A DNA stretch of 64,000 bases from Paracoccaceae bacterium. GTDB taxonomy: Bacteria; Pseudomonadota; Alphaproteobacteria; Rhodobacterales; Rhodobacteraceae. The notes beneath the pieces were generated by a model. It was not told the origin of the DNA and searched no databases. It was given only the letters and a program-made list of their open reading frames with translations. The position numbers and the translations under genes are program-made. The DNA lies in NCBI GenBank assembly GCA_014654775.1, contig JACVZW010000007.1, forward strand, positions 186,001 through 250,000. Direction: 5' to 3'. Positions 1-64,000 of the stretch are shown here, one piece after another (the stretch's first letter is position 1; every line of letters begins with the position of its first letter).

Positions 1-275
1 TCGCGATTGGTCAGCCGGGCGAGATCCTTGATCGTCTTGGGCCGATCATTCATGCGGATGATGTGCAGCAGCGCGTTCTCCGGCCCCGTGGCCGCCAGAT
101 CGCAGACCGAAGCAAGGCATTCCGACTGCCAGCGACCGAATCCCTCGAAGGTGCGCATCAGGGCGAATTCAAGCTCGGTCGTGTCCACCTCAACGGGACC
201 CTCGGCCAAATGCCAGTGCCAGTCGAGGCCGCGCGTCACACCATCGTTTTGAGTTTGAACATTTTTCCTGGCCAT
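1..275 (-). CDS. MarR-like winged-helix regulator (COG5631 type), 3' end cut off by window edge
   Basis: The gene reads leftward from ATG at 275 and runs off the window, so only about 91 N-terminal residues are visible. The start MARKNVQTQN is followed by a WHWHLAEGP segment and then by ALLHIIRMNDRPKTIKDLAR, which reads like the first helices of a MarR-type winged helix. This layout resembles the COG5631 group of predicted MarR-type regulators. It is divergent from the flavin monooxygenase gene at 392, so it may regulate that gene; this is inferred from position only. The DNA-recognition helix and wing lie outside the window. Confidence 0.7.
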   Translation of the reverse strand, partial: MARKNVQTQNDGVTRGLDWHWHLAEGPVEVDTTELEFALMRTFEGFGRWQSECLASVCDLAATGPENALLHIIRMNDRPKTIKDLARLTNR

Positions 276-319
276 CGCCTTTATCCCCTTCCGGCCCTGA
301 CCATCACCGCAGCGGACCG

Positions 320-356
320 TTGACGCAATTGGAATTTACGATAGACTTTCAACTAT
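320..356 (+). promoter_or_regulatory. Candidate sigma-70 promoter with overlapping ATAG/CTAT dyad
   Basis: TTGACG at 320-325 and TAGACT at 342-347 are separated by 16 bases, a fair -35/-10 pair about 45 bases ahead of the monooxygenase start. ATAG (341-344) and CTAT (353-356) form an inverted repeat overlapping the -10 region, the usual position for a MarR-type operator. The stretch is clearly AT-richer than its surroundings. Its role is inferred. Confidence 0.4.
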
Positions 357-391
357 AAAATACCACCAAAACTCCAACAGGGACATCCGAC

Positions 392-1483
392 ATGCCGCAA
401 CACCCGATGCTCTCGGGCGATCATTTTCGCCTTGGCACCTTTTCCACCAACTGCTCGTCTGGGATGACCCCAACGAAGGCGCCCGAACGGTGGAACAACT
501 CTTGGGACAACAACCTGAAACTGGCCCAGATGCTGGATGAGGCGGGGATCGACTTCATGCTGCCCATCGCGCGGTGGATCGGTTACGGCGGCGAGACGGA
601 TTTCCACGGCGGCGTGCTTGAGACGATGACATGGGCGGCAGGTCTGTTGGCCGCGACGAAGAACATCGCCGTCTTCGCCACCATCCACACCGCGGCCAAC
701 CATCCCGTCGTCGTGGCCAAACAGATGGCCACCATCGACCAGATCGGCCATGGCCGCGCGGGGCTGAACGTCGTGGCAGGCTGGAACAAACCTGAATACG
801 AAGCCTTGGGCCTGACCCTGCCCGATGATCACGAAACCCGCTACGCCTATGCGCAGGAATGGTTCGATCTTGTCCGCAAGCTTTGGACGTCGGACGATCA
901 TTTCGACTGGGACGGCACCTATTTCAAGGCCAAGCGCGTGAAGGGCGACCCCAAGCCGATCCGCGGATCGGTCCCGATCATCAATGCCGCAGGCAGCCCG
1001 CAGGGCCGCGGCTTCGCCACAGACAATGCGAATTTCCTGTTCACCCCCGCCATCGACCTTGACCGATCGAAGGCCGAGATCGCGGATCTGAAGGCACAGG
1101 CAAGGGCCAAGGGGCGCGAGGTGAACGTGCTGACCTTCTCCCACGTCATCTGCCGCCCGACCGAGGCCGAGGCGCAGGCCTTCGCCGATTACACCGCCGT
1201 GCAGAATGCGGATACCGACGCGGTGGACAATCTGGTGCGGCTGCAATTCGCCCATGCTCACAGCTTCCCCCATGACCTCTTGGCGCAGATCAAGCACCTC
1301 TTCGCGCTGGGGCATGGCGGATTTCCCCTGATCGGGACGCCCGATCAAGTGGCGGAAGGAATCCTGAAACTGCATGCGACCGGCTTTGCGGGAACCACGC
1401 TTTCCTTTGTCGACTACGTGGAGGAATTCCCCTACTTCCGCGATACGGTTCTGCCGAAGCTTGCCGCAGCAGGGATCAGGTAA
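392..1483 (+). CDS. LLM-class flavin-dependent monooxygenase (luciferase-like, RutA/NtaA type)
   Basis: This is a 363-residue TIM-barrel-type bacterial luciferase-like oxidoreductase. These enzymes use reduced flavin from a partner reductase plus O2 to oxidise small organic substrates. Supporting segments are the early SGMTP.KAPERWNNSW region, IARWIGYGG near residue 60 and GRAGLNVVAGW near residue 120; the last is a hallmark of the RutA/NtaA/DszA subgroup. The start ATG follows an AGGGA-type ribosome site. A flavin reductase gene begins 10 bases after the stop, so the two probably work as a two-component system. The substrate cannot be read from the sequence; pyrimidine, sulfur or N-alkyl compounds are all possible for this subgroup. 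Confidence 0.85.
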   Translation: MPQHPMLSGDHFRLGTFSTNCSSGMTPTKAPERWNNSWDNNLKLAQMLDEAGIDFMLPIARWIGYGGETDFHGGVLETMTWAAGLLAATKNIAVFATIHTAANHPVVVAKQMATIDQIGHGRAGLNVVAGWNKPEYEALGLTLPDDHETRYAYAQEWFDLVRKLWTSDDHFDWDGTYFKAKRVKGDPKPIRGSVPIINAAGSPQGRGFATDNANFLFTPAIDLDRSKAEIADLKAQARAKGREVNVLTFSHVICRPTEAEAQAFADYTAVQNADTDAVDNLVRLQFAHAHSFPHDLLAQIKHLFALGHGGFPLIGTPDQVAEGILKLHATGFAGTTLSFVDYVEEFPYFRDTVLPKLAAAGIR

Positions 1484-1493
1484 GGGGTTGACC

Positions 1494-1985
1494 ATGGCCG
1501 AAGAACCGACCGGGAAGGGCTTTCGCGACGCGATGCGCGCCTTCGTGGGCAATTGCAGCGTCATCACCGTGGGCGACGGCGAGGAAGCCTCGGGCCTTGT
1601 CGTGACTTCGGCCATTTCGTTGTCGGCGGACCCGCCGCTTCTTCTGGCCTGCGTGAACCGCACCGCCTCCAGCCATCCTCTTTTGGTGAAGTATGGCCGG
1701 TTCGGTTGGTCCTCGCTCGGGGCGGCGCATCAGGCCGTGGCAGAGCGGTTCTCGGGCTTCGGCGGGGTGAAGGGGGCGGCGCGCTATGAGGGGGCAGACT
1801 GGGAAACCGCCGTCACCGGCGCGCGGCTTCTGAAGGGCGCCCCGGCTGCCTTCGACTGCACGGTGGAGGAGATGATCGACCGCGCCACCCACTCGATCCT
1901 AATCGGCCGGGTGCGGGCCATCCGCACCACGCCCGATGCGGGCGCGCTGATCTACTGGAACGGCGGCTATCGCAGCCTGACGTGA
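1494..1985 (+). CDS. Flavin reductase (FMN-binding split-barrel family)
   Basis: This 163-residue protein is likely the NAD(P)H:flavin oxidoreductase that supplies reduced flavin to the monooxygenase 10 bases upstream. The segments FRDAMRAFVGNCSVITV, GLVVTSAISLSADPPLLLACVNR and SSHPLL are typical of the flavin-reductase-like (HpaC/RutF) split-barrel fold. Longer in-frame upstream starts exist inside the monooxygenase gene. ATG 1494 was chosen because it follows the monooxygenase stop and begins right before the conserved domain. A small hairpin and the convergent iorB gene follow. Confidence 0.85.
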   Translation: MAEEPTGKGFRDAMRAFVGNCSVITVGDGEEASGLVVTSAISLSADPPLLLACVNRTASSHPLLVKYGRFGWSSLGAAHQAVAERFSGFGGVKGAARYEGADWETAVTGARLLKGAPAAFDCTVEEMIDRATHSILIGRVRAIRTTPDAGALIYWNGGYRSLT

Positions 1986-1990
1986 AGGCA

Positions 1991-2006
1991 GGGGGCTGAC
2001 GCCCCC
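1991..2006. terminator. Small GC hairpin between convergent genes
   Basis: GGGGGC-TGAC-GCCCCC forms a perfect 6-bp stem with a 4-base loop, 5 bases after the flavin reductase stop. No T-run follows, so it is at best a weak or Rho-assisted terminator between this operon and convergent iorB. Confidence 0.35.
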
Positions 2007-2048
2007 GCCACCCGTTCCGCGCGCTTGCGTCAAAGGGGCCGGGAGCGA

Positions 2049-3611
2049 TCAGGCAAAGCTCTCGACAGTCTTGATCGCCCCGTCCAGCGCCTTGCCTTCC
2101 TCGTCCTTCAGCGCCGCCTCGCGCAGGCGGCGGCACCAGTCGGCGGCATCCTCGCGCGCGGCGATGCGCAGGGTCGCTGTAACCACCCGGTCGAATTTCG
2201 ACTGACCCCGCGCATGGGTGTCGGAATAGCCCTTGATCAGGCGTCGGCAGCGGATCAGTTCCACCCCCAGATCGTAATTCCGCCCCGCCTGTGCCAGCGC
2301 CGTTTGCAGCCAGCGGTCCAGATGCGCCACCTCCTGCGCGTGGCGCAGCGTGCGCCGCCGCCAGCCCTTCATCCCGCCCAGCACATGCAGGACAAGGAAA
2401 GCGGGCAAGCTGTCGGTCCGCAGCCGCCGCCCCTTGTTGAACCACCGATCCAGCCGCGCCATCCATTTCGGATCACGCTCCAGCCGCGCGCCAAGGCGGG
2501 CGGGGAACATTCCCACCACCTCTTCCGCCCGCGGATGGAAGAATTCGGTCAGGTGCAGGACATTGGCCTCTTTCACCCGCATTTCCTGACGGATGCGGTC
2601 AAAGCGCCGCCCCCGGGTCTTTAGGTCGGCCACGCGGATGATGTCGTCATAGGCCATGGCATTGGCGATGTGCTTGGCCGCCTCGCGCGACAGCGTCCAG
2701 CCCTGTGCCGCCGCGTCCTGCGCCATGACGCCTGCCAGTCGGCCCAGATACTCCACCCCATAGGCAAGGTCCTGAAACTCGACGACCTTCCGCAACCCCG
2801 GCAGCGCCATCCCGGCGACGGGCTCGGGCAAGGCTGCAACCCGTGCCGCCAGCCGATCCCATTCCGCCAGCAGCCGCGCCGGACCCCGCGCCTTCGCGAC
2901 AGGCTTCGCCTCAGTCGCCGTCGCAACCGCCCCCGGCGGATCGGCCGCCAGATCATGGGCCGCCGCGAAGGCGCGCAGCGACCCCTCCACCCCCTTGCCA
3001 CTTGCCCTGATCGCCGCCTCAAAGGCCGCGCGCGGGAAGGGCAGCACCCCTGCCCCCGCCAAGGCCCCGAAGAGAGAGGCCGAAATCACCGACCCGTTCG
3101 CCACCGCCAGCGCATCGAAATCCGCCGCAATCACCCGCCGCGCCGCGACCTCCGCCGCCGCCATCACCTCGTCTGACGAGGCGATGCCATCACCCGGCAC
3201 CATCTTTTCCGACACTGCCAGCGCACGATGGGTGGAGGTGATCAGCGTGGTCCTATCCGGCGTGACGAAGCCGCGCAGGATCGCGCGCCCCGCCTCCATC
3301 ATCTCGGCGGTGATCATGATGTCCACGTCACCCGCCGCAGGCATCAGCGAAAAGACGGGCACCGGATCGCTTGGCCGATGCGGGGCCATCTCAACGTAAT
3401 AGACCGTGGCACCGGTCCGCTGCGCCACGCCTGCAACCGATGTCGCCTGCGCGGCATAACCATTGGCGCGGGCCAAATCCTCGATCCAGCCGGTCAGCAC
3501 GCCGCCGCCCTGCCCGCCCACCGCAAGGATCGCCAGCTTGATGATCCCCGACAGGCGCGGATCGGCGGTCCGCGCCTCCAGTTCGGCACCCAGACGGTCC
3601 TGCAGGGTCAT
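2049..3611 (-). CDS. iorB: Indolepyruvate ferredoxin oxidoreductase, beta-subunit family (with C-terminal DUF6537-like region)
   Basis: This 520-residue protein is the gamma/beta-type subunit partner of IorA (next gene upstream, 4-base ATGA overlap). The pair decarboxylates aryl-pyruvates such as indolepyruvate to aryl-acyl-CoA while reducing ferredoxin. The N-terminal third has the 2-oxoacid oxidoreductase signature AILAVGGQGGGVLTGW (about residues 28-43) and then SVAGVAQRTGATVYYVEM. Classical archaeal IorB is only about 200 residues. The extra C-terminal half, with the FFHPRAEEVVGMFPARLG and GMKGWRRRTLRHAQE regions, matches the long bacterial form carrying a DUF6537-type extension. The tight operon with marR and the FAD enzyme supports a catabolic role. 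Confidence 0.85.
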   Translation of the reverse strand: MTLQDRLGAELEARTADPRLSGIIKLAILAVGGQGGGVLTGWIEDLARANGYAAQATSVAGVAQRTGATVYYVEMAPHRPSDPVPVFSLMPAAGDVDIMITAEMMEAGRAILRGFVTPDRTTLITSTHRALAVSEKMVPGDGIASSDEVMAAAEVAARRVIAADFDALAVANGSVISASLFGALAGAGVLPFPRAAFEAAIRASGKGVEGSLRAFAAAHDLAADPPGAVATATEAKPVAKARGPARLLAEWDRLAARVAALPEPVAGMALPGLRKVVEFQDLAYGVEYLGRLAGVMAQDAAAQGWTLSREAAKHIANAMAYDDIIRVADLKTRGRRFDRIRQEMRVKEANVLHLTEFFHPRAEEVVGMFPARLGARLERDPKWMARLDRWFNKGRRLRTDSLPAFLVLHVLGGMKGWRRRTLRHAQEVAHLDRWLQTALAQAGRNYDLGVELIRCRRLIKGYSDTHARGQSKFDRVVTATLRIAAREDAADWCRRLREAALKDEEGKALDGAIKTVESFA

Positions 3612-5755
3612 GCCGCCCCCTCAAAGGTCAGCCGCCGCGCGGCGCGGCGGGATTGCAGCCAACCGATCACGCGGGTGCGGAAGGCCGCCATCCGCGCCTC
3701 CCACTTCGACGGGTTATGCACCACATCCGCGCGGTAGAAGGACGGGCAGAGCACCGCCGCATCCGCCACCTCGCCGCAGTTTCCGCAGCCCACACAGCTT
3801 TGGTCGATGCTGGCCACCGGATCGTCGCGCAACGGATCGTCCAGCTTTTTCAGTGACAGCGACGGGCAGCCCGACAGGCGGATGCAGGCGTGATCGCCGG
3901 TACAGATATCCTCGTCCACGCCGAAACGGGGGGCCTCCACGCGCCGCCCGTCCTTGATCGCCTTTTGCGTCAGGGGCTTTTCCCGCCGCTGCTTGTTCAG
4001 CATGCATTCGGATGAGGCCACGATCACCTTCGGCCCGGGCGCATCCGTCGTCAGCGCCTCGCGCAGCACGTCGCGCATGCGGGCAACGTCATAGGTGCGG
4101 TCCACCTCGCGCACCCAATCGATCCCGATGCCTTTCAGCGCCTTCGAGATCGGGTGTTTCGTGGCCTTGGTCGGGTTGTCGGCGCGCGAAGACATGATGT
4201 CCTGCCCCCCCGTCGCGGCGGAATAATAGTTGTCCACGATCACCGCCACGCCATCCGATTTGTTGAAGGCCATGTTGGTGAAGGAAGACGACAGCCCGTT
4301 ATGCCAGAACCCGCCATCCCCGATGATCGACACGGGCCGCCGTTCGCCCCCGCCATCGAAGGCCGCATTGGCGGCGGGGCCAAGGCCATAGCCCATGGTC
4401 GCCCCGCCAATCTCGAACGGTGGCAGCGCCGCGAAGAGGTGGCAGCCGATATCTGCGCTGATCTGCAGCTTTCCGGTTTCCCTCTGCACCAGCTTCATCG
4501 CGGCGAAGATCGGCCGTTCCGGGCAGCCCGTGCAAAACCCCGGCGGGCGGATCGGCACGGTCTTCGACAGATCGGGGATCTGCGGCTTGTCCTCATTGGG
4601 CGCGCGCACCAGCGCGGGCAGCATCTGCGGCGCGGCCTCCTTCAGGAAGGCGGTGATCCCGTCCAGCATCACCTGCCCGGTATATTCCCCGGCCATCGGC
4701 AGGATGCCCTTGCCGCGCAGCTTCACCGTGGACCCTGCGCGATAGAGGAAGGTGGTGAGCTGCTGTTCGATGAACTCGGGCTGGCCCTCCTCAATCACCA
4801 GCACCTGATCCTTGCCCTCGCAGAACTCCCGAAACTCCCCCGCCAGCAGCGGATAGGTCACGTTCAGCACGTAAAGCGGGACCTGCGTGTTCCCCCAGAT
4901 ATCCGCCAGCCCCAACCGCTGCAGCGCACGGATGACGCCGTTGTACATGCCCCCTTGCAGCACCAGCCCGACGGGGGCGGTCTTTGGCCCGAAAACCTCG
5001 TTCAAGCCCCGCTCGCGGATGAACTTCTCCGCATTGGGCCAGCGGTTGCGGATCTTGTCCTGCTCATGCGCATAGGACATGGGCGGCAGCACCACGCGGG
5101 CGAAATCTGATTGCGGGTTGGAAAGCGCCTCGCGCACGGTCAGCTTCGGGCGCTGGTTGTCGCGCGTGGCAAAAGACCCCGTCACATGGCAGGACCGGAT
5201 ACGCACCATCAGCATGACGGGGGTATTCGACGCCTCGGACAGTTCAAACCCGTCTTTCACCGCCTTGGTGATCGACGGCAGGTTGGGGCGCGGGTCCAGA
5301 AGCCAGAATTGCGATTTCATGGCAAAGGCATGCGACCGCTCCTGCATGATGGAGGAGCCTTCGCCGTAATCCTCGCCCACGATGATCAGCGCGCCGCCGT
5401 TCACGCCAGAGGAGGCAAGGTTGGCCAAGGCATCCGAGGCGACGTTCACCCCCACCGACCCCTTGAAGGTCACTGCGCCCCGGATCGGGTAATGCACCGA
5501 CGCCGCCAGCATCGCCGCCGCCGCCGCCTCGTTCGCATTGGCCTCAAAACGGATGCCAAGCTCGCCCAGCAATTCCTCGGCATCGGCCAGAACGTCCATC
5601 AGGTGGGAAATCGGCGCGCCCTGATAGCCGCCCACATAGCCCACGCCGTTTTCCAGCAGCGCCTTGGTGATCGCAAGGATGCCCTCGCCGGTGAAGGTGT
5701 CCCCCTCACCCTTGCGCAGATGCGCCACCTCTGCCTTGAAGGACCGTTCGGCCAT
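3608..5755 (-). CDS. iorA: Indolepyruvate ferredoxin oxidoreductase alpha subunit (TPP-dependent)
   Basis: This 715-residue protein is the catalytic subunit that binds thiamine pyrophosphate and forms aryl-acyl-CoA from aryl-pyruvate. An N-terminal pyrimidine-binding domain (GYVGGYQGAPISHLMDVL, NEAAAAAMLAAS) is followed by a transketolase-C-like domain. The TPP-binding core is IGDGGFWHNGL...IVDNYYSAATGGQD (about residues 480-525), preceded by PPGFCTGCPERP. The C-terminal ferredoxin segment has CVGCGNCG...LCPSFY as a normal second cluster. Its first cluster region reads CTGDHACIRLSGCP, with wider spacing than the classical CxxCxxCxxxCP. The downstream marR gene is 3 bases away on the same strand. 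Confidence 0.9.
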   Translation of the reverse strand: MAERSFKAEVAHLRKGEGDTFTGEGILAITKALLENGVGYVGGYQGAPISHLMDVLADAEELLGELGIRFEANANEAAAAAMLAASVHYPIRGAVTFKGSVGVNVASDALANLASSGVNGGALIIVGEDYGEGSSIMQERSHAFAMKSQFWLLDPRPNLPSITKAVKDGFELSEASNTPVMLMVRIRSCHVTGSFATRDNQRPKLTVREALSNPQSDFARVVLPPMSYAHEQDKIRNRWPNAEKFIRERGLNEVFGPKTAPVGLVLQGGMYNGVIRALQRLGLADIWGNTQVPLYVLNVTYPLLAGEFREFCEGKDQVLVIEEGQPEFIEQQLTTFLYRAGSTVKLRGKGILPMAGEYTGQVMLDGITAFLKEAAPQMLPALVRAPNEDKPQIPDLSKTVPIRPPGFCTGCPERPIFAAMKLVQRETGKLQISADIGCHLFAALPPFEIGGATMGYGLGPAANAAFDGGGERRPVSIIGDGGFWHNGLSSSFTNMAFNKSDGVAVIVDNYYSAATGGQDIMSSRADNPTKATKHPISKALKGIGIDWVREVDRTYDVARMRDVLREALTTDAPGPKVIVASSECMLNKQRREKPLTQKAIKDGRRVEAPRFGVDEDICTGDHACIRLSGCPSLSLKKLDDPLRDDPVASIDQSCVGCGNCGEVADAAVLCPSFYRADVVHNPSKWEARMAAFRTRVIGWLQSRRAARRLTFEGAA

Positions 5756-5758
5756 GGA

Positions 5759-6247
5759 TCAAATCTCGTGCTTGCGGATATTGGTCAGCATCTTCTGCAG
5801 CGTGGCCACGAAGGCCCGCCGCTCCTCTTCGGGGATGCCCCTGAACATGCGCGCCTGCGCCTCGACCATCCGGGGCCAGAGCGTTTCGAAGGTCGTGCGT
5901 CCGGCTTCGGTGATGAAGACCCGCGTCGCACGGCTGTCGGCGGCATCCGCCTCGCGCCGGATCAGCCCGTCGCCTGCCAATTGGTCCAGCGCGCGGGACA
6001 GTGTCGATTGCTCGACCACCGAATAGACCGCCAGTTCGCGGATCAGCGGCCCTTCGATCACCGACAGCACGGCCAAGGCACGCATCTTGGGCGTGGTCAG
6101 GCCCAGCCCCGCCATCTCGTCGCGCAGGCTCGCATTGTACCGCCCCATGATGCGGTTCATCAGGTAGGGCGCATAATTGGTCAGCCCTATCTCGCCCAGA
6201 CGCGGCAGGGCAGCGGGCGGTCTGTCGGGGGGCGATTGATCCGTCAT
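5759..6247 (-). CDS. MarR-family transcriptional regulator
   Basis: This 162-residue protein has the MarR winged-helix layout. GLTTPKMRALAVLSVIEGPLIRELAVYSVVEQSTLSRALDQL forms the helix-turn-helix (about residues 48-90), and DAADSRATRVFITEAGR forms the wing (about 97-114). It lies between the FAD enzyme gene (4-base overlap with its end) and iorA (3-base gap), so it is co-transcribed with the genes it probably controls. MarR proteins usually respond to aromatic ligands. The AT-rich dyad at 8687-8706 in the only divergent promoter of the cluster is the best candidate operator; this is inferred. Confidence 0.9.
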   Translation of the reverse strand: MTDQSPPDRPPAALPRLGEIGLTNYAPYLMNRIMGRYNASLRDEMAGLGLTTPKMRALAVLSVIEGPLIRELAVYSVVEQSTLSRALDQLAGDGLIRREADAADSRATRVFITEAGRTTFETLWPRMVEAQARMFRGIPEEERRAFVATLQKMLTNIRKHEI

Positions 6248-7809
6248 GCGCCCAAGGCCTTTGCCGCAAGAAAGCCCGACCCGCCGCCCAGTCCCGGGCC
6301 GGGATGGGTGGAAGCCCCGATGTGACGCAAGCCCCGCACCAGCCCGGTGCCATTGGTGGAATGGGCATAGGGGCGGAAGATGAAGAACTGGTCCAGCGTG
6401 CAGAGGCCGCCATAGGGATCGCCGCCCACGAGGTTGACGTTCATCCGTTCAAGGTCCGCAGGCGAATAGGCCCGCCGCGCCAGTTTGATGGCGCTGAAAT
6501 CCTTCATGTGGCGCGCAAGGATCACCTCGATCCGGTCCGCGAATGCCTCGCGCACGGCCTCGGACCATGTCCCGTCGGTCACGATCTCGCCCGCCGCATC
6601 GCCCTTCACCACGCGCGGCGCATCGGGAATCTGCAGCCAGAGGATCGCCTTCCCATCCGGGCATCGCGACGGGTCCAGCCGATGGGGTTGGCCCACGCAG
6701 ATCGTGGGAACGGCGGGCAGCATCCCCCGCTCCGCCTCATTCGACGCCTTGGAGACGCTGTCGATCCCATCCGCCAGATGGATCAGCGCCACCTCGTCCA
6801 GTCCGGGAGAAAGCCATTCGGGATGCCGGTCCAGCGCATAGTGCAACTGGAAATTCCCCCGGCCATGCCGGAAGGCCTTTGCCGCTGACTGATCCTCCGG
6901 AATGTTCACATCGCGCAGCAGCCGCCCCTGCAACTGTCCCGGCGCGACCGAAGCGAGAACCGACCCACAGGCGATCTCCTCCCCGCCCACCAGCGCCACG
7001 CCGCGCACGCGACCATCCTGCACGATGATCCGGTCCACATCGGCGTTGCAGCGGATTTCCCCACCTTTCTCGGTGATCAGCGCACGGAAGGCCGCGACCC
7101 CCGCCCCCGATCCACCCTTCACGACGGGCGCGCCCGCCGCCTCCAGCGCGAAGGCGATCACCTTGCCCATTTGGCCGGAATAGGTGGACTCGGGCGTCAG
7201 CCCGCAATGCAGAACCCAAGGCGCATAAAGCGCCTGCACATCGGGCGACGCATAGGTCGTCTCCAGCCACCCTCGGCCGGGCACCAGCGCGCGGCCAAAC
7301 CAGGCCGCCAGCCCGCGCAGGCCGCGCTTCCGCACCTGCGCCCACAGCAGCTTGGCTGTTGGCCAAGACCACAGCGCCCCCCCGAGCAACGCGAAGAGGA
7401 AGGGCGCATCCGCCTCCACCCCGCCAACGTCGCGGGCATGGGCATCGCCATCCCCCGCCGCCAGCGCGTTGAAGGCCGCCACATTCTTCGCCCGGTCCAT
7501 GGTCAGCACCAGCGCACTGCCATCCGGCCGCAGCACAGCGGTCGGATGGGGCGTATGGGCATAGTCGAACCCGTGCCGGGCAAGGTGGGGGCCAAGCGCG
7601 GCCCCCGCAGGGGATGTCATGAACAACACCCATGTCGCCGCCATCACATCATGCTTGAACCCGGGGAGCGTGACCTCTTCCGTGCGCAGGCACCCGCCCG
7701 GAACCGCCTCGCGCTCCAGCAGCAGCACGCGGTCGCCCTTCAGCGACAGCATCGCCCCCGCCACCAACGCGTTGATCCCAGTTCCGATGATGATGTGATC
7801 AGGCCGCAC
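6244..7809 (-). CDS. NAD(P)/FAD-dependent oxidoreductase, phytoene-desaturase-like (copy 1)
   Basis: This 521-residue flavoprotein starts with a Rossmann dinucleotide fold (IIIGTGINALVAGAMLSLKGDRVLLLERE) and continues PGGCLRTEEVTLPGFKHDVMA. That pattern belongs to the amine-oxidase/phytoene-desaturase superfamily. The C-terminal FAD-contact region GLRHIGASTHPGPGLGGGSG is also present. It overlaps marR by 4 bases and follows the cyclase gene by 3 bases. A second, similar enzyme lies divergently at 8735, so the island encodes two related but distinct flavoenzymes. No carotenoid genes are nearby, and a role on an acyl-CoA or an aromatic intermediate is more likely than carotenoid desaturation; this is inference. 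Confidence 0.8.
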   Translation of the reverse strand: MRPDHIIIGTGINALVAGAMLSLKGDRVLLLEREAVPGGCLRTEEVTLPGFKHDVMAATWVLFMTSPAGAALGPHLARHGFDYAHTPHPTAVLRPDGSALVLTMDRAKNVAAFNALAAGDGDAHARDVGGVEADAPFLFALLGGALWSWPTAKLLWAQVRKRGLRGLAAWFGRALVPGRGWLETTYASPDVQALYAPWVLHCGLTPESTYSGQMGKVIAFALEAAGAPVVKGGSGAGVAAFRALITEKGGEIRCNADVDRIIVQDGRVRGVALVGGEEIACGSVLASVAPGQLQGRLLRDVNIPEDQSAAKAFRHGRGNFQLHYALDRHPEWLSPGLDEVALIHLADGIDSVSKASNEAERGMLPAVPTICVGQPHRLDPSRCPDGKAILWLQIPDAPRVVKGDAAGEIVTDGTWSEAVREAFADRIEVILARHMKDFSAIKLARRAYSPADLERMNVNLVGGDPYGGLCTLDQFFIFRPYAHSTNGTGLVRGLRHIGASTHPGPGLGGGSGFLAAKALGA

Positions 7810-7812
7810 GGA

Positions 7813-8610
7813 TCAGCCCTTCGGCACCAGCGCCAGCGCCCGGATGGGCGAGCCTGTCCCCTGCTTGATCTTCAGAGGCGCCGCGATCAGGATCGCCCCC
7901 TTGGCGGGCAGCTTGTCCAGATTGGCCAGCGAGGCCAGACCGAAACAGTTGTGCTTGTGCAGCAGGTTATGCGCCGGGAAGGGCGGCGTCATTCCGCCCG
8001 CCTGCCCTGCATCCGTCCCGATGCACTGGCTGCCCCAGCCGACGATGCCCTTCTCCAGCAGATACTGGATGACCTCCGCAGTCGGCCCCGGCGTGTGCGG
8101 CCCGGTCTCATTGGCGTTCAGGAACAGCGCCTCGTCATGCGCGCGCTTGTCCCAGTCCGACCGCAGGACGACCCATTCACCCTTGCCGATCGCGCCGTGC
8201 TTGGCCTCCCATGCTTTCACATGGTCGATGGTAAGCAGAAAATCCGGGTTCGCCGCGCATTCCGCGCTGAAATCCAGCACGTTCACCGGGGCCACCAGAC
8301 GCTGCACATCCAGCGTGTCGGTATAGCCGTCGGCGTAATCCTTGCCGGTGATCCAGTGATGCGGCGCGTCGAAATGGGTGCCCGAATGCTCGCCCAGTTC
8401 CAGCCAGTTCCACGCCCAGAAGGGGCCGTCCTGGTCATATTCGCTGATACGGTGGATCTTGATCGGCGGCGTGTCCTTGGCAAAATCCGGCGGCAGTTTC
8501 AGCAGCGGCGTCTCCGGGCCCAGCACGCCCGAGCAATCCACCACTTCGATCCCGCCCGAGGCGAGCATGCCCGCCAAGGATGAAAGCACGCTTGCAGAGG
8601 TCATCGTCAT
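7813..8610 (-). CDS. Cyclase-family metal hydrolase (kynurenine-formamidase-like)
   Basis: This 265-residue protein belongs to the cyclase/arylformamidase (KynB-like) family of metal-dependent amidohydrolases. The diagnostic metal site HSGTHFDAPHHW lies near residues 75-86, and the GWGSQCIGTDAGQ region follows. Family members hydrolyse N-formylkynurenine, isatin or cyclic amides. An isatin hydrolase-like role would fit with indolepyruvate oxidoreductase next door, but the sequence does not prove it. It is the first gene of the leftward operon cyclase-FAD enzyme-marR-iorA-iorB, with gaps of 3 bases or small overlaps throughout. Confidence 0.85.
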   Translation of the reverse strand: MTMTSASVLSSLAGMLASGGIEVVDCSGVLGPETPLLKLPPDFAKDTPPIKIHRISEYDQDGPFWAWNWLELGEHSGTHFDAPHHWITGKDYADGYTDTLDVQRLVAPVNVLDFSAECAANPDFLLTIDHVKAWEAKHGAIGKGEWVVLRSDWDKRAHDEALFLNANETGPHTPGPTAEVIQYLLEKGIVGWGSQCIGTDAGQAGGMTPPFPAHNLLHKHNCFGLASLANLDKLPAKGAILIAAPLKIKQGTGSPIRALALVPKG

Positions 8611-8686
8611 CTCCCTGTTGGCCGGTCATTTCCGGCAATACCCCGCGCCGGTTCATGTCCCGGTCGTCCGGAATCATGCTAGACAG

Positions 8687-8706
8687 ATTTAAATGCATTT
8701 GCAAAT
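8687..8706. promoter_or_regulatory. AT-rich dyad in divergent promoter, candidate MarR operator
   Basis: This 20-base stretch contains three nested palindromes: ATTTAAAT, AAATGCATTT and ATTTGCAAAT. It sits between the divergent starts at 8610 and 8735 and stands out sharply against GC-rich surroundings. MarR proteins typically bind AT-rich dyads of 16-20 bases. The link to the MarR gene at 5759-6247 is inferred from position and symmetry. Confidence 0.45.
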
Positions 8707-8734
8707 ATCCCTGCGTCAATCTGGCGGGGAGAGC

Positions 8735-10303
8735 ATGGCCGGAACCTTCGACGCAGTCCTGATCGGGGCGGGCCACAACACGCTGGCCGCCGCCCTGCAT
8801 CTGTCGGCCAAGGGCTGGCGGGTGGGGGTGTTCGAACAGGCCCCCGTCGCAGGCGGCGCGGTCAAGACCGGGGACTATACTCTGCCGGGGTTCCGGCATG
8901 ACTGGGCGGCAATGAACCTGTCCCTCTTCGCCGGCAGCCCGTTTTTCAAGGCCCATGGGGCAGAGCTCAGCCGCCACGGCTGCGACTTCGTTCCGGTGAA
9001 CCGCCCCTTCGCCTCGTCCTTCCCGGATGGCACGTGGGCGGGCGTCTCTACCGACATGGCTGAAACGCTGGCCACCTTCCGTGCCCTGTCCCGCCGCGAT
9101 GCAGAGACATGGGAGGGCCTCGTCGCGCGATTCGGGGCCGAGGCGCCGCATCTCTTCGGCCTCCTCGGGTCCAAGATGACATTCCGTGCGCTTGCATATT
9201 TCATGTTCAAAACGTTCCGCGCCAAGGGGGCGGGCGGCACGCTGGATTTCACTCGCTTCCTGCTGTCCTCGCCTCGGGCTTGGCTGGAAGAGACCTTTGA
9301 ACACCCCCATATCCGTGCGCTCCTTGCCGCATGGGGGATGCATCTGGATTTTGCCCCCGATATCGCGGGGGGCGCGATGTTCCCCTATCTGGAAGGCATG
9401 GCGGGGCAGGCCTTCGGCATGGCACTCGGCAAGGGCGGGGCGGATGTGATCGTCACGGCGCTGACCGCCGCCATCACCGCACGCGGCGGGGTGGTGGAAA
9501 CCGGCACGCCCGTCGCCCGCATCCTGCGCGACGGGAGCCGCGCCACGGGTATCGAACTGGCTGATGGCCGCCGCATCACCGCCAACCGCGCCGTGATCGC
9601 GGGCGTGGCGCCCCGCGCGCTGACCCGCCTGACGGGCGAGACAACGCCCGCCTTCGACCGCAGCATGGCGGCCTTCCGCCACGCCCCCGGCACGATGATG
9701 ATCCACCTCGCGATGGACGGCCTGCCCGACTGGCGCGCAGGCCCCGAATTGCAGCGCTTCGCGTATGTCCACCTCGCCCCCAGCCTCGACCAGATGGCGC
9801 GCACCTATGCCCAGTCGCAGGCAGGGCTTCTGCCGGATGAGCCGATCCTCGTCGTAGGCCAGCCCACCGTCTTCGATCCCTCCCGCGCACCCGCAGGCAA
9901 GCATGTGCTTTGGGTGCAGGTCCGCATGGCCCCCGGCACGATCACGGGCGACGCCAAGGGAGAGATCGGGGCGACCGACTGGACCACAGCCGCCGAACCC
10001 TTTGCCGACCGCGCGCTTGCGATCCTCGAGGCGCATGCCCCCGGCACGACGGCCAAGATCCTTGCACGTCGGATCGTGACGCCCGTGGAACTGGAGGCCG
10101 ACAACCCCAACCTGATCGGCGGCGATCAGGTCTGCGGCAGCCACCACCTGTCGCAGAACTTCGTCTTCCGGCCCGCGCGCGGCCATGCCGACGGGTCCAC
10201 GCCGCTGGCCAATCTGCACCTGACCGGGGCTGCCGTCTGGCCGGGCGCTGGCACCGGGGCGGGATCGGGATACCTTCTGGCGCGCAAACTCGCCGGAAAC
10301 TGA
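8735..10303 (+). CDS. NAD(P)/FAD-dependent oxidoreductase, phytoene-desaturase-like (copy 2)
   Basis: This 522-residue flavoprotein has the same architecture as the enzyme at 6244-7809. The Rossmann motif AVLIGAGHNTLAAALHLSAKG is followed by APVAGGAVKTGDYTLPGFRHD, and the C-terminus carries LHLTGAAVWPGAGTGAGSGYLL. ATG 8735 was preferred over an upstream in-frame ATG at 8693, which lies inside the AT-rich dyad. The chosen start has a GGGGAGAG ribosome site 4 bases ahead. It heads the rightward operon with the ABC importer genes, 37 bases before the binding-protein gene. The substrate is unknown. Confidence 0.8.
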   Translation: MAGTFDAVLIGAGHNTLAAALHLSAKGWRVGVFEQAPVAGGAVKTGDYTLPGFRHDWAAMNLSLFAGSPFFKAHGAELSRHGCDFVPVNRPFASSFPDGTWAGVSTDMAETLATFRALSRRDAETWEGLVARFGAEAPHLFGLLGSKMTFRALAYFMFKTFRAKGAGGTLDFTRFLLSSPRAWLEETFEHPHIRALLAAWGMHLDFAPDIAGGAMFPYLEGMAGQAFGMALGKGGADVIVTALTAAITARGGVVETGTPVARILRDGSRATGIELADGRRITANRAVIAGVAPRALTRLTGETTPAFDRSMAAFRHAPGTMMIHLAMDGLPDWRAGPELQRFAYVHLAPSLDQMARTYAQSQAGLLPDEPILVVGQPTVFDPSRAPAGKHVLWVQVRMAPGTITGDAKGEIGATDWTTAAEPFADRALAILEAHAPGTTAKILARRIVTPVELEADNPNLIGGDQVCGSHHLSQNFVFRPARGHADGSTPLANLHLTGAAVWPGAGTGAGSGYLLARKLAGN

Positions 10304-10340
10304 AAAAGACCAAAGAAAACCACCAACAGGGAAAACGACC

Positions 10341-11867
10341 ATGAACCTCAACCGCCGGAGCCTTCTGAAGCTCTCAGCCGCCACGATGGCCGCAGGCACG
10401 ATCGGCCTGCCGACCTTCGCGCAAGCGATCGATGAACTGGTGATCGCCTATAACGTCAACCTGCCGTCGTGGGACCCCACCGTCGGGCCCAGCGCGGTGA
10501 ACCCCACCATTCAGGGCATCTACCAGTCGGTCTTCGACCAGTACATCTTGCAGCAGCCCGACCTGTCGCCCGCCCCCGGCCTGTTGACCGAATGGGGCTG
10601 GAACGAAGATCGCACGCAGGTCTGGATGACGGTGCGCGAAGGCGTCACCTGGCATGACGGGTCGCCCTTCACGGCCGAGGATGTGGCCTGGAGCCTTGCC
10701 CGCGTCGCCAATCCCGAGACAGGCAGCCCGATCCAGTTCGTTTGGGGCACGCTCGCCAATCACCGGGTCGAGGGCAACCGTGTCATCGCGGATGTGGCAC
10801 AGTTTGACCCCACCATCTTCAAATGGATGTATTTCCTGACCGGTTATGTCCTGCCCAAGGCCTATTACGAAAAGGTGGGTCCCGAAGGGTTCGAGGCCGC
10901 GCCCATCGGCACCGGCCCCTATATGGTTGAAAAGTTCGAACGGAACGCCTTCGTCCGCCTGAAGGCCAACGCGAACTACTGGGGCGGCAAGCCCGATTTC
11001 GACACGGTCACGATCAAGTTCGTCACAGATGCCGCCGCGCGGGTGGCCGAGGTTGAATCGGGCAATGCCCATGTCACGCTGGAAGTGCCTTACGAGGAGT
11101 ATGACCGCCTGACGCAGAACGGTCCGTTGGCCGGGCTTGCCCAGCCGATCTCGGATATCGGCATGATCTTCCTGAACGACATCGAGGTGATGACAGACCC
11201 GAACGTCCGCAAGGCGGCTGCTCACGCCATCGACAAGCAGGCGATCATCGACCGGCTGCTGTCGGGCTATGGCGTCAAGATCGACACGCTGCAGACCCCG
11301 CAATACGCGGCCTTCGATGCCTCGATCACCGTGCCCTATGACGAGGCCAAGGCGATCGAACTGCTGGCGGCTTCGGGGTACGGACCGGATAACCCGGTGA
11401 AGTTCAAGATCCAGACGACGCGCGGCTTCAAGCCCAAGGATTACGAGATGGTGCAGGCCATCGTCGGCCTCTGGCGCAAGGTGGGGATCGAGGCCGAGAT
11501 CGAGGTCTACGAGATTGCCAAGCATTTCGAACTCCGCGGCGCTGACCAGCTTGCCCCGGCGGCCTTCTACAACTGGGGCAATTCGGTGGGCGATCCGACC
11601 ACCTCGACCGGTTTCGCAATGTTCGGCCCCTCGCCCCATTCCGTCTGGGATGGCGAGGATCTGATCGGCATGATCGGCCCGCTTTGGGGCGAGACGGACG
11701 AGGCGAAGCGCATCGAAGGTTGGAAGGCGGTCGACAAGTACATCGCCGAGAACGCGCTGGTCATTCCCCTGTTGCAGTATGTCCAGCCGATCCTTGCCGC
11801 GCCGGGGGTGACGGTGATCTCGCACGCCTCGGGTGCGCTGCTGCCGCATCTGATGAAGCGGGCCTGA
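10341..11867 (+). CDS. ABC transporter substrate-binding protein, family 5 (peptide/nickel/opine type)
   Basis: This 508-residue exported binding protein has a twin-arginine-like signal peptide (NRRSLLKLSAATMAAG, cleavage probable after TFAQA near residue 29). The family-5 motif ENGVTWHDGSPFTAEDVAWSL-type segment is seen here as REGVTWHDGSPFTAEDV (about residues 99-115), and GTGPYMVEKFE lies near 190. It captures substrate in the periplasm for the two permeases and two ATPases that follow. Family-5 proteins bind peptides, opines, glycosides or metal chelates, so the ligand cannot be named. A strong hairpin lies 10 bases after the stop and may favour higher expression of this gene over the permeases. 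Confidence 0.9.
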   Translation: MNLNRRSLLKLSAATMAAGTIGLPTFAQAIDELVIAYNVNLPSWDPTVGPSAVNPTIQGIYQSVFDQYILQQPDLSPAPGLLTEWGWNEDRTQVWMTVREGVTWHDGSPFTAEDVAWSLARVANPETGSPIQFVWGTLANHRVEGNRVIADVAQFDPTIFKWMYFLTGYVLPKAYYEKVGPEGFEAAPIGTGPYMVEKFERNAFVRLKANANYWGGKPDFDTVTIKFVTDAAARVAEVESGNAHVTLEVPYEEYDRLTQNGPLAGLAQPISDIGMIFLNDIEVMTDPNVRKAAAHAIDKQAIIDRLLSGYGVKIDTLQTPQYAAFDASITVPYDEAKAIELLAASGYGPDNPVKFKIQTTRGFKPKDYEMVQAIVGLWRKVGIEAEIEVYEIAKHFELRGADQLAPAAFYNWGNSVGDPTTSTGFAMFGPSPHSVWDGEDLIGMIGPLWGETDEAKRIEGWKAVDKYIAENALVIPLLQYVQPILAAPGVTVISHASGALLPHLMKRA

Positions 11868-11877
11868 TCCGGGACAG

Positions 11878-11974
11878 CCGGGGGGGCATCCGCCCCCCCG
11901 GACCCCCCTCTTCGCTCTTGCCCAGCCACAGGCCCGGGGAAAGGCGTTGTATGAGTATTTGGACCAAGATGAAG
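11878..11974 (-). repeat. Composite intergenic repeat, copy A (G/C-tract hairpin plus 22-mer)
   Basis: A perfect 10-bp hairpin, CCGGGGGGGC-ATCC-GCCCCCCCGG (11878-11901), is followed by spacer and by the 22-mer GAGTATTTGGA...AAGATGAAG (11953-11974). Read on the minus strand, it has the same order as copies B (31347-31446) and C (61089-61190): 22-mer first, G/C hairpin second. It lies between the binding-protein and permease genes, where the hairpin could stabilise or terminate the upstream transcript. Confidence 0.7.
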
Positions 11975-12027
11975 ACAGGCAGGTCCACGCGGACGGGCCG
12001 CCATCGGCAGAGGCAACGGGCAGGGCA

Positions 12028-13032
12028 GTGATCAGACTTCTGGCAACGCGGCTGTTGACCACGCTTGTCACCCTTGCTGGGGTGGCGGTGATCGTCTTCT
12101 TCGTGATCCGGGTCGTGCCCGGCAATCCCATCGCGATGATGCTGCCCCCCGGGGCGACCGATGAGGATATCGCCCGCCTCTCGGCGCTTTATGGGCTGGA
12201 CAAGCCCATGGTCACCCAATTCGGCATCTGGGTCGCGGGCGTGCTGCAAGGCGACTTCGGCACGTCGATCACCACGCGGCAACCGGTCCTTGACCTTGTG
12301 CTGGGACGGCTGCCTGCAACGCTGGAACTGGCGATCATGGCGCTTGTCTTGGCGGTGATCCTTGGCGGGACGGCGGCCTTGATCGGCACGCGTTTCCGCG
12401 GCGGGCGGCGCGAGGGGGCCATCGACGTGGCCAACGGCATGGCCCTGTCGGTGCCAGATTTCCTCTGGGGGCTGGTGCTGATCCTGCTTTTCGGCGTGCT
12501 CTGGCCGATTTTCCATATCTCGGGCCGGGTGACGCCCTCGCTGGATTTGCCCTTCACCACCGATTTCTACCTCTTTGAAAGCCTGCTGCGCCTGCGTTTC
12601 GACCTTTGGGCCGACATCGTGGCGCATATGTTCATGCCCGCCTTGGCGCTGGCCATCCCTTTGGCCGCGATCATCGGGCAGCTTTTGAAGCAGAGCCTGA
12701 AAGAGACGATGAACCTCGACTACGTCACCCTCGCCCGCACCAAGGGCTATGGCGAGACGCGGGTCATCCTGCGCGAGGCGCTGCGCAACGCCGCCCTGCC
12801 CACGCTGACGCTGGTGGGGGTGCAGTTCACCTTCCTGATCGGGGGCACGGTCATCATCGAACGGCTCTTTTCCTATGAAGGCCTTGGCAACATGGCCATC
12901 GATGCCGTCATCAACCGCGACCTGCCGCTGATCCAAGGCATAGTCTTGCTCTTCGCGCTGATCTTTACCGGGGTGAACCTGATCGTCGATCTGCTCTATG
13001 CCGTCCTGAACCCAAGGCTGCGCCATGCTTGA
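12028..13032 (+). CDS. ABC transporter permease (DppB/OppB type)
   Basis: This is a 334-residue inner-membrane permease with about six predicted membrane segments. The first lies at LLTTLVTLAGVAVIVFFVIRVVPGNP. The following PPGATDEDIARLSALYGLDKP is typical for DppB. The EAA loop near the C-terminal half reads NLDYVTLARTKGYGETRVILREALRNAALP. GTG 12028 was chosen because the longer ATG start at 11947 would translate the intergenic repeat. It overlaps the next permease gene by 8 bases. Confidence 0.9.
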   Translation: MIRLLATRLLTTLVTLAGVAVIVFFVIRVVPGNPIAMMLPPGATDEDIARLSALYGLDKPMVTQFGIWVAGVLQGDFGTSITTRQPVLDLVLGRLPATLELAIMALVLAVILGGTAALIGTRFRGGRREGAIDVANGMALSVPDFLWGLVLILLFGVLWPIFHISGRVTPSLDLPFTTDFYLFESLLRLRFDLWADIVAHMFMPALALAIPLAAIIGQLLKQSLKETMNLDYVTLARTKGYGETRVILREALRNAALPTLTLVGVQFTFLIGGTVIIERLFSYEGLGNMAIDAVINRDLPLIQGIVLLFALIFTGVNLIVDLLYAVLNPRLRHA

Positions 13033-13891
13033 CGCCAAGGGAATGGATGGGCGGTCCCTGATCCGCCGCCGCGCGGGGCTGCGGCTGTGGCTGTCGGCTG
13101 GGTGGCTGACGCTGCTCTGCCTCGCTGCCCTTTTCGCGCCATGGATCGCGCCGAAGGACCCGCTGGCGCAGGACCTCTTCCTAGGCCGCATGCCGCCCTT
13201 CTGGATGGCCGGATCAGAGCCCGGCTACTGGCTGGGGACCGACAGCCTTGGCCGCGACGTGCTGTCCCGCATCATCCATGGCGCGCGGGTCGCGCTGACT
13301 GTGGCGCTGGTCGCGGGCGTGATCACCTGCCTGATCGGGGCGACGCTCGGCCTTCTGGCAGGGTTCCTGCGCGGCTGGGTGGACATGGTGATCTCGCGCC
13401 TGATCGACATCTGGATGGCCTTCCCGCCCGTGCTCTTTTCCATCCTGCTGATCGCCGTGCTCGGCCCCGGCCTGATCTCCATCATCATCGCGATCGTGGT
13501 GATCGACTGGACCCGCTTTGCCCGCGTCGTGCGGGCTGAGGCGATGGCGCAGGGCGCGATGGACTATGTCGCCTCGGCCCGCGTGGCGGGACGCGGGCGC
13601 ATCGGCATCATGCTGCGCGAGATCCTGCCCAATGTCCTGCCCACCATCTGCGTTCTGTTGACCCTGGAAATGGGCATCGCCGTGATCGTCGAGGCGATCC
13701 TGAGCTTCGTGAACCTCTCTATTTCGACCGATGATCCGACATGGGGGGGCATGATCTCGGAAGGCCGCACCGCCATCCATCAGGCCTGGTGGGTGCTGGT
13801 CTTTCCGCTGATCACGCTGTTCCTCACCGTCCTTTCCTTCAGCCAATTGGGCGAGGGATTGAAGGACCGTTTCGATCCGGTGCTGCGATGA
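13025..13891 (+). CDS. ABC transporter permease (DppC/OppC type)
   Basis: This 288-residue permease partners the preceding DppB-type protein. The pattern FAPWIAPKDPLAQDL...YWLGTDSLGRDVLSRIIHGAR (about residues 40-85) is the DppC signature. The EAA loop reads AMDYVASARVAGRGRIGIMLREILPNVLP (about 178-206). The C-terminus has PTWGGMISEGR, as usual for the family. The start overlaps dppB-like by 8 bases and the stop overlaps the ATPase gene (ATGA), indicating translational coupling. Confidence 0.9.
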   Translation: MLDAKGMDGRSLIRRRAGLRLWLSAGWLTLLCLAALFAPWIAPKDPLAQDLFLGRMPPFWMAGSEPGYWLGTDSLGRDVLSRIIHGARVALTVALVAGVITCLIGATLGLLAGFLRGWVDMVISRLIDIWMAFPPVLFSILLIAVLGPGLISIIIAIVVIDWTRFARVVRAEAMAQGAMDYVASARVAGRGRIGIMLREILPNVLPTICVLLTLEMGIAVIVEAILSFVNLSISTDDPTWGGMISEGRTAIHQAWWVLVFPLITLFLTVLSFSQLGEGLKDRFDPVLR

Positions 13892-14751
13892 CCTACCTCT
13901 CCATCCGCGACCTCTCTGTCCGGCTGAAGGGTGGCCCGTCCCTGCTGCGCCGGGTGTCCCTGGACGTAGAGCCGGGCGAGGTGCGGGGGTTGGTGGGGGA
14001 ATCCGGCGCGGGCAAGTCGATGATCGGCAAGGCGGTGCTGGGCATCCTGCCGCCCTCGGTCGAAATCACGGGGGGCCAGATCCTGCTGGACGGCACCGAT
14101 CTGCTGACCTTGCCCCCCAAAGACCGCCGCCGCCGCATTGGGGCCAGTTGCGCGCTGATCCCGCAGGACCCGCTGACCGCGCTGAACCCCAGCCATCGCA
14201 TCGGGCCACAGATCACCGACCGTCTGGTCGATATCCTCGGCTGGACGCGGGCGGATGCAGAGGCGCGCGCCAAGGCGCTTCTGGCCGAGGTGCAGATCCC
14301 CGATCCCGACCGCGTTCTGCGCGCCTATCCGCATGAACTGTCGGGCGGGATGCGGCAGCGCATCCTGATCGCAAGCGCCTTCGCCGCCGAACCGAAGCTG
14401 ATCGTGGCGGATGAACCGACCACGGCGCTCGACGTGACGGTGCAGAAGCAGATCCTGAAATTGATCGCCGGGATGCAGGCGCGGCACGGCACAGCGCTGT
14501 TGTTCGTCACCCATGACCTTGGCGTCGTGTCGAAGGTGTGCCAGTACCTCTCCGTCCTTTATGCCGGGATGGTGGTCGAGGATGCGACGGTGGTCGATTT
14601 CTTCGCCGCCCCGCGCCATGCCTATTCCGCCGCCCTTCTGGCCGCGACGCCGAAATACACCGATCCCGCCGCCGGGCTTAACCCCGTGCCTGATGCAGTG
14701 ATCGACGCCGTCCGCGCCGAAGTCGCGGCCTTCGATCGGGGTTCGGCATGA
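13888..14751 (+). CDS. ABC transporter ATP-binding protein (DppD/OppD type)
   Basis: This 287-residue ATPase of the importer has Walker A GESGAGKS (about residues 37-44), a Q-loop IPQDP, signature LSGGMRQR and Walker B LIVADEPTTALD. Switch region VTHDLGVV follows. ATG 13888 overlaps the permease stop by 4 bases (ATGA), which decides the start over an upstream in-frame ATG inside the permease gene. The C-terminal oligopeptide-ABC region is short compared with DppD of enterics (about 330 residues), but the core is intact. Confidence 0.9.
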   Translation: MTYLSIRDLSVRLKGGPSLLRRVSLDVEPGEVRGLVGESGAGKSMIGKAVLGILPPSVEITGGQILLDGTDLLTLPPKDRRRRIGASCALIPQDPLTALNPSHRIGPQITDRLVDILGWTRADAEARAKALLAEVQIPDPDRVLRAYPHELSGGMRQRILIASAFAAEPKLIVADEPTTALDVTVQKQILKLIAGMQARHGTALLFVTHDLGVVSKVCQYLSVLYAGMVVEDATVVDFFAAPRHAYSAALLAATPKYTDPAAGLNPVPDAVIDAVRAEVAAFDRGSA

Positions 14752-15548
14752 CAGACCTCTACCAGATCGCGGACCTGCGCCTGTCCTTGGCCGACATGAC
14801 GGCGAAACCCCTTTTCGGCACCGCGCCGCGGATCGAGATTCTGAAGGGCCTCTCCTTCACCATTCCCAAGGGCGCGGTGGTGGGCATCGTCGGCGGCTCC
14901 GGCTCCGGCAAATCCACGCTGGGCCGCGCGCTGGTGCGTCTGCTGGAACCCTCGGGCGGCACCATTCGCTTCGATGGGACGGACATCACCCACCTGACTG
15001 AACCCGATCTGCGCCCGCTGCGCCGCCGTTTCCAGATGATCTTTCAGGACCCGATGTCCTCGCTCAACCCGCGCCACCGGGTGGGCACGATCATCGCCGA
15101 ACCGCTGCGCCTGCATGGGCTGGACGCGATCCCTGACCGCGTCGCCCGCGCGCTGCACCATGTGGGCCTGCCGCAGGCCTTCGCCACCCGCTTCCCGCAT
15201 GAATTGTCGGGCGGTCAGCGCCAGCGCGTCGGCATCGCCCGCGCCATCGCCCTTGAACCCGATTTCATCCTTGCCGATGAAATCGTCTCGGGCCTCGATG
15301 TCTCATCGCAGGCGCAGGTCCTGAACCTGCTGGAACGGCTGGTGGCCGAGCTTGGCCTGACTCTGGCCTTCATCAGCCATGACCTGTCGGTCATCCGCCG
15401 CCTCTGCCAGCGCACCATCGTCCTGCACCGGGGCGAGATCGTGGAAGATCGACCCACCGCCGACCTCTTCGCGGCGCCAAAGGCCGCATATACACGCGAC
15501 CTCTTGGAGGCGATCCCACTCCCCGACCCTGCTCAGCCCTGGGTCTGA
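14748..15548 (+). CDS. ABC transporter ATP-binding protein (DppF/OppF type)
   Basis: This 266-residue second ATPase completes a five-gene importer. It has Walker A GGSGSGKS (near residue 47), Q-loop IFQDPMSSLNPRHRVG, signature LSGGQRQR and Walker B FILADEIVSGLD. The Walker B helix reads DEIVSGLD rather than the more common DEPTSALD; D and E are kept. It overlaps the preceding ATPase by 4 bases, and its 3' end overlaps the convergent thioesterase gene by 16 bases. Confidence 0.9.
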   Translation: MTDLYQIADLRLSLADMTAKPLFGTAPRIEILKGLSFTIPKGAVVGIVGGSGSGKSTLGRALVRLLEPSGGTIRFDGTDITHLTEPDLRPLRRRFQMIFQDPMSSLNPRHRVGTIIAEPLRLHGLDAIPDRVARALHHVGLPQAFATRFPHELSGGQRQRVGIARAIALEPDFILADEIVSGLDVSSQAQVLNLLERLVAELGLTLAFISHDLSVIRRLCQRTIVLHRGEIVEDRPTADLFAAPKAAYTRDLLEAIPLPDPAQPWV

Positions 15549-15991
15549 GGCGGGGCAACCGGCCGCCGTTCCGGCACCTCGGGCGTCATCAGGCTTTCCA
15601 GCTTGGCCTTCACATCTTCCGGCCACAGCATAGAGGTGTGGCTGTCCAGCCAGCTTGCCGCCAGCACCTGCTCCACCGACCAGCGATGTTCCTCGCCGCA
15701 ATGGATCGTGTGCTTCAACCGGACCGAAGATTTCCCCACCTTCAGCACCGTCAGCCGGAACGTCAGCTTGTCGCCAAAGAACGAGGGTTTCGAGAAATCG
15801 CAGGACAGATGCACGGTCGGCGTCCCCCAGCGTTCCTTCCAGATGATCTCGTGCCAAGGCCAGCCGATATGGGCCCAGAATTCCTCCACCACCCCGTTCA
15901 GCATGTTCATGTAGGCCGGGTAATAGGCCGTGCCCGAGATGTCGCAATCCCCGAAATGCAGCATCCGGTCGGTCGTGAAGCAGACGGTCAT
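15533..15991 (-). CDS. Acyl-CoA thioesterase, 4-hydroxybenzoyl-CoA thioesterase-like hotdog protein
   Basis: This 152-residue hotdog-fold protein probably hydrolyses an acyl- or aryl-CoA. The segment MLHFGDCDISGTAYYPAYMNMLNGVVEEFW (about residues 10-39) contains the D-x-D/G-x-xYxxY layout of 4HBT thioesterases. ATG 15991 was chosen because the conserved fold starts at once after it; upstream in-frame sequence is low-complexity. Its position beside the island fits release of an aryl-acyl-CoA product of IorAB, although it is convergent with the importer operon rather than part of it. Confidence 0.8.
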   Translation of the reverse strand: MTVCFTTDRMLHFGDCDISGTAYYPAYMNMLNGVVEEFWAHIGWPWHEIIWKERWGTPTVHLSCDFSKPSFFGDKLTFRLTVLKVGKSSVRLKHTIHCGEEHRWSVEQVLAASWLDSHTSMLWPEDVKAKLESLMTPEVPERRPVAPPQTQG

Positions 15992-16037
15992 GGTATCCCT
16001 CCCTTTTGCGTAGACCGTCCCATATCGGGGGCGAAGG

Positions 16038-16943
16038 TCAAGCCCCCGCCCGCTGCGCCAGCCCCGCCGCGCGCACGACCTCGGCCACCTGCATGAGTTG
16101 CTTTGAGAGGGGAGAGCTTTTCCGCCACACCATCCCGATCCGCCGCGACGGCTGCGCGCCATTGAACCGCGCGATGGCGACATGGGCCGACCGCGTCTCT
16201 ACGGCCACCGCCATTTCCGGGATCAGCGTCACCCCGATCCCCGCCCCCACCATCTGCACCAGCGTCGACAGGCTGCTGCCATCCAGCAACTCACGCGGGG
16301 CGGCCTGCCCTGCATAACAGAACGACAGCGCCTGATCGCGGAAGCAATGCCCTTCTTCCAGCAGCAAAAGCCGCATCTCGCGCAGCTTTTCGGGCTGCGG
16401 CACGGGCTTTTCCGCATCCGCGCCGGGGCGGACCAGCACGAAATCCTCGGCAAAGAGATCGACCTCGGTCAGAAAGGGCTCCGACACCGGCAGCGCGACT
16501 ATGGCCGTGTCCAGCCGCCCCTCCTCCAACTCGCGGATCAGCTTGGGCGTCACCGTCTCGCGCAGATGGATGTCGAGGCCTTCATTCGCCTCGGTCAGCC
16601 GCGCGATGATGGCGGGCAAGAGATAGGGCGCAATCGTCGGGATCACCCCGATCCGCAGCCGCCCCGACAGGCTGCCTCGCGCAGCGCGGGCCATGTCGGC
16701 CAGTTCCTCCACCCCGCGCAGAATCTCGCGCGCGCGGATCAGCACCTCTTCCCCGAACCCCGTCAGCCGCACCTGCCGCGCGCCGCGCTCAAACAGTTCC
16801 GACCCCAGCACCTCTTCCATCTCGCGGATCTGCATCGACAGCGCAGGCTGCGAAATGGCGCAGGTCTCTGCCGCACGGCCGAAATGGCCATGCCGCGCCA
16901 AGGCATCGAAATAGCGAAGCTGTTTCAGGGTCAGGTTCAACAT
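16038..16943 (-). CDS. oxyR: OxyR-type LysR regulator of hydrogen peroxide response
   Basis: This 301-residue LysR-family regulator has the N-terminal helix-turn-helix HFGRAAETCAISQPALSMQIREMEEVLG (about residues 20-47). The effector domain contains EEGHCFRDQALSFC near residues 198-211. This carries the two redox cysteines eight residues apart that define peroxide-sensing OxyR. It is divergent from katG with a 138-base gap, the classical arrangement in which oxidised OxyR activates the catalase-peroxidase gene. A palindrome overlaps its own start codon, suggesting autoregulation. Confidence 0.93.
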   Translation of the reverse strand: MLNLTLKQLRYFDALARHGHFGRAAETCAISQPALSMQIREMEEVLGSELFERGARQVRLTGFGEEVLIRAREILRGVEELADMARAARGSLSGRLRIGVIPTIAPYLLPAIIARLTEANEGLDIHLRETVTPKLIRELEEGRLDTAIVALPVSEPFLTEVDLFAEDFVLVRPGADAEKPVPQPEKLREMRLLLLEEGHCFRDQALSFCYAGQAAPRELLDGSSLSTLVQMVGAGIGVTLIPEMAVAVETRSAHVAIARFNGAQPSRRIGMVWRKSSPLSKQLMQVAEVVRAAGLAQRAGA

Positions 16944-16956
16944 AAGTTAATCTTAT
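16942..16956. promoter_or_regulatory. OxyR/LysR-type operator in oxyR-katG divergent region
   Basis: ATAAG-TTAAT-CTTAT is a perfect 5-bp inverted repeat with a 5-base centre. It contains the LysR T-N11-A pattern and resembles the OxyR half-site ATAG-N7-CTAT. It overlaps the oxyR start codon, about 125 bases upstream of the katG ATG. A more degenerate AT-rich stretch continues to about 16985 and could hold the second OxyR dimer half and the katG -35 region. Confidence 0.6.
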
Positions 16957-16982
16957 CGTTGCAATCAGAAAATCCAACTTAA

Positions 16983-19247
<2,265 letters not shown>

Positions 19248-19268
19248 TCGGCGTCACGGCAACAGAAA

Positions 19269-19304
19269 GGGGCGCCCCGGGAAACCGGGGCGCCCCTTCC
19301 TTTT
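19269..19304 (+). terminator. Rho-independent terminator of katG
   Basis: GGGGCGCCCCGG and CCGGGGCGCCCC form a perfect 12-bp stem around a GAAA tetraloop, followed by TTCCTTTT. It starts 22 bases after the katG stop and lies before the convergent protease gene, so it may act in both directions (AAGG precedes the stem on the other side). Confidence 0.9.
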
Positions 19305-19318
19305 CTCCGAACGGGTGA

Positions 19319-19915
19319 TCAGCTTGAAAGGCCCGCCTCCGCCTGTACCATCACCGCCACCCAGCGCGTCGGATCGCGCGGGTCCTGCATGCGCAGGAAG
19401 GCGTAGCCCGTCTTCTGCCACGGCAGGACACGCTTGTTCAGGTTGTCCAGCACGAAATCGCCCATGTCGCTGCGCAGCACCAGCACCGCATGGGGTTGGC
19501 GCTTGCGGTCCAAAACGACAGCGACCAGCAGCCGGTTGGGTGCCACGCCCGCGGCAATCAGCTGCTGCTTCTTCAGCAGCGCGTAATCCTCGCAATCCCC
19601 GCCGCGCTCCGTGGGCAGCGACCAGCGCTCCGCAACCGAAAACTGGCTCTGATCGCTGATCGGCCGGACAGCAGCATTGGCGGCCATATTCACCTTGGCT
19701 GCGACCTTAAGCACATCCGCACCGGCAGGCGTCATCGCGCCCGAGGCACAGGCCCAGTCATAGACACGACAGATCACCGAGGCGCCCGTCGGGGCTGGCG
19801 CCGCCCGCTTCATCGGCAGAAAGGCATCGTTCCCCGCGCCGTCGATGGCCAGCGCCGATCCGGCAAAGGCCATCACGATGGCAGCAGCAACAATCAGGGT
19901 ACGGAACGGGCGCAT
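19319..19915 (-). CDS. Transglutaminase-like cysteine protease, LapG type (BTLCP), secreted
   Basis: This 198-residue protein has an N-terminal signal peptide (hydrophobic residues 6-23, cleavage probable after SALA). The bacterial transglutaminase-like cysteine protease core follows. The catalytic Cys is in ERGGDCEDYALLKKQQL (Cys108), the His in QPHAVLVLR (His142) and the Asp in FVLDNLN (Asp157). In other bacteria LapG-type proteases cut large adhesins from the cell surface and are held inactive by a c-di-GMP-binding LapD. A diguanylate cyclase gene lies 160 bases upstream on the same strand, consistent with biofilm control, but no lapD or adhesin gene is in the window. Confidence 0.85.
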   Translation of the reverse strand: MRPFRTLIVAAAIVMAFAGSALAIDGAGNDAFLPMKRAAPAPTGASVICRVYDWACASGAMTPAGADVLKVAAKVNMAANAAVRPISDQSQFSVAERWSLPTERGGDCEDYALLKKQQLIAAGVAPNRLLVAVVLDRKRQPHAVLVLRSDMGDFVLDNLNKRVLPWQKTGYAFLRMQDPRDPTRWVAVMVQAEAGLSS

Positions 19916-20075
19916 CGGTCAATCCTCGGGCAACAGACGTCAGGGGATAGGCCGAATGGGCGCAGACTGTCATTTTGGCATCGGTCTTGACCGGGGCCGG
20001 AATGGGTATGCCCCGCCCCCCTGCGGATGGGCACAGGGCGGGCACCCGCCCATCCATTCCGCTGCCGCCCCGACC

Positions 20076-21077
20076 CTAGCCCTCCTCGCCCATAGGCCAC
20101 AGGTCGGGGGTCCAGAGCCGCACCTGCCCCCGTCCCGCCCGCTTGGCCGCATAAAGCGCGGCATCGGCCCGGGCCAAAAGCGCCGCCCCCGTCAAATCAG
20201 GGTCGATGGTGGACAGGATCATCCCCGCGCTTGCCCCGACCGAAAGCCCGATTCCCTGCCAATCCATCGGCGCAAGCACGGCGGCAAGGATCGCCTCTAC
20301 CCGCGGCAGCGCCACTTCCGCCCGGTCCATCCCCGGCATCAGCAGGACAAACTCATCCCCCCCGATCCGCGCCACAAGGTCGTCGCGGCGGCTGGCGGCC
20401 AGCAGGCGGCGGCCCACCTCGGCAAGCACATGATCCCCCGCCGCATGGCCCAGCGCATCGTTGACCTGCTTGAACCGGTCTAGATCGAGATGCACCACCG
20501 CCACGCCCCGCGCCACCCGCTCCAGCGCAAGGTCGAGGGCGCGGCGGTTCCGCAGCCCTGTAAGCGGATCGGTCAGCGCCTGCTCCTCGGCCACCACCTT
20601 GTCGCCCTGCAACCGGTCGTTCAGGGCGCGCAACTCCTCCAGCACGGCGGTCTTGGCTTCGTAGAGATAAAGCAGTTCCACCGTCAGATCGGTGGGCGCG
20701 AAATCCGCCTCGGTCAGCGCATGGCGCTGCACCGCCTCCACCACCCCGATCCCGAAGGACAGGTTGATCAGCACCCCCTCCATCGCGGGCACCGCGATGC
20801 CGCGAAAGGCCAGATCGCCCTGCCCCCGCCCATCGATGTACAGCCGCCCCTGGCCGGCCAGAAGATCGGCCACCGCAACCTGCGCTGGACCGTGCCGCAG
20901 GACGAAGAGGTCGGAAAACGCACGCCCAACCGGATCACGCGCGCCCGGATCACCCCGCTCCAGCAGGCGGCGCAGCGTTGGCCCGCAGGACCGGATCACC
21001 GCCGCCCCGTCCAGCACCAGATGCATCGGCATCAACCGCGCCAACGCGGGCGCCCCGATCCACACCCCCCCGGTCAT
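20076..21077 (-). CDS. Diguanylate cyclase with N-terminal HNOBA domain
   Basis: This 333-residue predicted cyclase starts with a haem-NO-binding-associated (HNOBA) domain. Supporting segments are PMHLVLDGAAVIRSCGP, LFVLRHGP and LAFRGIAVPAMEGVLINLSFGIGV. A short coiled-coil-like linker (YLYEAKTAVLEELRALNDRL, about residues 138-156) leads to the GGDEF domain. The active-site loop is RIGGDEF (residues 239-243). An intact product-inhibition RxxD (residues 230-233) lies at the usual distance before it. The start overlaps the end of the H-NOX-like gene by 4 bases, so sensor and cyclase are translated together. Confidence 0.9.
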   Translation of the reverse strand: MTGGVWIGAPALARLMPMHLVLDGAAVIRSCGPTLRRLLERGDPGARDPVGRAFSDLFVLRHGPAQVAVADLLAGQGRLYIDGRGQGDLAFRGIAVPAMEGVLINLSFGIGVVEAVQRHALTEADFAPTDLTVELLYLYEAKTAVLEELRALNDRLQGDKVVAEEQALTDPLTGLRNRRALDLALERVARGVAVVHLDLDRFKQVNDALGHAAGDHVLAEVGRRLLAASRRDDLVARIGGDEFVLLMPGMDRAEVALPRVEAILAAVLAPMDWQGIGLSVGASAGMILSTIDPDLTGAALLARADAALYAAKRAGRGQVRLWTPDLWPMGEEG

Positions 21078-21661
21078 TCCACCCGACCCAGCGTGAAGGC
21101 CCGCCCCGCGCCATGCGCGTCATCCAGCAGATGGATCGCCACCTCCGCCCCGCCATCGGGCGCCACCCGGTCCAGCCCCAGAGTGACCAGCGCGCCGTAA
21201 TCATCCGCCATCGCCCGCAGAAGGCCCAGCGTCACTTCGGCCAGCCCCGGGCGTCCCGGACCGATCTCTAGCCGGAAGTCATCCGCCCCCTCCTGCCTAA
21301 GACGCAAGGATGGCAGCACCAGATCGGGCAGCGCCAGCCGCGCCCGCGCGGGCAAATCCTCCAGCGAGTGCAGGAAGTCGCGAAAATCCGACCCGCCAAA
21401 GCGCAGCAGACGCCGCACCGCCGCGCGGGCAGGATGTGAGACGATATAGGTTCCCAGATCCTCCAGCAGACAGGCGCTGTCGCGGTTCAACCGGGCGGCA
21501 GCGGCTGAAAGCAACCTCTCCGTCACCTCGGCAGGATAGGGCAGCAGGGGTTCAAAGCCTTGCGACGGCACGCCAGCCGCGCGCGCCGCGTCATCCCAGA
21601 CTGCCACCCCCCAGCCATCGCGCAGAAAACACTGGATCGACCTGTTGATCAGCCCGTTCAT
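21074..21661 (-). CDS. H-NOX-like (haem-NO-binding family) sensor lacking the canonical haem histidine
   Basis: This 195-residue protein has the H-NOX family layout: MNGLINRSIQCFLRDGWG, FEPLLPYPAEVTERLL, LLEDLGTYIVSHP and LGLLRAMADDYGALV. ATG 21661 was chosen over the ATG at 21685 because H-NOX proteins begin with M-x-GLI and a GGGGAAAGGGG site lies just before. Aligned by eye with Thermoanaerobacter H-NOX, FLHSLEDLP here matches FLMMMDEVH, so the proximal haem His is replaced by Pro104. The YxSxR haem-propionate motif is also not recognisable. A His two residues after the FL (His98) is present. It probably signals to the downstream cyclase, perhaps without haem or with another ligand. Confidence 0.82.
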   Translation of the reverse strand: MNGLINRSIQCFLRDGWGVAVWDDAARAAGVPSQGFEPLLPYPAEVTERLLSAAAARLNRDSACLLEDLGTYIVSHPARAAVRRLLRFGGSDFRDFLHSLEDLPARARLALPDLVLPSLRLRQEGADDFRLEIGPGRPGLAEVTLGLLRAMADDYGALVTLGLDRVAPDGGAEVAIHLLDDAHGAGRAFTLGRVE

Positions 21662-21720
21662 CGCCCCTTTCCCCGCCTGTTTCACCGGGGAAAGGCTGCG
21701 CGATTCGCATGAACGAAGAT

Positions 21721-23469
21721 TTACGGCAGCAGCAACAACCCGCCCGCCACGCCCAGCAGGTTCATCGGCGCAGGCTGCAGCGCTGCAGGTGCATCCTGCA
21801 ATGCCGCAATAAGCGCCTCGCCCTCGGCCCGGTCGGGCAGCATCCCGGTCAGCGCCCCGACCGACCGTCGCTGCACCTCGCCCGCCACCATGCCAAGCCC
21901 CTCATAGCGCACGAAACCCGCAGGTTCGCGCAGCAGGACAAGCGCCTCTTCCCCCGGCTCGGCCGTCCATAAATCGGCCACCACAAAGATACAGCCCGCC
22001 CGGTCGCCCCCGGGCAGGGGCGTGCGGCAGGCGTCGATCCAGCTTTGCAGCTCCACCGCCGGGATGGCGCGCAGCAGCAGGTCGCGCGTGGCTGTCGCCC
22101 CGGGCGGCTGCAGCGGCATCACCGCCCGCAGATCAGACAAAAGCGCCTCGGCATCCTCGGCCATGACCAGCGCGCCTGCCTCGCCCCCCGCCGCCCGCGC
22201 TGCCAGCCGCTGCGCCAGCGCAGCATGCTCCGGCGCCGCCGCCAACTCGGCCAGCCGCGCCAGCGCCGCCTGCCCGGACTTGCCCCAGCGTTCCAGCGCG
22301 GCAAGGTCCAAATCCTGCGCCGGGACGGCCCCGCCGTCGTAGCGCGCCATCTGCGACCGGGCCGAAATCGCCTCGGCATTGATCAGCGGCGTCAGCCACA
22401 GCGCCGCCAGCAGCACGACCAGCGGCGGCAGCGCCCGGTTGGCCCGACGCAGCCGCATCGCCCAGCCCGCCCCCCGCAGCACCGCCGCCAGATAGGCCAA
22501 TCCGTAGCCCGCAGCCGCCAGCACGGCCAGCGCGGCGAACACCCGCTCCGGCGTCCAGCCATGCTGTCCCACCCGCTCGGCCAGCGCGATGCCCGCCAGC
22601 GCTACGGGCAAGGGCAAAAGCCCCGCCATGACCCGCGCCGCGATCTGCAGGACCGGGCTGCCGCTTTCCTCCTCGGGCGACTGGTCAATCACCACCGCGA
22701 TCAGCCCCGCCACCGCCACCGCCAGCGCCAGCAGGACGCCGGTCGCCGACACGCCCCCCGGCAGTTGCGACAGTCCGCGCATCGGCAGCGCGACAAGGAA
22801 CAGGATCATCACCGTCAACACTGGCAGCACCAGCAGCCGCAGCAATCGCAGGATGACTTGCGGCGACAGAAGGTCCGACAACTCCCATGCCACGGCCAGA
22901 CCCACGCCCAGCATCGCCCCCGTCGCCATCCCCGGCAGCGGCCCGCCTTCGATCATCACCCAATCGAGGAATCCCAACCCCACCAGCCCCAGCGCCGCAT
23001 CCGCCAGCCAGATCACCGCCCAGACCAGCCCGGCAAAGATCAAGCCCGCCGTCGCCCGTACCGCCAGTTGCCAGCTTGCCGTGAACAACGCCGGATAGGC
23101 CGTTCCGCCCGTGCTGCCCAGCGCCGTCAGATAGGGCAAAGGTAGCGTCGCGATCAGGAACCCCGCGATCCAGTGCAGCCCCTGCATCCGTACCGCGGCG
23201 GGCATCTCATAGCGCAGCGCCACCAATGCGATCAGCACGGCCACCAGCGCCGCCAGAGGGGCAGCCAGCGCCGCCGCGCGGCGCAGGCGCAACGGACCCG
23301 CCATCGCCAGAACCGCCCCAAAGAAGACCAGCGCAAAGGTGGACAGCGGCAGATGCAGCCGCTCGGTCAGGCTGCCGCGCAGGGCGGCATCCTCCAGCAT
23401 CCAAAGGGACAGCCCCGCAACGGCCCCCGTCAGCGCGAGAAGCCCGCGCCTCAACGTCAGGATGTCCAT
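21721..23469 (-). CDS. DUF4153 polytopic membrane protein
   Basis: This 582-residue protein has roughly ten or more hydrophobic segments in its first 400 residues (for example LLALTGAVAGLSLWML, FALVFFGAVLAMAGPL and VILRLLRLLVLPVLTVMILFLVALPM). An alanine-rich soluble C-terminal region follows with ARYDGGAVPAQDLDLAALERWGKSG. This matches DUF4153-type proteins of Rhodobacteraceae, whose function is unknown. ATG 23469 was chosen because the upstream in-frame extension is low-complexity and the first membrane segment begins soon after MDILTLRRG. It shares the strand with the H-NOX operon but is 59 bases upstream, so co-transcription is possible. Confidence 0.75.
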   Translation of the reverse strand: MDILTLRRGLLALTGAVAGLSLWMLEDAALRGSLTERLHLPLSTFALVFFGAVLAMAGPLRLRRAAALAAPLAALVAVLIALVALRYEMPAAVRMQGLHWIAGFLIATLPLPYLTALGSTGGTAYPALFTASWQLAVRATAGLIFAGLVWAVIWLADAALGLVGLGFLDWVMIEGGPLPGMATGAMLGVGLAVAWELSDLLSPQVILRLLRLLVLPVLTVMILFLVALPMRGLSQLPGGVSATGVLLALAVAVAGLIAVVIDQSPEEESGSPVLQIAARVMAGLLPLPVALAGIALAERVGQHGWTPERVFAALAVLAAAGYGLAYLAAVLRGAGWAMRLRRANRALPPLVVLLAALWLTPLINAEAISARSQMARYDGGAVPAQDLDLAALERWGKSGQAALARLAELAAAPEHAALAQRLAARAAGGEAGALVMAEDAEALLSDLRAVMPLQPPGATATRDLLLRAIPAVELQSWIDACRTPLPGGDRAGCIFVVADLWTAEPGEEALVLLREPAGFVRYEGLGMVAGEVQRRSVGALTGMLPDRAEGEALIAALQDAPAALQPAPMNLLGVAGGLLLLP

Positions 23470-23616
23470 GGCCCCTCCGTCCCCGCCAAAGGCGGGTATC
23501 CCCCCGTCACGGCCCAACTTGCGCAGGCCTTTCCCCAAGCGGCAGGCTAGCCTGCACGCCCGTGCGCGCAAAGGAAAAAACCCACGCCTATGCCGAAGAG
23601 TGACGTGGCACGGTGA

Positions 23617-25170
23617 TCAGAAATCGGTCGGCGCGCCGCCTTCCTGTTTGCGGCGGGCGACGAAGCGGCGCAACTCTTCCTGATGGTCGTCGTTCATCGC
23701 CGGGGCCTCGAATTCCGCAAGGATCTGCTTGTAGATCCGGTGCGCCCGCTCTGGCGTCCAGACCGAGCCGTCGATCTGCCAGGCCTCGTAGTTGCGCCAG
23801 TCGCTGACAAAGGGCGCGTAGAAGGCGGTGGTATAGCGTTCCTGCGTGTGCTGGCAGCCGAAGTAATGCCCGTTCGGCCCCACTTCCTTGATGGCATCAA
23901 AGGCGATGTCATCTTCGGTGGTGGCGAAGGTCGCCTCCTCGAAATAGCGCTGGATCATTTGCAGCACTTCGCAATCCATCACGAACTTCTCAGGCGAGGC
24001 GATCAGCCCGCCCTCAAGCCAGCCTGCCGCGTGATAGACCATGTTGGTGCGCGACTGCACCGCCGCCCAGAGGCTGTTCGATGTCTCCCACATCGCCTGC
24101 CCGTCCGGCACGTTCGCGGCGCAGACGCCCGAGGACCGCATCGGCAACTTGTAGTACCGCACCAACTGCCCGGTCATCTGCGTGGCGCGCATGTATTCCG
24201 GCGTCCCGAAGGCGGGTGCGCCTGACTTCATGTCCACGTTCGACGTGAAGGTCCCGATCGCCACGGGGCAGCCCGGCGCGATGTATTGCAACAGCGCAAT
24301 CGCCGCCAGCGCTTCGGCCAAAGACAGGGCCACCGCCCCCGCCATCGTCACCGGCGCCATCGCACCCGCCAGCGTGAAGGGCGTCACCACCACGGGCTGC
24401 CCCCGCTTGGCCAGACGCATCGCGCCATCCAGCATCGGGAAGTCATGCTTCAGCGGGCTAACCGAGTTGATGTTGGTGTACATCCGCGGTTTGGCCTGAA
24501 ACTCCTCTTCCGTCAGGCCGCCCGCGATGCGGGTCATCTCCATGACGTCTTCCACCCGCTCTGCGCCAAGGGAATAGGCATGCACGACCTTGTCCGTCAG
24601 GGTCAGCTTTTCATACAGGCAGTCGAGGTGGCGGACCGACGGGTGGATGTCGATCGGCTCCACCGGATAGCCGCCCGCGATATGCATGCAGTTGAAATAC
24701 TGCGTGAGCTTCATGAATTCCTTGAACGTCTCGAAATCCCCGGACCGCTTGCCGCGCTCCAGATCCCACGCATTGGGCGGGGACGAGACGTTGACGAAGA
24801 CCATGTGCTTGCCGCCGATGATCAATTCCCGATCCGGGTTGCGCGGCGTGATGGTGAATTCGGACGGCGCATGCGACAGCATCTCCATCACGAAGGCTTC
24901 GTCCATCTTCACATTGGTGCCCGTCACCTTGCAGCCCGCGCGCTTCAGATGCGCCACGGCGTCGGGGTTCAGGAATTCGATGCCGATCTCGCTTAGGATG
25001 CGCATCGCGCCCCTGTGGATGCGCTGCACACCCTCGGCATCCAGCGGCTCCACCGGCGCATCGGGGTTCACCGGAATGCGCCACGGCATCTGGTCGATGA
25101 CAGCCGTGCCCGCGCGCTGCTTGTTTCCCGCCCGTCCCCCGGCGCGGCGCTTGCGTGGCTCTTCGTTCAT
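23617..25170 (-). CDS. Trimethylamine methyltransferase family protein (MttB-like, non-pyrrolysine)
   Basis: This 517-residue protein belongs to the MttB superfamily (COG5598). Supporting segments are RIHRGAMRILSEIGIEFLNPDA, MVFVNVSSPPNAWDLERGKRSGDFETF, NTNINSVSPL-type YTNINSVSPLKHDFPML and the C-terminal HYFGCQHTQERYTTAFYAPFVSDWRNYEAW. No in-frame amber codon is present, so it is the non-pyrrolysine type. Characterised relatives transfer methyl groups from quaternary amines such as glycine betaine to a corrinoid protein. No corrinoid protein or methyltransferase activator gene is adjacent, so the substrate is open. A dyad at 25190-25220 lies 20 bases upstream. Confidence 0.85.
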   Translation of the reverse strand: MNEEPRKRRAGGRAGNKQRAGTAVIDQMPWRIPVNPDAPVEPLDAEGVQRIHRGAMRILSEIGIEFLNPDAVAHLKRAGCKVTGTNVKMDEAFVMEMLSHAPSEFTITPRNPDRELIIGGKHMVFVNVSSPPNAWDLERGKRSGDFETFKEFMKLTQYFNCMHIAGGYPVEPIDIHPSVRHLDCLYEKLTLTDKVVHAYSLGAERVEDVMEMTRIAGGLTEEEFQAKPRMYTNINSVSPLKHDFPMLDGAMRLAKRGQPVVVTPFTLAGAMAPVTMAGAVALSLAEALAAIALLQYIAPGCPVAIGTFTSNVDMKSGAPAFGTPEYMRATQMTGQLVRYYKLPMRSSGVCAANVPDGQAMWETSNSLWAAVQSRTNMVYHAAGWLEGGLIASPEKFVMDCEVLQMIQRYFEEATFATTEDDIAFDAIKEVGPNGHYFGCQHTQERYTTAFYAPFVSDWRNYEAWQIDGSVWTPERAHRIYKQILAEFEAPAMNDDHQEELRRFVARRKQEGGAPTDF

Positions 25171-25189
25171 ACCATACCTCCGTCCGGCG

Positions 25190-25220
25190 TCATGCACGCC
25201 CCGTGGCGTGCAGGATGACG
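25190..25220. promoter_or_regulatory. Long interrupted palindrome upstream of the MttB-like gene
   Basis: TGCACGCC-CCGT-GGCGTGCA (25193-25212) is a perfect 8-bp stem, and GTCAT (25190-25194) and ATGAC (25216-25220) add a flanking inverted pair. No T-run follows. Lying 20 bases before the start codon, it could be an operator or an mRNA leader hairpin; the distal side is 69 bases from the HAD gene end in the other direction. Confidence 0.45.
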
Positions 25221-25288
25221 AAGGCAGGGGGCAAAAGACACTCTGCCCACGACGCATTCATGTCGTTTTTCGATGGACCCCTGCCCCG

Positions 25289-25987
25289 TCAGGCAGCGAG
25301 GCTGTCGATCCAATCCCCCAGATGCGCGATATCGGGCAGCACCGCATCCGCATGGGGGGCCAGTTCCGCCGCCCCTGCGATGCCCGTCAGCACGGCCACG
25401 GCGCGCATGCCCGCCCGCCGCCCCGCCTCAAGGTCATGGCGGCTGTCGCCCACCATCACCACCCGCCCCGGATCAAGCCCGTGCTGGCGCGCGAAGGCCG
25501 CGCACATGCCCGGCCCCGGCTTTGGCCCATGGCCGCTGTCATAGCCCGCCACGTAATCGAACAGCTCGGTGATCCCATGCGCCGCCAGATGCGCCCGCGC
25601 CGCCTCTTCATTGTCGTTGGTGGCCAGCCCAATCCGCAGCCCGCGCGCCCGCAGGGCACTCAGCACCTCGGCCAGATCGACGGCGGGCAGCATCGGCGCG
25701 CCTTCCGCCATCCGGTTCAGCCGATCCTCAAGGTCCTCGGCGGCGACGCCCGGCAGGACCGTCGCCAGATCGCGCGCGATCTCGGTCGGCGTCCCGGCAA
25801 TCACGATGCTATCGGCCGCGAAGCGCCGCGCCCCGGGATCGAAGCCGATCGCCGCGCCCAGCGTGCCCGAAGCGATGCCCGTCTCGCCCGCCAGCACCTC
25901 CACCAGCTGCGCCGCCCACGCGCCCCAGCTGGCCCGGAAATCGAACAGCGTTCCGTCCTTGTCGAAAATCACGCCGTCGATCATCAC
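25289..25987 (-). CDS. HAD-superfamily hydrolase (phosphoglycolate phosphatase-like)
   Basis: This 232-residue phosphatase has the HAD motif I FDKDGTLFD (residues 8-16), motif II LATNDNEEAA and motifs III/IV GPKPGPGMC...VVMVGDSRHDLEAG. The cap domain between motifs I and II is of the alpha-helical (subfamily IA) type, as in phosphoglycolate phosphatase. The second residue of the usual DxDGT is lysine, as in several Gph-like proteins. The substrate is not certain. It stands alone between the MttB-like gene and DUF3572, all leftward. Confidence 0.85.
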   Translation of the reverse strand: MMIDGVIFDKDGTLFDFRASWGAWAAQLVEVLAGETGIASGTLGAAIGFDPGARRFAADSIVIAGTPTEIARDLATVLPGVAAEDLEDRLNRMAEGAPMLPAVDLAEVLSALRARGLRIGLATNDNEEAARAHLAAHGITELFDYVAGYDSGHGPKPGPGMCAAFARQHGLDPGRVVMVGDSRHDLEAGRRAGMRAVAVLTGIAGAAELAPHADAVLPDIAHLGDWIDSLAA

Positions 25988-26067
25988 GTTCCCTTTCTTC
26001 TGGTCTGCCCCCGACTGTGGCCACAGCTGCGCGGGATTGCAATCAACTCCACGTCATCGCCGGACTG

Positions 26068-26346
26068 TCAGGTCCAATGCGGCAGCGCGCCCCCCGGCAG
26101 GGCCGCCCGCGCTTGCATGGGCAGGCCGTAATCCAGTCCCGCCGCATCGCAAAAACCGACGATCCATGCATCGTCCTGCAGCAGGAAGTCCAGAACCGCG
26201 CCCAAAAACGCAGGCTCGCCCGCCGCCGCCGCCACTTGCGTGGCCGAGGCCCCGGTCGCGCCAAGAAACAGCGGGAAAAGCTCTTCCTGCCCTGCCAGCC
26301 AACCCAGCGCCTGCAGCGCCACCGTCTCTGCCCGTTCCGCCTTCAT
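26068..26346 (-). CDS. DUF3572 protein
   Basis: This 92-residue small protein of unknown function is recognised from ETVALQALGWLAGQEELFPLFLGATG and FLGAVLDFLLQDDAWIVGFC. Both are typical of the DUF3572 family of alphaproteobacteria. ATG 26346 was preferred over the in-frame ATG at 26376 because AGGGAGGG lies 5 bases before it. It is divergent from the PleD-type gene, an arrangement that seems common in this family; the shared 149-base gap contains a CtrA-like site. Confidence 0.75.
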   Translation of the reverse strand: MKAERAETVALQALGWLAGQEELFPLFLGATGASATQVAAAAGEPAFLGAVLDFLLQDDAWIVGFCDAAGLDYGLPMQARAALPGGALPHWT

Positions 26347-26414
26347 CCAGCCCTCCCTATCCCGCACCAACATCACAGAATGATGAAACTTGCCATCAAT
26401 ATGGAAAGCTTTCG

Positions 26415-26429
26415 TTAACGAATTGGTAA
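26415..26429. promoter_or_regulatory. Near-match to CtrA box in DUF3572-pleD gap
   Basis: TTAA-CGAATTG-GTAA differs at one base from the CtrA full site TTAA-N7-TTAA. It is located 67 bases upstream of the PleD-type start in an AT-rich patch. CtrA control of cell-cycle and motility genes is usual in alphaproteobacteria; binding here is a prediction. Confidence 0.35.
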
Positions 26430-26495
26430 GGGTTCCTCCACCACACTCGCCTCGTGCTCGGGCAGGTGCCCGGCAAAGGGGTGGTCGGGCGGAAG

Positions 26496-27878
26496 ATGGC
26501 GGCGCGGATTCTGATCGTAGACGACGTGGCGACCAACCGCATCGTCCTGAAGGTGCGTCTCGCCTCGGTCTGCCACGACACGGTCATGGCGGGCGACGGC
26601 CGCTCCGCCCTGCTCCTCGTGCAAAGCTGCGCGCCTGATCTCGTGCTGCTTGACCTCAACCTGCCGGATATGGATGGCTGTGCCGTCCTGCGCAGCTTGC
26701 GCGCCGACCCGGCGACGCGCGACCTTCCGGTGATCGTGCATACCGCCTCCACCTCGGCCAGCGCCCGCTTCGCCGCCTTCGAGGCCGGGGCCGATGACGT
26801 GCTGACGAAACCGGTGGATGACCACCTCCTCCTCGCCCGCATCCGCAGCCTTCTCCGGCGGCGCGAACCGACCGATGCCGCCACCCCGCCGGAATTTACC
26901 CTTCAGGAAACCGGCACGCCCTTCGACTGGCCCGGGCTGATCGCCCTCACCGGTTTCGCGCCCCGGCGCGGCCAGTCGCTGCGGGCCGATCTCGCGCCGC
27001 TGATGCCGCATCAGATCGCGCTTTGGGACCGCGAGATGGCGTTGGCCGCCGACGCGCCCACCCCGTCCGCCCTGCCGGATGCGCTGCTGATCGATGCCAC
27101 GGGCAGCGACGGGGCCGAGGATCGTACCACCCCCGCCCTGCGCCTGCTGACCGAACTGCGCGCCACACCCGCGCTGCGGCATGCGGGCCTTGCCTTGCTG
27201 GCCGCCACCCCTTCGGCGGCGGCGATGGCCTATGACCTCGGCGTGGACGAGGCGATCGTCCTCGGCTCCCCCGCGCCTGAAATCGCGCACCGCCTGCACG
27301 GGCTGATCGGGCGGGGCCGCGCAGCCGCCTCGCGTCGCAGCGCGCTGCGCGACAATATCCGCCTTGCCCTAACCGATCCGCTGACCGGCCTCTTCAACCG
27401 CCGTTACGCGCTGCGCCGCATGGGCGAAATGGCGGTGGACGCCGCGCTGCGCGGGGCGGGGCTGGCGGTGATGATCGTGGATATCGACCGCTTCAAGGCC
27501 GTGAACGACCGCCACGGCCATGCCACTGGCGATGCCGTGCTGGTCGAGGTGTCGGCCCGCCTGCGGGCCCATCTGGGCGATGGCGACCTTCTGGCCCGCA
27601 TCGGCGGCGAGGAATTCCTCATCGCCCTCTCCCGCCGCTCCGCGCCCGAGGCACAGGCGCTGGCCCACCGCCTCTGCGCCGCGATCAGCGACCGGCCCGT
27701 GACCCTGCCGCTGCAGGCCCCCGGACAGGGTGAGGTGTCGGTCTCCATCTCTATCGGTGTTGCCATGGCCCGCCCCGGCACCCTGCCCGACGAGGCGATG
27801 GAAAGCGCCGACCGCGCGCTGCTCGCGGCAAAGACGCAAGGCCGCAACCGCGTGATCATGGGCACATCGGCGGCCTAG
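26496..27878 (+). CDS. pleD: PleD-family response regulator, REC-REC-GGDEF diguanylate cyclase
   Basis: This 461-residue protein starts with a receiver domain having acidic pair Asp9/Asp10, phosphoacceptor Asp53 in LVLLDLNLPDMDG and Lys105 in DDVLTKPVDD. A second receiver-like domain (about residues 140-275) keeps the fold but not the phosphoacceptor, as in Caulobacter PleD. The GGDEF domain has DPLTGLFNRRYALRRM and RIGGEEF. The inhibitory RxxD site is altered: the expected Arg is a Gly (GDGD before the loop). ATG 26496 follows GGGCGGAAG and begins right at the receiver. It overlaps the convergent heavy-metal-sensor gene by 4 bases. Confidence 0.9.
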   Translation: MAARILIVDDVATNRIVLKVRLASVCHDTVMAGDGRSALLLVQSCAPDLVLLDLNLPDMDGCAVLRSLRADPATRDLPVIVHTASTSASARFAAFEAGADDVLTKPVDDHLLLARIRSLLRRREPTDAATPPEFTLQETGTPFDWPGLIALTGFAPRRGQSLRADLAPLMPHQIALWDREMALAADAPTPSALPDALLIDATGSDGAEDRTTPALRLLTELRATPALRHAGLALLAATPSAAAMAYDLGVDEAIVLGSPAPEIAHRLHGLIGRGRAAASRRSALRDNIRLALTDPLTGLFNRRYALRRMGEMAVDAALRGAGLAVMIVDIDRFKAVNDRHGHATGDAVLVEVSARLRAHLGDGDLLARIGGEEFLIALSRRSAPEAQALAHRLCAAISDRPVTLPLQAPGQGEVSVSISIGVAMARPGTLPDEAMESADRALLAAKTQGRNRVIMGTSAA

Positions 27879-28426
27879 CCGCCCTGCTTCCCCTCGTCAG
27901 ACCGACCCTTGTCGCGCCCGCCATCCCGCGACCCGCGACGCAGCCGTTCCTCCAGCCGGTCGGCAAAGGCCTGCCGCGCCTCGGGTGTCATCGCCGCCAA
28001 CCGCTGCAACAGCAACTCCTGCCCCAGATCGACCCGCTCCTGCATCCGCGCGCGCTGCCCCGCCAGCGCCTGCCGCATGGCCTCCGGATCGAAGGGTTCG
28101 GCGCGCAGCAGGCCAAGAAGGGTCTTGAACTCCGCCCGCATGCTGCGGCGCATCTCCCGCATCTCGGGCATCTGCGCCACGAAGTCCCGCCGCAGCGCGT
28201 CCCGGTCCTCGGGCGACAGTGCCTCGGTGAACGGACCAAGGTCCAGGTCGCGCACCATCCGCTCGCGCGGGCCACCGTCGCGCAAGATCGCCCCCGCGAC
28301 CAGCCCCACCACCATCAGGTTCAGCGCCACCGAAATCCCGAGTGCGATCCGCAACCCCCGCAATGATTTCTGCGGCGGCGCAGGCGGCACAGGCGGTTGG
28401 CTCATGTCTTGCATCGGATCAGCCAT
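27875..28426 (-). CDS. Periplasmic heavy-metal sensor / CpxP-Spy-like membrane-anchored protein
   Basis: This 183-residue protein has a proline-rich N-terminus, one membrane segment (LRIALGISVALNLMVVGLVAGAILR, about residues 25-49) and a charged helical periplasmic part. That part contains LSPEDRDALRRDFVAQMPEMREMRRSM and MTPEARQAFADRLEERLR, repeats typical of the periplasmic heavy-metal-sensor/CpxP fold. The C-terminus is rich in Arg, Gly and Lys. It is the last gene of an ECF sigma operon (3-base gap to the membrane partner gene), so it may modulate the stress response. No metal has been assigned. Confidence 0.75.
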   Translation of the reverse strand: MADPMQDMSQPPVPPAPPQKSLRGLRIALGISVALNLMVVGLVAGAILRDGGPRERMVRDLDLGPFTEALSPEDRDALRRDFVAQMPEMREMRRSMRAEFKTLLGLLRAEPFDPEAMRQALAGQRARMQERVDLGQELLLQRLAAMTPEARQAFADRLEERLRRGSRDGGRDKGRSDEGKQGG

Positions 28427-28429
28427 CGC

Positions 28430-28819
28430 TCAATTCCCTTCCAGCAGCCCGTCGATGCCGGGGATCAGTTCCACCGTCTCCAGCGGCGCGCCCAGCACCG
28501 CCTCGTCAAGCCCGGCCAAACCGACAGGCTGCACAAGGCCGAGGAAAAGTCCCGCCACCGCCGCCGTGCCCATCCCGGCGAGAGCCCCCGTTCCGCCCAG
28601 CGCCCAGACCAGCCGCGCCCAGAGCCCCGGCCCGCGCAGGCGCGGACCCGGGGCCTGCATCGCCATCCGCGGCTGCTCGGCCAGCGCATCGGCCAGCACC
28701 CGCGCCATCAGCGCCTCGGACGGGGCGGACCGCGCGGAACGCGCTGCCGTGAACAGATCGTCCAGCCCCGCCTCCACCTGCCCATCCTTGCGCCGCATCC
28801 CGTCATTCCCCGTCGTCAT
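28430..28819 (-). CDS. Small single-pass membrane protein, putative anti-sigma partner
   Basis: This 129-residue protein has a soluble N-terminal half (LDDLFTAARSARSAPSEALMARVLADALAEQP) followed by one membrane segment near residues 65-95. No zinc anti-sigma motif HxxxCxxC is present. Its gene overlaps the end of the ECF sigma gene by 17 bases and is followed after 3 bases by the heavy-metal-sensor-like gene. An anti-sigma role follows from this context only. Similar proteins carry misleading names in public annotation, and no enzyme motif is visible here. Confidence 0.6.
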   Translation of the reverse strand: MTTGNDGMRRKDGQVEAGLDDLFTAARSARSAPSEALMARVLADALAEQPRMAMQAPGPRLRGPGLWARLVWALGGTGALAGMGTAAVAGLFLGLVQPVGLAGLDEAVLGAPLETVELIPGIDGLLEGN

Positions 28820-29411
28820 AGCCCAGCTCCTCGCGCCGCCCCGACAGGATCGCCGTCAGCGCCCGTTTGGCGCGGGCGGTCAGACTTTCCACCGCCTCCA
28901 CGCCGATGTCCATCACGGCGGCGATCTCCGGATTGCCCAGCCCCTCGATGTGCCGCAGCACCACCGCCTGACGCTGCCGCTCCGGCAGGGCGTCCAGCGC
29001 CGCCTGCAAGGCGCCCATCCGATCGGCCTCCATCATCCCGGCCTCGGCGCCCTTCGCGCCGTCCGGCACCTCCGGCGCCTCATCCAGCGCCGCCGCCGGA
29101 CGGCGCTTGCGCGCGCGCAGCCGGTCGGTGCAGAGGTTCGTCACCACGCGATAAAGCCATGTCGAAACCTGCGCCTCGCCTGCCCGCCAGCCGGGCGCCG
29201 CGCGCCACAGCCGCAGCATCGCCTCCTGCGCCACATCCTCGGCTTCGGCCCCGTCGCCCAAAAGACGCGCTGCATAGCCCAGAACCCGCGGCACAAGCCG
29301 CTGCGTCAGAACCCGCGCCGCAACCGGGTCACCGGCGGCATAGCGCGCCAGCACCACCTCGTCCGAGGCGGCGGCCATCGCTTCGGCCTGCATGTCGCGG
29401 GGCATGTCCAT
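28803..29411 (-). CDS. ECF-type RNA polymerase sigma factor
   Basis: This 202-residue sigma factor has region 2 (LVPRVLGYAARLLGDGAEAEDVAQEAMLRLWRAAPGWR, WLYRVVTNLCTDRLR; about residues 41-102). Region 4 reads ALDALPERQRQAVVLRHIEGLGNPEIAAVMDIGVEAVESLTARAKRAL and lies at about 138-185. No N-terminal sigma 1.1 or C-terminal extension is present. The next genes on the transcript encode a single-pass membrane protein and a CpxP-like protein; an EF-hand protein lies 77 bases upstream on the same strand. Together they look like an envelope- or metal-stress module. Confidence 0.9.
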   Translation of the reverse strand: MDMPRDMQAEAMAAASDEVVLARYAAGDPVAARVLTQRLVPRVLGYAARLLGDGAEAEDVAQEAMLRLWRAAPGWRAGEAQVSTWLYRVVTNLCTDRLRARKRRPAAALDEAPEVPDGAKGAEAGMMEADRMGALQAALDALPERQRQAVVLRHIEGLGNPEIAAVMDIGVEAVESLTARAKRALTAILSGRREELGYDDGE

Positions 29412-29488
29412 CCTGCCTCGGGCTTAGCCTGTCACACGCTCTGCTGCAAATCCCGCGCGCCACATCGGGCGCGCGGGACCCTTTACCC

Positions 29489-30034
29489 TTACTGATCGTG
29501 GCCGCCGAACCAGCCGCCATGACCGCCGCGCCCATGGCCCCGGCCTTCGCCGCGCCCGCCGCGCATCTCGGCCATCATCGCGCGCCCGGCCTCAATCTCG
29601 GCCTCGCTCAGGGCTCCGTCGCCGTCGGCATCCAGACGTTCGAACATCCGCGCGGGCGCAGGGCGGACCGACAATTCCGCCACCGTCAGCATCCCGTCAC
29701 CGTCCGCATCATGCCGTTCCACCATCTGCGCTGCCTGCGCCTCGGCCCGCGCCTGCATCCGCGCCATGGTCATCGCGGCAAGCTCCGCCGCCGACAGCTT
29801 GCCATCCTTGTCGGCATCCGCCGCCGTCACCTCGGCGGCGCGATAGGCCTCCATCTCCTCGGCGGTCAGCTTGCCGTCCTTGTCGACATCCGCTGCCGCG
29901 AAATCCAGACCGGCCAGCGGGCCGCCAGCCCCCATGCCGCCCCCCATCCGATCGGCCAGCGCCGCCGTCGACATCGCAGCCCCCGTCAGGGTGGCCAGTG
30001 CCAGAACCGTCATCGCGTTGCGCATCTTCGTCAT
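29489..30034 (-). CDS. Secreted EF-hand calcium-binding protein
   Basis: This 181-residue protein has a signal peptide (MRNAMTVLALATLTGAAMSTAALA) followed by four EF-hand loops: DVDKDGKLTAEE, DADKDGKLSAAE, DADGDGMLTVAE and DADGDGALSEAE. The C-terminal tail is rich in Gly, His and Arg (RGEGRGHGRGGHGGWFGGHDQ in part) and could bind metals. ATG 30034 was chosen because it begins with MTKMRN ahead of the signal peptide; upstream in-frame codons are not protein-like. It may act as a periplasmic calcium or metal buffer linked to the adjacent ECF sigma module. Confidence 0.85.
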   Translation of the reverse strand: MTKMRNAMTVLALATLTGAAMSTAALADRMGGGMGAGGPLAGLDFAAADVDKDGKLTAEEMEAYRAAEVTAADADKDGKLSAAELAAMTMARMQARAEAQAAQMVERHDADGDGMLTVAELSVRPAPARMFERLDADGDGALSEAEIEAGRAMMAEMRGGRGEGRGHGRGGHGGWFGGHDQ

Positions 30035-30243
30035 CACGTCTCTCCTGATGTCGGGCGGCGGCATCCATGCCCCGTCCTTCTGAACGTCAAACGCCCCCAC
30101 CCGCGCTTTCCGTCGCAGTCACGCGCAAAATCCCGCCTAACCCGCGCAAAGGGCCGCGATGCGGCGATCCGTCCCCTCCCCCCGGCAGGGGACCATGCGC
30201 TACCAAGGCGCCTTGGGCCGTCCCCGGCCCTTTGGTGACCCGC

Positions 30244-30657
30244 ATGCCCGACGGACATTTCCAGCACCACGAGGTGCGCGACGACCTGCGCGAAGACCGC
30301 CCGCTCCGTCAGGCGATGCTGCGCGGCTGGCGGCGGCGCTGCCCTTGCTGCGGCGCGGGCCCGATGCTGCGCGGCTATCTGAAGGTCCGCGAAAGTTGCC
30401 CGGTCTGCGGCGAGGCGTTCCACCACCAGCGCGCCGATGACGGCCCTGCCTATCTGACGATCCTGATCGTGGGCCATCTGATGGCGCCGATCATCCTTTG
30501 GGCCTTCACGACATGGCGGCCCGACCCGCTCATTCTCGCCTCGATCTTTTCGGTGGGCACGGTGGCGCTCTCGCTCTACCTTCTGCCACGGCTGAAGGGG
30601 GCCTTGGTGGCGGTGCAATGGGCGAAACGGATGCACGGGTTCGGGGGCAGACGGTGA
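30244..30657 (+). CDS. DUF983 membrane protein
   Basis: This 137-residue protein begins with a zinc-ribbon-like pair of CxxC motifs (CPCCGAGPMLRGYLKVRESCPVCG), then GEAFHHQRADDGPAYLTI. Two membrane segments follow (LIVGHLMAPIILWAFTTW and LASIFSVGTVALSLYLLP). This is the DUF983 signature; the function is unknown. The ATG at 30244 begins nine bases after an in-frame GTG that is a less likely alternative. It overlaps the Nudix gene by 4 bases (GTGA). Confidence 0.8.
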   Translation: MPDGHFQHHEVRDDLREDRPLRQAMLRGWRRRCPCCGAGPMLRGYLKVRESCPVCGEAFHHQRADDGPAYLTILIVGHLMAPIILWAFTTWRPDPLILASIFSVGTVALSLYLLPRLKGALVAVQWAKRMHGFGGRR

Positions 30658-31277
30658 ACGACGCGCAAGCGGCAGAGCCGATCCGCCCTGCCGCGACGAC
30701 TGTCCTTCTGCGCCGCACGGCCAAGGGGCCACAGGTCCTCATGGGCCAGCGCGGCGCGGGCGCGGCCTTCATGCCCTCGAAATACGTCTTTCCGGGTGGC
30801 GGCGTGGACGCGTCCGACCACCGCCCGCTCACGCCCGGCCTCTTGGGCGATCCCTGCCTCGACCGGCTTGCCCAGCGCCTGCCGGACCCCGCACCGTCGC
30901 CCGCCGCCCTCGCCACCGCTGCCCTGCGCGAATTGCACGAGGAAACCGGGCTGACCCTCGCCCCCGCTGCTGCCCCGGCGCTGCGCTTCATCTTCCGCGC
31001 GATCACCCCACCGGGTCGCTCCCGCCGCTTTGACGCGCGATTTTTCCTGATCGAGGCCGACCGCATCGCCGGCGACCCCGAGGATTTCTCCGCCGCCTCC
31101 GACGAACTCTCCCACCTGCACTGGATCGGCACGGGCGAGGCGCGCGCCCTCGACCTTCCCTTTATCACCGAGGTGGTGCTGGCCGAGATCACGGCGCTCG
31201 CTGCAGGCCATCCCGACGAAGGCGTGCCCTTCTTCGACAATTCCGGCCCCGTCCCCACCTTCCGCCGCCTGCGCTGA
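30654..31277 (+). CDS. Nudix hydrolase (NUDT7/CoA-diphosphatase-like form)
   Basis: This 207-residue Nudix protein starts at GTG 30654, which overlaps the DUF983 stop. The Nudix box is split: FPGGGVDASD is separated by about 40 residues from ALRELHEETGLTL, which holds the catalytic RE..EE..G. This long insertion resembles the NUDT19-like arrangement. The C-terminal part has FITEVVLAEI. The substrate is not determined; nucleoside diphosphate derivatives or CoA are typical. Repeat element B follows the stop. Confidence 0.8.
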   Translation: MNDAQAAEPIRPAATTVLLRRTAKGPQVLMGQRGAGAAFMPSKYVFPGGGVDASDHRPLTPGLLGDPCLDRLAQRLPDPAPSPAALATAALRELHEETGLTLAPAAAPALRFIFRAITPPGRSRRFDARFFLIEADRIAGDPEDFSAASDELSHLHWIGTGEARALDLPFITEVVLAEITALAAGHPDEGVPFFDNSGPVPTFRRLR

Positions 31278-31346
31278 CACCCGGCGATCCCACCACGCCA
31301 GATCGCGACAGGCCCGGCCCACCCCAGCATCCTGCCAAGTCCCGCC

Positions 31347-31446
31347 CTTCATCTTGGCCCAAATACTCAAATCCCCGGCGGCCGTCCCGAACCGTGGCTG
31401 GGCATAGGGCGCAAAGGGGGGTGCGGGGGGACGATCGTCCCCCCGC
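31347..31446 (+). repeat. Composite intergenic repeat, copy B
   Basis: The 22-mer CTTCATCTTGG...AAATACTC (31347-31368) is followed after a spacer by GCGGGGGGAC-GATC-type perfect palindrome (31423-31446, GCGGGGGGACGA and its complement). The order matches copy C and the minus strand of copy A. It lies between convergent Nudix and imuA genes and could serve as a two-way terminator. Confidence 0.75.
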
Positions 31447-31478
31447 CCTGACCCCGCCGCCAGACATGCCCGGCAGGA

Positions 31479-32141
31479 TCAGAGGGGGGCAGGATCGTCC
31501 GACCAAGCCTCCAACACCGCGCCCCGCCCCTCGCGCCGCAGCCGCCATGCCGCAGGCCCCGCGCCCCGCGCGCGTTCCCGCTCCAGCCGCCAGACCGAAC
31601 CCCGCCCCTCCAGCAGCGAGGAGGTCGCAGGCAAGGGCCCCATCCGCCAGCGGCTCTCCACCCCCGCCGCGCCCGCCTCGCCCCCCGTCAGCATCACGCC
31701 CAAGGGCACGATCCCGCGCCCGGCATGATGCGCCGCCTCCGCCCCCGCCTCGGCGGCCAGTTGCAGCCGCCGCACCGGCGTCAGCCCGGGCGCGGCAGGC
31801 ACCTCCGCCACGACCAGAGGCACCGCGCCCGACCGCAGCCCCTCTTCCATCGCCCAGAGGATGTCCTCCGGCCGCCGCGCCCGCGCGCAGATCAGCCGCG
31901 CCGGATCGGCAAAGGCCGCCACGCCATCGGGATAAAGCCGCTCCGCCTGCCAGCCGGGGGTGATCCACAGCACAGGCCCTGTGCATTCCGCCATCACCTG
32001 CACCGCCAGCGCCACGCGCGATGGACCACGGAATTCATGCAGCCGCCCACGCGCCAGCCCGATGCCTGCCGCCGCCCCGCCGGGCATCGGCACCATCCCG
32101 CGCGGACGCGGCCCATGATCGGACAGGATCGACAGACTCAT
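31479..32141 (-). CDS. imuA: ImuA-family SOS mutagenesis protein, without imuB/dnaE2 partner
   Basis: This 220-residue RecA-like protein of the ImuA family (COG4544) is recognised from LARGRLHEFRGPSRVALAV, GPVLWITPGWQAERLYPDGVAAFADPARLICARARRPEDILWAMEEGLRSGAVPLVVAEVP and GLTPVRRLQLAAEAG. In translesion synthesis ImuA works with ImuB and DnaE2. ATG 32141 was chosen because a longer start at 32177 would place the LexA box inside the gene. The box lies 17 bases upstream of this ATG. The region after the stop holds only repeat B and the convergent Nudix gene, so no imuB or dnaE2 follows. Confidence 0.82.
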   Translation of the reverse strand: MSLSILSDHGPRPRGMVPMPGGAAAGIGLARGRLHEFRGPSRVALAVQVMAECTGPVLWITPGWQAERLYPDGVAAFADPARLICARARRPEDILWAMEEGLRSGAVPLVVAEVPAAPGLTPVRRLQLAAEAGAEAAHHAGRGIVPLGVMLTGGEAGAAGVESRWRMGPLPATSSLLEGRGSVWRLERERARGAGPAAWRLRREGRGAVLEAWSDDPAPL

Positions 32142-32158
32142 GCCCAAGACTCTAGCAT

Positions 32159-32173
32159 GTTCACTTTTTGTTC
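32159..32173. promoter_or_regulatory. LexA (SOS) box of imuA
   Basis: GTTC-ACTTTTT-GTTC matches exactly the alphaproteobacterial LexA site GTTC-N7-GTTC. It is 17 bases upstream of the chosen imuA start, in the expected position for repression by LexA. Confidence 0.88.
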
Positions 32174-32250
32174 TCAATCCACACCGACAGCCCCCTTGCC
32201 CCCGCCCCGACCCCCGCTAGGCTGCATCGCGGAACGGAAGGACAGCATCG

Positions 32251-33294
32251 ATGAAACAGATCCGCCTCGGTCAGACCGATCTCATGGTCTCCACCCTCTG
32301 CCTCGGCACCATGACCTGGGGCACCCAGAACAGCGAAGCCGAAGGTCACGCCCAGATGGACATGGCGCTCGATCACGGCTGCACCTTCTGGGACACGGCG
32401 GAAATGTATCCCGTCAACCCCGTCGCCGCCGAAACCGTGGGCCGCACGGAAGAGATCATCGGCACATGGCTCGCCTCCCGTGGCGGGCGCGACCGGATCG
32501 TGCTGGCCACCAAGATCACCGGCGAAGGACAAAAGGCCGTGCGCGACGGCGCGTTCATCACCGGGGCCACGATGCGCGCCGCGGTCGATGCCTCGCTGAA
32601 ACGGCTCCAGACCGATGTGATCGACCTCTACCAACTGCACTGGCCCAATCGCGGCAGCTATCACTTCCGCCAGATTTGGGACTTCGACCCCCGCCCGCTC
32701 GACAAGGCCGAGGTGACGGCCCACATGCTCGACATTCTCACCACTGCGGATGACCTGATCCGCGCGGGAAAAATCCGCCACATCGCGCTGTCGAACGATT
32801 CCGTCTGGGGCACCGCCCGCTGGCTGCATCTGGCCGAGATTCATAACCTGCCCCGCATGGCCTGCGTGCAGAACGAATACTCCCTCCTCTGCCGCCAGTT
32901 CGACAGCGACTGGGCAGAGCTTTCGGTGGCCGAGAACTTCCCCCTCCTCGCCTTCTCCCCCCTCGCCACGGGGCTGCTCACCGGGAAATATGCGGGCGAC
33001 GTCATCCCCGACGGATCGCGCCGCAGCCTGAACCCGCTGCTCGGCGGCCGCGTGACGGCGCAGGTCTTCCCCGCCGTCGCCGCCTATCTGGGCATCGCCG
33101 CGCGCCACGGGCTCGACCCTGTGCAGATGGCGCTGGCCTTCTGCCTCCAGCGCCCCTTCCCCTGCATCCCGATCTTCGGCGCCACCAATCTGGACCAGTT
33201 GCGCACCGCGCTCGGTGCCGCCGACCTCACCCTGTCAGACGATGTGCTGGCCGAGATCGACGCCGCCCACCGCGCCCATCCGCAACCCTACTGA
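32251..33294 (+). CDS. Aldo/keto reductase (Tas-like)
   Basis: This 347-residue NADPH-dependent oxidoreductase has the aldo/keto reductase core: LCLGTMTWG near residue 17, FWDTAEMYP (catalytic Asp/Tyr), DLYQLHWPN (Lys/His region) and GKIRHIALSN. The C-terminal coenzyme-binding part reads IPIFGATNLDQLRTAL. The GTMTWG and DTAEMYPVNP segments resemble the Tas subgroup of Escherichia coli. The natural substrate is unknown. The gene is alone, convergent with galE after 17 bases. Confidence 0.9.
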   Translation: MKQIRLGQTDLMVSTLCLGTMTWGTQNSEAEGHAQMDMALDHGCTFWDTAEMYPVNPVAAETVGRTEEIIGTWLASRGGRDRIVLATKITGEGQKAVRDGAFITGATMRAAVDASLKRLQTDVIDLYQLHWPNRGSYHFRQIWDFDPRPLDKAEVTAHMLDILTTADDLIRAGKIRHIALSNDSVWGTARWLHLAEIHNLPRMACVQNEYSLLCRQFDSDWAELSVAENFPLLAFSPLATGLLTGKYAGDVIPDGSRRSLNPLLGGRVTAQVFPAVAAYLGIAARHGLDPVQMALAFCLQRPFPCIPIFGATNLDQLRTALGAADLTLSDDVLAEIDAAHRAHPQPY

Positions 33295-33311
33295 AGGCAT
33301 CAGAACCCGCC

Positions 33312-34289
33312 TCAGAACCCCGTCCCCTGCGACCAGCGCCACGCATCGCGGATCATCGCCTCCAACCCCCGCTCGGGCTCCCAGCCCAGCTCGTCGCGCG
33401 CCCGCGCCGATCCGCAGACCAAGGCCGCCGCGTCGCCCGCGCGGCGCGGGCCTTCCACCACCGGCACCGCGCGGTTCGTCACCACGCGGGCATGGTCGAT
33501 CACCTCGCGCACCGAATAGCCCGTCCCCGTCCCCAGACAGAAGACCCGCCCCCCCTTGCCGCCCTGCAACCAGCGCAGGCCGCGCACATGCGCATCCGCC
33601 AGATCGGTCACATGGACATAATCCCGCAGGCAGGTCCCGTCCCGGGTCGCGTAATCCGTGCCGTGCAGCGTCAGCGCCGCGCGCTTGCCCTCGATCGCGT
33701 CCAGCATCAGCGGAATCAGATGCGTCTCGGGCTCGTGCCGTTCGCCCACCTCGCCCTCGGGGTCCGCACCCGCCACGTTGAAATAGCGGAAGATCACCGA
33801 TTGCAGACCGTGGCTCGCCCCGAAATTCCCCAACATCTGCTCGATGGCCAGTTTCGACGCCCCATAGGCGTTGATCGGGCGCTGTGGCGTGTCCTCGTTC
33901 AGCACCACGCCATCCTGATCGCCATAGGTCGCGCAGGTCGACGAGAACACGAACTGCCCCACCCCCGCCGCCACACAGGCCTCAATCAGGTTCAGCGCGC
34001 CGCCCACATTCACCCGCCAGTACCGCCCCGGATCCGACATCGACTCGCCCACCAGAGACAGCGCCGCGAAATGCATCACCGCCACGGGTTTCCACTCTGC
34101 CAAAGCCGCATCGACGCTGCCACGGTCCATCAGATCGCCGCGCGCCAGCGGGCCGAACTTCACCGCCCCCTCCCAACCCGTCGACAGGTTGTCAAAGGCC
34201 ACCGGCACATAGCCTGCCCGCTTCAACGCCTTGCAGGCATGTGCGCCGATAAAGCCAGCGCCCCCCGTCACCAACACATGATCCGCCAC
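33312..34289 (-). CDS. galE: UDP-glucose 4-epimerase
   Basis: This 325-residue short-chain dehydrogenase-type epimerase interconverts UDP-glucose and UDP-galactose for exopolysaccharide or lipopolysaccharide. It has the NAD-binding motif VTGGAGFIGAHACKAL (residues 6-21), FSSTCATYGD and the catalytic YGASKLAIEQ (Tyr-x-x-x-Lys). FRYFNVAGADPEGEVGE is typical of GalE. The upstream 143-base gap shared with DUF2793 contains a GCGGGGCC/GGCCCCGC inverted repeat with a 15-base loop (34329-34359). The UDP-glucose dehydrogenase gene nearby suggests a shared sugar-nucleotide role. Confidence 0.93.
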   Translation of the reverse strand: MADHVLVTGGAGFIGAHACKALKRAGYVPVAFDNLSTGWEGAVKFGPLARGDLMDRGSVDAALAEWKPVAVMHFAALSLVGESMSDPGRYWRVNVGGALNLIEACVAAGVGQFVFSSTCATYGDQDGVVLNEDTPQRPINAYGASKLAIEQMLGNFGASHGLQSVIFRYFNVAGADPEGEVGERHEPETHLIPLMLDAIEGKRAALTLHGTDYATRDGTCLRDYVHVTDLADAHVRGLRWLQGGKGGRVFCLGTGTGYSVREVIDHARVVTNRAVPVVEGPRRAGDAAALVCGSARARDELGWEPERGLEAMIRDAWRWSQGTGF

Positions 34290-34432
34290 TCACGAACTCC
34301 TTTCCACACCCGGTCCGGCGAAAGACTAGCGGGGCCGACAGGCGGGCGATAGGCCCCGCGCGCCCTCTTTGGAAACCGTTCACCATCGCCGCCGATCCTT
34401 CCCCGCGCAACGCATGGCCGAAAGGAAACCCG

Positions 34433-35737
34433 ATGTCCGACGATGCCACCCCGCTCCTGTCCCTGCCGCTGATCCTGCCCGCGCAGGCGCAAAAGCATGT
34501 CACCCATAACGAATCGCTGCGCCTGCTCGACATCCTCGTCCATCTCGCCGTGCTGGACCGCACGCGCAGCGCCCCACCCGCCCTGCCCGCCGAAGGCGAC
34601 CGCCACATCGTCGGACCTTCCGCCACCGGTATCTGGGCGGGGCAAGAGGGGAAGGTCGCCGCCTTCTGGGGCGGCATATGGGTCTTCCTCGACCCTCGCC
34701 CCGGCTGGCAGGCGCGGGTTCTGGCCGAAAACCTCACGCTGGCGCATGACGGCACGGGCTGGCAGGCGGCCTTCGCCTCTCCCGAAACCCTGCCCCGCCT
34801 CGGCATCGCCACCTCGCCGGATGCGCAGAACCGCCTTGCCGTCGCCTCGCCCGCCACGCTCTTCACCCATTCCGGGCAGGGGCACCAACTCAAGCTGAAC
34901 AAGGCCACCCCGGGCGACACGGCCAGCCTTCTGTTCCAGACCGGCTGGTCAGGCCGCGCCGAATTCGGCCTTGTGGGCGAGGATGCCTTCTCCCTGAAGG
35001 TCAGCGCCGACGGCACCGCCTTCCAGCCCGTCCTGACCGCCGATCCCGCCACGGGCCGCGCCACGCTGGCCCGCCCGGTGATCCTGCAATCCCAGCCGAC
35101 CGCCCCGCAGGGCCTGCCTGATGGCGCCCTCTGGCATGAAGGGATGCAGCTCTCTGTCCGGCTGGGCGGGCAGACCCTCCGCCTCGACGGGCAGGGGCAT
35201 ATGCCCTTCCTCACCCCCCCTGCGGGAGAGCTGATCCTCACCACCACCGGGGCGGGCGGCACCACGCTCGGCACGCTGGCCGGGGCGGCGGGGCGGCTCG
35301 ACCTCTATCCCTTCCTGCCGCGCGCCGATCTGACGGTGGACCGTCTGGTCATCAACTGCACCACCGCCCTTGCCGGGGCGCTGGCCCGCGTGGTGATCTA
35401 CACTGCCGAAAGCCACGGCCGCCCCGGCGCGCTGCTTCTGGAATCCGACGATCTCGATCTCTCCACCACGGGGGCCAAGGCGGCCACTGTCGCGCTGTCC
35501 CTCCGGCAGGGGCGCACGGTCTGGCTGGGTCTGCGCACCTCCTCCACCGCCACGCTTTCGACATGGCCCGCAACCGCAACGCCCGATCTGAACGGCGCCA
35601 CCGCGCCCGTGACCACGGCGCGCAAGGTGCTGCGCCGCACCCATGCCTGGGGCAGCCCCGCCCCAAGCCTCTGGACGTGGAATCCGGCCGAGATCTCCAG
35701 TTCCGCCGCCCCGGCGATCTGGCTGCGTCAAGCCTGA
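34433..35737 (+). CDS. DUF2793 protein (phage/gene-transfer-agent-like spike or fibre relative)
   Basis: This 434-residue protein starts with the DUF2793 signature LSLPLILPAQAQKHVTHNESLRLLD (about residues 9-33). A WAGQEGKVAAFWGG region follows, and then a long beta-rich, Thr/Ala/Leu-rich C-terminal part. DUF2793 proteins occur in Rhodobacteraceae and some are tied to gene-transfer-agent or phage particles. No other structural phage gene is nearby, so this is either a dispersed gene-transfer-agent accessory gene or a surface protein. Its position between galE and ugd also fits an envelope role. Confidence 0.7.
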   Translation: MSDDATPLLSLPLILPAQAQKHVTHNESLRLLDILVHLAVLDRTRSAPPALPAEGDRHIVGPSATGIWAGQEGKVAAFWGGIWVFLDPRPGWQARVLAENLTLAHDGTGWQAAFASPETLPRLGIATSPDAQNRLAVASPATLFTHSGQGHQLKLNKATPGDTASLLFQTGWSGRAEFGLVGEDAFSLKVSADGTAFQPVLTADPATGRATLARPVILQSQPTAPQGLPDGALWHEGMQLSVRLGGQTLRLDGQGHMPFLTPPAGELILTTTGAGGTTLGTLAGAAGRLDLYPFLPRADLTVDRLVINCTTALAGALARVVIYTAESHGRPGALLLESDDLDLSTTGAKAATVALSLRQGRTVWLGLRTSSTATLSTWPATATPDLNGATAPVTTARKVLRRTHAWGSPAPSLWTWNPAEISSSAAPAIWLRQA

Positions 35738-35789
35738 TGCGGGACGGTCCTTTCTGCGCCACCTGCCCCACTCTGCCGCGCCGCAGCGT

Positions 35790-35819
35790 TTGACAGCGCG
35801 AATCGCGCTGTCCTACACA
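35790..35819 (+). promoter_or_regulatory. ugd promoter with embedded 21-base palindrome
   Basis: TTGACA (35790-35795) and TACACA (35814-35819) are separated by 18 bases. The spacer is nearly filled by a perfect palindrome (35792-35812) with arms GACAGCGCGA and TCGCGCTGTC around one base. It lies 43 bases before the ugd ATG. The layout suggests a repressor operator over a sigma-70 promoter. Confidence 0.55.
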
Positions 35820-35862
35820 GGCAGGGCGCGTGGCACAGGGCCCGGGCAACGAGGGTGCAAGA

Positions 35863-37167
35863 ATGAAGATTGCGATGATCGGGACGGGGTATGTCGGGCT
35901 CGTCTCGGGTGTGTGTTTTTCCGACTTCGGCCATGACGTGATCTGCGTCGACAAGGACCCCAGCAAGATCGACCGCCTCCGCGCGGGCGAGGTACCGATC
36001 TTCGAACCGGGCCTTCAGGACCTGATGGCCAAGAACGTGGCCGCAGGTCGCCTGTCCTTCTCGCTCGATCTGGCGCAGGCGGTGGACGGCGCAGATGCCG
36101 TCTTCATCGCCGTGGGCACCCCCACAAGGCGCGGCGACGGCCATGCCGACCTGCGCTACGTCATGGCTGCGGCAGAAGAGATCGGCCGCGCCATGACGGG
36201 CTATACCGTGGTTGTCACCAAATCCACCGTGCCCGTCGGCACCAACCGCAAGGTGGCCGAGGCCGTCCGCGCCGCCAACCCCTCTGCCGAGTTCGACATC
36301 GCCTCCAACCCCGAATTCCTGCGTGAAGGCGCCGCGATCGACGATTTCATGCGCCCAGACCGTGTGGTGGTGGGGGTGGAGAATGACCGCGCCCAAAAGG
36401 TGATGTCCGACATCTACCGCCCCCTCTTCCTGCGCGAATTTCCCATCGTTTTCACCGGCCTCGAGTCGGCAGAGATGATCAAATACGCCGCCAACGCCTT
36501 CCTCGCGACAAAGATCACCTTCATCAACGAAATCGCCGCGCTGTGCGAACGGGTCGGCGCGGATGTGAAATCAGTGGCCAAGGGCATTGGCCTCGACGGC
36601 CGGATCGGCAACAAGTTCCTCCATGCCGGCCCCGGCTATGGCGGCTCCTGCTTCCCCAAGGACACCAAAGCCTTGGCCCGCATCGGGCAGGAACATGCGG
36701 TGCCCATGCAGATCGTAGAGACCGTCATCAAGGTCAATGATCAGGTCAAGGCCCGCATGCTCGACAAGATCGTCGATCTGCTCGACGGCACGGTGAACGG
36801 CAAGACCATCGGCATCCTCGGCGTCACCTTCAAGCCCAACACCGACGACATGCGCGATGCGCCCTCGCTCACCATCGTGCCCGCGCTGGTCGGTCTGGGG
36901 GCCAAGGTCCGGGTCACCGACCCGGAAGGCCAGCGTGAAGGCGAGGCGCTCCTGCCCCATGTCCGGTGGGTGGAAAACGCCTATCAGGCCGCGCAGGGTG
37001 CCGATGTGGTGGTGATCCTGACGGAATGGAACGAGTTCCGCGCCCTCGATCTGGGCAAGCTGGCGCGCAAGATGAACACCCCACGCATGGCCGACCTGCG
37101 CAACATCTACAACCGCGATGACGCGCTGGCGGCGGGCTTCGAAATCTACGAAGGCGTGGGCCGCTAA
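35863..37167 (+). CDS. ugd: UDP-glucose 6-dehydrogenase
   Basis: This 434-residue enzyme oxidises UDP-glucose to UDP-glucuronate with two NAD for capsule or exopolysaccharide synthesis. It has the Rossmann motif IGTGYVGLVSGVCFSDFGHDV, VVTKSTVPVGTNRKV and SNPEFLREGAAIDDFMRPDR. The catalytic Cys is in GPGYGGSCFPKDTKAL, and the C-terminal domain has GVTFKPNTDDMRDAPS. ATG 35863 was chosen over an upstream in-frame ATG at 35830 because the Rossmann fold starts immediately. A hairpin terminator follows the stop. Confidence 0.95.
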   Translation: MKIAMIGTGYVGLVSGVCFSDFGHDVICVDKDPSKIDRLRAGEVPIFEPGLQDLMAKNVAAGRLSFSLDLAQAVDGADAVFIAVGTPTRRGDGHADLRYVMAAAEEIGRAMTGYTVVVTKSTVPVGTNRKVAEAVRAANPSAEFDIASNPEFLREGAAIDDFMRPDRVVVGVENDRAQKVMSDIYRPLFLREFPIVFTGLESAEMIKYAANAFLATKITFINEIAALCERVGADVKSVAKGIGLDGRIGNKFLHAGPGYGGSCFPKDTKALARIGQEHAVPMQIVETVIKVNDQVKARMLDKIVDLLDGTVNGKTIGILGVTFKPNTDDMRDAPSLTIVPALVGLGAKVRVTDPEGQREGEALLPHVRWVENAYQAAQGADVVVILTEWNEFRALDLGKLARKMNTPRMADLRNIYNRDDALAAGFEIYEGVGR

Positions 37168-37172
37168 AGGAA

Positions 37173-37196
37173 AAGGCCGGGGTCACCCCCGGCCTT
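37173..37196. terminator. Hairpin terminator between convergent ugd and sdhB
   Basis: AAGGCCGGGG-TCAC-CCCCGGCCTT is a perfect 10-bp stem with a 4-base loop, 5 bases after the ugd stop and 23 bases beyond the sdhB stop on the other strand. A-rich and T-ended flanks allow action in both directions. Confidence 0.8.
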
Positions 37197-37219
37197 GCCC
37201 AGTGCCGTGAAGGGGGCGA

Positions 37220-37996
37220 TCAGACCACCCGCTCCACCATCATCTTCTTGATCTCGGCAATCGCCTTCGCCGGGTTCAGCCCCTTGGGGCAGGTCTTGGC
37301 GCAGTTCATGATCGTGTGGCAACGATACAGCTTGAACGGATCCTCCAGCTGGTCCAGCCGCTCCGGCGTCGCCTCGTCGCGTGAATCGATGATCCAGCGA
37401 TAGGCATGCAGCAGCGCCGCAGGCCCCAGATACTTGTCGCTGTTCCACCAATAGCTCGGGCAAGAGGTGGAACAGGACGCGCACATCACGCATTCATAAA
37501 GCCCGTCCAGCTTCTTGCGATCCTCGATCGACTGGCGCCATTCCTTCGCGGGGCGGTTCGTCTTCGTCTCCAGCCACGGCATGATGCTCGCATGCTGGGC
37601 GTAGAAATGGGTCAAGTCGGGGATCAGGTCCTTGATCACCGGCATATGCGGCAGGGGATAGATCTTCACATCCCCCTTCACCTCGTCCAGCCCATAGATG
37701 CAGGCCAGCGTGTTGATCCCGTCGATGTTCATCGCACAGGACCCGCAGATCCCCTCGCGGCAGGACCGGCGGAAGGTCAGCGTCGGGTCGATCTCATTCT
37801 TGATCTTGATCAGCGCGTCCAGAACCATCGGCCCGCAGGTATCCATGTCCAAGAAATACGTGTCCACGCGCGGGTTCTCGCCGTCATCCGGGTTCCAGCG
37901 ATAGATCTGGAACTTCCGCACATTCTTGCCCGCAGGCTTCGGCCATGTCTTGCCGGTGCGCACCTTGCTGTTCTTGGGAAGCGTGAACTGGACCAT
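37220..37996 (-). CDS. sdhB: Succinate dehydrogenase iron-sulfur subunit
   Basis: This 258-residue subunit carries the electron chain of complex II from FAD to ubiquinone. All three clusters are visible: the [2Fe-2S] set in [15 protein letters not shown], the [4Fe-4S] set in [16 protein letters not shown] and the [3Fe-4S] set in [17 protein letters not shown]. It is the last gene of sdhCDA-lipoprotein-lipoprotein-sdhB, 3 bases after the second lipoprotein gene. Length and motifs are normal for the family. Confidence 0.97.
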
Positions 37997-37999
37997 GAC

Positions 38000-38293
38000 T
38001 TATCCCTTCCATTCCGGGAATGAATAGAGCGGCCGCGTCGGCGGCACGCCCGATTTCTGATAGACGCAGGTATCGAAGACCGCCGAAGGATCGCGGCCCA
38101 AAAGGTAATCCGACGACACTTCCAGCTTCAGCCCCCCGGTCGCATTCCCGCCCGAGGTGACACCCGCACTGACCATGCCGCGCGGCTTCGCCGCCAGTTG
38201 CGCGCGGCCAAGGCATTGCTGTTCCGCCCGCTGCACGGGGATCGGCCCGCAGGCCACCAGCGCCACAAGGGGGATCAGCCACAGCGCCCGCAT
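38000..38293 (-). CDS. Small lipoprotein encoded inside the sdh operon (second of two)
   Basis: This 97-residue predicted lipoprotein has a signal peptide and lipobox LVAC (MRALWLIPLVALVACGPIP). It then has EQQCLGRAQLAAKPRG and VFDTCVYQKSGVPPTRPLYSFPEW. Two extra cysteines could form a disulfide. I recognise no domain. Its ATG overlaps the stop of the preceding lipoprotein gene, and sdhB starts 3 bases after its stop, so it is translated with the complex II genes. ATG 38293 is supported by the lipobox; a longer reading frame upstream is not signal-like. Confidence 0.7.
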   Translation of the reverse strand: MRALWLIPLVALVACGPIPVQRAEQQCLGRAQLAAKPRGMVSAGVTSGGNATGGLKLEVSSDYLLGRDPSAVFDTCVYQKSGVPPTRPLYSFPEWKG

Positions 38294-38610
38294 CACACCC
38301 CCAAGGCCACGCCATTGGCGGCAAGGCAGGATTGCGTCTCGGCCCGCGCCACGATGGACCAGACCACCGCCTCGGTCGAGGTTCCGGCATAGACCCCCAC
38401 ATCCCGCACCAGCGACTGGATCTCCGCCGCGCTCGCGTTCTGCACCACGCAAGCTGTTGCCGCCCCCGCCTGCGGTCCAGCCAGCCGGTCATCCACGATG
38501 GGCCTGACCACGGTCTCCGCCGTGCGCCGCGCCACCTTGTCGGCCATGTCCTGCGGCGAACAGGCGGCAAGGGTTAGGGGAAGAAGGGCGAGCATCAGGG
38601 TCGGGCGCAT
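38293..38610 (-). CDS. Small lipoprotein encoded inside the sdh operon (first of two)
   Basis: This 105-residue predicted lipoprotein has lipobox LAAC in MRPTLMLALLPLTLAACSPQDM. A soluble part follows with DKVARRTAETVVRPIVDDRL and ACVVQNASAAEIQSLVRDVGVYAGTSTEAV. I recognise no known domain. It lies 125 bases after sdhA and overlaps the next lipoprotein gene by a few bases. ATG 38610 is fixed by the signal peptide. A role in complex II assembly is only a guess from its position. Confidence 0.7.
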   Translation of the reverse strand: MRPTLMLALLPLTLAACSPQDMADKVARRTAETVVRPIVDDRLAGPQAGAATACVVQNASAAEIQSLVRDVGVYAGTSTEAVVWSIVARAETQSCLAANGVALGV

Positions 38611-38735
38611 GGACAGGCCTCCGGTTGCAGGGGTTTCCCGCATCCTGCCACGCCCGCGCCGCGAACCGCAGCCCCGCCGCGCCATGGCGCGACCGGGGCG
38701 GCGCTTCCCCGCCGAATGCCCTACCAGAAGTCCCA

Positions 38736-40538
38736 TCAGAACTTCCGCTCCGCAGGCGCGATCTTCTTCAGGCTGATGCCGCCCTCCGCTTCCGTCGTCA
38801 GCGGATCGACATGCACGCCCCGATACCCAAGCGTGACCTTGTCCCCGTCGATCCAAGCCAGCGAATGCTTGCGCCAATTGGCATCATCGCGCTGCGGATG
38901 GTCCTCATGGGCATGCGCCCCCCGGCTCTCGGTCCGCGCATGCGCGCCATAGATCGTGGCCAGCGCATTGGGCATCAGGTTGGCCAATTCCAGCGTCTCC
39001 ATAAGGTCGCTGTTCCAGACCAGCGACCGGTCCGTGACCTTCAGATCGCCCATCTTGCCCGCAATCGCGGTCATCTTCCGCTCGCCCTCGGCCAACGTCG
39101 CCTCGGCGCGGAACACAGCCGCATCAGACTGCATGGTCTTCTGCATCTCCAGCCGCAGCGCCGCCGTGGGCGTCGCGCCATTCGCATGGCGCACCGCGTC
39201 AAAGCGCGTCAGGGCCTTGTCAACCTCGGCTTTGTTCACCGGGGCGACAGGGGCCTTCGGGTCCACGATCTGGCCTGCCCGGATCGCGGCCGCACGCCCG
39301 AACACCACAAGGTCGATCAGGCTGTTCGACCCCAGCCGGTTCGCGCCATGCACGCTCGCACAGCCCGCCTCGCCCACCGCCATCAGGCCCGGGAAAATGC
39401 GGTCGGGATCATCCGCCGTGGGGGCCAGCACCTCGCCCCAGTAATTCGTCGGAATGCCGCCCATGTTGTAATGCACGGTCGGCAGCACCGGGATCGGCTC
39501 CTTTGTCAGGTCCACGCCTGCAAAGATGCGCGCGGATTCCGAAATCCCCGGCAGGCGCAACTCCAGCGTCTCTTTCGGCAGATGGTTCAGGTGCAGGTGG
39601 ATATGGTCGCCATTCGCGCCCACGCCCCGCCCTTCGCGAATCTCCAGCGTCATGCAGCGGCTGACATAGTCGCGCGGCGCGAGGTCCTTGTAATGCGGCG
39701 CATAGCGCTCCATGAACCGCTCGCCATTGGCGTTGGTCAGATAGCCACCCTCGCCCCGCGCGCCTTCCGTGATCAGGCAGCCCGACCCATAGATGCCCGT
39801 CGGATGGAACTGCACGAATTCCATGTCCTGCAGCGGCAACCCGGCCCGCGCCACCATCCCGCCGCCATCGCCTGTGCAGGTATGCGCCGAGGTCGCGCTG
39901 AAATAGGCCCGGCCATAGCCACCCGTCGCCAGCACCACCATCTTGGCGTTGAAGACATGGATCGTGCCGTCATCCAGCTTCCACGCCACGACACCCGTAC
40001 AGGCCCCATCCGTGATGATCAGGTCCAGCGCGAAATACTCGATGAAGAACTCCGCATTGTTCTTCAGCGACTGGCCATAAAGCGTGTGCAGGATCGCATG
40101 CCCTGTCCTGTCGGCGGCGGCACAGGTGCGCTGCACCGGCGGGCCTTCCCCGAACTCGGTCGTATGCCCACCAAAGGGGCGCTGGTAGATTTTGCCCTCT
40201 TCCGTGCGGGAAAACGGCACCCCGTAATGCTCCAGCTCATACACGGCCTTGGGCGCCTCGCGCGCCAAATACTCCATCGCATCCGTATCGCCCAGCCAGT
40301 CCGACCCTTTCACGGTGTCGTACATGTGCCACTGCCACGAGTCGGGTCCCATATTCCCCAGCGACGCCGCGATCCCGCCCTGCGCCGCCACCGTATGCGA
40401 CCGCGTCGGAAACACCTTCGTCACGCAGGCCGTGCGCAGCCCCTGCTCTGCCATGCCCAAAGTCGCGCGCAAGCCAGCGCCACCTGCCCCCACCACGACC
40501 ACGTCATAGTCATGCACTTCATACGGATAAGCCGTCAT
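38736..40538 (-). CDS. sdhA: Succinate dehydrogenase flavoprotein subunit
   Basis: This 600-residue catalytic subunit of complex II has a Rossmann motif [21 protein letters not shown] and the FAD-linking histidine region [11 protein letters not shown]. Substrate-site segments include [21 protein letters not shown] and [16 protein letters not shown]. It oxidises succinate to fumarate at the cytoplasmic face. ATG 40538 gives [10 protein letters not shown], the usual short N-terminus; an in-frame ATG 18 bases upstream is less likely. sdhD ends 14 bases upstream. Confidence 0.97.
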
Positions 40539-40552
40539 CTCAGCCCCAAATC

Positions 40553-40924
40553 TCAAAGCGCGATGCGGACAAGGGCATAGAACCCCGTCGCCATCACCAC
40601 GTAGGAAAGCGAAATCGCCGCGATCACGAGAGCCTTCTTCGTGTGGCCCCGCGCATAGTCCTCGATCATCATCTGCGCGCCCTTGGCGAAATGGCGCATC
40701 GACACGAACAGCACCAGCCCCGTCACGATGGCTGGAAAGGGCCGCGCAAAGGTGTCCAGCACCGCCTCGTGCCCCTGTCCCAAGGCGCGGCCAAAGATAA
40801 AGACCCAGACCGGCAGCAGGAAGGCCAGCGCCACCGCGCTCACCTGCATGTACCAGTGATGTTCGGTCCCGCTATGCCCCGCGCCCTTGCCCATGGCGCG
40901 CTTGCGGTCGGTCAGGTAACGCAT
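40553..40924 (-). CDS. sdhD: Succinate dehydrogenase membrane anchor subunit
   Basis: This 123-residue subunit has three hydrophobic segments: [41 protein letters not shown] and [38 protein letters not shown] includes the family's haem/quinone-side histidine region. It is located 12 bases after sdhC and before sdhA, in the standard sdhCDA order. Confidence 0.92.
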
Positions 40925-40936
40925 CCCCCGCCCCCC

Positions 40937-41320
40937 TTACACGATGATGATGGTGAGGATCGTCAGCACGACCGACCCGATGATGCAGGCCCAGCCCAGC
41001 TTTTCCGCCGTCGGGATGTCCAGCCCCTTGCCCGCGTCATAGATCAGGTGCCGGATCCCCGCGAGGTAGTGGTACCACAGCGCCCAAGCCGACAGGGTAA
41101 AGACCAGATCGCCGAACCAGCTTGTCGCCACCGCATCGGCGATGGCGAAGTATTCGGGCGAGGTCGCCGCCGCCAGCAGCCACCACACCGCCAGCATCGT
41201 CCCTACGATCAACCCGTTGCCGGTGATCCGCGTCAGGATCGAAGTGATGGAGGTCAGCTGCGGACGGTAAATCTGCAAGTGCGGAGAAAGGGGCCGTTCG
41301 ACCCGCTTCACATCAGCCAT
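40937..41320 (-). CDS. sdhC: Succinate dehydrogenase cytochrome b556 subunit
   Basis: This 127-residue membrane subunit has the signature RPLSPHLQIYRPQLTSITSILTRITG near the N-terminus (quinone-site Ser/Arg region). The haem-ligand histidine region is HYLAGIRHLIYDAG. Three membrane segments are visible. It is the first gene of the operon; the preceding 160 bases carry two TGTGATCACA-type boxes and an AT-rich stretch suitable for the promoter. Confidence 0.93.
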   Translation of the reverse strand: MADVKRVERPLSPHLQIYRPQLTSITSILTRITGNGLIVGTMLAVWWLLAAATSPEYFAIADAVATSWFGDLVFTLSAWALWYHYLAGIRHLIYDAGKGLDIPTAEKLGWACIIGSVVLTILTIIIV

Positions 41321-41479
41321 CTCGGTTCCCTTCGTCGCTGGCTTGCCCGTCCGATCGGACCGGCGGGCGCGCTCTCTTGGCTTTATGACGTGTTTGAATA
41401 GCGGATTTTATAGCCAAGTCACGCTTCAGAACGCCGCAGAGGCATAATGTTGGCGCTAAACTCGCTAAATTTTTTGGTT

Positions 41480-41510
41480 TGTGATCACACCCGGAAAATC
41501 CGTGATCACA
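41480..41510. promoter_or_regulatory. Tandem TGTGATCACA boxes upstream of sdhC, 21-bp spacing
   Basis: TGTGATCACA (41480-41489) and CGTGATCACA (41501-41510) lie with centres 21 bp apart, that is on the same face of the helix two turns away. The pair is about 160 bases upstream of sdhC. The same pair with the same spacing precedes sucC at 51017-51047, so both operons probably answer to one regulator. Confidence 0.7.
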
Positions 41511-41516
41511 GATACC

Positions 41517-42362
41517 TCACTCCATCGGCGCGGTGGACAGGACATAGTCCGCCAACTCGCTGCACATGGTGATCATCTTCTCACCGGGATCGTAGAAGGC
41601 ATTCGCCTCCTCGCAAGGGCCGACCTGCACGCCCACCGCTTCCGGCAGCGTCCAGATGGAATTCAGGTACTCCACCTCTTCCAGAATCGCCGCCTCGACG
41701 AAATCTGCAGGCTCCCTTGCGCCCATCCACACAAGGCTTTCCCCCGGCCCCGCCGCTTCCAGCTCGTCCAGATAAACACCCCAGGACGACGCGGCGAGGT
41801 CGAACTCATCCGCACAGGTCACCGCGCGGTCCTCGGGCAGGCCGAACTCCACCGCCAGCGCCTCGCGCTCATCCGGCGCGCCCCCGTAATAGAGGCAAAG
41901 ATAAGTGAAATAGCGCCGCTCATCCGGCGAATGCACACCCCAGAAGGCGGGCTCATAGCCCGCTTCTGCCGTCTCCAACGCGCTCGTCGCCCAGAAACTT
42001 GCCGCCGCCGCAACCTTGGCCTCGGACGATTCGGCATCCCATAACCGGTCGATCATCACGACCGACAGCACATCCGCCGCGTCCTCCTCCAGCCCCAGCA
42101 CCGGCAGCTGCATGACGTCGATCAGCGCGTGCCCCATCTCGTGGTAGAAGATCGCCAGCATCACGTCGCGGACATGCCATTCCGCATCGGTCAGGTCGGG
42201 CGCTTCGCCCGCTGCCTCTGCCTCCGCCTTGCTCTTGGACCAGACGCCGCCCGTGCCCTCCGCCTGCCCCCCGCCTGACCAAAGACCCTCCGCGACCGCA
42301 GCCGAAGAGAGACAGAGCGACACCAGAAGGGAACCGAGAACGCGCAACATGCCCCGCATCAT
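41517..42362 (-). CDS. DUF4344 putative metallopeptidase, secreted
   Basis: This 281-residue protein has a signal peptide (VLGSLLVSLCLSSAAVAEG) and a zinc-protease-like motif IFYHEMGHALIDV (HExxH). An EEDAADVLSVVMIDRL segment follows with the likely third ligand. Four cysteines lie in the C-terminal half. This matches the DUF4344 group of putative metallopeptidases; the substrate is unknown. It lies directly upstream of the sdh regulatory region and is preceded by its own TTTGTGATCACAAA palindrome, so it may belong to the same regulon. The start could also be one of two internal ATGs within five codons. Confidence 0.75.
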   Translation of the reverse strand: MMRGMLRVLGSLLVSLCLSSAAVAEGLWSGGGQAEGTGGVWSKSKAEAEAAGEAPDLTDAEWHVRDVMLAIFYHEMGHALIDVMQLPVLGLEEDAADVLSVVMIDRLWDAESSEAKVAAAASFWATSALETAEAGYEPAFWGVHSPDERRYFTYLCLYYGGAPDEREALAVEFGLPEDRAVTCADEFDLAASSWGVYLDELEAAGPGESLVWMGAREPADFVEAAILEEVEYLNSIWTLPEAVGVQVGPCEEANAFYDPGEKMITMCSELADYVLSTAPME

Positions 42363-42394
42363 GCGTGAACCAAACCGAAGGTCAAGTCGCCAGT

Positions 42395-42408
42395 TTTGTG
42401 ATCACAAA
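42395..42408. promoter_or_regulatory. Single TTTGTGATCACAAA palindrome upstream of DUF4344 gene
   Basis: A perfect 14-base palindrome centred on the same TGTGATCACA core seen at sdhC and sucC. It lies 33 bases upstream of the DUF4344 start, between that gene and the upstream mesaconyl-CoA hydratase gene. It is a single site, not a pair. Confidence 0.6.
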
Positions 42409-42425
42409 CGCGGCCAGAGGCCCGA

Positions 42426-43460
42426 TCAGACCGGCACCAACGCCCAGTAATCGAGGTCCAGCAGAACCTCCGGCAGATACTTCCCATCCGCACCCTTTAG
42501 GGCGAAGGGCGCCGCCCCATCCTTGACCGCCACAAGCCGCAGCCGCAGCGCGCCAACCCCCGGTGCCTCTGTCTCGGCGCGGTCCAGCACCTCGGACCAA
42601 GCCCGCACCGTATCGCCCGCGAAACAGGGATTGGCATGGGCGCCCGCATTCAGCGCCACCATCATCTGCGCATTGGCCAGCCCGTTGAAGGACAGCGCGC
42701 GGGCAAGGCTGATCACATGCCCGCCATAGATCAACCTCCGCCCATCCTCGCGCTGCGTCACGTCGAAATGGACCTTCGACGTGTTCTGCCACAGCCGCGT
42801 CGCCATCAGGTGATCGGCTTCCTCCACCGTCACCCCGTCGACATGCTCGATCCGCTCGCCCACCGCGTAATCGCCCCAGCGGTGCCGCTCACCGGCCAGT
42901 GCGAAATCATAGCGCGTGAAATCCAGCCGCTTGGGCACCACAAGTGCCTCAGGCACCACCACCGGGGCCAGCGAAGGCGTCACCGCCGCAGGCGCGGGCG
43001 CGTCCAGACGCGCCTTCTTCACCATGACCCAGCGGACATATTCCAGCACCACCTCGTCGCGCTGGTTGATGCCCCGCGTCCGCACATAGACGACGCCCGA
43101 CTTGCCGTTGGAATTCTCCTTCAGCCCAATCACAGTGGATTCCGACCGCAGCGTGTCGCCCGGATAGACCTGCCCCAGCCAGCGCCCCTCGGCATAGCCG
43201 AGATTCGCCACGGCATTCAGGCTGATATCCGGCACGGTCTTGCCGAAGACCACATGGAAGGCGATCAGGTCATCAAGGGGCGCCGCAGGCAGCCCGCAAC
43301 CCCGGGCGAATTCGTCCGAGGAAAAGATCGCCCCCCGCGCCGGGTAGAGCGCGTGGTAAAGCGCCCGCTCCCCGCCCGAAATCGTGCGCGGCACCGCATG
43401 GACGATGGTCTCGCCCAGCCGATACTCCTCGAAAAACCGCCCCGGATTGGTCTTCATCAC
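42426..43460 (-). CDS. mch: Mesaconyl-CoA hydratase (MaoC-like), ethylmalonyl-CoA pathway
   Basis: This 344-residue protein has two hotdog/MaoC-like halves and hydrates mesaconyl-CoA to beta-methylmalyl-CoA during C2 assimilation. It starts MKTNPGRFFEEYRLGETIVHAVPRTISGG (from the second Met), the typical N-terminus of Rhodobacter Mch. The C-terminal half has ADHLMATRLWQNTSKVHFD and YGGHVISLARALSFNGLANAQ. Two adjacent ATGs are possible; GGAG lies 7 bases before the first. (3S)-malyl-CoA thioesterase, also of this pathway, is encoded 0.9 kb upstream on the same strand, which supports the assignment. Confidence 0.88.
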   Translation of the reverse strand: MMKTNPGRFFEEYRLGETIVHAVPRTISGGERALYHALYPARGAIFSSDEFARGCGLPAAPLDDLIAFHVVFGKTVPDISLNAVANLGYAEGRWLGQVYPGDTLRSESTVIGLKENSNGKSGVVYVRTRGINQRDEVVLEYVRWVMVKKARLDAPAPAAVTPSLAPVVVPEALVVPKRLDFTRYDFALAGERHRWGDYAVGERIEHVDGVTVEEADHLMATRLWQNTSKVHFDVTQREDGRRLIYGGHVISLARALSFNGLANAQMMVALNAGAHANPCFAGDTVRAWSEVLDRAETEAPGVGALRLRLVAVKDGAAPFALKGADGKYLPEVLLDLDYWALVPV

Positions 43461-43472
43461 CCGTCTCCACCT

Positions 43473-43500
43473 GTAGGATGGGCAATCCTGCCCATCCTAC
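43473..43500. repeat. REP-like palindrome 1 (GTAGGATGGGCA family)
   Basis: GTAGGATGGGCA-ATCC-TGCCCATCCTAC is a perfect 12-bp inverted repeat between mch and DUF1737. The same consensus recurs six more times up to 59146. Confidence 0.85.
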
Positions 43501-43518
43501 CCGTCCCACGTTCCACCC

Positions 43519-43546
43519 GTAGGATGGGCAATACTGCCCATCTTAC
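43519..43546. repeat. REP-like palindrome 2
   Basis: GTAGGATGGGCA-ATAC-TGCCCATCTTAC has one mismatch in the outer stem. It lies 18 bases from copy 1, and its last bases form the DUF1737 stop codon. Confidence 0.82.
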
Positions 43547-43746
43547 AGTTCGCCCAGCTTCACCTCCGGGCTGTAGGTGCCCGGCACCTCCTTCACCACC
43601 GCCTGCCCGCAGCGCATCACGCCGCGGGCCGCGTCGAAGGCATAGCTGGGGTCGCCATGCAGCTCCCAGCCCTTGTTCAAGGCCGCCGTCACCTTGTGGC
43701 AGAAGGCCGAGGTGTCATCCTCCGACAGGAACCGATAAAGCTTCAT
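43543..43746 (-). CDS. DUF1737 small protein
   Basis: This 67-residue protein reads MKLYRFLSEDDTSAFCHKV and then ALNKGWELHGDPSYAFD, the DUF1737 signature; its function is unknown. The stop codon is built from REP-like copy 2, so the C-terminus (VKLGEL) may have been set by the repeat. It lies 16 bases after the NnrU-like gene in a leftward run of genes. Confidence 0.75.
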   Translation of the reverse strand: MKLYRFLSEDDTSAFCHKVTAALNKGWELHGDPSYAFDAARGVMRCGQAVVKEVPGTYSPEVKLGEL

Positions 43747-43762
43747 CCCCTCATCCCCCAGA

Positions 43763-44311
43763 TCAGCCCCAAGGCTGATAGCCCAGCCAGTTGTGGATCA
43801 GCATGATCACGACCGTGACCACCGCCGTCGCCACGATGGCCTTCACTTCCGCCCCGGGCTTGGCCACCGGCGGGGTCCAGTCCCGCTGCGCGCGGTTGAT
43901 CAGGATGACCGACACCACCGCCCAAGCCAGCAGCCCCCCGAACAGGATGACCGACGGCAGATCGCCATTCACCAGAAGATGCGCCAGCGCCCAAGTCTTC
44001 ACCGCGATAAGCTGCGGATGCCGGATCTTCCGCGCGAGCGCCGACTTCGCGCCCGACGCCGCATAGAGATAAACCGCAAAGACCATCAGCAGGTTGTTGA
44101 TGCCCACCAGCGCCGGGTTGCGCCCCCACCAGACCGCCGCCTCAGGCCGCGCCGCGCCATAGCCGAAATACATCATCACGACCGAGGCCAGCACCGCCAC
44201 CGCCACCAGCCCTTTGCCGGCATCGCCAAGGCCCGCCCGCGCCCCCGGCGCCACACGCTTGAACAGATGCGCCGCCCACCACAGGGCCACGCCAAGGATC
44301 AACAGGGTCAT
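43763..44311 (-). CDS. NnrU-family membrane protein
   Basis: This 182-residue integral membrane protein has about five hydrophobic segments and the NnrU features RKIRHPQLIAVKTWALAHLLVNGDLPSVILFGGLLAWAV and NWLGYQPW at the C-terminus. NnrU-type proteins are found near nitrite/nitric-oxide reduction genes in some species and are related to isoprenoid-modifying NnrU/Z-ISO proteins. No denitrification genes are in this window, so the role here is open. Confidence 0.8.
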   Translation of the reverse strand: MTLLILGVALWWAAHLFKRVAPGARAGLGDAGKGLVAVAVLASVVMMYFGYGAARPEAAVWWGRNPALVGINNLLMVFAVYLYAASGAKSALARKIRHPQLIAVKTWALAHLLVNGDLPSVILFGGLLAWAVVSVILINRAQRDWTPPVAKPGAEVKAIVATAVVTVVIMLIHNWLGYQPWG

Positions 44312-44351
44312 CGCTCATACCTCCTGGCTACCGACGAGGCGCACCCTGCCC

Positions 44352-45215
44352 TCAATCGGCCCCGACCGCAATTCGCTGCTGCGCGATGACCCGCGCCTTG
44401 GCCAGCAGCGCCTGCGCGCTCACCACATGCAGGTTCTCGACGATCCGCCCGTCCAACACCGCCACGCCTTGCCCCTGCGCTTGCGCCGCGTTGAAGGCGG
44501 CGATCTGGCGCTCGGCCAGATCCACCTCCTCCGCGCTCGGCGCGAAGGCGGCGTTGGCGATCTCCACCTGCGCGGGATGGATCAGCGTCTTGCCGTCAAA
44601 CCCCATGTCGCGCCCCTGCGCGCACTCCGCGCGCAGCCCCGCCTCATCCCGGAACGCGTTGTAGACCCCGTCCACGATCACCCGACCCTGCGCCTTCGCC
44701 GCCAGCAGGCACAGCCCCAGCCCCGTTATCAACGGCATCCGGTCTGCGCGGAACCGGCTGCCCAACTCCTTGGCCAGATCGTTCGTTCCCATCACCATCC
44801 CCTCCAGCCGGGGATGGGCCGCGATTGCGGCGGCATTCAGCATCCCCGCCGCCGTCTCCATCATCGCCCAAAGCGGCTTGTCCCCCGCCACCGCCGCCAC
44901 GGCATCCAGATCGGCAGGCCCGTTCACCTTGGGCACAAGGATCGCCTCCACCCCCGGATGGGCCGCGAAGGCCGCCGCATCGTCCCGTCCCCAAGGAGTG
45001 TCGAACCCGTTGACCCGCACGATCCGGGCGCGTGGGGCATACTCCACCTCGTCCAGAAACCGCGCCAGCGTCGCCCGCGCCGCCGCCTTCTCCTCCGGTG
45101 CGACGGCATCCTCCAGATCGAAGATGATCGCATCGACGGCAAGGTCGCGCGCCTTTTCCAGCGCCCGCTCCTTCGACCCGGGGATATAGAGGACAGAACG
45201 GTAAGGCCGGGTCAT
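44352..45215 (-). CDS. mcl2: (3S)-malyl-CoA thioesterase (CitE-like), ethylmalonyl-CoA pathway
   Basis: This 287-residue CitE-family protein is close to Rhodobacter Mcl2. It has PYRSVLYIPGSKERALEKA, DAIIFDLEDAVAPEEKAAAR, WAMMETAAGMLNAAAIAAHPRL and GTNDLAKELGSRFR. Mcl2 hydrolyses (3S)-malyl-CoA to malate at the end of the ethylmalonyl-CoA pathway. It lacks the features of the larger Mcl1 lyase. ATG 45215 was chosen over an in-frame ATG at 45281 because GGAGG lies 6 bases before it and the family starts here. A CGAAAGA palindrome lies just upstream. Acting as a lyase instead cannot be excluded by sequence alone. Confidence 0.86.
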   Translation of the reverse strand: MTRPYRSVLYIPGSKERALEKARDLAVDAIIFDLEDAVAPEEKAAARATLARFLDEVEYAPRARIVRVNGFDTPWGRDDAAAFAAHPGVEAILVPKVNGPADLDAVAAVAGDKPLWAMMETAAGMLNAAAIAAHPRLEGMVMGTNDLAKELGSRFRADRMPLITGLGLCLLAAKAQGRVIVDGVYNAFRDEAGLRAECAQGRDMGFDGKTLIHPAQVEIANAAFAPSAEEVDLAERQIAAFNAAQAQGQGVAVLDGRIVENLHVVSAQALLAKARVIAQQRIAVGAD

Positions 45216-45229
45216 AGGATTCGCCTCCA

Positions 45230-45244
45230 CGAAAGATTCTTTCG
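45230..45244. promoter_or_regulatory. CGAAAGA-T-TCTTTCG palindrome before mcl2, candidate operator
   Basis: Two perfect 7-base arms around a single base lie just 5' of the mcl2 ribosome site. A second dyad, CGGCAA-N8-TTGCCG (45270-45289), lies 26 bases farther upstream between mcl2 and the TauE-like gene. Either could be an operator for the C2-assimilation gene. Confidence 0.45.
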
Positions 45245-45310
45245 TCCAAAGGCACCATTCCGGAAGTTTCGGCAAGACCAAAATTGCCGCAGCGCAGCAA
45301 AAACCCTACC

Positions 45311-47201
<1,891 letters not shown>

Positions 47202-47226
47202 TCGCCAAACCCATGCTAACCCAAGG

Positions 47227-47251
47227 GGGCGTTCCGCAAGGAACGCCCTTC
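47227..47251 (+). terminator. Hairpin terminator after mdh
   Basis: GGGCGTTCC-GCAA-GGAACGCCC is a perfect 9-bp stem with a stable tetraloop, followed by TTCTTCCTTTCT. It starts 26 bases after the mdh stop and before the small gene at 47275. Confidence 0.85.
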
Positions 47252-47274
47252 TTCCTTTCTGAAAGGCCTGCCCC

Positions 47275-47442
47275 ATGGACTACGGCAAGAACGGCAATCC
47301 CAAAGCCGCCAAAGACAGCCACCACCCGCTCGACCAACCCCGCCGCGGCGCGCCCAAGGGCGACACCAAGGCCGAGGCGAAAAAGGCCGAACTCCTGGCC
47401 CGCATGAAGGCCGCCGCCGAGGCGCGCAAGTCGCAGGACTGA
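47275..47442 (+). CDS. Small basic Lys/Ala-rich protein of unknown function
   Basis: This 55-codon open frame begins MDYGKNGNPKAAKDSHHP, then RRGAPKGDTKAEAKKAELLARMKAAAEARKSQD in two parts, giving a highly charged, probably helical C-terminal half. Codons follow the GC-rich usage of the neighbours (third position nearly always G or C). It lies 33 bases after the mdh terminator hairpin, and no strong ribosome site is visible (GAAAGG lies about 8 bases before the ATG). I recognise no family. Confidence 0.6.
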   Translation: MDYGKNGNPKAAKDSHHPLDQPRRGAPKGDTKAEAKKAELLARMKAAAEARKSQD

Positions 47443-47530
47443 TCCCCGCGCGGCCGTCCCCCGACGGCCCTGCGCAAATGGCCCTGCGCAGACGGCCCCC
47501 CCATTCGGCCACCCCCTGACGGAGGCCCCC

Positions 47531-48727
47531 ATGCCCCTTTCTCCCAAAACCCTTTTCCTCGCCACCCTGTTCCTCGCCCCGCTTCCCGCCCTCGCACAGG
47601 ACCTCTCGGCCGAGATCGCGGCGCAGGGCCTCACCGCCACCGAGGCCCGCCTCGCCGCCCTGCCCGCCGCAACCGAAGCCGACCGCTTCGCCCTTGGCGG
47701 CATCCGCTTCCTGCGCGCGATCGAGACCACCTTCCAAACCCGCTACCGCACTGGGATGGATGACCCCACCGGGATGCTGCCCCTCCTGCGCCTCAACGCA
47801 GGCGCCGCTCCCGAGGCAGTCTTCCAACCCGGCGACGTCGCCGCCCTCTTCGCACAGGCCGCCACCGACATGGCCGCCGCCCGCGACCCCTTGCAAGGCC
47901 TCGACACCGGCCCAGACTTCACCGTCGAAATCCGCCTTGCCGACCTCTGGTTCGACGTCAACGCCGACGGCACGCGCAGCCCCGACGAAGACCTGCTGCA
48001 ACTCCTCGGCCCCAGCCTTCTCGGTTTCCGCTGGTTCGACCGCGATCCCGCCGCCCCCGCCCCCGTGATCCGCTTCGACCGCGCCGATGCGGCATGGCTT
48101 GCGGCCTATACCCATCTTCTCGAAGGCGTGGCCAACACCGTCCTCGCCTATGATCCGACCGACGCCCTCACCCGCGCCGCCGCCACGCGCGACGGCATGG
48201 CCGCGCTGTCGCCCCCCGCCTTCTCTGAATACGACCTGTTCGCCCCCGGCCTCGACGCGCTCTGGGTGATCCTCGAAGCGCTGGACCAACAGCCCGACGC
48301 CGCCCGCCTGACCGCCGCCCGCGACCAATTCCTGTCCATGGTGGCCGCGAACCGCGCCTTCTGGGCAGCGGTGGAGGGCGAGACCGACAACAACGCCGAA
48401 TGGCTCCCCAATGCCCGTCAGACCTCGGCCCTCGGCCTCACGCTGCCGCCCGCGACGGGGGCGACATGGCTCGCCGTCCTCGCCGATGGCGAGGCGCTGC
48501 TGAAGGGCGAGAAACTGATCCCCTACTGGCGTCTGGGCGACGGCGCAGGCGTGAACCTCGGCCGCATGTTCACCGACCCCGCGCCGATCGACGTGAAGGA
48601 CTGGATACAGGGCGCAGGTGCCCTGCCCTATCTGGAACAGGGCGAAACCGTCAGCGCCGAAAGCTGGTCGCGCTTTCAGGGCATGATGGGCGGCGACGCG
48701 ATGCTGATGGCAGTCTGGCTGAACTGA
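47531..48727 (+). CDS. Secreted conserved protein of unknown function
   Basis: This 398-residue protein has a clear signal peptide (SPKTLFLATLFLAPLPALAQDLS, cleavage after ALA). The mature part is soluble and mostly helical, with RFALGGIRFLRAIETTFQTRYRTG and an EF-hand-like loop DVNADGTRSPDEDL near residue 145. DLFAPGLDALWVILEALDQ and LIPYWRLGDGAGVNLGRMF follow. I do not recognise a named domain. The single calcium-loop-like segment suggests metal binding only weakly. Two REP-like palindromes follow its stop. Confidence 0.75.
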   Translation: MPLSPKTLFLATLFLAPLPALAQDLSAEIAAQGLTATEARLAALPAATEADRFALGGIRFLRAIETTFQTRYRTGMDDPTGMLPLLRLNAGAAPEAVFQPGDVAALFAQAATDMAAARDPLQGLDTGPDFTVEIRLADLWFDVNADGTRSPDEDLLQLLGPSLLGFRWFDRDPAAPAPVIRFDRADAAWLAAYTHLLEGVANTVLAYDPTDALTRAAATRDGMAALSPPAFSEYDLFAPGLDALWVILEALDQQPDAARLTAARDQFLSMVAANRAFWAAVEGETDNNAEWLPNARQTSALGLTLPPATGATWLAVLADGEALLKGEKLIPYWRLGDGAGVNLGRMFTDPAPIDVKDWIQGAGALPYLEQGETVSAESWSRFQGMMGGDAMLMAVWLN

Positions 48728-48732
48728 AGGGG

Positions 48733-48801
48733 AAGATGGGCCGAAAGGCCCATCCTACGACCAACGTCGACCCGTAGGATGGGCCATCCGGCCCATCCTC
48801 C
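48733..48801. repeat. REP-like palindromes 3 and 4 (pair)
   Basis: The first unit (48733-48758) is GATGGGCC-GAAA-GGCCCATC with only one full GTAG end. The second (48774-48801) is GTAGGATGGGCC-ATCC-GGCCCATCCTCC. Fifteen bases separate them. They follow the secreted-protein gene and, having GAAA loops or near-perfect stems, could also act as 3'-end hairpins. Confidence 0.82.
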
Positions 48802-48870
48802 CCAAGGCCAACCTGTGCAGCACCGCACCATTAACCACGATTCCCTGCGCCACTCTCTCCGAATTTGTAT

Positions 48871-48911
48871 GTACACTTTGCTGCACAGAATGCGGCACAA
48901 CATCCGGCACA
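48871..48911. promoter_or_regulatory. GCACA array 1: four repeats at exact 12-bp intervals, upstream of pepT
   Basis: The pentamers begin at 48871 (GTACA), 48883, 48895 and 48907 (all GCACA), each 12 bases apart. Intervening bases are partly conserved with array 2 (59606-59646): CTGCACA-nnn-TGCGGCACA-nnn-TCCGGCACA is common to both. The array lies 99 bases upstream of the pepT start and just past REP-like copies 3 and 4. A cooperatively bound activator or repressor is a likely explanation. Confidence 0.6.
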
Positions 48912-49009
48912 ACCGTTTTTCCCCAACCAACTGAAACCAAAACAAAATCCCGCAACAGATTGACTTCCCCCCGCCGCAGCCGCCACATCCCGCCAAGGGA
49001 GATCGCAGA

Positions 49010-50251
49010 ATGACCGCACGCACCGAAGACCTCGCCGCCCGCCTGATGCGCTACTGCGCCATCGACACACAATCCGATGCCGACAGCCCGTCGCAACCCT
49101 CCACCGCAATCCAACTGACCCTTGCCATTCTGCTGGTCGAGGAACTCAAGCAGATCGGCGCCGCCGATATCCGCCTCACCGATTACGGCACCGTGCTGGC
49201 CACCATTCCTGCAACGGCAGAAGGCCCCACCATCGGCTTCCTCGCCCATATGGACACCGCCCCCCAGTTCAACGCCACCGGCGTGAAACCCCGCCTCATC
49301 CGCGGCTACAACGGCGGCGCGATCAGCTATCCTGACGATCCGACCCTCACTCTCACCCCAGAATCCTCACCCAACCTGTTGAAAAAGCTGGGCCATGACA
49401 TCATCACCGCCTCCGGCACCACCCTCCTTGGAGCCGATGACAAGGCCGGCATCGCCATCCTCCTTCACACCGCCGAAACGCTCCTGAAAGACCCGGCCAT
49501 CCCCCACGGCCCTATCCGCCTCGCCTTCACACCAGACGAAGAAATCGGTCGCGGCGTCGACAAGCGCCTTCCGCAAGACCTCGCCGTCGACTGGGCCTAT
49601 ACCTTCGACGGCGGCGAGGCGGGCGAAATCGAATATGAAACCTTCTCCGCCGACGGGGCAGAGGTCAAAATCGAAGGCGTCTCGATCCATCCGGGCTGGG
49701 CCAAGGGCAAGATGGTCAACGCCATCCACCTCGCCGCCAAGATCATCGCGGCGCTGCCGCAGCACACGATGCTCCCCGAACTCACCGATGGCCGCGACGG
49801 CTTCCTCCATGCAACCGAGATGGCAGGCGGCTCCTCCGCCATGACGCTCCGCTTCATCCTGCGCGATTTCGAACGCGATGGACTTGAGGCGAAAGGGAAA
49901 ATCCTCCGCGCCGTCTGTGATGCCGTGCAGGCAGGCGAACCCCGCGCCCGCATCACCTGCACCATCACGCCGCAATATCGCAACATGCGCTATTGGTTGG
50001 AAAAGGACATGCGCCCCGTGACGCTGGCGCAGGACGCCTGCCGCGACATCGGCCTTGACCCCATCTCCGTCCCCATCCGCGGCGGCACCGATGGGTCAAG
50101 GCTCACCGAAATGGGCGTCCCCTGCCCCAACCTCTTCACAGGCATGCAGGAAATTCACGGGCCACTGGAATGGGTCTCGGTGCAGGACATGGAACGCGCC
50201 TCGGACCTGATGCTCGCCCTTCTGCGCCGCGCCGCGGCGCAGCACAGGTAG
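49010..50251 (+). CDS. pepT: Peptidase T (tripeptide aminopeptidase, M20 family)
   Basis: This 413-residue dinuclear zinc peptidase removes the N-terminal residue from tripeptides. Metal and catalytic motifs are visible in order: FLAHMDTAPQ, LLGADDKAGIAIL, FTPDEEIGRG, TFDGGEAGEIEYE and GGTDGSRLTEMG...NLFTGMQEIHGPLEW. The stop TAG is supplied by REP-like copy 5. GGGAGATCGCAGA precedes the ATG at 49010. Confidence 0.93.
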   Translation: MTARTEDLAARLMRYCAIDTQSDADSPSQPSTAIQLTLAILLVEELKQIGAADIRLTDYGTVLATIPATAEGPTIGFLAHMDTAPQFNATGVKPRLIRGYNGGAISYPDDPTLTLTPESSPNLLKKLGHDIITASGTTLLGADDKAGIAILLHTAETLLKDPAIPHGPIRLAFTPDEEIGRGVDKRLPQDLAVDWAYTFDGGEAGEIEYETFSADGAEVKIEGVSIHPGWAKGKMVNAIHLAAKIIAALPQHTMLPELTDGRDGFLHATEMAGGSSAMTLRFILRDFERDGLEAKGKILRAVCDAVQAGEPRARITCTITPQYRNMRYWLEKDMRPVTLAQDACRDIGLDPISVPIRGGTDGSRLTEMGVPCPNLFTGMQEIHGPLEWVSVQDMERASDLMLALLRRAAAQHR

Positions 50252-50275
50252 GATGGGCAATGCTGCCCATCCTAC
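50248..50275. repeat. REP-like palindrome 5, containing the pepT stop codon
   Basis: GTAGGATGGGCA-ATGC-TGCCCATCCTAC is a perfect 12-bp inverted repeat. Its TAG (50249-50251) ends pepT and its 3' end is one base before the methyltransferase ATG, so the repeat fills the whole gap. Confidence 0.85.
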
Positions 50276-50276
50276 G

Positions 50277-50945
50277 ATGAAACACCCCTCCCCCTACGCC
50301 GCCCCCGGCTTCTACGACAAGGCCCTGCGCGACGGCCGCCACCGCGACATCGTCGGCGGCCGCTGGGACGAAACCCCGCGCATCGTGCTGCCGCTCCTCA
50401 CCCTGCACGGCCTGACCCCGGACGACCACCTCCTCGACATCGGCGCGGGCGCCCTCCGCCTCGGTCGCCACCTCGCCCCACAGGTGGCGGCCTATTGGGC
50501 CACCGACGCCTCCCGCGCCCTGATGCTTAAGGGTTGGGAAACCGAACTGGACGACCCTACCCGAAACCGCTTGCCGCAGGACCATCTGATCGAAGACGCC
50601 GCCTTCACCTACCCCGACATCCCCGACAGCATCACCTTCGCCCTCGCCTTCGCCGTCTTCACCCACCTCCCGGCGCAAGATCTTCACACTGCTTTAACCA
50701 ACCTCCGCCCCCGCTTCCCGCGCCTGCGCCGGATCATCTTCACCGCCTTCCTCGCCCCCGAAGGCCATGCGGGGCCCCACCGCCAGCCCGACGGCGTCGT
50801 CACCCATCCCGACCGCTTTCCTTGGCACTTGACAGAGCAGCATGTGACCGCCATCGCCACTGCCGCAGGCTTTGCCGCCACCGCCCATCCCCATCGCCTG
50901 CCGCGCGGGCAGGTGATGTTCACCGCCGATCCGCTCGCCCCGTAG
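50277..50945 (+). CDS. Class I SAM-dependent methyltransferase-like protein
   Basis: This 222-residue protein has LLDIGAGALRLGRHLAPQVAAYWATDAS (motif I and II region, about residues 57-84) and FALAFAVFTHLPAQDLHTAL, typical of Rossmann-fold methyltransferases. The substrate is unknown. ATG 50277 was chosen because the longer in-frame start at 50253 would translate the REP-like element. REP-like copy 6 provides its stop codon TAG. Confidence 0.72.
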   Translation: MKHPSPYAAPGFYDKALRDGRHRDIVGGRWDETPRIVLPLLTLHGLTPDDHLLDIGAGALRLGRHLAPQVAAYWATDASRALMLKGWETELDDPTRNRLPQDHLIEDAAFTYPDIPDSITFALAFAVFTHLPAQDLHTALTNLRPRFPRLRRIIFTAFLAPEGHAGPHRQPDGVVTHPDRFPWHLTEQHVTAIATAAGFAATAHPHRLPRGQVMFTADPLAP

Positions 50946-50967
50946 GATGGGCTGTATGGCCCATCCG
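50942..50967. repeat. REP-like palindrome 6 (degenerate), containing the methyltransferase stop codon
   Basis: GTAGGATGGGC-TGTAT-GGCCCATCCG keeps the left arm but only part of the right arm. The TAG at 50943-50945 is the stop of the preceding gene. Confidence 0.7.
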
Positions 50968-51016
50968 GACGGATAGCCCCCCGCGAATCATCCTTTATCG
51001 CTAACGGTTTCACCGT

Positions 51017-51047
51017 TGTGATCACACTTTTTCGACGTGTGATCACA
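51017..51047. promoter_or_regulatory. Tandem TGTGATCACA boxes upstream of sucC, 21-bp spacing
   Basis: Perfect TGTGATCACA at 51017-51026 and 51038-51047, centres 21 bp apart, 108 bases upstream of the sucC start. AACGG-TTTCA-CCGTT overlaps the left side (51003-51017). The same pair with equal spacing precedes sdhC (41480-41510). Confidence 0.72.
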
Positions 51048-51154
51048 AAATGCCGTTTTTTCGCCGGAAACGACGGCATACCATAGAATACCGTTTCATC
51101 CCCACCCCGTTCCATGGCATTCCACCGCAAAACCACAGCGATGGGACGGCTCAG

Positions 51155-52348
<1,194 letters not shown>

Positions 52349-52352
52349 TCCA

Positions 52353-53237
52353 ATGGCCGTTCTCGTCAACGAAAACACCCGCGTCATTTGTCAGGGCTTC
52401 ACCGGCAGCCAAGGCACCTTCCACTCCGAACAGGCCATCGCCTACGGGACCAAGATGGTCGGCGGGGTCACACCAGGCAAAGGCGGCAGCACGCATCTTA
52501 ACCTGCCGGTATTCGATTCCGTGCATGAAGCGAAGGCCACAACGCAGGCCAACGCCACCGTGATCTACGTCCCCCCGCCCTTCGCCGCAGACAGTATCCT
52601 CGAGGCGATCGATGCCGAGATGGAATTGATCGTCTGCATCACCGAAGGCATCCCGGTGCTGGACATGATGAAGGTGAAGCGCGCGCTGGAAGGGTCGAAA
52701 TCCCGCCTGATCGGGCCGAACTGCCCCGGCGTGATCACGCCGGGTGCCTGCAAGATCGGCATCATGCCCGGCCACATCCACCAGCGCGGCTCGGTCGGCG
52801 TGGTCTCGCGCTCCGGCACGCTCACCTATGAGGCCGTCAAGCAGACCACCGACCTCGGCCTCGGCCAGTCCTCTGCCGTGGGCATCGGCGGCGACCCGAT
52901 CAAGGGCACCGAACATATCGACGTGCTGGAAATGTTCCTCGCCGACCCCGAAACCCAGTCGATCATCATGATCGGCGAAATCGGTGGCAGCGCCGAAGAA
53001 GAGGCCGCGCAGTTCCTCATGGATGAGGCGAAACGCGGCCGCGCCAAGCCTTGCGCGGGCTTTATCGCGGGCCGCACCGCCCCGCCCGGCCGTCGCATGG
53101 GTCATGCTGGCGCGATCGTTGCAGGGGGCAAGGGCGACGCGGAGTCGAAGATCGAGGCGATGCGCGCCGCAGGCATCGTGGTGGCCGACAGCCCCGCGAC
53201 GCTGGGCGAGGCGGTGATGAAGGCGATCGGCAAGTAA
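52353..53237 (+). CDS. sucD: Succinyl-CoA synthetase alpha subunit
   Basis: This 294-residue subunit binds CoA and carries the phosphorylated histidine, seen in [16 protein letters not shown] (near residue 250). CoA-side features are [21 protein letters not shown] and [19 protein letters not shown]; the [19 protein letters not shown] loop follows. It starts 4 bases after sucC. Unusually, a small membrane protein gene and a glycosyltransferase gene follow, before sucA. Confidence 0.97.
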
Positions 53238-53264
53238 AGGAACAGGGCGATGGAGGAGACGACG

Positions 53265-53402
53265 ATGGACATCCGCACGAAGACGGTCATGGCGTCTTTC
53301 CTCGCCCTGCTCGGGCTGCTCGCCCTCGCCGCCTGGACATCCCTCGGCCAAGCCGAACCCAACCGCGCCCTCCACGGCGCGGTGTTCGGGCAGATGAAAT
53401 GA
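53265..53402 (+). CDS. Small single-pass membrane protein
   Basis: This 45-residue protein starts MDIRTKTVMASFLALLGLLALAAWTSLG, giving a hydrophobic segment of about 18 residues, and ends in LHGAVFGQMK. GGAGGA lies 7 bases before ATG 53265; an in-frame ATG 15 bases upstream with AAGGAAC before it is also possible. It begins 27 bases after sucD and is probably on the same transcript. I recognise no family. Confidence 0.55.
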   Translation: MDIRTKTVMASFLALLGLLALAAWTSLGQAEPNRALHGAVFGQMK

Positions 53403-53433
53403 ACTAGGACAGGATCGGGGACCGCGCCGCGCG

Positions 53434-54750
53434 ATGGAACCAGAATTGAGCCAGTCAGGACGCCCGTCACTAAAGACTGCCGCCCCACTGGCGGCAGCGG
53501 TGGTTCTTGTTCTGCCGGTCGGTGCGATTCATCCCAGAACCGGCGGCGGTCAGCGATCTGGCATCCTATTCGACGCGCTGAAGAAGGTCGGCGACGTCGT
53601 CGTGATCATTCTTTCCGAGCGAGGGGTCGACGGGGCCGAAGTCTTTTTCCCCGGAGCCCGTCGGGTCGTTTCTTTCACGACGCTCGCGATGGCGGCTCCA
53701 CCGGCAAATGCAGCGCTTCGGGCACTTCTGGCCGTCAACCGCTTCCTGTTTCCCGGCCGTACCTTCGCAACACAGGAAGCTCTGTCGGCAGCGATCCTGC
53801 GCGAATTTGACCAGTGGGATGATGCAGGACCCTCGACCGGACCGCGGATCGTCGCTGCGCGCTATGCGCGCACATTTGCGATAACCGGCCTTCGTGCCTG
53901 TCCCGAACGCGGTCTCTTCACCTGTCTCGACATTGACGATCGCGACGACCACAAGATCGACCTGCAAATCCGTCGCAGACTGGGCACCCTGCTCAGCAAC
54001 CTTACTGGGCTCCTTTGGCGCCGCCGCTTCGTGAAAGCGTTGCAGGGCACACTGTCACGCGCCTCGATCCTTTTCCTCGCCAAGGCAGACGACTTTTTTG
54101 ACATAGCGACCCCGTCACAGTTCGTCATGCCGAACGTCCCCTTCCTTGCCCCGGATCCAACTGCCATGGTTCTGGTCGAAGGGACCACCGAAACCCTCCT
54201 CTTCGTCGGCAGTGCTGGTCACCGCCCCAACCTCGCCGGCGTGACATGGTTCCTGCGGGCCTGCTGGCCCGCCATTCGGGCTGCCCGGCCCGCCGCGCGG
54301 TTCCGGATTGTGGGGCTTGGCGACTGGTCCGCCCTTCCTGCCGACCTCGCCGCACAGCCCGGGGTCGAGGTGGTGGGCGGCGTCGATGACCTCGCCCCGG
54401 AATACGGGCAGGCCCGCGCCGCGATCTGCCCCATCCTCGAGGGCGCGGGCTCCCAGATCAAAGTGATCGAGGCCTGTGCCTATGGCCGCCCCGTCGTCAG
54501 CACCGCCTTCGCCTCCGGCGGCTTCGGCCCCGAGATCGAGCGCGCCCTCAGCGTCGCCTCAGATCCGGCCGGGTTCGCGCAAGCCTGCATCGACCTTCTT
54601 GCCGATCCGGCTCGGGCCGCCCGTCAGGGCGCGACCTTGCGCGCGCTGCAGCAGGCGACCCATTCTCGCGAGGCAGTCGAGAACCTCATCGTCACCACGC
54701 TGACCGATCTCGTCGCATCGGTCGGCCCACATCGGAAGGTGCCGTCCTGA
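53434..54750 (+). CDS. Glycosyltransferase family 4-like protein, probably acquired
   Basis: This 438-residue protein has a GT-B layout. The N-terminal half has VVLVLPVGAIHPRTGGGQRSGILFDAL, and the C-terminal half has LLFVGSAGHRPNLAGVTWFLRACWPAI, RFRIVGLGDWS and AAICPILEGAGSQIKVIEACAYGRPVVST, the GT4 donor-site region. The 5' half uses codons rare around it (ATA at 53881-53883, more A/T third positions), while the 3' half is normal. It interrupts the usual sucCD-sucAB order. Its acceptor is unknown; a surface polysaccharide is likely. Confidence 0.82.
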   Translation: MEPELSQSGRPSLKTAAPLAAAVVLVLPVGAIHPRTGGGQRSGILFDALKKVGDVVVIILSERGVDGAEVFFPGARRVVSFTTLAMAAPPANAALRALLAVNRFLFPGRTFATQEALSAAILREFDQWDDAGPSTGPRIVAARYARTFAITGLRACPERGLFTCLDIDDRDDHKIDLQIRRRLGTLLSNLTGLLWRRRFVKALQGTLSRASILFLAKADDFFDIATPSQFVMPNVPFLAPDPTAMVLVEGTTETLLFVGSAGHRPNLAGVTWFLRACWPAIRAARPAARFRIVGLGDWSALPADLAAQPGVEVVGGVDDLAPEYGQARAAICPILEGAGSQIKVIEACAYGRPVVSTAFASGGFGPEIERALSVASDPAGFAQACIDLLADPARAARQGATLRALQQATHSREAVENLIVTTLTDLVASVGPHRKVPS

Positions 54751-54847
54751 TGCCGAACCCGACCGCAACCCGTGACCCCATTTTCGTCCGGCCCTCCAGC
54801 CAAACCGTGGCAAGGCCCAATTCCCTTCACGCCCCCGAGGTGCATCC

Positions 54848-57814
<2,967 letters not shown>

Positions 57815-57891
57815 TCCCATCCCGCCCGCGCCACCCCGGCGCGGGCCAGACCCACCGATTGGCGCCCCGAAGCGGCGCGGAGGAACCGAAA

Positions 57892-59115
57892 ATGACCGAT
57901 GTTATGGTGCCAGCCCTTGGCGAAAGCGTGTCCGAAGCGACCGTTTCGACCTGGTTCAAGAAGCCCGGCGATTACGTGAAGCAGGACGAAATGCTGTGTG
58001 AACTCGAGACCGACAAGGTCTCGGTCGAAGTGCCCGCCCCCGTGTCCGGCACGCTGGCCGAAATCCTCGCCCCCGAAGGCGCGACCGTGGCCGCCAATGC
58101 GCGCCTTGCGATCATGACGGAAGGCGGGGCCGCCGCAGCGCCCGCGCCCGCCGCCAAGGCCGCGCCCGCGCCCGCCGCCGCCCCTGCCCCCGCCCCGGCG
58201 GCCAAGGATGTCGAAGACGCCCCCGCCGCCAAAAAGGCGATGGCCGAGGCAGGCCTCTCCCGCGATCAGGTACAGGCGACCGGCCGAGACGGCCGCGTGA
58301 TGAAGGAAGACGTCGCCCGCACCGTGGCCGGGGCCTCTGGTGCCGCGGCCGCCGCCGTGGCGCCTGCGCCCGCCCCCGCCGCCCTCCCCCGCGCGCCCGT
58401 CCCCGCCGACGATGCCGCCCGGGAAGAGCGGGTCAAAATGACCCGCCTGCGCCAGACCATCGCCCGCCGCCTGAAGGACGCGCAGAACACCGCCGCGATG
58501 CTCACGACCTATAACGAGGTCGACATGTCCGGCATCATGGAGTTGCGCAACACCTACAAAGACGCTTTTGAAAAGAAGCACGGGGTGAAAATGGGCTTCA
58601 TGTCCTTCTTCGTGAAGGCCTGCACCCACGCCCTGAAAGAGGTGCCCGAGGTCAATGCCGAAATCGACGGCACTGACATCGTCTACAAGAACTACGTCCA
58701 TATGGGCGTGGCCGTGGGCACGCCCTCGGGCCTCGTCGTCCCGGTCCTGCGTGACGCCGATCAGATGGGCTTCGCCGCCATCGAGAAGAAGATCGCCGAA
58801 CTGGGCATCCGCGCCCGCGACGGCAAACTGTCGATGGCCGAGATGCAGGGCGGGTCCTTCACCATCTCCAACGGCGGCGTCTACGGCTCGCTCATGTCCT
58901 CGCCGATCCTGAACCCGCCGCAATCGGGCATCCTCGGGATGCACAAGATTCAGGACCGCCCCGTGGTCGTGAACGGCCAGATCGTCATCCGCCCGATGAT
59001 GTATCTCGCCCTCTCCTACGACCACCGCATCGTCGACGGCAAAGGTGCCGTGACCTTCCTCGTCCGCGTCAAGGATGCGCTGGAAGACCCGCGCCGATTG
59101 CTCATGGACCTCTGA
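57892..59115 (+). CDS. sucB: Dihydrolipoyllysine succinyltransferase, E2 of 2-oxoglutarate dehydrogenase
   Basis: This 407-residue E2 has one lipoyl domain with the lipoylated lysine in [12 protein letters not shown] (Lys42), an Ala/Pro-rich linker (about residues 78-105), and a peripheral subunit-binding domain ([30 protein letters not shown]). The catalytic core contains [14 protein letters not shown] and [11 protein letters not shown], the family His and Asp. GGAGG lies 8 bases before ATG 57892; longer in-frame starts run into sucA. REP-like copy 7 follows the stop. Confidence 0.96.
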
Positions 59116-59118
59116 CCC

Positions 59119-59146
59119 GTAGGATGGGCAATATTGCCCATCCTAC
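59119..59146. repeat. REP-like palindrome 7
   Basis: GTAGGATGGGCA-ATAT-TGCCCATCCTAC is a perfect palindrome over all 28 bases, 4 bases after the sucB stop. Confidence 0.85.
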
Positions 59147-59194
59147 CGCAGGGCGGGGCGCAGCCCCCGCCTTGCATCGCCCCAACCGAAGCAC

Positions 59195-59593
59195 ATGATG
59201 ACCCCCGAACTCACCGCCCTCACCCTCGCCGGCCTCCTGCAGATGGTGCAGTTCATCCTCTTCGCCGTCCCGGCCAATCTGGAGGTCGGCACACGCTATA
59301 CCTCCGGCCCCCGCGACATGCCGCCCGAACGGCCCTTCTCTACCGTCACGGCCCGCCTGCAGCGGGCGCTCAACAACCATTTCGAAGGGCTGATCCTCTT
59401 CACCCTCGCCGTGGTCGTGGTCACTCTCTCGGACCAGTCCACCGCCTTCACCGCCGCCTGCGCCTTCGCCTATCTCGGTGCGCGGCTTCTCTACATCCCG
59501 GCCTATGCGCTCGGCTGGCGTCTCTGGCGCTCGGTCATCTGGGCGGTGGGCTGGTTCGCCACGCTCGGCCTCATGCTGGCCGCGCTGATCTGA
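59195..59593 (+). CDS. MAPEG-family membrane protein
   Basis: This 132-residue protein has four hydrophobic segments. It matches the MAPEG family (membrane-associated eicosanoid/glutathione metabolism) through RLQRALNNHFEGLILFTLAVVV and YLGARLLYIPAYALGW. Bacterial members are mostly of unknown function. It is inserted between sucB and lpd, 48 bases after REP-like copy 7. GCACA array 2 follows its stop. Confidence 0.82.
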   Translation: MMTPELTALTLAGLLQMVQFILFAVPANLEVGTRYTSGPRDMPPERPFSTVTARLQRALNNHFEGLILFTLAVVVVTLSDQSTAFTAACAFAYLGARLLYIPAYALGWRLWRSVIWAVGWFATLGLMLAALI

Positions 59594-59605
59594 CATGATT
59601 TCTAC

Positions 59606-59646
59606 GCACAGTCGTCTGCACATGGTGCGGCACAGAGTCCGGCACA
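59606..59646. promoter_or_regulatory. GCACA array 2: four repeats at exact 12-bp intervals, upstream of lpd
   Basis: GCACA begins at 59606, 59618, 59630 and 59642, each 12 bases apart, ending 33 bases before the lpd start. Between the repeats the pattern TGCACA-nnn-TGCGGCACA-nnn-TCCGGCACA is identical to that of array 1 (48871-48911). A transcription-factor array near the lpd promoter is the simplest reading. Confidence 0.62.
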
Positions 59647-59679
59647 GCACAGACGACAGGATAAGGAAGGAACCGACCC

Positions 59680-61068
<1,389 letters not shown>

Positions 61069-61088
61069 TGCCCAACAGGGTCAAGCCC

Positions 61089-61190
61089 CTTCATCTTGGC
61101 CCAAATACTCAAAATGCCCCGGCGTCCACCCGCGCTCCGCCGGGGCTTTTCGCGCCAAAGGGGGGTGCGGGGGGACGGCTGTCCCCCCGC
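61089..61190 (+). repeat. Composite intergenic repeat, copy C
   Basis: The 22-mer CTTCATCTTGG...AAATACTC (61089-61110) is identical to copy B over its length. A spacer containing a terminator-like hairpin and then GCGGGGGGAC-GGCT-GTCCCCCCGC (61167-61190) follow. It lies between convergent lpd and the MFS gene. Confidence 0.78.
61116..61150 (+). terminator. Rho-independent terminator of lpd, inside repeat copy C
   Basis: GCCCCGGCG pairs with CGCCGGGGC (9 bp, 13-base loop), followed by TTTT. It is located 48 bases after the lpd stop. Confidence 0.75.
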
Positions 61191-61192
61191 CC

Positions 61193-62317
61193 TTACCGCC
61201 GCAGCGCATGCCCCAGCGCCGGAAAAACCAGCGCCGCCGACAGTACCGCGCAGGCCGCAAAACCCGCCCAAGCCTCTACCCAGCCGAACCCCGCCGTCGC
61301 CAGAAACATCGCCAGATAGGTGACGCCGGAATTCAGCCCCAGTACCGCCCCCCGCCGCGTGGGGTCCAGCGCTGCCAGCCGCCCCACGATCAGGTTCAGC
61401 CCCAGATGGTTGATCATTCCCCAACTCAGGCACAGCACGACAAGCGCCCAAGCGCTTCCCGCCACCGCCGCCAGCGCCAGATATTGCAGCACCAGCAGGC
61501 CAAAGACCCAAGGCGCCACCCGCCGCGCCCCGAACCGGTCGATCCACGGATCGCCCAGCGAGGCCAGCCCGAACCCGATCCCATAAACGAGGGGCACCGC
61601 CCCCGCCATCCAGACGGGCCAACCCAGCCCCGCCTGAAGATGCGGCGCCACGTAGGCGTAAAGCCCGTAGAAGGCCGCCATGTAGCCCCCCACCACCCCC
61701 AGCGCCGCCCCGATCCCCGGCACCCGCAGCGCCGCCCAGGGCGATGCCCCCTGCGCCGCCCGCACCTCGCCCATCCGCGGCGACATCGCCATCGCCCCCA
61801 GCACCAGCAGCCCCAGCGCCGCCAGCACCCCATGCACCGCCCGCCACCCCGCCACCTCCGCGATCAACGCGGCGGCCGAGGCCCCGAAGACCAGCGACAG
61901 CGTCCAACCCATCAGCACCCGGCCCAGAAAGGTGCTCTCTCGCCCCTTCGGCGCGATTTCGGCGGCCAGCCCATAGGTCGCGGGCAAGGCCACGCCTGAC
62001 CCCAGCCCCGCCACCGCCTGCGCCGCCCAGACCACGGGCAGCGTCGGCGCCAGCGCCGTCCCCACCATCCCCGCCACCAGTATGGCAAGCGCCAGAAACA
62101 GCGCCCGCGACAGCCCAATCCGATCGGCGAAAGGCGCGATCCCCACTGCCGCCGCCGCCGTCCCTGCCCCGAACAGCGCAGCCGCCACCAGCACCTCCTG
62201 TGCGCTCGCCCCGCCGAAGCCCCGCCCGATCTCCAGCGCGATGGGCGACAGGGCCAGCGAATTGGACCCAACGATGGTGACCGCTGCCATCAGCAGCATC
62301 AGGGGCGAAATCCGCAT
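61193..62317 (-). CDS. Major facilitator superfamily transporter
   Basis: This 374-residue protein has about 12 hydrophobic segments. The MFS loop motif is FADRIGLSRALFLALA between segments 2 and 3, and GSGVALPATYGLAAEIAPKGRES follows. The substrate is unknown; drug or metabolite export is typical of this size class. ATG 62317 is 7 bases after the GntR stop, with AGAGG immediately upstream; a longer in-frame start lies inside the GntR gene. It is co-transcribed with that regulator. Confidence 0.85.
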   Translation of the reverse strand: MRISPLMLLMAAVTIVGSNSLALSPIALEIGRGFGGASAQEVLVAAALFGAGTAAAAVGIAPFADRIGLSRALFLALAILVAGMVGTALAPTLPVVWAAQAVAGLGSGVALPATYGLAAEIAPKGRESTFLGRVLMGWTLSLVFGASAAALIAEVAGWRAVHGVLAALGLLVLGAMAMSPRMGEVRAAQGASPWAALRVPGIGAALGVVGGYMAAFYGLYAYVAPHLQAGLGWPVWMAGAVPLVYGIGFGLASLGDPWIDRFGARRVAPWVFGLLVLQYLALAAVAGSAWALVVLCLSWGMINHLGLNLIVGRLAALDPTRRGAVLGLNSGVTYLAMFLATAGFGWVEAWAGFAACAVLSAALVFPALGHALRR

Positions 62318-62324
62318 CCTCTGT

Positions 62325-62981
62325 TCATCCCGCCAGATGCCGCAGCCCCTGCGTGACATCCGTCCGCACCGCCAGCCGCAACCCCGGCTCATCCCCCGCC
62401 TTCAGCGCGGCCAAAATCATGCGGTGATGCTGCGGCGGTTCCTTCCGGCGCAGCTTCGAATACAGCGCCCGCATCGTCGGGCCCAACTGCAACCAGACCG
62501 TCTCGCAGATGGCCAGCATCGCGGGGGCCTGCGCGCGCAGATAGAGCGTGCGGTGAAACTCCAGATTGGTGCGCACATAGGCCACCGCATCCTGCTTCAC
62601 CACGGCCTCGGCATTCAGCGCATTGATCGCCGCCAGCCGCTCGATCAGCGCGAAATGCGCCCGCGGCAGTGCCCGCGCCGCCATCTCCGGCTCCAAGAGC
62701 GCCCGGATCGCGGCCAATTCCTCAATCCGCTCGGGCGTCAGTTCCGGGGTCGAGATGCGGCCTGATGACGACAGCGTCAAAGCCCCCTCTGCCACCAGCC
62801 GCCGCACCGCCTCACGGGCGGGCGTCATGCTGACGCCGAACTGCTTGCCCAAGCCCCGCAGCGTCATCGCCTGCCCGGGCGGCAATTCGCCATGCATCAC
62901 CTGCTGGCGCAGGTTCCGGTACAGCCGCTCATGCGCGGCGGCATTGGGGTCGGTCTGGCGCGGGGTTATCGGCATGGGCAC
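62325..62981 (-). CDS. GntR-family regulator (FCD/FadR-type ligand domain)
   Basis: This 218-residue protein has an N-terminal winged helix (MTLRGLGKQFGVSMTPAREAVRRLVAEGALTLSSSG, about residues 39-74) and an all-helical FCD ligand domain with EELAAIRALLEPEMAARAL and NLEFHRTLYLRAQAPAMLA. FCD regulators often sense carboxylates. Being the first gene ahead of the MFS exporter (7-base gap), it likely controls that transport gene. Confidence 0.9.
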   Translation of the reverse strand: MPMPITPRQTDPNAAAHERLYRNLRQQVMHGELPPGQAMTLRGLGKQFGVSMTPAREAVRRLVAEGALTLSSSGRISTPELTPERIEELAAIRALLEPEMAARALPRAHFALIERLAAINALNAEAVVKQDAVAYVRTNLEFHRTLYLRAQAPAMLAICETVWLQLGPTMRALYSKLRRKEPPQHHRMILAALKAGDEPGLRLAVRTDVTQGLRHLAG

Positions 62982-63008
62982 TAGCCAAGCACCGCCATGG
63001 CGCGGAAA

Positions 63009-63695
63009 TCAATCCCCGAAACGAAAGCCATGCAGCGCCTGCCCTTCCGCGTGCAGCCATTTCCGCTGCGCTTGCCAGCCGGGATATAGCCGCTCCACCA
63101 CCGCCCAGAAGCGGGCCGAATGGTTCATCTCCAGCAGATGCGCCACCTCATGTGCAGCCACGTAATCCAGCACCGCAGGCGGTGCCATCACCAGCCGCCA
63201 AGAATACATCAGCGCCCCATCCGCTGCGCAGGACCCCCAGCGCGACCGCGTGTCACGCAATGTGACCCGCGTGACCTGCCGCCCGATCGCCGCCGCATGG
63301 CGGTCCGAAGCCGCCACCAGCCGGTCCCGCGCCATGGCCTTAAGGAAGGCCCCCGCCCGAACGCCCGCCTGCGCCGGATCGCCGGGGATCAGCAGCGCCT
63401 CCCCCTCCACCCGCACCCCACGCCCTGCGCCGGGAACCAGCCGCAAGAGCCGCCCCTCCACCGGGATCACCGACCCGATCCCCACCCCTTCGCGCGTGGG
63501 CATGCCCGCAAGTGTCTCGCGCAGCCATCCCTCCTGCGCCCGCGCAAAGGCCATCGCCTCCGCCTCTCTCGCGCGGGCCGGCAAGGACAACGTCACCCGC
63601 CCGTCCAGCCGCGACACGCGCAGCGAGAATCGCCGCGCTCGGGCCGACCGTTTCAACACGATTTCCACCGGCGGCGATCCGGGAAGGACTGGCAT
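63009..63695 (-). CDS. YgjP-type zinc metallopeptidase (DUF45)
   Basis: This 228-residue protein of the YgjP/DUF45 family has DTRSRWGSCAADGALMYSWRLVMAP followed by the zinc motif YVAAHEVAHLLEMNHSARFWAVVERLYP (HExxH with a downstream His). Its substrate is not known. ATG 63695 was chosen because MPVLPGSPPVEIVLKRSARARRFSLRV is the family N-terminus; the in-frame upstream part is not conserved-looking. It is divergent from the TIGR02300 gene. Confidence 0.85.
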   Translation of the reverse strand: MPVLPGSPPVEIVLKRSARARRFSLRVSRLDGRVTLSLPARAREAEAMAFARAQEGWLRETLAGMPTREGVGIGSVIPVEGRLLRLVPGAGRGVRVEGEALLIPGDPAQAGVRAGAFLKAMARDRLVAASDRHAAAIGRQVTRVTLRDTRSRWGSCAADGALMYSWRLVMAPPAVLDYVAAHEVAHLLEMNHSARFWAVVERLYPGWQAQRKWLHAEGQALHGFRFGD

Positions 63696-63873
63696 CCGCA
63701 ACCTCTTGATTTGCGCGCCAAGGATAGCCACTTCCCGACAGGCTGCAACGGCTGCAAAAGCCTTTGACACCCGCCCTGCGGTGTGGCAAGCGACCACGAC
63801 TCTGGACAACCCAGCCTGACCATCGGCGCGCCTGATTCCGCGAGTTTCAGGGCCGCCACAAAAGGGAACGACC

Positions 63874-64000
63874 ATGCCCAAGGAAGAATGGGGTACCAAG
63901 CGCATCTGCCCGACGACCGGCAAGCGCTTTTATGACCTGAACCGCAATCCGATCGTGTCGCCTTACACGGGCGAAGTGGTGGATATCGAATCCGCCCGCC
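63874..64000 (+). CDS. TIGR02300-family protein, 3' end cut off by window edge
   Basis: Only the first 42 codons are present. The visible start MPKEEWGTKRICPTTGKRFYDLN and then RNPIVSPYTGEVVDIESAR is the strongly conserved N-terminus of the TIGR02300 family, small alphaproteobacterial proteins of unknown function with a zinc-ribbon-like Cys (only one Cys is in view). AAGGGAACG precedes the ATG. Confidence 0.88.
   Translation, partial: MPKEEWGTKRICPTTGKRFYDLNRNPIVSPYTGEVVDIESAR

What the first reader, a model, noticed from the sequence alone, without database searches (positions are those of the whole stretch)
48871..59646. Two phased arrays of four GCACA repeats at exact 12-bp intervals
Array 1 (48871-48911, before pepT) and array 2 (59606-59646, before lpd) each have four pentamers 12 bases apart, with the shared pattern TGCACA-nnn-TGCGGCACA-nnn-TCCGGCACA. 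The arrays are over 10 kb apart in unrelated gaps, so common ancestry of the spacers or strong selection is needed. A 12-bp period is slightly more than one helical turn, so successive sites rotate gradually around the helix, as for a filament or oligomer-forming regulator. This is not a feature class I can name.
Basis: seen in the sequence. Interest (0 to 1): 0.75.

Follow-up and report, generated by a model that had tools for sequence, protein, structure and literature searches.

The report
Oriented four-unit repeat arrays across chromosomes
The two odd repeat arrays belong to a family of about ninety short, four-unit DNA arrays in this Rhodobacter-like bacterium, nearly all pointing the same way relative to the strand bias left by DNA replication and mostly found at the same places in related species, which suggests landmarks read by an unknown protein.

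Summary
The arrays are real. Array 2 has four exact GCACA; array 1 has three plus GTACA. They belong to a family of 87 arrays in the 4.5-Mb genome (91 raw hits, reversed-pattern control 0); 83 of 87 have exactly four units at 12-bp phase. None lies inside a called gene; convergent gaps are enriched, divergent (promoter) gaps depleted. In 86 of 87 the GCACA strand is the locally C-rich one, whatever the gene directions, so the arrays are polar like the replication arms (34 of 34 in Tabrizicola TH137, weaker in G002). Spacing is over-regular in two of three genomes tested. Most positions are shared with relatives (27 of 29, 33 of 34, 13 of 20), while the commonest letters between the cores differ by genome. 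A sister species has similar sites at 11-bp phase, three of them at array loci of this genome. REP mobility, FtsK/KOPS, a promoter regulon and typical DnaA boxes fit poorly. Best reading: polar chromosome landmarks for an unidentified oligomeric or multi-domain DNA-binding protein that co-evolves with its sites. Reader and function are inferred, not shown.

The parts
48871..48911 (+). array 1: four units at 12-bp phase (GTACA 48871; GCACA 48883, 48895, 48907), upstream of pepT
   Evidence: one of 87 arrays, (locus L010)
48862..48871 (+). flank box AATTTGTATG running into unit 1 (flavour A arrays)
   Evidence: consensus of 16 flavour-A arrays; same box in G007
48814..48837 (+). upstream flank box TGTGCAGCACCGCACCATTAACCA of flavour A
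   Evidence: consensus of flavour A; read
59606..59646 (+). array 2: four exact GCACA at 12-bp phase, 33 bp before the lpd start codon
   Evidence: arrays at the same place before lpd in related species
49010..50251 (+). pepT, gene after array 1 (context, not part of the array)
   Evidence: NF003976
59680..61068 (+). lpd, dihydrolipoyl dehydrogenase, gene after array 2 (context)
   Evidence: TIGR01350

Best explanation
The arrays are polar landmarks of the chromosome. About ninety places, in G002 one per 49 kb on average, each offer four same-direction binding units at 12-bp phase, about 48 bp in all, outside genes and oriented with the replication-linked strand bias (TGTGC form on the G-rich strand). 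Shown: number, phase, unit count, location, polarity, largely shared positions, genome-specific commonest letters. Inferred: an oligomeric or multi-domain DNA-binding protein binds the four units as one directional complex and uses the arrays for organisation or segregation of the chromosome arms; its specificity, and between clades its step (11 or 12 bp), changed and the sites followed.
For: 91 hits of the triple pattern, reversed control 0. Four units in 83 of 87 arrays, and in 23 of 29, 32 of 34 and 15 of 20 in G002, TH137 and G007. In 800 kb of G002 GCACA pairs occur 45 times at 12 bp, 24 at 24 bp, at most 4 at any other distance from 6 to 50. Polarity by local GC skew: 86 of 87, in every gene context; TH137 34 of 34 and first 29 G002 arrays 24; G007 18 of 20 that I picked along the chromosome. 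A null drawing array letters from local composition gives about 70%. Whole chromosome: G002 66 of 84, G007 37 of 43. Gap CV 0.66 in G002, 0 of 5000 random sets as low; 0.60 in G000, 0.0008 of random sets. Shared positions. Sister-species sites at 11 bp, 9 of 9 on the C-rich strand.
Against: No reader protein was found and no function measured. TGTGC itself is leading-biased (650 to 281); multiplied over four units that would give about 97%. With AT content included, local composition favours the array strand in only 71 of 87. In G002 polarity is mixed from 0.28 to 1.05 Mb (8 and 8). In G007 gap CV is 0.96, on an incomplete set of 43. Homogenisation within genomes is clear only for spacer 2 against TH137; spacer 1 (0.69 ortholog; 0.66 and 0.76 within) and the comparison with G002 do not show it clearly. 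At six G000 array loci bridged in the G008 sample no two-unit 11-bp site is seen. Array 2 does lie in a promoter-like place.
Confidence: 0.42

Rival explanations
1. A dispersed intergenic repeat family (REP/BIME or MITE-like) that once spread by copying, with strand-biased insertion at replication forks, and now stays without a function of its own.
For: Shared flank boxes in several flavours; absence from genes and preference for convergent gaps; orientation bias is known for single-strand transposition (recalled). Homogenised letters could come from copying or gene conversion.
Against: No Y1 transposase at E 0.001 in 7 of 8 genomes, G000 and G002 included; one weak hit below the cut-off in G009. 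No fold beyond shuffles, z -0.27 to 1.25, two elements, both strands. Positions shared between species; over-regular spacing in two genomes; 11-bp sites in a sister species.
Confidence: 0.22
2. Binding sites of a global transcription factor with an oligomeric mode, controlling many genes such as lpd and pepT.
For: Array 2 lies 33 bp before lpd, and an array lies there too in G002, G005, G006, G007, G009, G014 and G018.
Against: Convergent gaps 34 against 13.9 expected, divergent 11 against 26.4 (p 4e-9); codirectional gaps 21 with and 19 against the gene direction.
Confidence: 0.15
3. DnaA platforms: clusters of four weak DnaA sites in one direction, as in E. coli oriC, used for titration or nucleotide exchange like datA/DARS (the latter recalled).
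For: E. coli oriC gap regions hold four weak sites separated by 2 bp, i.e. 11-bp phase for 9-mers (PMC6070618, passages). Units end in CACA. An array lies 142, 456 and 193 bp from the DnaA C-terminal domain match in G002, G000 and G009.
Against: The TTAT half of TTATNCACA (recalled consensus) is absent: mean mismatches 2.2 to 3.8 by unit; sister-species units read TGCAT as well as TGCAC.
Confidence: 0.1
4. Orienting sites of the FtsK translocase (KOPS) or of a direction-dependent fork barrier such as Tus-Ter.
For: Leading-strand polarity.
Against: The DNA-reading region of FtsK gamma is identical in 17 of 19 genus members with and without 12-bp arrays, one R to K change in G004 and G008. GGGNAGGG is itself leading-biased, 212 to 68 in 680 kb, and a 2026 paper maps it as KOPS on replicons that include Paracoccus (PMC13342612, passages). 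Tus-like barriers were not tested.
Confidence: 0.07

Closest known systems
KOPS (FtsK orienting polar sequences)
   Same: polar, leading-strand oriented chromosomal signals
   Different: 8-bp GGGNAGGG; the arrays are about 48 bp of four phased units, outside called genes, found in part of one genus while FtsK gamma stays the same
AIMS (architecture imparting sequences)
   Same: strand-biased sequences thought to shape chromosome processing
   Different: defined as octamers rising towards the terminus; G002 arrays number 28, 27 and 25 in thirds of distance from the terminus
Four-site weak DnaA clusters of oriC
   Same: four same-direction sites at near-helical phase
   Different: no TTAT half, about ninety places, letters differ between species
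REP/BIME and other dispersed intergenic repeats
   Same: many intergenic copies, often at gene ends
   Different: direct not inverted repeats, no RAYT found, largely shared places between species, polar

Membership tests
KOPS | leading-strand polarity switching at ori and ter | tested here: inconclusive
   polar by local skew; in G002 mixed near the terminus and dif was not found
KOPS | short GGGNAGGG-type motif read by FtsK gamma | tested here: not met
   different sequence; gamma reading region the same in species with and without arrays, 19 of 19 read
AIMS | 8-bp words more abundant towards the terminus | tested here: not met
   48-bp arrays; 28, 27, 25 by thirds of distance in G002, or 29, 29, 22 with ter at 1.03 Mb
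REP/BIME | inverted repeats able to fold | tested here: not met
   two elements, both strands
REP/BIME | RAYT (Y1_Tnp) transposase in the genome | tested here: not met
   0 of 8 over the cut-off; one weak hit in G009
DnaA-box cluster | units matching TTATNCACA | tested here: not met
DnaA-box cluster | bound by DnaA | not testable with these tools
   needs EMSA or ChIP
Transcription-factor regulon | sites concentrated in promoters, related to gene direction | tested here: not met
Known structured RNA element | match to an Rfam family | tested here: not met
   0 matches at gathering score in window 48600-59800

The most novel reading that the evidence does not exclude
A clade-specific chromosome address system: an undescribed protein with a four-module or tetrameric footprint reads direction-giving arrays placed about every 49 kb from origin to terminus, and the whole set of sites changes letters, and once its step between 11 and 12 bp, together with that protein, like a self-updating polar ruler of the chromosome.
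Probability: 0.27. Interest if true: 0.92.

Novelty: new variant of a known kind. Interest (0 to 1): 0.76.

Why it matters
If one protein reads the arrays, this is a genome-wide polar signal distinct from KOPS, with a fixed unit number and a visible difference of period between sister clades. It would show how a reader and about a hundred sites can change together, and make testable what besides FtsK tells a bacterium which way along the chromosome it is facing.

Tried and rejected
Structure of the element: no stable fold. RAYT/REP mobility: no transposase over the cut-off. FtsK as reader: gamma conserved. Rfam: none. Phage records: no match for one 131-bp element. Plasmids: one record, Fuscovulum ytuae. 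Family-wide search for KGCACN7TGCACN7KGCAC: outside the genus 51 of 246 genomes have 78 matches in all, none more than 6, against 40 for the reversed control; several are simple repeats or one conserved site (my sum of its table). A dif scan with a recalled consensus, in the stretches held only, found no convincing site. The exact right-box pattern was too strict. A CCCG 12-bp signal in G008 dissolved. TTAACC boxes as CtrA half-sites: thought of from memory, not tested.

Rows dropped or chosen: 91 raw hits collapse to 87 arrays where triples overlap; four loci hold tandem pairs sharing flanks. 92 G002 chromosome hits collapse to 84; three of 32 G002 rows repeat the same arrays (27 of 29 distinct matched); with a flank offset under 150 bp the counts are 25 of 29, 29 of 34 and 12 of 20. 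One search uses 22 and 28 pairs, those with offsets up to 60 bp; its upstream row for TH137 was empty. G007 polarity by skew used 20 of 43 strict-pattern arrays, picked by me. The G002 terminus of 1.03 Mb was read from coarse skew; finer sampling puts the change between 0.82 and 0.90 Mb. The 1.8-Mb split in G007 was chosen by eye. One search filtered the G008 list by the base before TGCA; one search gives the unfiltered 25 rows at 11 bp (15 on the C-rich strand), where the near-symmetric site is read on both strands; one search uses the directional form. I lowered the best explanation from 0.45 to 0.42 and the novel case from 0.30 to 0.27 on re-reading.

Full report
OBSERVATION. Window 59606-59646 holds four exact GCACA at 12-bp steps; 48871-48911 holds GTACA then three GCACA at the same steps. 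Five GCACA-N7-GCACA matches in the window against 0.13 expected, none of 100 shuffles reaching five. The genes behind them are pepT and lpd.

GENOME-WIDE FAMILY. In the window's own genome (4.52 Mb, 93 contigs; window = contig 7, 186001-250000) three GCACA at 12-bp phase occur 91 times, 42 and 49 on the two strands; the pattern read backwards occurs 0 times. Overlaps collapsed, there are 87 arrays. Counting any xCAC or TACA in phase, 83 of 87 have exactly four units, 2 have three and 2 five. GCACA of units 2-4 is invariant by construction of the search; unit 1, not searched for, is also nearly constant (C 85%, A 99%, C 100%, A 99%). Sequence not chosen for arrays confirms the phase: in 800 kb of relative G002 GCACA pairs stand 12 bp apart 45 times and 24 bp apart 24 times, at most four times at any other distance from 6 to 50. 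A search over all 5-mers puts GCACA at 12 bp first in 400 kb of G002 and TGCAC at 12 bp first in 400 kb of G007.

ANATOMY. Flavour A (16 arrays, array 1 among them): CTGTGC..CGCACC.TTAACCA, about 23 bp, AAATTTGTATGtACAcTTTGCT, then the array. The other 71: ACCG..CGCTGCGTGCCCACAGTTTGCT, then the array. Some of these have a right-hand box TTAANCCAGCGYYCGCAAG about 25 bp behind the array; the same box follows arrays with other units in G014, G005, G017 and G009.

GENES. With a simple codon-usage gene caller of my own no array lies within a gene. Contexts, array read forward: convergent 34, codirectional 21 with and 19 against, divergent 11, two unassigned. Expected from intergenic length sampled in G002: convergent 13.9, codirectional 44.8, divergent 26.4; p 4e-9. 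So the sites avoid promoters on the whole and ignore gene direction. One exception seen: in G002 a four-unit relative lies inside an ORF near 2.3105 Mb.

POLARITY. The GC skew of the 2-4 kb around each array, on the GCACA strand, is negative in 86 of 87 (mean -0.15), alike in every gene context (33 of 34 convergent, 21 of 21, 19 of 19, 11 of 11, 2 of 2). In TH137 34 of 34, in the first 29 arrays of G002 24, in 20 arrays of G007 18. On the complete G002 chromosome the skew changes sign near 2.3 Mb and between about 0.82 and 0.90 Mb, with weak or reversed patches. Arrays run 3+/26- beyond 2.32 Mb, 0/4 before 0.28, 8/8 from 0.28 to 1.05 and 28+/7- from 1.05 to 2.32 Mb; 66 of 84 agree with arms split at 1.03 and 2.32 Mb, and 16 of 20000 sign shuffles give as large a cumulative swing. 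In G007 3+/15- below and 22+/3- above 1.8 Mb, 2 of 20000. Nulls: letters drawn from local composition give about 70% for the observed orientations, and with AT content counted composition favours the array strand in 71 of 87; the genome-wide bias of TGTGC (650 to 281) multiplied over four units gives about 97%. Polarity alone therefore does not prove function.

SPACING. In G002 80 places, mean 48.7 kb, CV 0.66; none of 5000 random sets is as even. In G000, within ten long contigs, CV 0.60, 0.0008 of random sets. In G007 0.96 on an incomplete set of 43. Density in G002 does not clearly rise towards the terminus: 28, 27, 25 by thirds.

RELATIVES. Counts of GCACN8GCACN8GCAC against the reversed pattern: G018 124/1, G007 120/3, G002 110/6, G000 106/15, G009 90/8, G005 44/15, G017 44/8, G012 27/14, G001 24/2, G006 23/7, G014 21/11; not clearly above control: G010 10/3, G008 14/10, G003 8/13, G011 9/13, G013 6/7, G015 5/5, G016 4/4, G004 0/0. 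Stricter patterns with control 0 support G006, G012 and G014. Where lpd was matched in full, bearers are 93-97% identical to this Lpd and the rest 91% or less, so bearers look like one clade (inference). Named hits of the public scan are Tabrizicola sp. TH137 (33 loci), Rhodobacter amnigenus HSP-20 (2) and a Rhodobacteraceae MAG (1); 19 others look like chance by their printed flanks. A Fuscovulum ytuae plasmid hit has the coordinates of the G002 contig 3 array, so G002 is probably that species; G009 is probably TH137 (inference).

POSITION AND LETTERS. With arrays masked, 27 of 29 distinct G002 arrays, 33 of 34 TH137 and 13 of 20 G007 arrays have flanks matching a G000 array locus, best piece 73-93% identical, same orientation but for one G002 row; with an offset under 150 bp 25, 29 and 12. 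Yet the commonest letters differ: the first spacer is AAAGGCG in 38 of 87 arrays of G000, AAACCCG in 11 of 32 rows of G002 and GTTTGCG in 14 of 34 of TH137; G007 uses GTATGCAC..GTCTGCAC..ATCTGCAC..CGCTGCAC forms. In 28 ortholog pairs with TH137 the second spacer is 0.49 identical between orthologs and 0.71/0.64 within genomes, whereas the 16 bp downstream are 0.75 and 0.44/0.46; but the first spacer is 0.69 and 0.66/0.76, and the first 19 bp of the array 0.90 and 0.76/0.75. Against G002 (22 pairs) spacers are 0.78 and 0.69/0.79. So homogenisation within genomes is seen in one part of the array in one comparison.

SISTER CLADE. Before lpd, G003, G008, G011 and G013 carry two or three TGCAT/TGCAC units about 11 bp apart; G004, G010, G015 and G016 show none. 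In 800 kb of G008 the form TGCATCG.[CT]TGTGCA occurs 9 times, all on the C-rich strand; 0 times in G002 (800 kb) and G007 (400 kb) and 0 in the reversed control. Three of the places correspond to G000 array loci: lpd, L027 and L036 near ftsK. At six other G000 loci bridged in the sample (L004, L023, L024, L059, L066, L086) no two-unit site is seen.

INTERPRETATION. A fixed count of four, exact phase, polarity independent of genes, largely shared places, even spacing in two genomes and genome-specific letters fit best a directional protein complex that uses the arrays as chromosome landmarks. Neighbours hint the same way without proving it: arrays lie 142, 456 and 193 bp from the DnaA C-terminal domain match, and 1.2, 1.2 and 1.7 kb from the FtsK gamma match, in G002, G000 and G009, and one lies about 70 bp from a parB-like gene of the F. 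ytuae plasmid. FtsK itself is an unlikely reader. My ten literature searches (open-licence library only) showed no description of these arrays in their listings; I read passages only of PMC7901474, PMC5993296, PMC13342612, PMC6070618 and PMC10316083.

Noticed in passing
G002 C1 near 2310548 (locus L283, ORF 10135-11085 minus strand): A four-unit array relative lies inside an ORF and reads in frame as a four-residue repeat with AQ; 12 bp is four codons.
   Followed up: partly
G062, G190, G229 (same letters); G193, G194, G267 (near); The 29-mer GGCACGCGTTTGTGCACCAATTTGTGCAC recurs, exactly or nearly, in six other genera of the family; looks like one conserved operator or gene segment.
   Followed up: no
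Fuscovulum ytuae plasmid NZ_CP124537.1, 16939-17000 (L445): An array stands about 70 bp from a ParB-domain gene, in a neighbourhood with an AAA ATPase, integrase, ScpB and DnaA-N-domain genes; G000 contig 14 has an array near a ParB hit below the cut-off.
   Followed up: partly
L006, L027, L056, L073: Four loci carry tandem pairs of arrays about 115-117 bp apart, suggesting local duplication of the whole element.
   Followed up: no
L157 (G002) and L071 (G000): The one matched locus where the array points the other way relative to its flanks; in G002 local skew there is near zero.
   Followed up: partly
window 47531-48727 and 59195-59593: Proteins of 398 and 132 aa before the two arrays without any NCBIfam match.
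   Followed up: no
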